The notes: generated from the letters alone by a model not told the origin. DNA of 30,006 bases from a bacterium (GCA_024278215.1 JAJRTR010000173.1:1-30006); one strand, 5' to 3'. Positions 1 through 30,006 are shown, counted from the first letter of the stretch. A program made the numbers and translations.

Positions 1-1
1 A

Positions 2-502
2 GTCGTGAACGCGCGCGAAACAGACATTGCATACGCCATCGAGTTCATAGAAAAGGCGCTCACTCTCTTCAGCCGCTATGGCGACCGGACGTCACAGGCA
101 AACTGCTTCTACGAACTCGGCTACGTCTACTACGATTCCGAAAACCTCGATAAAGCCGAGCAGTTTTTCACTAAAGCCCTCAAACTCTATGCCGATCTCG
201 GCATGAGCCGCAACCAGGCCGACGTCCTCTCCGGACTCGGTCGCGTGCATCTCGAAGTCGACGACTATGCCGCCGCCTTGAAAAGTTTCGAAGAAGGCGT
301 GACATTATATCGCGAGGACGGTGACACAATAGGCGAAGCCAACCTGCTGCAATATATGGCCAACGCCTATGTGAGTATGGGCCGCGCCGGTGAAGCCCTC
401 GACCAACTCGAACGCTCCCGCGACATCTACATCACTACCGGCGACGCAGAAGGCATCCAGATGGCCGAAAACAATATGGCCTGGGTTAAAGATAATATGT
501 AG
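2..502 (+). CDS. TPR-repeat protein, C-terminal part (cut by window edge)
   Basis: The reading frame is open to the left edge, so this is probably the C-terminal part of a longer protein; a GTG at position 5 is in frame but nothing supports it as the true start. The visible ~165 residues are about four tetratricopeptide repeats of roughly 40 residues, with typical small/aromatic positions (ELGYVYYD, GLGRVHLE, YMANAYVSMG) and a G-D dipeptide between repeats (YGDRTSQAN, DGDTIGEAN, TGDAEGIQM). This spacing resembles the long-linker TPR_12 type of scaffold proteins. TPRs mediate protein-protein contacts; no catalytic domain is visible in the part shown, so the specific role is unknown. It ends with TAG and is followed by an inverted repeat and a dispersed stem-loop, then about 0.8 kb without recognisable genes. 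Confidence 0.8.
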   Translation, partial: VVNARETDIAYAIEFIEKALTLFSRYGDRTSQANCFYELGYVYYDSENLDKAEQFFTKALKLYADLGMSRNQADVLSGLGRVHLEVDDYAAALKSFEEGVTLYREDGDTIGEANLLQYMANAYVSMGRAGEALDQLERSRDIYITTGDAEGIQMAENNMAWVKDNM

Positions 503-526
503 TGGCTGAACGAAAATATGCTCCAA

Positions 527-631
527 CCGGAATGTTCGTAAAATGCCTGCTGTCTTCGTTGTCCTCAGTCACAACGCGCCGTATTGCCTCCTTCGTCCGC
601 CTCGTTTACGAACATTTTCCACACATTCCGG
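527..631. repeat. Long imperfect inverted repeat (hairpin-forming)
   Basis: CCGGAATG at 527-534 is the exact reverse complement of CATTCCGG at 624-631. TGTTCGTAAA at 533-542 is the exact reverse complement of TTTACGAACA at 605-614. The two arms form one nearly continuous stem, with about nine unpaired bases on the 3' side and a ~62-nt loop. It starts 25 bp after the TPR gene stop. It could be the transcript end of that gene or the terminal inverted repeats of a tiny (~105 bp) non-autonomous element. No T-tract follows it. Confidence 0.6.
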
Positions 632-636
632 CTTGG

Positions 637-659
637 CCCGCATTGGTGAAATATGCGAA
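637..659 (+). repeat. Dispersed stem-loop repeat, copy 1
   Basis: CCCGCAT TGGTGAAAT ATGCGAA matches the copies at 4559-4581 and 26755-26777 in 21 of 23 positions. The last two G of the closing stem are replaced by AA, so the hairpin is weakened here. The following TAAGC also matches the copy near 4583. It lies between the TPR gene and ftsH, outside any coding region. Confidence 0.75.
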
Positions 660-1246
660 CTAAGCTGAACTTCCCAACGTGAAAACGCAATAAAGCCAGT
701 GTTTATCGGGATATTTGTATTTTCTTATGTGCGCGTACTGGGTACGCGCAGGCGAATGTCCATCAGGTCCAGTGCTCGTTGCTGACATCTGGTGGGGCGG
801 GCTATTTTGTAAAATGTTTCGGCTCCGGCCACTTTCGGTTGTACGAGATTGAGGGTGATGGTGCCGAGATTTGTAAGCACTTGCCTGAAGCTCTGTACGG
901 CATAGTCGTCGTCTGTTCGTTTTGTGCGGGCTTTGCGGGCGGCGGCGGACGATGGTTGCGCTGGTGTGACTGTCAAACGGATACATAAATTCTTTAGTAT
1001 TTTACAACAGAAATCCTGCGCAAGACGGTTAGTCGTTCTGCACGGTTTTCGCATATTCCTGATGTAAAGTACTCAAACCTGCTTACATGCCGTACACCAA
1101 TTGAACGCTGACTGCTTTGATATTGAATGGTTTTATGTTAAAATTTGCGCGACGACATAATGAGCACGGGCGAGAGTTATTGTGTGTCTACGTTTTCAGT
1201 CCGGTCGAATATCCGGAGAATGGAACACATATACAGGTAACCACGT

Positions 1247-1252
1247 TATAAT
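1247..1252 (+). promoter_or_regulatory. Possible -10 box upstream of ftsH
   Basis: A perfect TATAAT hexamer lies 72 bp before the ftsH start codon. No convincing TTGACA-like box lies 16-18 bp upstream, so the assignment rests on the -10 alone. Confidence 0.25.
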
Positions 1253-1323
1253 ATACAGTGATGTGCTGTGTTATGATAATGAAGAAGTTTGCGAATCAGC
1301 GAAAGAAAGAATAAGAAAACAAT

Positions 1324-3834
1324 ATGTCGATACAAAAACAGCCGATCAATAAGTTTTCCCGTTATTCTTTTATTATTATTGTCCTTGTATCAATACTGAT
1401 ACTGTCGTATGCGATAAGGAATCCGCTTACACCTGAAGAGAAGAAGTTGACATACAGCAAATTCCTGACACTCGTTGTGAACCAGCAGATAGCGGAAGTT
1501 ACAATAGTGACACAGGGGAACAAGCTCAAGGGTAAGCTGGCGAACGGAAAGAAGTTTACTGTGGATGCGCCGGAAGACCCCGACCTTGTGAAAACACTTC
1601 GTGAAGCGGGGGTGCCGTTTTCGGCGGAGAACCCGGGGTTCAAGGAGAATATAGCATCGTTTCTGATGGTGATACTTGTGCCTGCGGCGGTGATACTTGT
1701 GCTGTGGTTTCTGATAATCAGGCAGGCGCAGGGTGGCGGTGGCCAGGCAATGTCGTTTGGGCGCAGCAAGGCGAAGCTGATGACGGACAGTATGCCGAAA
1801 GCGACATTCGACGATGTCGCTGGGGTAGACGAGGCGAAACAGGAGCTTGAAGAAATCGTGGAGTTTTTGAAATCGCCGGAGAAGTTTCAGGCAGTTGGTG
1901 CGAAGATACCCAAAGGTGTGTTGCTGGTGGGGCCGCCGGGTTCGGGGAAAACACTGCTCGCACGTGCGATAGCGGGTGAGGCGGATGTGCCGTTTTATCA
2001 CATGAGCGGTTCTGACTTTGTCGAGATGTTTGTCGGAGTCGGAGCGTCTCGGGTGCGTGATATGTTTCAGCAGGCCAAGAAGAACGCGCCGTGCCTTGTG
2101 TTCGTGGACGAGATAGATGCTGTGGGGCGTCAACGCGGAGCGGGGCTCGGCGGCGGACACGACGAACGAGAGCAGACTCTGAACCAGTTGCTTGTCGAGA
2201 TGGATGGATTCGACCAGAACAGCGGTGTGATCCTGCTGGCCGCTACGAACAGGCCGGACGTTCTCGACCCGGCGTTGCTGCGTCCGGGACGTTTCGACAG
2301 GCGAATCGTGGTGGACAGGCCGGACCTTATAGGCAGAAAAGCCATTCTTGATGTTCACGCACGCGACAAACCAATAGACGATGCGGTCGACCTGAACGTG
2401 ATAGCGAGAAGAACGCCCGGCTTCACCGGCGCGGACCTGAGCAACCTGCTCAATGAGGCGGCTATACTTGCCGCGCGCCAGGAAACACAAACCATCAGGA
2501 TGGAGCAGATCGAGGAATCCATCGAGCGTATTATTGCCGGGCCCGAGCGGCGCAGCAGGCTGTTGTCCGAAAGAGAGAAAAGAAATACTGCGTTTCACGA
2601 GGCGGGCCATGCGCTGGTGGCCAAAATGCTGCCGGGCACCGATCCCGTCCATAAGATTTCAATATTACCCAGGGGTATGGCACTGGGCTATACGCTGCAA
2701 TTGCCTCTTGAAGATAAATATTCACAACTGAAGACCGACCTGACAAACAATATATGCGTATTGCTCGGCGGGCGCATAGCGGAAAAGCTTATGATGGATG
2801 AGATATCCACCGGGGCGGCAAACGACCTCGAGAGAGCTACAAAAATCGCGCGGCGCATGATATGCGAGTTCGGCATGAGTGACGCGCTGGGCCCACTGAC
2901 ATTCGGCAAAAAAGAAGATATGGTTTTCATGGGCCGCGATCTCGGCAGCGAACGCAATTACAGCGAAGTCGTCGCTGCTAAGATTGACATGGAAGCGCGC
3001 AGTATTATCGACTCCTGTTATGAAAAGGCGGAAGATATATTAACCGATAAGAAGGAACGTCTTAAGCTCATTGCTGAAAAGCTGATCGCGCGGGAAACGC
3101 TCGATGGTGTGCTGCTTGAGAATCTTCTCAACGGCAAGGACTTGCCTGAAGAAGAGATCGAGAAACTTGAAAAAGAGCGCCGCGAGAAGATTGCTCTCGA
3201 GATGAAGGAAACGCGTGCGCGTGAGGAAAAAGAGAAAAATGACAAAGCCGATCCGGAAGATGTGGAGAGCACGGGCGAATGCACGACGATAGATGCTCTC
3301 GCGAGCAGCGTGGCACCGTCGGAAGTGGAATTCAAAGCAGTCGGCGGACTTCTGGGCAAATTCCGCGATCTTCTCTACGATACATTCGATAAAAACTTCA
3401 GACCGCAGCTCGAGAAAAGTGTCGGCGTCGACCGCTTCGCGTCTCTAAACACAGCGTTGGACAACGGCAATATGGACGATGCGCAGAGTATTCTTAAAGA
3501 GATAATTAAGGAGAATAGCGATGGTGTAGTGAGGGCGGGCAGTCACCTGAGGCTGGCGCTCATATATACGAAATTAGGCCGTGCGGACCTGGTGCCCGAC
3601 GAGTTGATGTCTGCGCTTCAGTCCGGCGCCGATAAGATTGAAAAGAACGCGGAACGTGTACTCGTCAGTGCGATAAGCTATTTCAGAATTATCAACGAAG
3701 AGTTAAGCAGCAACAAAATACAATTCGAAAATCTCCTCGCAAATGCCGGCCGACTCGAGATAGTGGATGAGAAATACAGGCGGTGGGAAGAAAAAACTTC
3801 TGAGAACTCAAGTTCTTTTTTCCCGATGACGTGA
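1324..3834 (+). CDS. ftsH: ATP-dependent zinc metalloprotease FtsH with C-terminal extension
   Basis: A membrane-bound AAA+ protease that degrades misfolded membrane proteins and regulatory proteins. The order is canonical: TM1 ~14-31, a small periplasmic FtsH_ext domain, TM2 ~112-133, then the AAA+ domain with Walker A GPPGSGKT at 203-210, Walker B VFVDEID at 259-265 and the second-region motif around RPGRFDRR. The M41 peptidase has zinc motif HEAGH at 425-429 and the third ligand in NDLERAT at D501. The usual protein ends near residue 630-650; this one is 836 residues long. After a highly charged linker (~615-645) come ~190 residues ending in helical, TPR-like sequence ([23 protein letters not shown]). 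The start ATG has only a weak purine-rich site upstream (GAAAGAAAG). The next gene follows after 18 bp, suggesting one transcript. Confidence 0.97.
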
Positions 3835-3852
3835 TAACCCGGAGGGGCTTTT

Positions 3853-4374
3853 ATGGCAAGAGATGCTTTAATAATAATTGATATGTTAAACGATTTTGTG
3901 AGTGAAGACGGCGTTTTGTTTGTAGGTGGCACTGTGAAGAATATAGTGCCTGAAATACAGAAAAAGATTGCGAAATACAGAGAAGACAAGAGGCCTGTTT
4001 TGTATTTGTGTGATAACCACGACGAGGACGATAAGGAATTCGAGATGTTCCCGAAACACGCGGTTGCAGGCACCAAAGGCGCTGAAATAAATAAAGACCT
4101 CAGGCCGCAACCCGAAGATGTCATTATCCCAAAAACACGATTCAGTTGTTTTTTCAACACAGAACTTGCGGATATTCTTGAAGAAAAGGGGATCGACACG
4201 GTCGAACTTGCGGGTGTATGCACACATATCTGCGTCTTGTATACTTGTGCTGATGCAAGAAACCTTGGGATGAATGTGATAGTGGATCGTAGATGCGTCG
4301 ATACATTCGACCGCGCCGCCCATGAATTCGCCCTCAAAGAAATGGACCGCACCCTGGGCGCGAAAATCATCTAA
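3853..4374 (+). CDS. Isochorismatase-family cysteine hydrolase, nicotinamidase-like
   Basis: A cytoplasmic cysteine amidohydrolase of the isochorismatase superfamily. The catalytic triad is visible as D10 (IIIDMLNDF), K94 (IIPKTRFSCF) and C127 (GVCTHICV). D54, H56 and H69 sit where nicotinamidases bind their metal, and FPKHAVAGTKGAEI resembles the WPxHCxxGTxGAE signature of PncA. Nicotinamide to nicotinate (NAD salvage) is therefore the best guess. At 173 residues it is short for PncA (about 180-215), so other small amide substrates remain possible. The ribosome binding site GGAGGGG lies 5 bp before the ATG. It is 18 bp downstream of ftsH and probably co-transcribed. A perfect 10-bp hairpin follows the stop codon. 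Confidence 0.9.
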   Translation: MARDALIIIDMLNDFVSEDGVLFVGGTVKNIVPEIQKKIAKYREDKRPVLYLCDNHDEDDKEFEMFPKHAVAGTKGAEINKDLRPQPEDVIIPKTRFSCFFNTELADILEEKGIDTVELAGVCTHICVLYTCADARNLGMNVIVDRRCVDTFDRAAHEFALKEMDRTLGAKII

Positions 4375-4375
4375 C

Positions 4376-4400
4376 CCGGATTTCTCACAAAGAAATCCGG
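4376..4400 (+). terminator. Perfect hairpin after the hydrolase gene (terminator-like, no T-tract)
   Basis: CCGGATTTCT / AGAAATCCGG form a perfect 10-bp stem with a CACAA loop, starting 2 bp after the stop codon. The 3' flank is AAAATCGCG, so a classical U-tract is missing. It may stabilise the 3' end of the ftsH transcript or terminate inefficiently. Confidence 0.5.
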
Positions 4401-4477
4401 AAAATCGCGATAACGCCAATTCTACTGCGTTGCGGTGCCGTTTCGGGATCGGTCACATACCTGCATTTTGCGCAAGA

Positions 4478-4501
4478 GGCTGGCTGGCTGGCTGGCTGGC
4501 T
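4478..4501 (+). repeat. GGCT tetranucleotide tandem repeat (6 units)
   Basis: Six consecutive GGCT units lie immediately at the left edge of a dispersed-repeat copy. The corresponding place in the copy at 26691-26705 has a single GGCT (GGTCGGCTGCTCCC), so this looks like a local expansion by slippage. Confidence 0.85.
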
Positions 4502-4623
4502 GCTCCCTCACCACTCACTTGCCGCGCCTTGTATTACAGGCATTCTCCCGATTTTTGGCCCGCATTGGTGAAATATGCGGGCTAAGTTCATTCTCTGAGC
4601 CAATTGCAAAATTCTGATTCTGC
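4498..4623 (+). repeat. Dispersed modular repeat, copy 2 (spacer module + stem-loop + CCAATTGC module)
   Basis: 4498-4583 matches 26695-26779 almost base for base: GGCTGCTCCCTCACCACTCA, the rest of a ~45-bp spacer, then the stem-loop CCCGCAT/ATGCGGG at 4559-4581. Only about two differences are visible (TCCCG vs TCCTG, and T/G indels before the stem). After 14 bp follows GAGCCAATTGCAAAATTCTG and ATTCTGC (4597-4623), which in the copy at 26661 lies in front of the spacer module instead. The order of modules is therefore permuted between copies. The repeat fills the gap between convergent genes. Confidence 0.85.
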
Positions 4624-4654
4624 GTCGGACATAATTTGTGACCGGTGCCTGTGC

Positions 4655-5491
4655 TTACTTGTTTTCAGGGAGTTCCAGTGTGATACCGCTTATCCGGCCA
4701 GTGGAGAAATCTTTCAGGATTACGGGGAATACCCGTTGAATATCGTAAACTCCGCCTTTGAGGAGAAAGCCGCGCCTTGCAGCCAGCGCATCATAAAATT
4801 CCAGTGGATTTTTCGCCGGTTTTTTCAAATCGTAGAACTTTGCGAATTTTTGGGAATACCTCTCGTAGCACAGTTCCATAAGTCGTTCGGCGGCTTCTTC
4901 TGGATCATAAAAAGTATCCGGCAGGCAACCGACAAGCGCAAGCATCAGGCTTTCTTCTTTGCCGGCGACACCCGAAGATACTACTCCTGGTGTGTCCATC
5001 AGCAGCATTTTCTCATTCACCGTCACAAGTTGCAGTCCGCGAGTCACTCCGGGCGTTGCGCCGACTTTTACTCTTTTCTTTCCCGTCAGCATGTTCAAAA
5101 CAGTGGATTTCCCGACATTCGGCAACCCGATAACTGCTGCTATTATATTTGTCTCTCCGTCTGATTCCTGCTCGAATGCTGAGATCAGCTTTGCTATGAA
5201 AGCCGCGCGCCCGCCTTTCTTTCCGTATGGAAATACTATCGACTGCCTTCCCGCATCGAGAAAATGTGCACGCCATTTTTTTGTCGCCGAACTGTCGGCA
5301 ATATCTGTTTTTGTGAATACTGTGATGAATGTGCAGCCGGCCAGCACCTTGGAAACTACAGGGCAGCGTGTCGAGCCCGGCGCGCGCGCGTCGACAACCT
5401 CAAGCACGAGATTCACTGTTCCCGATAACTGTTCGAGCCTGTTCACTGCTTTTGACATGTGTCTTGCAAGTGCTGGTTTGCTTCGTGCCAT
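4655..5491 (-). CDS. rbgA: Circularly permuted GTPase, YlqF/RbgA family (ribosome biogenesis)
   Basis: A GTPase that assists late assembly of the large ribosomal subunit. The GTP-binding motifs occur in the permuted order diagnostic of the YlqF/YawG family: G4 TKTD at 60-63, then G1 GLPNVGKST at 122-130, G2 T150 in PGVTRG and G3 DTPG at 166-169. The N-terminal HMSKAVNRL and VVDARAPGST are also typical. G4 is TKTD rather than the usual NKxD. The C-terminal part (~185-278) is the helical RNA-binding region; total length (278) is normal for RbgA. The start ATG has an ACGGAG site 6-9 bp upstream. It lies 31 bp downstream of purN, so both are probably co-transcribed. Confidence 0.92.
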   Translation of the reverse strand: MARSKPALARHMSKAVNRLEQLSGTVNLVLEVVDARAPGSTRCPVVSKVLAGCTFITVFTKTDIADSSATKKWRAHFLDAGRQSIVFPYGKKGGRAAFIAKLISAFEQESDGETNIIAAVIGLPNVGKSTVLNMLTGKKRVKVGATPGVTRGLQLVTVNEKMLLMDTPGVVSSGVAGKEESLMLALVGCLPDTFYDPEEAAERLMELCYERYSQKFAKFYDLKKPAKNPLEFYDALAARRGFLLKGGVYDIQRVFPVILKDFSTGRISGITLELPENK

Positions 5492-5522
5492 TGTTTTGCT
5501 CCGTTATCGCCTTTGTCTGAAA

Positions 5523-6173
5523 TTATTTTCGGGGATGTACGATAACTATCCTGCCTTTAATTTTCAGGCGACCTTCCGCGAATAACTGTATCGCTTCGCA
5601 ATATGCCGGTTTTTCTTCCGCCTGTACCTTTGCGGCCACATCTTTGTATGTATCTTTATATGTTACAGGTACAGTTTTCTGTATTATCACCGGGCCGTGG
5701 TCGTATTGCTCGTCGACGAAATGTATCGTGCAGCCGGACACTTTAACGCCATACTCGACTACTGCTCTATGTACCCTGTCGCCATATAATTGATCTCCAC
5801 AGAACATAGGTATCAGAGCAGGGTGCGTGTTCATAATCCGTCCCCTGTATCGGTCGATAAACTCAGGTGTCAGCAGGCTCATAAAACCGGCGAGCACCAC
5901 AAGGTCGACATTATATGGCTCAATCTTTTCAAGGAGTGTCCTGTTGAAATCTTCAAGCGCCGAATCGCCGAACTTCTCGTTGTATTCTTTGCGTGGCACC
6001 ACGAATGCGGGTATATCGTGTTTGCGTGCACGCTCGAGCCCGAAGGCTTCTGCGCGGCTGCTCACCACTACTGCTGTTTCAGCCGAAATTCCGCCTTCTT
6101 CGATTCTGTCCTGGATATATTGAAATGTTGTTCCGCTTCCTGAAAGCAGGATGGCGAGTCTGATTTTTTTCAA
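5523..6173 (-). CDS. purN: Phosphoribosylglycinamide formyltransferase PurN
   Basis: Transfers a formyl group from 10-formyltetrahydrofolate to glycinamide ribonucleotide, step 3 of purine synthesis. Numbered from the chosen start, the substrate loop is LLSGSGTTF (9-17), N115 and H117 lie in MNTHPALIP, and D158 lies in DEQYDHGPVI, matching the N-H-D catalytic set. I chose the TTG at 6173: it gives 216 residues beginning MKKIRLAILLSGSG, in register with the family, and GGAGG sits 7 bp upstream of it. The frame runs on to an ATG at 6242, but that adds 23 unrelated residues encoded by a copy of the intergenic stem-loop repeat. The GDQLYGDRVH insertion after the active-site loop is an ordinary subfamily variation. 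It is followed by rbgA. Confidence 0.93.
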   Translation of the reverse strand: MKKIRLAILLSGSGTTFQYIQDRIEEGGISAETAVVVSSRAEAFGLERARKHDIPAFVVPRKEYNEKFGDSALEDFNRTLLEKIEPYNVDLVVLAGFMSLLTPEFIDRYRGRIMNTHPALIPMFCGDQLYGDRVHRAVVEYGVKVSGCTIHFVDEQYDHGPVIIQKTVPVTYKDTYKDVAAKVQAEEKPAYCEAIQLFAEGRLKIKGRIVIVHPRK

Positions 6174-6195
6174 TACGATACCTCCGGCTTTTATA

Positions 6196-6220
6196 CCCGC
6201 ATTCTGGTGAAATATACGGG
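6196..6220 (+). repeat. Dispersed stem-loop repeat, copy 3 (diverged)
   Basis: CCCGCATTCTGGTGAAATATACGGG resembles the consensus stem-loop with two inserted loop bases (CT) and one stem change (ATGCGGG to ATACGGG, leaving a C-A mismatch). It lies between the stop of the large membrane protein and the purN start. Confidence 0.65.
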
Positions 6221-6331
6221 ACAAGGGTACTCTCGCGATCACATGTTTTCGTGAAAATAGTTTTGTGAACGCATGCGCTTTCAGTCTTTGCGTTCCAGAC
6301 CAGAGCGCCGGAACGATGGAAATAAAATGTG

Positions 6332-9300
6332 TTACATTTTACCCATTTTCCTGAGGAATTGTTTCGCTGTTTCGTCGTATCCCGAACCGGGGAAATTCCT
6401 GACGAGTTTTTCGAGATATACCGCCGATTTGTCTTTGTCGCCTTTATAGTAATACGCCTGTCCGATATACAGGAGCGTTTCGGCTTCCTGGAAACGCGCG
6501 ACACCGGTGTCCAGCGCGCCGCTGAGCAATTCTATCACGGCATCATATTTCTTGAGCCTGTTTTCGACATCCGCCAGCCGAATGACCGCCGATATGTATT
6601 CGGGCGTAACATTGTAGGGAGTGTTCTTGAACTTCTTAACAACCGCCGAAAGGATATTTTCCGCAAGCTCTTGCCGGCCAAGGTTCATGTGGCACGTGCC
6701 GAGCATGTAGGCGACTTTTATTTCGTGCTGCGGTTCGAGCCTTCTCTTTTTGAGCTTATCAAGATATGTCAGCGCTTTGTCGAATTTATTCAAATGGATG
6801 TAAGCGAGGGCGATATTAAGTTGCGAATTGACATAATTGGGCTCGACTTTTATGGCCCTGAGATACATGTCGAGCGCTTCCTGGACTTTGCCTTCGTTGA
6901 ACAGCTGGTTGCCCCTGTTGTTGAGTGCTCTCGTGTGTTTCGGGTTATACTTCACGGCTTTGTCGAAAAGCGCGCCGGATTTCTTGTCTGTAGCCGCGGC
7001 CTTTCTTTTCAGAGCGGCGGCTTCGTCGTTTTTACCCTGCGCCTCCAGTTGCATGACTTTTTTATTCATCATGGATGCTTGTTTTGTGTAGAGGAGTCCG
7101 AGGTTATAGTAGGCGTCGGCGTGCGCGGGGTTGAGGCGGATAGTGTATTCGTACCATTTTATGGCGTTTTCAAGTTTGTCTTCAGTGGGGGCCAGGTTGT
7201 ACATTTTCTCGAAGCTGAGAGCGAGTTTGAAACTGGCTGTGATCAGGCGCGGGTTGAGTTCGATAGCTTCCGTGAACATGTCTGAAGCTTCTTTAAAGAG
7301 TTCCAGCGCTTTCTTCTTACGGTCTACGCCTTCGAGATTCATGTATTTGAGAACCGCCGGGTTGCCGCTGGGGTCGTTTGTTATTGCCAGGGCTTTCTGA
7401 TATGAAATCAGGCCTATATTGTAGCGCGGATGCGCATAGTTGGGATACACGGCCCGTGATTCTTTGAATGATTTTTCCGCTTTGTCGTAGAACTCGGGAC
7501 CTTTCTCAAAATACAACGCGCCCAGGTCAAGTGAAATCTGAGGCAGGTCGTAATATCGGTTAGCTTCAGTGAATTCCTTGATGGCTTCTTCGCGTTTGCC
7601 CTGTTTCTGTAAGAACATGCCGCGGAAGAGGTGTATGTCGCCGTTGTAGCGGTCGAGTTTCAAGGCGAGATCGTATAGATCGGCGGCTTTTTTTGTCTGG
7701 CCCGCTTTTGCCATAAAGTTTGCTGTTTTCATGTGTATGTTGGACATCTGCCAGTTCCATGAAATCAGCGTTATAAAGATAAAGAAAGCGATGGAAATAA
7801 GCAGCAGCACGATGCCGAGAAAGAGGTCCATCGGGACAACGGCCCAGTGTTTTTTCCAGGAAGTGTCAGGTTCCTCACGAATAACCGGTTCCTGTTTTCT
7901 GCGTTTGTTCTTTTTCCCCTTCTTCTTTTTCGGTACTTTCTTTTCTTCCTGTTGTTTAGGCAGCACAATAGGTGCCGGTCCCTTGTAGCCGGGGAGGATG
8001 AGAGGCAGAGTTTCGACGCCGAATGTGCGGTCGTGAGAGAATACGAGCATGGCGAGGTGCACGCCGCAAAGCATCGCCGGTCCCATAATATGGAAGGGGA
8101 ACCCGAGTGCCGCCGAAAGCGATATTGAAACGAGGCTGGAGAAACTCCCCAGTGCCACTATCTGCGTGAAAGTGTCCGAAGGTGCGTTGGGCGCGTTTAT
8201 AGTTTTCAGGAAATACGATAGAACGGTCCATGCGAAAAAGAGAATGAAGATCGGTGCGAGCGGCCCCATTTCCGCTGTCATGTGTAGATATTCGCAGTGG
8301 GCTTCTTTTGCGTTGACGTCTTTGAAAAGACCGGGGATTGTAGTTTTGCCGGAGCTTGCAAGATATGCCTTGAGCATATCGAGGTACCTGATTTTGAAAG
8401 CGCCGAGGCCGACACCGAGCGGATAATGTTTTATCATCTGGATGGAACCGCCCCATATATAATTTCGGGAAACGATGGAGTCTTCCACCTGTTTCGGCGG
8501 GGCGAGTGTCTGTTGCGTGGCCTGCTGAGTTTGTGCTGTCGGACCGGTGTTATTCGTTTTATCGGGCAAGCCGATGATTGCGGTAGCGGCCATTATCGCG
8601 GCGATTATGCCGATGCTTACGGCTCTTGCCGCCGTGCGCTTGAACAGGAAGATTGCGGAACCGGCAAAAAAGAGGAATACGCCGATGAACCCGATCCAGA
8701 GAACCGGTTTCTCCGCGAGTACGCCGCCGATAATATTTGCTATGGACAACAGGCGGCTCGAGTACGAATAGGAGGGAGCCATAAATTGTAATTTACTGCC
8801 GAAAAACGAAAAAGCAACCTGGTTGTTCGTAACATGTATGATGATGAACGCGAGCAGCAGCAGGGCGGCAAGGTGCGCAACAGCTTCCATGATTTTTTTC
8901 GCGGGCAGCTTGTCTACCGCGAAGAACAGAAACATGAGACATCCGCCGATGAGCCCGATCCAGGAGCCTCGCGTGATTGCAACGATTATGACAAAAAGCA
9001 TCGGCGCGATAGCCAGCCATACCAGGGCTTTTATCCATTTTCGGCTTGTCGCCACACTGACGGCGAGTGAGAACGGTATTGTCATGGCCAGCATTTCGGC
9101 CACGTAGTTTTTATTGCCGAGTGTGCTGAAAGGATCGAAATTATGTCCCAGCCGTATGTATTCATTGAGACCGAAATGTTGTGCGAACCCTATCAGCGCT
9201 TCTATCCCCATCGAAGCAATCACGAGGATCATCAACATATTGAAATGTTTTTTCGCGTCGAGGCAGTGGATGATAAGGAAGAAGTTCATCACGATGAAAA

Positions 9301-9805
9301 AGAATTGAATGAACTCTTTGAAGCTGATCATGAAATTCGGTGACATGATAAAAGAGAATAGGCTCAGGAGAGTGATCAGAAGGACAGGCAGGTTGAACGG
9401 TGTTTTTCTGAATTCGAGTCTGCTTTTGAGCAGGGAGGAGAGGACAAAGAGTACAAGTATGAAAGACACGCTGATTTGCATCATTGTCTGTTGCGGCAGG
9501 CGGAAAGACTCGAATGAGCGGAATATCACGAAATAGGTGGAGAAGACCACCGATTCAATGATATACATTGCGATGGGCCGTGCGAGCGGCCTGCGGTCGG
9601 AGTGGCTGTCCCCGAAGAAGAAGGGAACGACAACGGCGGCTGTGGCGAGCAGAGTGCCCAGCGCGATGTAGTTGCCCTGATTCGGATTATTAAAGAAAAT
9701 GATGATTTCTTTAAAGAAGAAATACGGCATCAGAATCAGCGCCGGGTAGAGAAGAATTTCGATTGACAATTCAATCGGTGAAATTTTTGATTCCTGTTTT
9801 GACAT
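6332..9805 (-). CDS. O-antigen ligase/polymerase-like membrane protein with large TPR C-terminus
   Basis: A polytopic membrane protein of the WaaL/Wzy/RfaL superfamily fused to TPRs, 1157 residues from the chosen start. The first ~590 residues contain about a dozen hydrophobic spans. Around 500-520 (AKEAHCEYLHMTAEMGPLAP) it has the H-x-E-Y-L-x6-G signature of the O-antigen ligase domain, so it probably joins or polymerises lipid-linked surface glycans. A strongly basic linker (~615-640) precedes a last TM (~655-683). Then ~470 residues form about ten TPRs ending the protein, probably outside the cytoplasm. I prefer the ATG at 9805 (MSKQESKISP) because earlier in-frame codons lie inside the STAS gene. 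It overlaps the STAS stop by 35 bp and lacks a clear ribosome binding site, suggesting translational coupling. WaaL alone is ~400 residues; the TPR fusion is known in some phyla but this one is large. Confidence 0.85.
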   Translation of the reverse strand: MSKQESKISPIELSIEILLYPALILMPYFFFKEIIIFFNNPNQGNYIALGTLLATAAVVVPFFFGDSHSDRRPLARPIAMYIIESVVFSTYFVIFRSFESFRLPQQTMMQISVSFILVLFVLSSLLKSRLEFRKTPFNLPVLLITLLSLFSFIMSPNFMISFKEFIQFFFIVMNFFLIIHCLDAKKHFNMLMILVIASMGIEALIGFAQHFGLNEYIRLGHNFDPFSTLGNKNYVAEMLAMTIPFSLAVSVATSRKWIKALVWLAIAPMLFVIIVAITRGSWIGLIGGCLMFLFFAVDKLPAKKIMEAVAHLAALLLLAFIIIHVTNNQVAFSFFGSKLQFMAPSYSYSSRLLSIANIIGGVLAEKPVLWIGFIGVFLFFAGSAIFLFKRTAARAVSIGIIAAIMAATAIIGLPDKTNNTGPTAQTQQATQQTLAPPKQVEDSIVSRNYIWGGSIQMIKHYPLGVGLGAFKIRYLDMLKAYLASSGKTTIPGLFKDVNAKEAHCEYLHMTAEMGPLAPIFILFFAWTVLSYFLKTINAPNAPSDTFTQIVALGSFSSLVSISLSAALGFPFHIMGPAMLCGVHLAMLVFSHDRTFGVETLPLILPGYKGPAPIVLPKQQEEKKVPKKKKGKKNKRRKQEPVIREEPDTSWKKHWAVVPMDLFLGIVLLLISIAFFIFITLISWNWQMSNIHMKTANFMAKAGQTKKAADLYDLALKLDRYNGDIHLFRGMFLQKQGKREEAIKEFTEANRYYDLPQISLDLGALYFEKGPEFYDKAEKSFKESRAVYPNYAHPRYNIGLISYQKALAITNDPSGNPAVLKYMNLEGVDRKKKALELFKEASDMFTEAIELNPRLITASFKLALSFEKMYNLAPTEDKLENAIKWYEYTIRLNPAHADAYYNLGLLYTKQASMMNKKVMQLEAQGKNDEAAALKRKAAATDKKSGALFDKAVKYNPKHTRALNNRGNQLFNEGKVQEALDMYLRAIKVEPNYVNSQLNIALAYIHLNKFDKALTYLDKLKKRRLEPQHEIKVAYMLGTCHMNLGRQELAENILSAVVKKFKNTPYNVTPEYISAVIRLADVENRLKKYDAVIELLSGALDTGVARFQEAETLLYIGQAYYYKGDKDKSAVYLEKLVRNFPGSGYDETAKQFLRKMGKM

Positions 9806-10115
9806 CTGGATATACAGTAAATACTCTGTCGAGACCGCAAAGAGAAAAAGCCTTTTCAAATTCGGGCGTGAAAGTGCCGGCGAGGCGCAGATCACCGCCC
9901 CTGTCGCGCGTAGTGTTCAGCAGTGACACGATAACACCGAGCCCGGTGCTGTCGATGGACTTGATGCCGCTGACATCCAACAGCACTTTTCTGTGGCATT
10001 CCTCTATCACAAGTTCCCGGATTCTGGTCTTTAACTCCAGGTGTGATTGTACGTTAAGCCTGCCGTAGATATTTACCGCTGCTACTCCGTTCTGTTCTTG
10101 TATTTTTATAAACAT
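9771..10115 (-). CDS. STAS-domain anti-sigma factor antagonist (SpoIIAA/RsbV-like) 1
   Basis: A 114-residue single STAS domain. In partner-switching systems such proteins bind and release an anti-sigma kinase according to the phosphorylation of one Ser/Thr. The phosphosite motif is intact as IKSIDSTGLGV, with S56 and T57. The C-terminal GLDRVFTVYPDV is also typical of the family. It lies 21 bp after the second STAS gene and overlaps the start of the large glycan ligase by 35 bp. No HATPase anti-sigma kinase or sigma factor gene is visible in the window. PP2C-type phosphatases, the usual enzymes that reactivate STAS antagonists, are encoded 5-7 kb upstream on the same strand. The ribosome binding site is poor: AGGG directly touches the ATG. 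Confidence 0.9.
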   Translation of the reverse strand: MFIKIQEQNGVAAVNIYGRLNVQSHLELKTRIRELVIEECHRKVLLDVSGIKSIDSTGLGVIVSLLNTTRDRGGDLRLAGTFTPEFEKAFSLCGLDRVFTVYPDVKTGIKNFTD

Positions 10116-10136
10116 CCCTGTGAGGGTGATCCCTAT

Positions 10137-10481
10137 TTATGATAATAATTCTTTCATTCCCGTGTCGCTATCAGGATAGATGATGAATACTTTATCAAGG
10201 CCGCAGAGATTAAAAGATTCCTCGACCGAGGGTAAAAACGGGCCCGCGATTCTCAAGTCTCCAAGACGGCTCCTGATCATGTTAAGCAGTGTCACAAGGC
10301 ATCCTATGCCGGCACTGTCTATTCTTTTGAGTTTGCCGACGTCGATCATGATTTTTCTGATTCCGTTCTTTTTGACTTTATCCCTGATTGCTTTTTCGAG
10401 ATCGTCGCGCGAATAAATATCGAGTTGTCCAATCGTTCTGACAATCAGTATATTGTCATGTTCCTCGAACGAAATAATCAT
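10137..10481 (-). CDS. STAS-domain anti-sigma factor antagonist (SpoIIAA/RsbV-like) 2
   Basis: A second single STAS domain, also 114 residues and clearly paralogous to its neighbour (LRIAGPFLPSVEESFNLCGLDKVF here, LRLAGTFTPEFEKAFSLCGLDRVF there, written with the shared positions aligned). The phosphosite is RIDSAGIGC: S56 is kept but position 57 is Ala instead of Thr, so only one acceptor residue is available. The pair looks like a tandem duplication. The gene follows the HTH regulator after 16 bp and precedes the other STAS gene by 21 bp, as expected for one operon. The ribosome binding site is weak. Confidence 0.9.
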   Translation of the reverse strand: MIISFEEHDNILIVRTIGQLDIYSRDDLEKAIRDKVKKNGIRKIMIDVGKLKRIDSAGIGCLVTLLNMIRSRLGDLRIAGPFLPSVEESFNLCGLDKVFIIYPDSDTGMKELLS

Positions 10482-10497
10482 AAATGGGATCGTGTTC

Positions 10498-11139
10498 CTA
10501 TCTTCTCTGCTGTTCCATGAATTCGATAATGTCGTTGAGTTTAAAGCGCCTCTGGTTGCCCGGTGTGCGGTAGTGAGGAAGGATTCCCTTTGCGGTGTAC
10601 CTGCGAACAGTCGCCTTGCAGACGCCCATGATTTTAGCGGCTTCTTCGAGAGTGATTGTCGGATTCACCAGCCGTTCGAGGATTTCTTCTCTGCTCTGGC
10701 TCTGTTTTGTTTTCCTTGTTCCTTTTGCAATATTTTTCGGGCGTTCGACCCGCTCGATGCCGGGGAGTTTTTTTCTCTGGACACCCGAGTCGTCTTTCTG
10801 GGCGGTCTTCCTTGTTTTTGTTGTTCTTTCAGCGGCTTTCCAGACATCATGCACAGAAACGAAGGGAGAGGAGAGCGGACTGCCGTGTGATGAGCCTGAC
10901 TGCGTCCCGGCTTCCTCTTCCTTGATCGAGGCGCCCGAAGTTTTGCCTTTTGCGCCGGCGGGACTGAACTTTGATTCAGACAGCTTCTGCTGCAATGTCT
11001 TGCGGCGAATCGAGAATCTTTCCTGGTCTATCGCCGGAACGGGATTTTCCGGGTCGAAAGTTTTCTCAAGCCGCCCATCGTCCTTTGCTTTGTCCGTTTC
11101 CGATTTTACGTACTGTTTCCAGTCTGTAAACCTGTCCAA
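10498..11139 (-). CDS. Helix-turn-helix regulator with disordered N-terminus (excisionase/MerR-like C-terminal HTH)
   Basis: 213 residues. The C-terminal ~60 residues (ITLEEAAKIMGVCKATVRRY, then TPGNQRRFKLNDIIEFMEQQ) form a winged HTH of the excisionase/BldC/MerR DNA-binding type, with G-x-L-P-x-x-R-T-P-x-x-x-R-R-F as the wing. The first ~145 residues are charged, rich in K, S, E and R, and probably disordered; no sensor domain is seen. A phase-specific or partner-controlled regulator of the downstream STAS and glycan genes would fit, but this is inference. I start it at TTG 11139: GGAGGG lies 6 bp upstream and no ATG fits. It is the first gene of the HTH-STAS-STAS-ligase block, and its upstream gap carries a dispersed stem-loop. 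Confidence 0.85.
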   Translation of the reverse strand: MDRFTDWKQYVKSETDKAKDDGRLEKTFDPENPVPAIDQERFSIRRKTLQQKLSESKFSPAGAKGKTSGASIKEEEAGTQSGSSHGSPLSSPFVSVHDVWKAAERTTKTRKTAQKDDSGVQRKKLPGIERVERPKNIAKGTRKTKQSQSREEILERLVNPTITLEEAAKIMGVCKATVRRYTAKGILPHYRTPGNQRRFKLNDIIEFMEQQRR

Positions 11140-11254
11140 ATGAATCCCTCCAGAATCTGCCTTATTCTCGATACCACCGATTCAGTCATCGGGTTTATAT
11201 TTGATGCCGCCTGATGTTAATCCGGCCTCATAACAAGATACTGGATCCTTTTTA

Positions 11255-11278
11255 CTCGCATTTGGTTAAATATGCGGA
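11255..11278 (+). repeat. Dispersed stem-loop repeat, copy 4 (diverged)
   Basis: CTCGCATTTGGTTAAATATGCGGA keeps the core (CGCAT...GGT.AAATATGCG) of the repeat with an extra T and a G-to-T change in the loop. It lies between the acylphosphatase stop and the HTH start. Confidence 0.6.
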
Positions 11279-11338
11279 TCAGCAGGAATAACTCATTTAT
11301 GATAAACCCGAAGCGCAGTTTGCCGTGGGTAGATTATT

Positions 11339-11614
11339 TTAAAATCGTATTTCAAATCCGCTGAACTTTGTTTTGTCAATATCTTTCCTGTTTGCATCGA
11401 CATCCGAAACGGAGGAGAACGAAGGTCCTCTTTTAAGAGCCGCAACAAGTTCGTCGATTTTTTCTTTTTTTCCCTCCGCCACTACTTCCACTGAGCCGTC
11501 GGACATATTCCTTACATATCCGCAGACTCCGAGCGAACCTGCAACCCTCTGCACAAAGTACCTGAACCCGACGCCCTGGACGCGTCCTTTTATATTTGCT
11601 TCGAGTCTTTCCAT
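11339..11614 (-). CDS. acyP: Acylphosphatase
   Basis: A small cytoplasmic enzyme hydrolysing carboxyl-phosphate bonds (acetyl-phosphate, carbamoyl-phosphate and similar compounds). The 91-residue length is normal. The signature GRVQGVGFRYFV (10-21) supplies the phosphate loop and R18. N36 in GYVRNMSDGSVEVVAEG is the second catalytic residue. The GGGGGAG site is about 12 bp before the ATG, a rather long spacing. It is separated from its neighbours by ~200-250 bp, so it may be transcribed alone. Confidence 0.95.
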   Translation of the reverse strand: MERLEANIKGRVQGVGFRYFVQRVAGSLGVCGYVRNMSDGSVEVVAEGKKEKIDELVAALKRGPSFSSVSDVDANRKDIDKTKFSGFEIRF

Positions 11615-11822
11615 TCAGATGTCGTGCTCCCCCGGCGCGCGTGCGTTCGGTTATATTTGGAATCGGCTCCCGCGTGGCCGTTCTATGTGTTCCGGGGCAG
11701 ATGTCCCGAACTCGTTTTCCGAACGCTCTGCTTTTCACATCATTGTGTTGCGACAAAGTACAATCACGATAATGCCCTTAAGCGATTGCGATGAAACAAG
11801 CCCGGTATTCGTCCGGGGCAGG

Positions 11823-11846
11823 AGGGCGGGTTCATTCTGCCGCCCT
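11823..11846 (-). terminator. Hairpin after the signalling cluster (terminator-like)
   Basis: AGGGCGG (11823-11829) and CCGCCCT (11840-11846) pair perfectly around a 10-nt loop, 14 bp beyond the stop of the small charged protein on the minus strand. No T-tract follows, so it is a weak candidate. The rest of 11615-11860 shows no gene. Confidence 0.35.
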
Positions 11847-11860
11847 GACCTGTTGAGCGT

Positions 11861-12142
11861 TTACTTGTCTTCTTTCTCCACTTCGATGACCGGCGGCGGA
11901 GCGGCATTCATTCCCAGGCGTTCGAGCATCTGCTCGGCCGGCAGGCTTTTCCTGTCATCCTGTTTTGTTGCCGCGTTGAAATCCTCGACGTCCTTTTCGC
12001 TTTCTTCCAGCATCGCGAGGAACTCTTTCTCGTTTTCGCCACGTTTCTGCTTTTTCTGTTTTTTCGATGTGTCGTGAACTTTGTAGACATCTCTACTGCG
12101 CCTGATGTGGCTGATAGTCGTATTGTATTCCAGTTCAGACAA
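11861..12142 (-). CDS. Small highly charged hypothetical protein
   Basis: 93 residues that I do not recognise. The N-terminus MSELEYNTTISHIRRSRDVY is followed by a Lys-rich stretch (KKQKKQKRGENEKEF) and then an acidic, probably helical part, ending in a Pro patch (NAAPPPVIEVEKEDK). No membrane segment or signal peptide is seen. The start is TTG at 12142, with GGGAG 9 bp upstream on the minus strand. It lies 20 bp after the HD-GYP gene, so it is the last gene of the signalling block. It could be an adaptor or RNA/protein-binding partner, but nothing in the sequence decides this. Confidence 0.65.
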   Translation of the reverse strand: MSELEYNTTISHIRRSRDVYKVHDTSKKQKKQKRGENEKEFLAMLEESEKDVEDFNAATKQDDRKSLPAEQMLERLGMNAAPPPVIEVEKEDK

Positions 12143-12162
12143 ATTGCATCACTCCCTGCGTT

Positions 12163-14493
12163 TTATCCTGTTACCGAGACAATCTTATCGGGCAATGTGT
12201 CGGAAAAAACCCTCAGGAAAGCGTCAACCACCTTCGGGTCGAACTGTGTCCCGTTGTGTTTCATAATTTCTTTCACAGCTTCTTCATGTGACAGAGCCTT
12301 GCGGTACGGCCTGTCCGATGTCATCGCGTCATAAGCGTCCGCGATAAGAATGATTCTCGACATGAAGGGTATCTCTTCACCGGCGAGTCCGTCGGGGTAT
12401 CCGTATCCGTCCCAGCGCTCGTGGTGGTGCCTGATAATCGGTTTTATATCCTGGAGGAACGGTACCGGTTCGACAATAGTTTCTCCGACGAGAGGATGTG
12501 TCTTGATTATTTCATATTCATCTACAGTGAGTTTTCCTTCTTTCGAGATAATCAGCTCGCTGATCCCGATTTTTCCTATATCATGCAAATCCGCCGCATA
12601 TTTGAGCAAGTCTATCTGGTCGTCGTCGAAGTTCATTTCTTTTGCGATCAACAAGGATATATCGCTAACCCTTTTCGAGTGGCCGTGTGTGTATCTGTCT
12701 TTTGCGTCGATGGCCATTGAAAGCGCCTGGATGGTGTTGAGGTAGCTTCCTCTAAGTGACTCGAAGAGCTTCGCGTTTTCAATGGCACCCGCGGCCTGGT
12801 TTGCAAATATGCCCAGCAGCCTCTTTTCGTCTTCTGTGAATACATGTCTGTTTTTTGTGTAGAGGTTCAGCACACCCATCACTGATTGTTTTGTTATGAG
12901 TGGGATGCTGATAATTGATTTGAGTTTCATTTCGTGCAGGAAGTGCTCCGAGGGTATCCTCTTGTCGGATGCGAGGTCCTCGACCACAATGGGTTTTCTC
13001 ATTTTCACGGCCAGTCCGCTGATTCCTTCACCGATAGTTGTCGTGCCCTTTTCCTTGTAGTCTTCCCCCATGCCGCGGCTTATCTCGACATTAAGATTTT
13101 TGCCGCTGTGGTCCAGCAGTTTGATCGAGCATATCTGGAATCCCATTACCTTGCTGATTGCGTCAATTATCGTGTTGAGGACTGTCGCTGTGTCGAGGCT
13201 GTCGCTTATCTTGTTTGTTACTTCGCTCAGAGATGTAAGTTCTTTGACCTTGCGTGAAAGTTCCCGGTTGGCTTCCTCGCGTTTTGAAGTGTCGTTCTTC
13301 AACTGGTGGAAGGCTTCTTCGAGTTTCTTCTGGTAATCCTGCAACGTGTTGATTTTTTCTTCCATCACCGAACTCATTTTGTTGAAGGCGAATCCCAGGG
13401 AGCCTATTTCGTCGCGTCTGTATATTTTGACACGCCTCGAGTAGCCGCCCTGTGAGATTTCCTCGACAGCGTCCAGAAGTTCGCCGATGGGTTTTGTTAC
13501 TCTGTATGACCTGTAGAGTGCGAGGAAGATGCCGACCAGCAATGCGAGAATTCCGACCATGATGATGCGATGGGCCGTTTCTTCCACGGGTTTGAAGGCT
13601 TCGGCCCGTGGCTGCATAAGCACAATGTGCCATCCCAGGTCGCTGCCTACGTCTGTGACTGTGCCGATATATTTCTCGTTGCCTATGCGGAAATTGAGGT
13701 CGTGTTCGAGCATGCCGCCTGTTTTTATGCCTTTTTGCGAGGCAAGCTGGTAGAGAGGCATCCCTTTATCGAATATTGATTTTGTGGCTGTTTCCTCATG
13801 TGTATTTGTAAGTATGATCCCATCGTTGTCTATGAGAAATACCTGCATTCTGCGACCGGCGATGTCTTCATTTCTTACTGATGTTTCCATCATGGAACTG
13901 TCCAGGGTTTTCTCGGCGATTATAATTCCTTTTAATTTCCCTGTTTTGTCGAAAACCGGTTTTGCGATAAACACTCCGTTGTGATGATTGAACTTATTGC
14001 GCATTGGATATACTATCGTTCGTTTTTCGTTTATTGCCTGTATCACTTCGGGTTCGTCCGCTATCCCGTTGTGCGGTGTGATACCTTCCCTGATGTATGC
14101 GTCTGTATACACGAGGCGTTTGTTGCTGTTGTAAACATATACAGTGTCCAGGTTCGCCCGAAGCACAAATGTGCCCATGAAAAAGGTGTAGAGGGTAGGG
14201 CGGTCGAGATGTTTGTCAACGAGCCTGTCGGCCACTTCGTCGATCGCTTTTACCGTCCTGCATATTTCCTGGTCGATGTTGGTCGAGAACACTGTGGACA
14301 GCAGTTCCATTTTGTCCAGAAGGTTCTCACGCGCGAGCCTGCGAGTATTCGTATACGTGATGTAAAACATGAGAGATGTCGTAACAACAATAAGGAGAAC
14401 GAATGAAAGCAACAGCTTCATCCGCACACCCTTCGAGCGAAAATAAGAGTGTTCGACCGGTTTGTCAGCGTTATGTGCTGAACCGTTTATCAT
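12163..14493 (-). CDS. Membrane receptor with Cache, HAMP, GAF and HD-GYP domains (c-di-GMP phosphodiesterase-type)
   Basis: 776 residues. TM1 ~27-45 and TM2 ~307-330 flank a ~260-residue extracytoplasmic Cache-type sensor (VYVYNSNKRLVYTD, GVFIAKPVFDKTGKLKGII). Then come HAMP (~330-385, KPIGELLDAVEEI), a short coiled coil and GAF (~425-570), followed by HD-GYP (~580-770). The HD pair is H637/D638 in ADLHDIGKIGI. The following HHHERWDGYGYPDGLAGEEIP carries the GYP signature intact, so hydrolysis of cyclic di-GMP is expected. The HD region also keeps AIDAKDRYTHGHSKRV. CCGGAG lies 10 bp before the ATG. It starts 17 bp after the lytic transglycosylase gene, suggesting co-transcription and that an envelope signal is converted into a c-di-GMP change. 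Confidence 0.95.
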   Translation of the reverse strand: MINGSAHNADKPVEHSYFRSKGVRMKLLLSFVLLIVVTTSLMFYITYTNTRRLARENLLDKMELLSTVFSTNIDQEICRTVKAIDEVADRLVDKHLDRPTLYTFFMGTFVLRANLDTVYVYNSNKRLVYTDAYIREGITPHNGIADEPEVIQAINEKRTIVYPMRNKFNHHNGVFIAKPVFDKTGKLKGIIIAEKTLDSSMMETSVRNEDIAGRRMQVFLIDNDGIILTNTHEETATKSIFDKGMPLYQLASQKGIKTGGMLEHDLNFRIGNEKYIGTVTDVGSDLGWHIVLMQPRAEAFKPVEETAHRIIMVGILALLVGIFLALYRSYRVTKPIGELLDAVEEISQGGYSRRVKIYRRDEIGSLGFAFNKMSSVMEEKINTLQDYQKKLEEAFHQLKNDTSKREEANRELSRKVKELTSLSEVTNKISDSLDTATVLNTIIDAISKVMGFQICSIKLLDHSGKNLNVEISRGMGEDYKEKGTTTIGEGISGLAVKMRKPIVVEDLASDKRIPSEHFLHEMKLKSIISIPLITKQSVMGVLNLYTKNRHVFTEDEKRLLGIFANQAAGAIENAKLFESLRGSYLNTIQALSMAIDAKDRYTHGHSKRVSDISLLIAKEMNFDDDQIDLLKYAADLHDIGKIGISELIISKEGKLTVDEYEIIKTHPLVGETIVEPVPFLQDIKPIIRHHHERWDGYGYPDGLAGEEIPFMSRIILIADAYDAMTSDRPYRKALSHEEAVKEIMKHNGTQFDPKVVDAFLRVFSDTLPDKIVSVTG

Positions 14494-14510
14494 TGATAGT
14501 CAACTCCGGA

Positions 14511-15179
14511 TCATGACCCGTAGACGAAGTACCTGTAAAGGCTCGTCACTTTCCTTACATACTCACGGGTTTCCCTGTACGGTGGAATACCTTTATGTTT
14601 TTCCACCGCTTCCGGCCCCGCGTTGTAGCTGGCGAGGGCCAGGTCAAGTGTTCTGTCACTGTTGCGCCACCTGTTGGATTGCATCCAGATGTAGCGGGTC
14701 GTGCCGTATATATTTTGCTTAACATCGAAAGCGTTCCTGACGCCAAGCATGCGGGCGGTTCCCGGCATCAGCTGTCCCAGCCCCTGCGCGCCTTTTGGAG
14801 ACACGGCTCGCGGCTGGAACCTGGATTCGACGGCGATCACCGCCACGACAAGTCTGGGGTCGAGTTTGAATTTTGCGGAATACAGAAGTATGTGGCGTGA
14901 GATTTCCAGTGCCTGCCCGTCGGTCAGGTTGCTGTTGTAATATTTCACTACTCGCATGTATGCCAGCTCGACTCTGGCATACTCGTTGCGCAGGTTACGG
15001 CGTGATTCGTCCGTCGCCTGTTCACCATCTACCGCGATCTCCATGGGGCCGGACTTCTTGAGAGCGGTTGTTGCCGGGTTCGGCGCTGCTGCTTCCTGGC
15101 CCATCGCGTGCGGCGCGGACACAGCCACTACTACAATTATAAGAAATATTTCCAAAACATGTATCAGACTTTTTTTCAT
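14511..15179 (-). CDS. Secreted lytic transglycosylase (SLT/LT family)
   Basis: A periplasmic enzyme that cleaves the MurNAc-GlcNAc bond of peptidoglycan with formation of 1,6-anhydro-MurNAc. I chose the ATG at 15179, giving 222 residues and a signal peptide (MKKSLIHVLEIFLIIVVVAV, cleavage probably after SAPHAMG), with AAGGA 9 bp upstream. The catalytic Glu is E118 in VIAVESRFQPRAVSPKGAQG, followed by the family's LGQLMPGTARMLGV and the tyrosine-bearing LALASYNAGPEAV. The catalytic domain (~95-215) fills the C-terminus; there is no LysM or other wall-binding domain. It lies 54 bp after the pseudo-PP2C/NHL gene and 17 bp before the HD-GYP receptor. Confidence 0.95.
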   Translation of the reverse strand: MKKSLIHVLEIFLIIVVVAVSAPHAMGQEAAAPNPATTALKKSGPMEIAVDGEQATDESRRNLRNEYARVELAYMRVVKYYNSNLTDGQALEISRHILLYSAKFKLDPRLVVAVIAVESRFQPRAVSPKGAQGLGQLMPGTARMLGVRNAFDVKQNIYGTTRYIWMQSNRWRNSDRTLDLALASYNAGPEAVEKHKGIPPYRETREYVRKVTSLYRYFVYGS

Positions 15180-15232
15180 AAATATAAATCCTTTTTTCCC
15201 GGCCACTATATCTCCGGCAGTTGCCGCGCCGC

Positions 15233-16963
15233 CTATATCTTCATTCTCCAGATTTTACCTTTGCACTTGCTCTTGTATTTCGGGTTGTATTTATAGCGGT
15301 TGCTCGCCACTATGTATATATAATCCCCCTGCGGGCCCATTTTGATGCTTAAAGGATAAAAGCTTTTGAAGTCTTCTACCTTGTCTCTGTCGAGCACCGC
15401 TTTCAGCTTTCCCATCTGGTTGGCTATCACGATGCGCTGGTTCCCCGTGTCGCAAATGTATACGTTTCCTTTGTTGTCTACTTCGATGCCCGACGGCTTC
15501 GACAGGCGCACTTCTTCGCTGCCTTTTGCGCCTTCCTGGAATATCAGGAAATCCGTCACGATATTCTTGCTGGAAATCTTCCCCACCTGGCCGGATATTT
15601 TCAGTGTCAGGTATATGATTCCGCCTCTGGTCACCGCGAGTCCGTTGGGCTGGCTGAATCCCGATGGCATTTTTATTGTTCCCTCGTTCAGGTATGTTCC
15701 TTCGTGGTCGAACTTGAGCAGCCTGTTGTTGCCCCTGTCGCTGACGTAGACGATTCGCTCGGAACCTTTCCCGACTGCCTTCACCGATTTCGGGTTGATC
15801 AGCCTGACCATGTAGCTTCTGCTGTCGGGGATTGTGCCCGCGAAGCTTCCGTCAGTCCTGAAGATGTATACCTTGTTGACTGAAAAATCCGCGACGTATA
15901 TCTTATCTTCCAGCACATCGATTCCCGTGGGGAAACTCAGCTTGACTTTCCGGCCGATCTTCTCACGCGAACCGCTGGCCGGGTTGTATTTGATTATCTG
16001 TGTTTCCGCATCGTCGATTATGTACAATGTGCCGTCTTTCGCTATGGCGACATCGTAGGGAACGAGAAGTTTGTCGTAGACAAGCTCGAAGTCGTATGAT
16101 TGCGCCTGCATTGCCGATTTGACGGACTTGACTACTCTCTGCGACCATCCCCGGTTCTTCTGGAACACCACCGACACCGGGCTCATTCTGATGACGCTGA
16201 CGATGTCGCCCCATAGGAAAAAGAGCATGATCAGGATTGCCATCGCGCCGAAAACAGCGAAATATCTTTTGTTCAGAATCGCCTGGCTCGTTTCCTGCAA
16301 CTGCTTGAATTTTATTATCAGCAGCCGCGGTGTCTGTGTTTCTTCATACTTGTTTGCCAGCATGTTGATCTTGTTGCAGGCAAGGTTCAGGTCGTCCTCT
16401 GTTGTCAGGATATTGCGCACTTCAAGTTTTGTCAGGTTCTTGACCATATCCTCGTTGCTCAGGACGACTTTGTCTCCGTCGCCGATTGATATGCCTTCGA
16501 CCTGTATGCTTGCGACACCGCGTCCTTTCGGTGGCTTGAATATCTTCCTGAATTTCCTGTCTTTAAGAAAAAATACCGGGCATTCGTTTATTCGTCCGAT
16601 GTACATTGCGTTGTTCTTCACCAGGGCGATTGCGAACGAGTGGCGCGCGGAACCGGCCTCCACCAGTCCCTTTTCCTCCTGCAACTTGATGAATTCTCCG
16701 ATCAACTGCTTGAGAAACGCGCCCGGTCTGGAGAGTTCGCCTCGTTTGTATACTTCGGAATACGGCTCCACCATTGATGCCAGCAGCGCGAGGCTCTCCT
16801 GCTCCGCCTGCGGGGCCATCCCGGAGAAGACCGCGAAAATTCCGTAATATTTTGATGTGTCGTTCGAGTCCAGAAGATACGTGCCCGCACCGAACTTGTG
16901 GCCGTTTTCAAGCACTCCCACAAGTGTTCTGTACGAACTCTGGATCGTTTTTTTACCCGTCAA
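15233..16963 (-). CDS. Pseudo-PP2C domain fused through one TM to an NHL beta-propeller
   Basis: 576 residues. Residues ~1-225 align by eye to a PP2C phosphatase fold: YGIFAVFSGMAPQAEQESLAL stands for the GLFAVADGMGG region, and KVVLSNEDMVKNL for the LLLCSDGLT region. In both, the metal-binding Asp is lost (S47 for Asp; SNED for SDGL at 168-172), so it is probably catalytically dead. A single TM (~234-252) follows. The C-terminal ~275 residues are six or so NHL/YncE-like blades (LVPYDVAIAKDGTLYIIDD, FPTGIDVLEDKIYVADF, KPSGIEVDNKGNVYICDTGN, QRIVIANQ) and are predicted to lie outside the cytoplasm. TTG start with GGGAG 9 bp upstream; 15 bp after the active PP2C gene. Probably a sensor or regulatory paralogue of that enzyme. 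Confidence 0.85.
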   Translation of the reverse strand: MTGKKTIQSSYRTLVGVLENGHKFGAGTYLLDSNDTSKYYGIFAVFSGMAPQAEQESLALLASMVEPYSEVYKRGELSRPGAFLKQLIGEFIKLQEEKGLVEAGSARHSFAIALVKNNAMYIGRINECPVFFLKDRKFRKIFKPPKGRGVASIQVEGISIGDGDKVVLSNEDMVKNLTKLEVRNILTTEDDLNLACNKINMLANKYEETQTPRLLIIKFKQLQETSQAILNKRYFAVFGAMAILIMLFFLWGDIVSVIRMSPVSVVFQKNRGWSQRVVKSVKSAMQAQSYDFELVYDKLLVPYDVAIAKDGTLYIIDDAETQIIKYNPASGSREKIGRKVKLSFPTGIDVLEDKIYVADFSVNKVYIFRTDGSFAGTIPDSRSYMVRLINPKSVKAVGKGSERIVYVSDRGNNRLLKFDHEGTYLNEGTIKMPSGFSQPNGLAVTRGGIIYLTLKISGQVGKISSKNIVTDFLIFQEGAKGSEEVRLSKPSGIEVDNKGNVYICDTGNQRIVIANQMGKLKAVLDRDKVEDFKSFYPLSIKMGPQGDYIYIVASNRYKYNPKYKSKCKGKIWRMKI

Positions 16964-16978
16964 ATCCTGACGCTCCCG

Positions 16979-18865
16979 TTATTCTTTTCTCATCTGTATT
17001 TCTATTGACTGATACTCTCTCGTCAATTTGATTGTCCGGTTGTAATCCCTGTAGCCGGGCTTTGTCGCCTGTAGCGTATACTCCCCCGGCTTGAGATCGT
17101 ACCTGACGTCGGAAAATCCCGTCAGCACCAGCGCACCGTCGTCGAATATCATGATGTTGCATTCCGGAACATTCGATTTTATCGTGAAGAAAGCGATGTT
17201 CACCGCGTCGGTATCCGCCCCGTACAGGGCGTCGCGTGCTACTTCCGCCAGAGCGCCGCCATCATCGCCGTAAGCTGATACGGGTGGCGATTTGTTGACA
17301 TCCGGCTGCGTGTCGATCACGTCTACGCTTGTGTCGTTGTTCCGGGGCCGTGCCGTATGTGTCCTTGCGGAAGCTCTCCCTGCCATCGTTGCGGGGGAGG
17401 CTGTTGTTCCACGTGCCGCCGCTTCTGTGAACCTGAATAATGTCGCCTGCGTGATGTCGGATTTAATATTGATCGTGTGCCCCTGAACCTGTGTGCCCAT
17501 ATATGCTTCCAACTGGTGTCTTCCGGGTTGTATCGCCCGAAGCATTATTTCCGTTCGCGGAAACCCTTTCAGTTCTATGCCGTCGAGCGCCATGCGGTCG
17601 CAGCGTGGCGCGCACTTCACGAGTATCGCTCCCGCCGGCGGCTCGAGCGGGCGAAGTGTCAGTACTCTCTGGAGCTCCTGCCCCTCGTCGGGTGATAAGC
17701 TTTCTATGTACGGCTGATAACCGTCGTGCTCAACCCGAATCTCGACTTCCGTCCCCGCCGGCGCTTCTACTACCGCCGGTGTGAGACTTTTTTCCTGAAC
17801 TCCGTTTATGAATATCTTCGCGCCCCGCGGTTGTGTTTTGATGTCTATCTTCGCAGACGGCCCGATGTCTCCGGCTGCCGTTCCCGCCGCGGGTTGCTCC
17901 GCCATGGTCTCAATCGTCGCGGGTTCGTTTTCTGTTTGTGCCTGTTCCACAGTCGGCGACGTGCCGTAGGGCGCGCCGGCGATTCTTACGATATTTTCAT
18001 GCAGGAAACTTATCGCCGCTATGGTGACTGCCATTGTCAGCACAACGGCATACTTTTTCATCAACGATTCGCGTGGATACTTGATGCGCTCGACATATTC
18101 CGGCTCTTCCTCACACGCGCCGGCTACTGTAATGAGAACCGCGCTTACGTCCTCGCTGTCGTCGTGTTTTCTGGCTTCTTCCATCAACTTCTCGACTGCT
18201 TCATCCTGCGATTCCGAATTAAGAAGTATCTCCTGTATCTTTACATTTGTGAGTCTTGAGATCAGGCCGTCCGAACAGAACAGGAGTGAACTGCGTTTGC
18301 AAAGTTTCTGGCTGATAATTACAGGTCTGAAGTAATCGTCGCTCCAGCCCGGTGGGATGCGGCCCTCGCCCAGCGTTTCCAGGTCGATGTCTTCCAGCCG
18401 ACCCAGGCCCACATCTTCTGTGAGCCTCATTATTTTTCCGGGTTCGACGAGATATGCCGCGCCTCCTCCGGCATAAGCGATATGCGCAGTTTCGTCCTCC
18501 ACGTATCCACACATAATCGATGCCGCTATAATGCCGTTCCCTCTTATACTTGTTTCTTTCAGGAGCGCGGCGTTTACTTCTCGCAGGCATTCTTCCAGTA
18601 TATTGCCTCCCCGGAAATCCTCACGGCGGAACCTGGACTCTATGCTGTTTCTCAGCGTTTTTATTGCGATCTCGCTTGCGAGGTCTTCAGAAGATGTTCC
18701 GGCTGTTCCGTCCGCTACTCCGTATAATCCCAGCAGCCCGGTGTCTCCCGGGTAATTCACACAACATATATACTCTGCATTGGCTGTGCGGCGGCTCCCG
18801 CGCATCGTGCGGCCCGCAGACAGTATCTGTATTTCTTCGGTTTGTTTTTCTTTTGTCTCAGGCAT
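16979..18865 (-). CDS. PP2C-family Ser/Thr phosphatase with TM and C-terminal PEGA domains
   Basis: 628 residues. The N-terminal PP2C domain (~15-250) has D52 in YGVADGTAG, D199 in LLFCSDGLIS and D235/D236 in HDDSEDVSAVLI, the Asp residues that hold the two metal ions. The first motif, usually R-x-x-N-E-D, reads RTANAEY, so the Asp there is absent; activity is likely but not certain. One TM (~271-288) follows a basic stretch. A Thr/Ala/Glu-rich linker leads to PEGA-type beta repeats at ~335-405 (AKIDIKTQPRGAKIFINGV), a diverged one at ~410-470, and one at ~560-625 (GEYTLQATKPGYRDYNRTI), predicted extracytoplasmic. A role removing Ser/Thr phosphates under control of an envelope signal fits. 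It follows mtnA after 51 bp and precedes its degenerate paralogue after 15 bp. Confidence 0.9.
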   Translation of the reverse strand: MPETKEKQTEEIQILSAGRTMRGSRRTANAEYICCVNYPGDTGLLGLYGVADGTAGTSSEDLASEIAIKTLRNSIESRFRREDFRGGNILEECLREVNAALLKETSIRGNGIIAASIMCGYVEDETAHIAYAGGGAAYLVEPGKIMRLTEDVGLGRLEDIDLETLGEGRIPPGWSDDYFRPVIISQKLCKRSSLLFCSDGLISRLTNVKIQEILLNSESQDEAVEKLMEEARKHDDSEDVSAVLITVAGACEEEPEYVERIKYPRESLMKKYAVVLTMAVTIAAISFLHENIVRIAGAPYGTSPTVEQAQTENEPATIETMAEQPAAGTAAGDIGPSAKIDIKTQPRGAKIFINGVQEKSLTPAVVEAPAGTEVEIRVEHDGYQPYIESLSPDEGQELQRVLTLRPLEPPAGAILVKCAPRCDRMALDGIELKGFPRTEIMLRAIQPGRHQLEAYMGTQVQGHTINIKSDITQATLFRFTEAAARGTTASPATMAGRASARTHTARPRNNDTSVDVIDTQPDVNKSPPVSAYGDDGGALAEVARDALYGADTDAVNIAFFTIKSNVPECNIMIFDDGALVLTGFSDVRYDLKPGEYTLQATKPGYRDYNRTIKLTREYQSIEIQMRKE

Positions 18866-18916
18866 TAGATTTCTTCTTCAATTGCCATGGGTTCGATACG
18901 TGCGGCTCGGTTCAGC

Positions 18917-19954
18917 TCATTTTCGCAGTTTCGCCAGATTCTTCCTGTTGGGAGGTGCGGCAACTCCATTTTCCGTGATTATTCCCGCTATGAGTTTCGC
19001 GGGAGTCACGTCGAACGCGTAATTTACAATATCCACACCGTCAGGACAAATAACCTCGCGCCCGATCTTCCTGACTTCGTCACCGTCGCGCTCTTCGATA
19101 GGTATCTCCGCACCGGACTTCAGCGAATAATCAATTGTCGATATCGGCGCGGCCACATAAAACGGCACTTTGTGCGCTTTGCTTACTATGGCAAGCGAGT
19201 ATGTGCCGATCTTGTTTGCAGTGTCGCCGTTCGCCGCGATCCTGTCCGCGCCCACTATCACAGCGTCTATCATGCCGCGGGCCATAAGTGTTGCCGCCGC
19301 GTTGTCGCAATTGAGCGAACAAGGAATCCCTTCCTGCACCATCTCGAAAGCCGTCAGCATCGCGCCCTGCAGCCGCGGCCTGGTCTCGTCGGCGTAAACC
19401 CGCTCGATCCTGCCCTTCGCGTAAGCCGCCCTGATGACACCCAGCGCTGTGCCGTAGTCGGCTGTAGCGAGGCTGCCGGCATTGCAATGTGTCATCACAC
19501 GACTTCCTTTTTTAAGCAGCTTCGCACCGTTCGCCCCCATTCTTTTGTTTATCTTTATGTCTTCCACTCTCATCTTCTTTCCCTCTTCGATGAGAGCGGC
19601 AGTGATACCGGCCACATCCTTACCGGCGTTTTTCGCGATGATGCCTCGCTGTCTTTCAAGCGCCCAGAAAAGATTGACTGCCGTCGGCCTGGTTCTCTCT
19701 ATCCTTTCAAAAACCGTCTCCATGTATTCATAAAACTTTTCTTTATCTTTACCCCTGAACTTCGTGGCCCCGAGCGCGACTCCCATAGCAGCCATCACGC
19801 CTATCGCCGGTGCTCCGCGCACCTGCAATATCTCTATGGCTTTTGCTACAGCCTCGATGCTCTTTGCCTTGATATATTTGAACTTCCCCGGTAGCAATGT
19901 CTGGTCAATGAGTTCGATACAGTTTTCTTCGTCGAGCCATCTTAATGTGTCCAA
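18917..19954 (-). CDS. mtnA: S-methyl-5-thioribose-1-phosphate isomerase MtnA
   Basis: Converts 5-methylthioribose-1-phosphate to the ribulose form in methionine salvage; in some bacteria the family also acts on 5-deoxyribose-1-phosphate. The family is eIF2B-like. C157 in MTHCNAGSLAT and D237 in VIVGADRIAANGDTANKIGT are the catalytic pair, and VRGAPAIG (45-52) is the N-terminal signature. The length of 345 is normal. The TTG start at 19954 has GGGAGG 8 bp upstream. No other methionine-salvage gene is in the window; the gene heads the signalling block, 51 bp before the PP2C gene, which may be a chance arrangement. Confidence 0.96.
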   Translation of the reverse strand: MDTLRWLDEENCIELIDQTLLPGKFKYIKAKSIEAVAKAIEILQVRGAPAIGVMAAMGVALGATKFRGKDKEKFYEYMETVFERIERTRPTAVNLFWALERQRGIIAKNAGKDVAGITAALIEEGKKMRVEDIKINKRMGANGAKLLKKGSRVMTHCNAGSLATADYGTALGVIRAAYAKGRIERVYADETRPRLQGAMLTAFEMVQEGIPCSLNCDNAAATLMARGMIDAVIVGADRIAANGDTANKIGTYSLAIVSKAHKVPFYVAAPISTIDYSLKSGAEIPIEERDGDEVRKIGREVICPDGVDIVNYAFDVTPAKLIAGIITENGVAAPPNRKNLAKLRK

Positions 19955-20196
19955 ATCCGGTGCCTCCCGGTCGTTGTAAAGGTATGTTCAACAATTCGTT
20001 TCAAACTTTCACATGCAACAACTCCCTCTTATAATAACTTATTATATTATAAATAGCTAATAGTTTTCCATTTGTTATCTCATTTTTTTTCAGGCCGCAT
20101 TGCCTGTGAACAGTTACCTCGAATGTAATTCCATTACACGTATTCAACCTGTTTTATACGATTCCTCATTTCAGATAGAGAATCAAAGCAAAAAGC

Positions 20197-20288
20197 TTTG
20201 GAGTACGGCGATTTATCGCCGCTTTGTCTGTTATTACCGGGAATTAATTCCCGGTAGTGAAAGCGATAATGAATTGTCGTACTCCAAA
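20197..20288. repeat. Cloverleaf-like structured element (possible ncRNA or miniature palindromic element)
   Basis: An 11-bp perfect outer stem (TTTGGAGTACG 20197-20207 with CGTACTCCAAA 20278-20288) encloses two inner structures. One is a short hairpin GCGAT-TT-ATCGC at 20208-20219. The other is a stem GCTTT/AAAGC (20221-20225 with 20260-20264) that contains a 22-nt perfect palindrome at 20235-20256 built on CCGGGAATT/AATTCCCGG. No coding capacity and no match to a tRNA (no TTCGANNC loop). It could be a miniature mobile palindrome or a structured RNA. Confidence 0.6.
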
Positions 20289-20340
20289 AGAACATCACCA
20301 AAAACTACATTTGCAAGCTGAGTGGGGTAATCGGATAAAA

Positions 20341-20365
20341 AAAAGAGCCCGATAGAGGCTCTTTT
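20341..20365 (-). terminator. Intrinsic terminator of the HIRAN gene
   Basis: AAAAGAGCC (20341-20349) and GGCTCTTTT (20357-20365) form a 9-bp stem with a 7-nt loop. Read on the minus strand the stem ends in an uninterrupted run of eight T, a classical rho-independent terminator 66 bp after the HIRAN gene stop. On the plus strand it also ends in TTTT and could work in both directions. Confidence 0.88.
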
Positions 20366-20431
20366 AACATTGATTAGTAGTTGCTCGCCTGAAGCAGCGA
20401 GCATTGCCTGTTATGGCGTTCCATTCTGTTA

Positions 20432-21925
20432 TCATATTACCCCGGTCGACTGCCTTTCAAACAAACAAATGTGAATTATTTCCTCATTGGCAACAAGCGC
20501 GTTCCCGACGACAGCCGGACCGTCGATCCCAAAAGCCGCGCCTTCACCGGGCGGCGAGTACAGTTCACCTATCGCACCGCCTGCATTACTGATGAATTCC
20601 GAAACTTTTTCCTTCTTCGCTTTTTTGAATTTTGTTTTTTTCGTTCTCAGTACTGTTTCCATAGCGCAACTGCTCAGTATCTTCGGCCACTTGCGCTTCA
20701 GCGACTGCGAACTGTTGAATATATCGCTTCCGAGCACACGGTCTCCCAGACACGCCACATATCCGTTTGCACCTTCCGGCAGTTCTATTTTGCTCCGGAA
20801 CTTATCTATCCTGTCCTTTGCGGATGCGTAAGCGTCGCTCATCGCTTCAGAATCCGATTCGACCGCGAGTAAGCAGTTCACTGCAGCCACATCCGCCCAC
20901 ACGCAGCCCTGGTCGGCTGCATAAGTACCGTTCTCTTTTATGTTTTTCAGAACCTCTTCCCTGCGCCGCATCCGCATCCCCGATGTAGCCATCGCTCCCG
21001 AACTGAATTCTCTCTGCCGATACTCCCACCGACCCTGTTCCACACAACTCACCGGTATCAGAATTTCCTGATTCGCAGCGGCCAGGATCGGTATGTTCAA
21101 TATCCGGTTCTGCTTTGCGCCCACGAGTTCCTCTCCGTCCAGCAGCAACACTTTCGAGTTGCTTTTGTTCTTCAACAGCAACTCGGGCACCGAGCCGGAT
21201 TCGGACACCTCGCATATCTCCATCATGCCCTGTTCGAGAAGGTCCTCAATGAAATCGTATTTTACTTTCCCATAATTTGCGCCGCCGCCGAATTCAAGCG
21301 GGAAAACAGTAAGCCCGTTATAATACACCGGCTCCCCGATCTCGATAGCCGACAGCGCCGCACCGACTTTTTCCTTAAGTTTCTTCTCGCCGGCGACATG
21401 TTGCTTGTGAATACGCCATTTCAACAGGTTTATTGCCAGGAACACTTCAGGATACTTGTTACCCGAGGCCATTTTCAGGAGCCGGCGCTGAAGTTTAGTC
21501 GCCTCTTCGCGCGAAATCTTCGGCGGATTATGGTACTGGTGGAGAATTATGTTGCGCACTGTCCTGTCCGTTGTATCGGAGGCGGCGGACGGCTCGAACA
21601 TATCTTTCCCCTTTTCATGTTTGAAGATTTTTACAACGCTCAACAGATCATTCGCCTTCCGGTTCACTCTTACCGCACAGCCTTTGAGTCCGATACGGCC
21701 CGAATCGATCAGCGGCGCGAGATACCGTGAGTGAAAACGCGGAATGTGCCCCACAGGTTCGAAATCCGCGTTATCCACTCGAATCGCGTTCCTGTCATAC
21801 ACATTGTCCGGCTCACGCTCGAACAGCAATTCGCTGCCCGCTTCCACATTCCTTATCCCTTCGTAATACTGCACACCCGCAAGTGAAATCTTGACTTTTC
21901 CCAATTCTTCTACTTTCTGTTTCAT
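20432..21925 (-). CDS. HIRAN domain protein with C-terminal ARPP-1-like domain
   Basis: About 497 residues. The N-terminal ~100 residues form a HIRAN domain (LAGVQYYEGIRNVEAGSELL, REPDNVYDRNAIRVDN, VGHIPRFHSRYLAPLIDSG), a module that binds DNA ends in Rad5/HLTF-type proteins and occurs alone in bacteria. A helical linker (~115-190) follows. The C-terminal ~300 residues match what I remember of the ARPP-1 domain (IEIGEPVYYNGLTVFPLEF, LLLDGEELVGAKQNRILN, PVSCVEQGRWEY), whose biochemical activity I do not know. I start it at the second ATG (21925): GGGGAG sits 9 bp before it but abuts the first ATG at 21934. It is transcribed alone and has its own terminator. A role in DNA damage or conflict is possible, but not shown by the neighbours. 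Confidence 0.8.
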   Translation of the reverse strand: MKQKVEELGKVKISLAGVQYYEGIRNVEAGSELLFEREPDNVYDRNAIRVDNADFEPVGHIPRFHSRYLAPLIDSGRIGLKGCAVRVNRKANDLLSVVKIFKHEKGKDMFEPSAASDTTDRTVRNIILHQYHNPPKISREEATKLQRRLLKMASGNKYPEVFLAINLLKWRIHKQHVAGEKKLKEKVGAALSAIEIGEPVYYNGLTVFPLEFGGGANYGKVKYDFIEDLLEQGMMEICEVSESGSVPELLLKNKSNSKVLLLDGEELVGAKQNRILNIPILAAANQEILIPVSCVEQGRWEYRQREFSSGAMATSGMRMRRREEVLKNIKENGTYAADQGCVWADVAAVNCLLAVESDSEAMSDAYASAKDRIDKFRSKIELPEGANGYVACLGDRVLGSDIFNSSQSLKRKWPKILSSCAMETVLRTKKTKFKKAKKEKVSEFISNAGGAIGELYSPPGEGAAFGIDGPAVVGNALVANEEIIHICLFERQSTGVI

Positions 21926-22160
21926 TTTAAGCATCTCCCCTCGTATGTTCGTCGAATCTATGTTACATCTACTATCTTAGCAGCAGGGTGCGACATGAAT
22001 TTGCAAAAGTGGGTTACAGTGTGCGTGAAAAGCTTCAGCACATGAGAGAGTACAGGGTATATTTGCAAACTTTCCAATTACCGCCTGATCCAATTGCAGC
22101 CGAACGTAGCCGAATCAGAATTTTGCAATTGGCTCGTTCGTTAAGCTAAAATATACTCTC
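21926..22160. other. Divergent intergenic region
   Basis: A 235-bp gap between the divergent HIRAN and amidohydrolase genes, where both promoters should lie. No clear -35/-10 pair was found for either. The right half is occupied by a reverse-oriented dispersed-repeat module (22109-22135). Confidence 0.5.
22090..22135 (-). repeat. Dispersed repeat, CCAATTGC module in reverse orientation
   Basis: On the minus strand 22135-22109 reads GAGCCAATTGCAAAATTCTG followed by ATTCGGC, matching 4597-4623 and 26661-26687 with one or two differences. In addition, CCAATTGCA at 22090-22098 pairs perfectly with TGCAATTGG at 22124-22132, so this copy can form a 9-bp stem. It lies ~25 bp upstream of the amidohydrolase start. 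Confidence 0.75.
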
Positions 22161-23009
22161 ATGGAAACCGAAAACAGCGAAAAATACAAAATCCCCTTGC
22201 CATACGATATTGTGGATATACATACACACTTTTTCCCGCACCGTATGTTCAAAGCGGTGTGGCGTTTTTTTGAAGAACACAGCTGGCGGATAAATTACAA
22301 GGACACTCCGGAGGCACTGGCCACCCGCCTGCGTAATTTCGGCGTTTCTCACTTTACAATTCTTAATTACCTGCATAAACCCGGCATACGGGACTCTCTC
22401 GCGGAATGGACGCGCGATTTTGCGGAAAGAACTCCCGGTGCCATCCCTTTCGGTTCTCTGCTCGCAGGTGAGCCGGGCAATCTCGCAGCCGCAGCGAAAT
22501 GGTTCACCGAATGGGGTTTTCGCGGACTGAAGACGCAGCCGCTCGTGTCCCGAAAGCCGATAAATGATCCCTCACTCTATCCCGTGTACGAACTCATGGC
22601 CGGGCAGGAAAAATGGTTTATCGTCCATGCAGGCACCGCCCCTTATCCCAACGAATTCACAGACCTGAAATTTCTCGAATATCTCTTGAAAGATTTTCCT
22701 GGTCTGAACACTATTCTGGCCCACATGGGCGGCTTCGATTTCGACAGGGCGCTCCAAATGATGGAAGAATTCCCGAATCTTCACCTTGATACTACAATGA
22801 TTTTTGTCGAAACGTATGTATTCGACGCCGCCTATCCTCTACCCATAGAGCGCCTGCTACCCTTCGAGGATCGCATCCACTTTGGAAGCGATTATCCCAA
22901 TATTCCATATAATTACTCAGAGGCGATCAATGGCATCCTTCGTGCCGGTTTCTCCGAATCGTTCATGAAAAAGTTATTCAGGGAAAATACCGCTGGAATT
23001 TTGAACTGA
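22161..23009 (+). CDS. Amidohydrolase-2 family metal-dependent hydrolase
   Basis: A 282-residue TIM-barrel amidohydrolase of the ACMSD/uronate-decarboxylase type. Metal ligands are H21 and H23 in DIVDIHTHFFP, H156 in WFIVHAGTAPY, H188 in TILAHMGG and D244 in IHFGSDYPNIPY. Small proteins of this family decarboxylate or hydrolyse varied aromatic and carboxylic substrates; the substrate cannot be told here. The ATG at 22161 gives the right distance to the first motif, but no ribosome binding site is visible before it, so the start is uncertain. It stands alone, between the HIRAN gene and the AT-rich desert. A 7-bp AT hairpin followed by a short T-run lies 35 bp after the stop. Confidence 0.9.
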   Translation: METENSEKYKIPLPYDIVDIHTHFFPHRMFKAVWRFFEEHSWRINYKDTPEALATRLRNFGVSHFTILNYLHKPGIRDSLAEWTRDFAERTPGAIPFGSLLAGEPGNLAAAAKWFTEWGFRGLKTQPLVSRKPINDPSLYPVYELMAGQEKWFIVHAGTAPYPNEFTDLKFLEYLLKDFPGLNTILAHMGGFDFDRALQMMEEFPNLHLDTTMIFVETYVFDAAYPLPIERLLPFEDRIHFGSDYPNIPYNYSEAINGILRAGFSESFMKKLFRENTAGILN

Positions 23010-23043
23010 TAGTTTGACTTATATTATAATAACCATTCCCTTG

Positions 23044-23062
23044 ATTATACTGATAGTATAAT
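23044..23062 (+). terminator. Weak AT hairpin after the amidohydrolase gene
   Basis: ATTATAC / GTATAAT pair perfectly (7 bp, loop TGATA) and are followed by TGCTTTTTGC. This is a possible but weak terminator because the stem has only one G-C pair. Confidence 0.3.
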
Positions 23063-23977
23063 TGCTTTTTGCGGTTGTAATCAGATCAACTGATGAAAAT
23101 ATTATTGGAAATAATCGAAAAATATATTTCTGTTTTATCTGTCTGTTTTCTATATTATCCTTTTATTATGGTGCACTGATATATATCCTGTAATTATTGA
23201 TGCTTTTGTATTGTATGATCAGGATAATAAAATATGTGTGAGCTGATGGATATATAATATGGTTTTTGAATCAAATTTGTATTTTTTATTGAATATTATA
23301 TCCAAAAGTTTTAAAACTGTTTGTGCGCTTGTATGAAATCATTTATTATATCATTTGCGAAGTGTAGATTTAGAAAGTAAGGCTATTTAAAAAATAACAT
23401 ATGTTATGTGATAAAATATAAGAATAAGAGTTCTCGAAATAAAGCATATCAGAATTGCAATTTTTATGAAGTAGATAAGCTACTAAATCACTACAATATC
23501 TCCTGATTATGTGATGATTCTTGATATTATGACATTACACACTGAATATGCAACTTACTGTTAGCGTTCTCTAACAATAAGTATGTATAACTTTAAAGAC
23601 TATAACTGTAACTTATGAGCAAAATAATCTTCAGAGACCATATCCACATATTTTTGTATAGATAAATCGTTGCGAATAATTGCTATTGGCAATATAAGTG
23701 GAAAATTAGCGTAACAAATATACATATTGAGCATATGCCGTCATATAGGCGCAGGTGATATACCTGAAATCAGCACCATCATTTATATGTCTGTATGTTC
23801 TTCTATTGATATTCAGTTTTATGTCTACAACATAGTAGTGATTAAAATAGTTTCGTGGTATCAGCTCTATTATTAAATTGCAGAAACGAGAAAATAATGA
23901 AATAATATGGCAATCATAATATGACATAACTATGGGAAAAGTAAAAATATTATTAGTACATGCGTAAGGAGTACTAA

Positions 23978-24043
23978 ATGAATATGCTGTTTATGTGTTT
24001 AAGGAAATATGAGCATAGTGTCGATTGTAATGTCTGTTTTTGA
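23978..24043 (+). CDS. Possible 21-residue micro-ORF in the AT-rich desert
   Basis: AAGGAG at 23966-23971 lies 6 bp before an ATG that opens a 21-codon frame (MNMLFMCLRKYEH, then SVDCNVCF, TGA). The peptide starts hydrophobic and ends with two Cys spaced C-x2-C. The Shine-Dalgarno is the best in the whole desert, but a frame this short occurs easily by chance. Confidence 0.2.
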   Translation: MNMLFMCLRKYEHSVDCNVCF

Positions 24044-24661
24044 TAAATGTAACGATAAAAATATTATGAAATGGTAAATATATTTCAGTAAAACATATTA
24101 AAGTATTAAGAAGCATGATAGGATAGTAAATATACATAATAAAATATTAGAATAAGAATATATTGACAAGTCCAACTATCTATCATCTGTTTCTTTAAAA
24201 CACTGCTGGCAATATATAGAGTAGTGTTCATACAATATGTATTTTAAGTAAAATAAAAGTAAGTGTAAATCGTTACCTGCCATACATGCAAATCTGTCAG
24301 GATGTGGAAGATGAAGTATGAAAACTGAGAATATTTATATTTGCGAAGTGACTATGTTTCTTCCGTGACATACGTCGGCATAAGTTAACATAATACTACA
24401 GGCTGGCATGAATCGTTTTTTGGAAAATAGTAAATTTTGTCGCAAAAGACACTATAAAGTGATGAAAAATGCGCATTTGCTTTAATTATGGGCGTCAAAA
24501 TGCGGATGCGGAAGGAAAACGATTGTTAACGATAGTAATTGTTTTCTTGTTGAAAAAATAGCGTACAGGCGAAATACAAGCTGGTGAAAGATAGCATTTA
24601 GCTAAATATGGCAGAAAATGAAAAACGAACATGTTTTTTCCAGGCGGATGTTCCGATGTCT

Positions 24662-24691
24662 TTTACATGATAACAAAATCAACTGTATAAT
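24662..24691 (+). promoter_or_regulatory. Sigma-70-type promoter for the thermonuclease gene
   Basis: TTTACA (24662-24667) and a perfect TATAAT (24686-24691) are separated by 18 bp. The predicted transcript would start about 85 bp before the thermonuclease ATG. Confidence 0.45.
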
Positions 24692-24782
24692 ATTGACGGA
24701 AGTTGAATATATGTTGTTAGTGAACACAGTGTAACCCAGCTGGGTATTAAATATTTCGACAAAAAGAGGGGGCGAGAACGAG

Positions 24783-25334
24783 ATGAATATGTATAGAAGG
24801 AAGCAATTACATTATTTTGTTGTTTTAGCACTGCTGTTCTTTCTACTAACATGCGCGATGATTTCACAATTTAACGATAATGAATCGAGTGCGGGTAGAC
24901 AGAAAACAGTGAGCATGGTGCCGGCGGGGGTGGTGACGCGAAGAGTTGTTCGAGTGATTGACGGCGACAGTATTGTGCTGGACGGCGGGATGCAGTTGAG
25001 GTACATCGGTATCGACACCCCCGAGATGGACCCGGTCGAGTATTGCGCGCCGGAAGCGGAGGAGTATAACTGGAGACTTGTGGGAAGGAAGACCTTGAGA
25101 ATTGTGAGGGGCAGGGAAGAGAAAGACAAATACGGACGTCTGCTCGGTTATGCTTACGTGACGGATGAGAGCGGCAACGAGATATTTGTAAATGCCGCAC
25201 TGCTTCGGGCAGGATTGGCACGAACACTCACAATTCCGCCGAACACCCTTCATGCTGCGGAATTTGCACGGATTGAGAAAATTGCCAAGAAAAACCATCG
25301 GGGCATCTGGGGAAACGATGTTTGCAAACGTTGA
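24783..25334 (+). CDS. Membrane-anchored thermonuclease (staphylococcal nuclease homologue)
   Basis: 183 residues with an N-terminal hydrophobic segment (~11-27, LHYFVVLALLFFLLTCAMIS), either an uncleaved anchor or a signal peptide. The SNase domain covers ~50-180. D60 and D62 in RVIDGDSIVL and D78 in YIGIDTPE bind the metal, and R73 and R119 (KYGRLLGYAY) are the phosphate-contacting Arg pair. E81 follows at the general-base position. It should hydrolyse DNA and RNA outside the cytoplasm. The LLTC sequence is a poor lipobox. The ATG at 24783 has only GAGGGGGCGAG ~8-17 bp upstream; a second ATG lies two codons on. It stands at the right edge of the AT-rich desert and has its own likely promoter. 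Confidence 0.92.
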   Translation: MNMYRRKQLHYFVVLALLFFLLTCAMISQFNDNESSAGRQKTVSMVPAGVVTRRVVRVIDGDSIVLDGGMQLRYIGIDTPEMDPVEYCAPEAEEYNWRLVGRKTLRIVRGREEKDKYGRLLGYAYVTDESGNEIFVNAALLRAGLARTLTIPPNTLHAAEFARIEKIAKKNHRGIWGNDVCKR

Positions 25335-25499
25335 GAGGCGTCGATAGTATGGATAGAGCAAAGTCTTTCAAGCAATAGCTGGATTTCCCATTCCATTATA
25401 AATATGAGAAACCGGGTAAAAACAAATTGCAAAAAGTGTTAAAATATACGGATTGAAATTTTGATAAGATAAAAATTAAAGACACATAAGGAGGCTTTA

Positions 25500-26642
25500 A
25501 TGAATCTTGAATTAACGGATGAACAAAGAATGATACGTGACATGGCACGTGATTTTGCAAGAAAGGACATCGCGCCGCTTGCCGATAAGATTGACAAGGA
25601 ACATTACTTTCCTGAAGAACTGGTGAAGAAGATGGCCGAATTGGGCCTGATGGGTATTATGGTCGATCCGGAATGGGACGGCGCCGGTATGGACACGGTA
25701 AGTTATGTGCTGGCGGTGGAAGAGATTGCAGCTGTGTGCGCAAGCACAAGTGTTATCCTGTCCGCCCACAATTCTCTATGCATCGACCCTATTGCAAAGA
25801 ACGGTACGGATGATCAGAAAGAGAAGTTTCTCAAACCACTTGCCAGGGGCGAGAAGCTCGGGTGCTTCGGACTGACCGAAGCGAACGCCGGTTCGGACGC
25901 CGCAGGTACGAAGTCGACTGCTGTGCTCGACGGAGATGAATGGATTCTTAACGGCACAAAGAACTTTATTACGAACGGCAAACAGGCGGACATCGCCGTG
26001 CTGTTCGCAATAACGGAAAAGGGCATCGGGCACAAAGGCATCAGTGCGTTCCTCATTGAAAAAGACACACCCGGTTTCACAGTCGGCAAGGTTGAAGACA
26101 AACTCGGTATCCGTGGTTCGTCTACGACAGAACTTGTATGGGAAGACTGCCGGTTGCCGAAAGAAAACCTTCTGGGCGAACTCGGCAGTGGTTTCAAGAT
26201 AGCGATGCAGACGCTGGACGGTGGCCGAATAGGTATTGCCGCCCAGGCTCTGGGTATATCGAGGGCCGCGCTGGATGCGTCGAAGCAATATGCGAAGCAG
26301 CGCGAGCAGTTCGGACAGCCTATTGCAAAATTCCAGGCTATCCAGTGGATGATCGCCGACATGGCTGTCAAATATGAATCGGCGCGACTGCTCACACTCA
26401 GGGCGGCGATGATGAAAGACGCGAAAGTACGGTTCTCACGCGAGGCTGCAATGGCGAAACTCGCCGCGTCTGAAGCAGCTATGTGGATCACGACCAAGGC
26501 GATACAGGTTCACGGCGGATACGGCTACACGACGGATTATCCTGTCGAGAGGTTTTTTCGGGATGCGAAGATCACGGAAATATATGAAGGTACATCGGAA
26601 ATACAGAGACTGGTTATCGCGGCGAATGAATTAAGGGATTGA
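25500..26642 (+). CDS. Acyl-CoA dehydrogenase (short-chain/butyryl-CoA type)
   Basis: An FAD-dependent oxidation of acyl-CoA to trans-2-enoyl-CoA, passing electrons to ETF. The 380 residues match the SCAD/BCD length. The FAD/substrate signature is [15 protein letters not shown], and the second signature is [20 protein letters not shown]. The catalytic base E363 is in [11 protein letters not shown], in the position of SCAD/BCD enzymes. The consensus ribosome binding site AAGGAGG lies 6 bp before the ATG and fixes the start. No ETF, thiolase or hydratase genes are adjacent. It is followed by a full copy of the dispersed repeat. Confidence 0.95.
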
Positions 26643-26660
26643 ATTGTGTTGCCGAGTGTT

Positions 26661-26777
26661 GAGCCAATTGCAAAATTATGATTCTGCTGCGGTCGGCTGC
26701 TCCCTCACCACTCACTTGCCGCGCCTTGTATTACAGGCATTCTCCTGATTTTCGCCCGCATTGGTGAAATATGCGGG
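26661..26777 (+). repeat. Dispersed modular repeat, most complete copy
   Basis: Three modules are contiguous here: GAGCCAATTGCAAAATTATG-ATTCTGCTGCGGTCGGC (26661-26697), the spacer module CTGCTCCCTCACC... to CTGATTTTCG (26697-26754), and the perfect stem-loop CCCGCAT-TGGTGAAAT-ATGCGGG (26755-26777). It starts 19 bp after the acyl-CoA dehydrogenase stop. Confidence 0.85.
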
Positions 26778-26800
26778 CTGACCCGGCTTTGCCGGGTCAG
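26778..26800 (+). terminator. Perfect 10-bp GC-rich hairpin before the radical SAM gene
   Basis: CTGACCCGGC and GCCGGGTCAG pair perfectly around a TTT loop, directly adjoining the dispersed stem-loop and ending 11 bp before the radical SAM ATG. No T-tract follows. The 3' arm contains the only AGG-like Shine-Dalgarno sequence, so it may instead control translation of the next gene. Confidence 0.5.
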
Positions 26801-26811
26801 GCTCATAACAA

Positions 26812-29064
26812 ATGAGAATACTTATTGTATATACGCCGTTCGCGTGGCCGTCAGCGCCGCCACTGGGCATTTCTATTCTTAAAAGTTATTTGCAAAAAAT
26901 ATTTCCTGAATCCTCTGTGAGTGCGATAGACCTTAATCTTGATTTCTTCATGGCTCCTGGCCGTTTTGCGTTTGGCCTGTGCGAGTGTTGCGACAGGATG
27001 CCGGGTGTCGACTGTGTTCCGCCCGGGATGTTTCTGCATGGTGACATCTACGAAGACGCAAGAAAAACATTTTCTTCAAAAACAGCCTTCTATGACATAC
27101 ACCGGCACGCACGCGATTATGTTTTCTTTCGCACTTTCTACGAGCATCTGTCAGCCTGCATCAAAAGAGTGTTTCGCGGTTACATCGAAAACCGGAATGA
27201 TAACGCAAAACTGACCGAAAGTATTATTTCCATTCATGGCGACATGCTGCTCGATTTTGCGCCGGACGTGATAGGCTTCTCTGCACATGCCGACCAGGCG
27301 GCTTATGCGCTTGCGCTGTCGAAATATGTAAAGAGTAAAAAACAATCGGTAAAAACCGTCATCGGCGGCTATTTCCCTTCATTCTGCGGTGCGAAGGATA
27401 TACTCGATACCTTTGATTACGTAGACTACGCGGTCGAGGGCGAAGGAGAAGAGCCGCTCGCTGCAATTATTGAATCTTTGCAGACCGGAACCGGAGTGCG
27501 TTGCGACTTTCCGGGAACGGCCGAGCGCGGCGGCGGCGAAGTCTCGTTCGCGGCACCGGGCAAAGGCCCGCGCGTGCTGGATTCGCTGCCGTTTCCGGAT
27601 TTTTCGGATTATAAACTCGACGATTATTTTGTACCGGAAACGGTGCTTCCCATACTTGCTTCACGCGGTTGCTCGTGGGGAAAGTGCGCTTTCTGCGCGC
27701 ACAGGGAAAACTACTGCGCGAACTACAGGCAGCGCTCGGCGGATAATGTGGCGGTCGAGATGAAATATCAGAAAGCCGAAACAGGTGCCCGACACTTCCT
27801 CTTCTGCGACGAGCAGATAGGCGGCCACAGGCTCGACGAACTGTCGCGGGCATTGTCTTCAGTCGACGCCTCTTTCGGCCTGGCCGGTCTGAAACCCGAC
27901 AGGAATGTAACTTATGACCGGCTCGAAAAAGCTGCGAAAGCCGGTCTGGTGTGGGTATATCTCGGTGTCGAAACGCTGTCGCCACGGCTGCTCGAGCTCA
28001 TGGACAAAGGAACTACTGTGGAAGATGTGCTTCGTGTGATAAAGTGCTGCGATGAAACAGGAATCGTTCCTTTTGTTTCCTATATCTGGGGCTTTCCTTC
28101 ACAGACGAAAGAGGAAGTCGTTTCGGAGAGGGCGACCATACGCGAGAATAAACATTGTCTGACGCTGCCGGACGACGGCCATTATTTTTCGCTCGAAAAA
28201 AACTCGCCGATCTTCAAGAATTCCGATAAATTCTGCATAAACCCTGAAGGCGCGGAGGTAATGTTCGATGTCGATGGTAAAAAAATACTGAGTGGCAGGT
28301 ACCGATTTTCTGTTTCAAAAGGACTTACTCCGTATCAGTCGAAAAATATATTTGGGCCGCCCGAAGATTTCCCTTATGAGACGCATTCGTTCTGGGAAGC
28401 GCTGATACTGCTTGCGGCGAGAGGGAAGCGGCTGGTTTTCGACCGGAAAAGATTCCACGAAAATATACTCGATTCTGTGTGGGAGAGAATAGCAGAAGTG
28501 ATTGATGACTCTGCTGATAGTAATGATGAAACAGAGTTGATGCGTGCGCACTGTATGTTTAAGATGCAAACGTATGAGCGTGTCATTGCGGAATTGGGAA
28601 AAAACATTAAAGCTTCTGACAAATTTAGATTGCAGAAGATATTCTTGCTCGGCAAAAGCTGCATGGCGATAGAGGAATACGACAGGGCAATCGAATGTTT
28701 CAGCAGTGTTGCTGGTGCGGCTGAAAAGAATGACACAATTTACCAGGAATCTATTCTCAACATGGCGTTATGCCTGGAACGCGCAGGCGATATTGAAAAT
28801 GCAAAATCTCATTATGGGGCTTTGATCAAGATAAAGCCGTTGCACGTTAGCCGCGCCGAATGCCTCGCCGGGCTGGGCAGATGCTGTTTCAGAATGGGCG
28901 AGTGGGACGATGCGATTGCGAGCTTATTATTGTCGCGCGAAGAAGACCTCGAAGGCAGGCTCGAACTTGACTTATGTTTCCACCTGATCACCTGCTACGA
29001 AATGACGGACAATCCCGAAAAAGCATCAGAAGAATCACGACGACTTGCAGAATTGATGCCGTAA
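26812..29064 (+). CDS. B12-binding radical SAM protein with C-terminal TPRs
   Basis: 750 residues. Residues ~1-250 look like a cobalamin-binding Rossmann domain (MRILIVYTPFAWPSAPPLGI, DVIGFSAHADQAAYALALSK, VKTVIGGYFPSF). The radical SAM core (~270-500) has the cluster motif SRGCSWGKCAFC with C287, C292 and C295. Its spacing is C-x4-C-x2-C instead of the usual C-x3-C-x2-C. LGVETLSPRLLELMDKGTT is the usual barrel strand 4. From ~590 on, TPRs follow (LGKSCMAIEEYDRAIECFSS, NMALCLERAGDIENAKSHYGALIKIKP). Such enzymes methylate or rearrange unactivated carbons in cofactors, lipids, antibiotics or peptides; the substrate is unknown and no precursor peptide or partner gene is adjacent. The start codon has a weak AGG site only. 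Confidence 0.9.
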   Translation: MRILIVYTPFAWPSAPPLGISILKSYLQKIFPESSVSAIDLNLDFFMAPGRFAFGLCECCDRMPGVDCVPPGMFLHGDIYEDARKTFSSKTAFYDIHRHARDYVFFRTFYEHLSACIKRVFRGYIENRNDNAKLTESIISIHGDMLLDFAPDVIGFSAHADQAAYALALSKYVKSKKQSVKTVIGGYFPSFCGAKDILDTFDYVDYAVEGEGEEPLAAIIESLQTGTGVRCDFPGTAERGGGEVSFAAPGKGPRVLDSLPFPDFSDYKLDDYFVPETVLPILASRGCSWGKCAFCAHRENYCANYRQRSADNVAVEMKYQKAETGARHFLFCDEQIGGHRLDELSRALSSVDASFGLAGLKPDRNVTYDRLEKAAKAGLVWVYLGVETLSPRLLELMDKGTTVEDVLRVIKCCDETGIVPFVSYIWGFPSQTKEEVVSERATIRENKHCLTLPDDGHYFSLEKNSPIFKNSDKFCINPEGAEVMFDVDGKKILSGRYRFSVSKGLTPYQSKNIFGPPEDFPYETHSFWEALILLAARGKRLVFDRKRFHENILDSVWERIAEVIDDSADSNDETELMRAHCMFKMQTYERVIAELGKNIKASDKFRLQKIFLLGKSCMAIEEYDRAIECFSSVAGAAEKNDTIYQESILNMALCLERAGDIENAKSHYGALIKIKPLHVSRAECLAGLGRCCFRMGEWDDAIASLLLSREEDLEGRLELDLCFHLITCYEMTDNPEKASEESRRLAELMP

Positions 29065-29073
29065 TTCTATTTT

Positions 29074-29114
29074 GAGGTAATTGCAAAATTCTGATTCTGC
29101 TGCGGTCGGCTGCT
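29074..29114 (+). repeat. Dispersed repeat, CCAATTGC module copy
   Basis: GAGGTAATTGCAAAATTCTG and then ATTCTGCTGCGGTCGGCTGCT match 26661-26701, with small changes at the left (GAGCC to GAGGT). It lies 10 bp after the radical SAM stop. The spacer module and stem-loop are absent here. Confidence 0.75.
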
Positions 29115-29483
29115 ATTGTCCATAGCTGCGTTGTCGGCACAAAATCATCATCAACGTACTCGGCGAGTATGCCTGCGGGGATTTTGCACCTCCGCCTTGA
29201 TTCTGAAAAATTTCGTTCGACCCCGCTACAAACATAATTTCAGGACTCCTGACCTGGGAGAAGGGTAGAAAAGAGGGCATGGCGAGAGTGGCACACAAAA
29301 AAGCGTGTAAATAAAGGGAAAATATCGAGTGGGGAGAAAGATAACAAAATAAGACGGGACGCTACAAAGGGAAAAAAGAAATGATACAATATAGGGAATA
29401 CAGACAGCAGTGAGTGGGGGAAGAGATGCCACAGATGATATTGCCGTTGTTTCCAGCGGAGGCCATTACGTCGGGCCGCGTGA
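29115..29483. other. Non-coding stretch before the transposase remnant
   Basis: About 370 bp in which I see no gene; only overlapping short frames without ribosome binding sites or recognisable domains. It may contain further decayed mobile-element sequence. Confidence 0.4.
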
Positions 29484-29938
29484 AAACGCCCCAAAAAAAC
29501 AGATGTAGCCACACAAGAAGGATCCACCACAAAGAGTGACAGAAGTATAGAGGACGCGGTCGCGGCGCAGGGCATGGGATGCACACGCGTTCTGGAGTGT
29601 GTGGAGGCGGCCGCGGGCCTGCTCGATCAAGTGCCCGTGCGGTTTGAGCCTGCCCGCGATGTGCCCGGCGCCGGGGTGCTGTGCGCGCTTCCGGCGCTGC
29701 TGGAAAACGGCCTGTTGAAATATACCGAAGACAATCATGGAAACAGAAAAACAGGAGACAAAAAAATGGCCCGATACATTCAGAAAAAAAGCGACCTGCT
29801 CGACACCATACAAAACCTGCAAGCCGACCTGCAAACATCAAAAAACAACGCCAGACAACACCCAGACACATCACCTTCGAGCAACTGCCCGAACAATTCC
29901 GATTCGTAACCGTTCACACCCCTGTTGCAGCACAATGA
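29484..29938 (+). pseudogene. Decayed transposase: internal deletion plus frameshift
   Basis: In frame 1, GCTRVLECVEAAAGLLDQVP, then VRFEPARDVPGAGVLCALPALLENGLLKYTED matches the N-terminus of a widespread ~500-residue bacterial DDE-type transposase family (I recall VPxxFEPxxDVxxxGVLxALPALLxxGLL). Directly after it, KSDLLDTIQNLQADLQTSKNNARQ resembles a coiled coil close to that family's C-terminal part. Its continuation TTPRHITFEQLPEQFRFV is read in a different frame (about 29840-29938). Several hundred residues including the DDE core are therefore missing, and a frameshift separates the two pieces. The frame is open upstream only to a stop at 29481. The element cannot move by itself. No terminal inverted repeats could be assigned. 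Confidence 0.7.
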
Positions 29939-30006
29939 CATACAATAGCGCACTATTGCATACACTAGACGTTTTTGCAAGTATGTGCTATGGTATGTTT
30001 AATGGA
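29939..30006. other. Right edge of window, no gene seen
   Basis: Sixty-eight bases after the transposase remnant. A short inverted repeat CAATAG-CGCA-CTATTG (around 29943-29958) is visible; nothing else can be supported. Confidence 0.3.

Follow-up and report, generated by a model that had tools for sequence, protein, structure and literature searches.

How would a putative bacterial membrane phosphatase and a catalytically dead homologue, encoded side by side and each fitted with its own external sensor, work together, and is the dead copy retained for a function of its own? The question is raised by two adjacent genes in the window, a stretch of bacterial DNA of 30,006 nucleotides (GCA_024278215.1 JAJRTR010000173.1:1-30006). 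The genome to which it belongs, as contig C150, is a metagenome assembly of 4.55 Mb from the little-known phylum UBP15/UBA6099; its relatives in GTDB are metagenome-assembled genomes too (for example bacterium ADurb.Bin236, UBP15_UBA6099). Both genes lie on the minus strand, and their reading frames are separated by 15 nt. The PEGA protein (16979-18865, 628 amino acids) consists of a PP2C domain at residues ~13-250, a transmembrane segment at ~271-293 and PEGA/beta regions at ~339-406 and ~560-626. The NHL protein (15233-16963, 576 amino acids, TTG start) consists of a dead PP2C domain at ~14-223, a transmembrane segment at ~232-263 and a propeller at ~295-575.

The layout that the initial annotation had proposed for both neighbours, a PP2C fold followed by a single membrane span and a predicted extracytoplasmic beta domain, is confirmed, and so are the two sensor families it had named. 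PEGA domains are recognised in two stretches of the first protein (Pfam PF08308, E 2.6e-17) and NHL repeats in three stretches of the second (PF01436, E 1.4e-17), where they also match the propeller structure of PknD (1rwi). Both proteins contain a single hydrophobic stretch flanked N-terminally by Lys/Arg, which is consistent with a cytoplasmic N-terminus in both, as predicted from these basic residues.

The N-terminal part of the PEGA protein is a PP2C domain. A profile of five orthologues retrieves Stp1 (6ihu, E 2e-11), hhalign pairs the domain with canonical PP2C at 99.7%, and the predicted structure, whose pLDDT of 58 is modest, superposes as the annotation had anticipated, with a VIA Z of 21.6 to tPphA (2j86_A; 208 residues, 2.4 A). 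Pfam matches fall below the cut-off both for the SpoIIE subfamily profile PF07228 (E 0.0041) and for PF13672 (E 0.017); by sequence profile the domain is closest to the Stp1/tPphA type. In alignments with canonical PP2Cs and with orthologues it keeps R26, N29, D52-G53, D199-G200 and the acids E238/D239, and D52-G53 and D199 are invariant among orthologues. Of the metal-binding aspartates listed initially, D52 and D199 thus stand, but D235/D236 do not: the four full orthologues have K/S there. The third acid lies instead at the conserved E238-D239, where the canonical DN motif aligns; it is D in relatives, and in the window protein the register is ambiguous between E238 and D239.

Other elements of the canonical site are missing. 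NAE replaces NED and GGGA replaces GDSR in all five sequences, and ADGTAG/ADGMGA is found in place of ADGMGGH. The motif 1 Asp of NxD and the GDSR Asp, the latter occupying the third-metal position in tPphA-type enzymes, are features of canonical Stp1/PstP-type phosphatases that the PEGA protein lacks. What it retains (D52, G53, D199 and E238/D239) matches the metal set of SpoIIE, namely D628, G629, D746 and D795 (PMC5468089). Judged by these residues, an active enzyme reduced to the two-metal type is plausible, while the loss of the NxD and GDSR aspartates means that the phosphatase may be weak or inactive.

The PP2C character of the NHL protein is more remote. The N-terminus of the window protein alone has no Pfam match, and its profile reaches an E of only 0.64 against PP2C chains of the PDB. 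Profile-profile comparison with 13 canonical PP2Cs, however, gives a probability of 95.9 and a score of 64, against 21.6 for the best of 60 column shuffles and 14 for the reversed profile. An AlphaFold2 model (pLDDT 66, pTM 0.66) has the elements of PP2C in order; PP2C phosphatases are its top Foldseek matches, and it aligns with Stp1 (6ihr) over 183 residues at 2.8 A, with a VIA Z of 16.6. The N-terminus is therefore a PP2C fold by two independent tests, and the shuffles, the reversed control and the structure exclude chance or a mis-call. The initial annotation had named a prediction that residues 1-225 were not PP2C-like as what would refute it; the prediction came out PP2C-like.

Of the active site in this domain nothing remains at the metal-ligand positions. 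The three metal Asp positions are occupied in the three lineages by S/N/N, E/E/Q and Q/V/K. FSG/FNE/YNG stands for ADG and NED/SEN/SQD for SDG, so the FSG and SNED replacements first noted in the window protein were read correctly, and the loss extends to all three lineages. There is no NED motif, and GDSR is replaced by NECP, NACP and RNCP. By its sequence the NHL PP2C domain is dead, a pseudo-phosphatase in all three lineages.

The two PP2C domains resemble one another only weakly and locally (hhalign probability 24-25%, score 31). A simple recent tandem duplication is accordingly not supported, and any duplication that gave rise to both must be old.

The dead domain does not evolve as a relic. 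Among members of the sister genus its dN/dS is 0.02-0.03, with one pair at zero, whereas the PP2C domain of the PEGA protein has 0.12-0.21. The corresponding nonsynonymous and synonymous counts, small and drawn from two independent genome pairs, are 2/27 and 28/51 (Fisher p 0.003). The dead domain is under strong purifying selection and is more constrained than its PEGA counterpart; recent pseudogene decay is excluded by the open frames, the low dN/dS and the persistence in three lineages. That the domain is so tightly preserved although its active site is erased suggests a regulatory part for the dead copy, not that of junk. The constraint also bears on the reading that both cytoplasmic domains are inactive structural anchors, and that only the extracytoplasmic beta domains work, together with the lytic transglycosylase and O-antigen ligase-like proteins. 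The substitutions of NED, GDSR and ADGMGGH in the PEGA protein and the envelope genes around the pair would fit such a role, but we think it improbable, as the PEGA protein keeps D52, G53, D199 and an acid at the DN site, and a dN/dS of ~0.02 is more constraint than a mere anchor needs.

Conservation is unevenly distributed within the dead domain. It is highest in the beta hairpins 101-140 near the former GDSR site (R124, C128, P129) and in helices 3-4, and among the lowest in the helices matching the SpoIIE switch, where 12% of positions are identical in all three lineages. The corresponding helices of SpoIIE carry the regulatory dimer interface, and a SpoIIE-style dimer is disfavoured by their poor conservation here. 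This pattern speaks more for contacts made by helices 3-4 and the edge of the former active site than for a switch-helix dimer.

The same pattern agrees with the main rival to a joint function, in which the dead PP2C is an independent adaptor that leaves the neighbouring phosphatase untouched and binds a client of its own, such as a STAS, HD-GYP or HTH protein or a cell-wall enzyme; adjacency would then reflect a shared envelope regulon. A bacterial precedent exists in RssB of Escherichia coli, a PP2C domain turned inactive adaptor (PMC12143880, PMC5468089). Like RssB, the NHL protein would be a bacterial PP2C domain kept for protein binding in the predicted absence of activity. RssB, however, lies in the cytoplasm, carries a receiver domain and owes its inactivity to a C-terminal truncation, whereas in the NHL protein the domain is full-length but its ligands are substituted; this protein also has a transmembrane segment and a propeller, and a non-degenerate paralogue lies next to it. 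That the two genes are strictly adjacent and share one layout suggests that they act jointly; an independent adaptor is a serious possibility to which we give distinctly less than an even chance.

Genome-wide searches covered 386 genomes, seven of them from the phylum. Orthologues of the NHL protein occur in 6/7 phylum genomes and were not found in the 380 other genomes searched. An additional single scan of GTDB gave no match outside the UBP15/UBA6099 group, with short conserved peptides as the query, which distant relatives could escape. Wherever the NHL gene occurs, the PEGA gene lies directly upstream, so that the co-occurrence of the two, on which the proposal had also been staked, is borne out. 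Four of the upstream genes are full-length orthologues, and in G002 only the C-terminal part is present, at a contig edge. Three genera, placed in three families, retain the adjacency. The seventh genome, G005, yielded no NHL protein and no HD-GYP orthologue; the whole cluster may have been lost as a block, or may be absent through the 80% completeness of the assembly. Two candidates for a similar tandem outside the phylum were rejected: in G066 the adjacent PP2C genes encode cytoplasmic proteins of a zinc-ribbon/kinase cluster, and in G014 a PP2C-TM protein has no PEGA or NHL partner in the same stretch.

The pair sits within a tightly ordered run of about 10 genes on the same strand, which in the window and the sister genus reaches STAS genes. 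Directly upstream of the PEGA gene is an IF-2B/MtnA-like gene (18917-19954, minus strand, as are all genes that follow), likewise in the relative L043. Beginning 26 nt downstream of the NHL gene is a lytic transglycosylase (SLT) whose N-terminus has a hydrophobic, signal-like segment (14511-15206), in the same position in the relatives examined. It is followed by a dCache-HAMP-GAF-HD-GYP sensor protein (12163-14493), with orthologues in the same 6/7 genomes as the NHL protein, a small lysine-rich protein conserved in position (11861-12142), an acylphosphatase (11339-11614) and a DNA-binding protein with a C-terminal HTH_17/MerR-like domain (10498-11139). The order from the mtnA-like gene to the HTH gene is common to the sister genus, and G002 has the same order from the PEGA gene onward. 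The lysine-rich protein (~93-112 amino acids, xRxVHDxxKKxKKEKR..., no credible family; also L043:15007-15285 and L044:5715-6053) is always encoded between the HD-GYP and acylphosphatase genes. Elsewhere in the window, at 20432-21934, a HIRAN domain is fused to ARPP-1 (PF20208), an unusual pair.

Two anti-anti-sigma-like STAS genes in tandem end the small-gene part of the run. STAS1 (10137-10481, RIDSAGIG) matches an anti-sigma F antagonist with E 1.4e-11, and STAS2 (9771-10115, SIDSTGLG) matches TM1442 with E 7.4e-10, as well as SpoIIAA and RsbV-type proteins; both resemble antagonists of the SpoIIAA/RsbV type and share with them the serine of the IDS(A/T)G motif. This arm varies between genera: the window has two STAS genes, the sister genus one, and in G002 no STAS gene was seen between the HTH and Wzy genes. 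In the window (6332-9895), in G002 and in the sister genus alike, the run ends with a gene in which a Wzy_C (O-antigen ligase) domain is fused to a long TPR region (1187 amino acids in the window). STAS anti-anti-sigma proteins are classical substrates of PP2C phosphatases, SpoIIE and RsbU acting on SpoIIAA and RsbV. The presence of STAS genes downstream in the same cluster, not mentioned in the initial annotation, makes STAS1 and STAS2 candidate substrates, and suggests where the PEGA phosphatase might act.

No HATPase_c_2 kinase, sigma factor or Hanks-type kinase gene is found within the cluster. Proteins with HATPase_c_2, the RsbW/SpoIIAB-type kinase domain, and SpoIIE phosphatases are present in 7/7 phylum genomes. 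A different substrate is implied if the PEGA phosphatase opposes PknB-like Hanks-type Ser/Thr kinases and shares its phosphoprotein targets with the NHL protein, which would act as their decoy or scaffold. PEGA and NHL domains do recall the sensor modules of such kinases, the PknD propeller being a solved NHL relative, the best alignments of the PEGA protein's PP2C domain are to Stp1 and tPphA, and three kinases in the window's genome exceed the Pfam cut-off. Its best kinase, however, is PknB-like and already has a canonical PP2C directly beside it at another locus (G000:C78, L098:1456-4261), and the cluster, devoid of kinases, does contain STAS genes; we regard opposition to Hanks-type kinases as unlikely. 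The other phylum genomes have no PF13672 match at E 1e-8, and there the role of main non-SpoIIE PP2C may fall to the PEGA protein.

The reading we prefer, tentatively and at somewhat less than an even chance, is a two-input envelope sensor that feeds a partner switch. The dead PP2C would take part in it without catalysis, as a regulator or by binding the substrate. The PEGA protein would be a single-pass membrane phosphatase with a SpoIIE-like minimal metal site, and the NHL protein a single-pass membrane pseudo-PP2C whose fold is kept for binding, not catalysis. The former would act on the phosphoserine of the STAS proteins encoded downstream, a step proposed because bacterial PPM phosphatases dephosphorylate STAS anti-anti-sigma factors (PMC11418112), and this would free a sigma factor or other target. 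The pseudo-phosphatase would tune the reaction by binding either the phosphatase or the STAS substrate without cleaving it, and its propeller would sense a second cue outside the membrane that sets the effect. The initial annotation had likewise suggested that the pseudo-phosphatase may regulate its neighbour, by dimerising or by sequestering the substrate, and that the two beta domains may read different wall or glycan cues. The scheme is supported by the two PP2C folds, the ligands kept in one and lost in the other, the low dN/dS, the preserved adjacency, the STAS genes in the run and the phylum-wide HATPase_c_2 and SpoIIE proteins. It is weakened by the losses at NxD and GDSR, by the distance of several genes to the STAS genes and their absence at the G002 position, and by the location of HATPase_c_2 kinase and sigma factor genes outside the cluster. 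PPM domains are commonly switched by dimerising through sensor-linked helices (PMC12143880, PMC5468089); a heterodimer version of our scheme is weakened by the poorly conserved switch helices of the dead domain. A stricter arrangement, an obligate two-chain transmembrane receptor with the dead PP2C and propeller as allosteric or substrate-holding subunit of the active PP2C, has, in our view, distinctly less than an even chance.

Known systems share parts of this design. SpoIIE, RsbU and RsbP of Bacillus subtilis have, like the PEGA protein, a PP2C fold with a minimal Asp-Asp-Asp/Gly metal set and a sensor part in the same chain, and STAS genes occur in the same cluster here; unlike them, the PEGA protein is nearer to Stp1/tPphA by sequence profile, has its sensor C-terminal and extracytoplasmic, and is accompanied by a dead PP2C, with no cognate kinase or sigma gene adjacent. 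The layout PP2C-TM-extracytoplasmic is that of Mycobacterium PstP, which is a canonical and active enzyme, and PknD of Mycobacterium has an external NHL propeller on a kinase instead of a phosphatase fold. Pseudo-kinases paired with active kinases are familiar. Among eukaryotic PPM pseudophosphatases, TAB1 and PHLPP2 (PMC12002173) resemble the NHL protein in their full PP2C fold, poorly conserved metal ligands and proposed scaffolding role, but keep one metal site (Mn or Zn), are no propeller-bearing membrane receptors and do not share an operon with a homologue that is active.

The initial annotation knew of no described system with this pair, and we did not find one in the literature or genomes searched; of its components, pseudo-PP2C domains (RssB, TAB1, PHLPP2) and sensor-linked PP2Cs are both known. 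Literature retrieved under 'pseudophosphatase' for bacterial PP2C held eukaryotic cases only, and a survey of bacterial PP2Cs (PMC12088040) mentions neither NHL nor PEGA. The new part is the paired membrane form: across the phylum an apparently live PP2C and a dead one are encoded next to each other, each with an external sensor of its own, and for this we found no description. If the two-chain receptor were true, a live/dead enzyme pair would integrate two envelope signals. The pair bears on whether a non-catalytic partner can gate bacterial Ser/Thr dephosphorylation, and its dead domain, more constrained than the live one, offers a clean test of the role of the PP2C fold after catalysis is lost.
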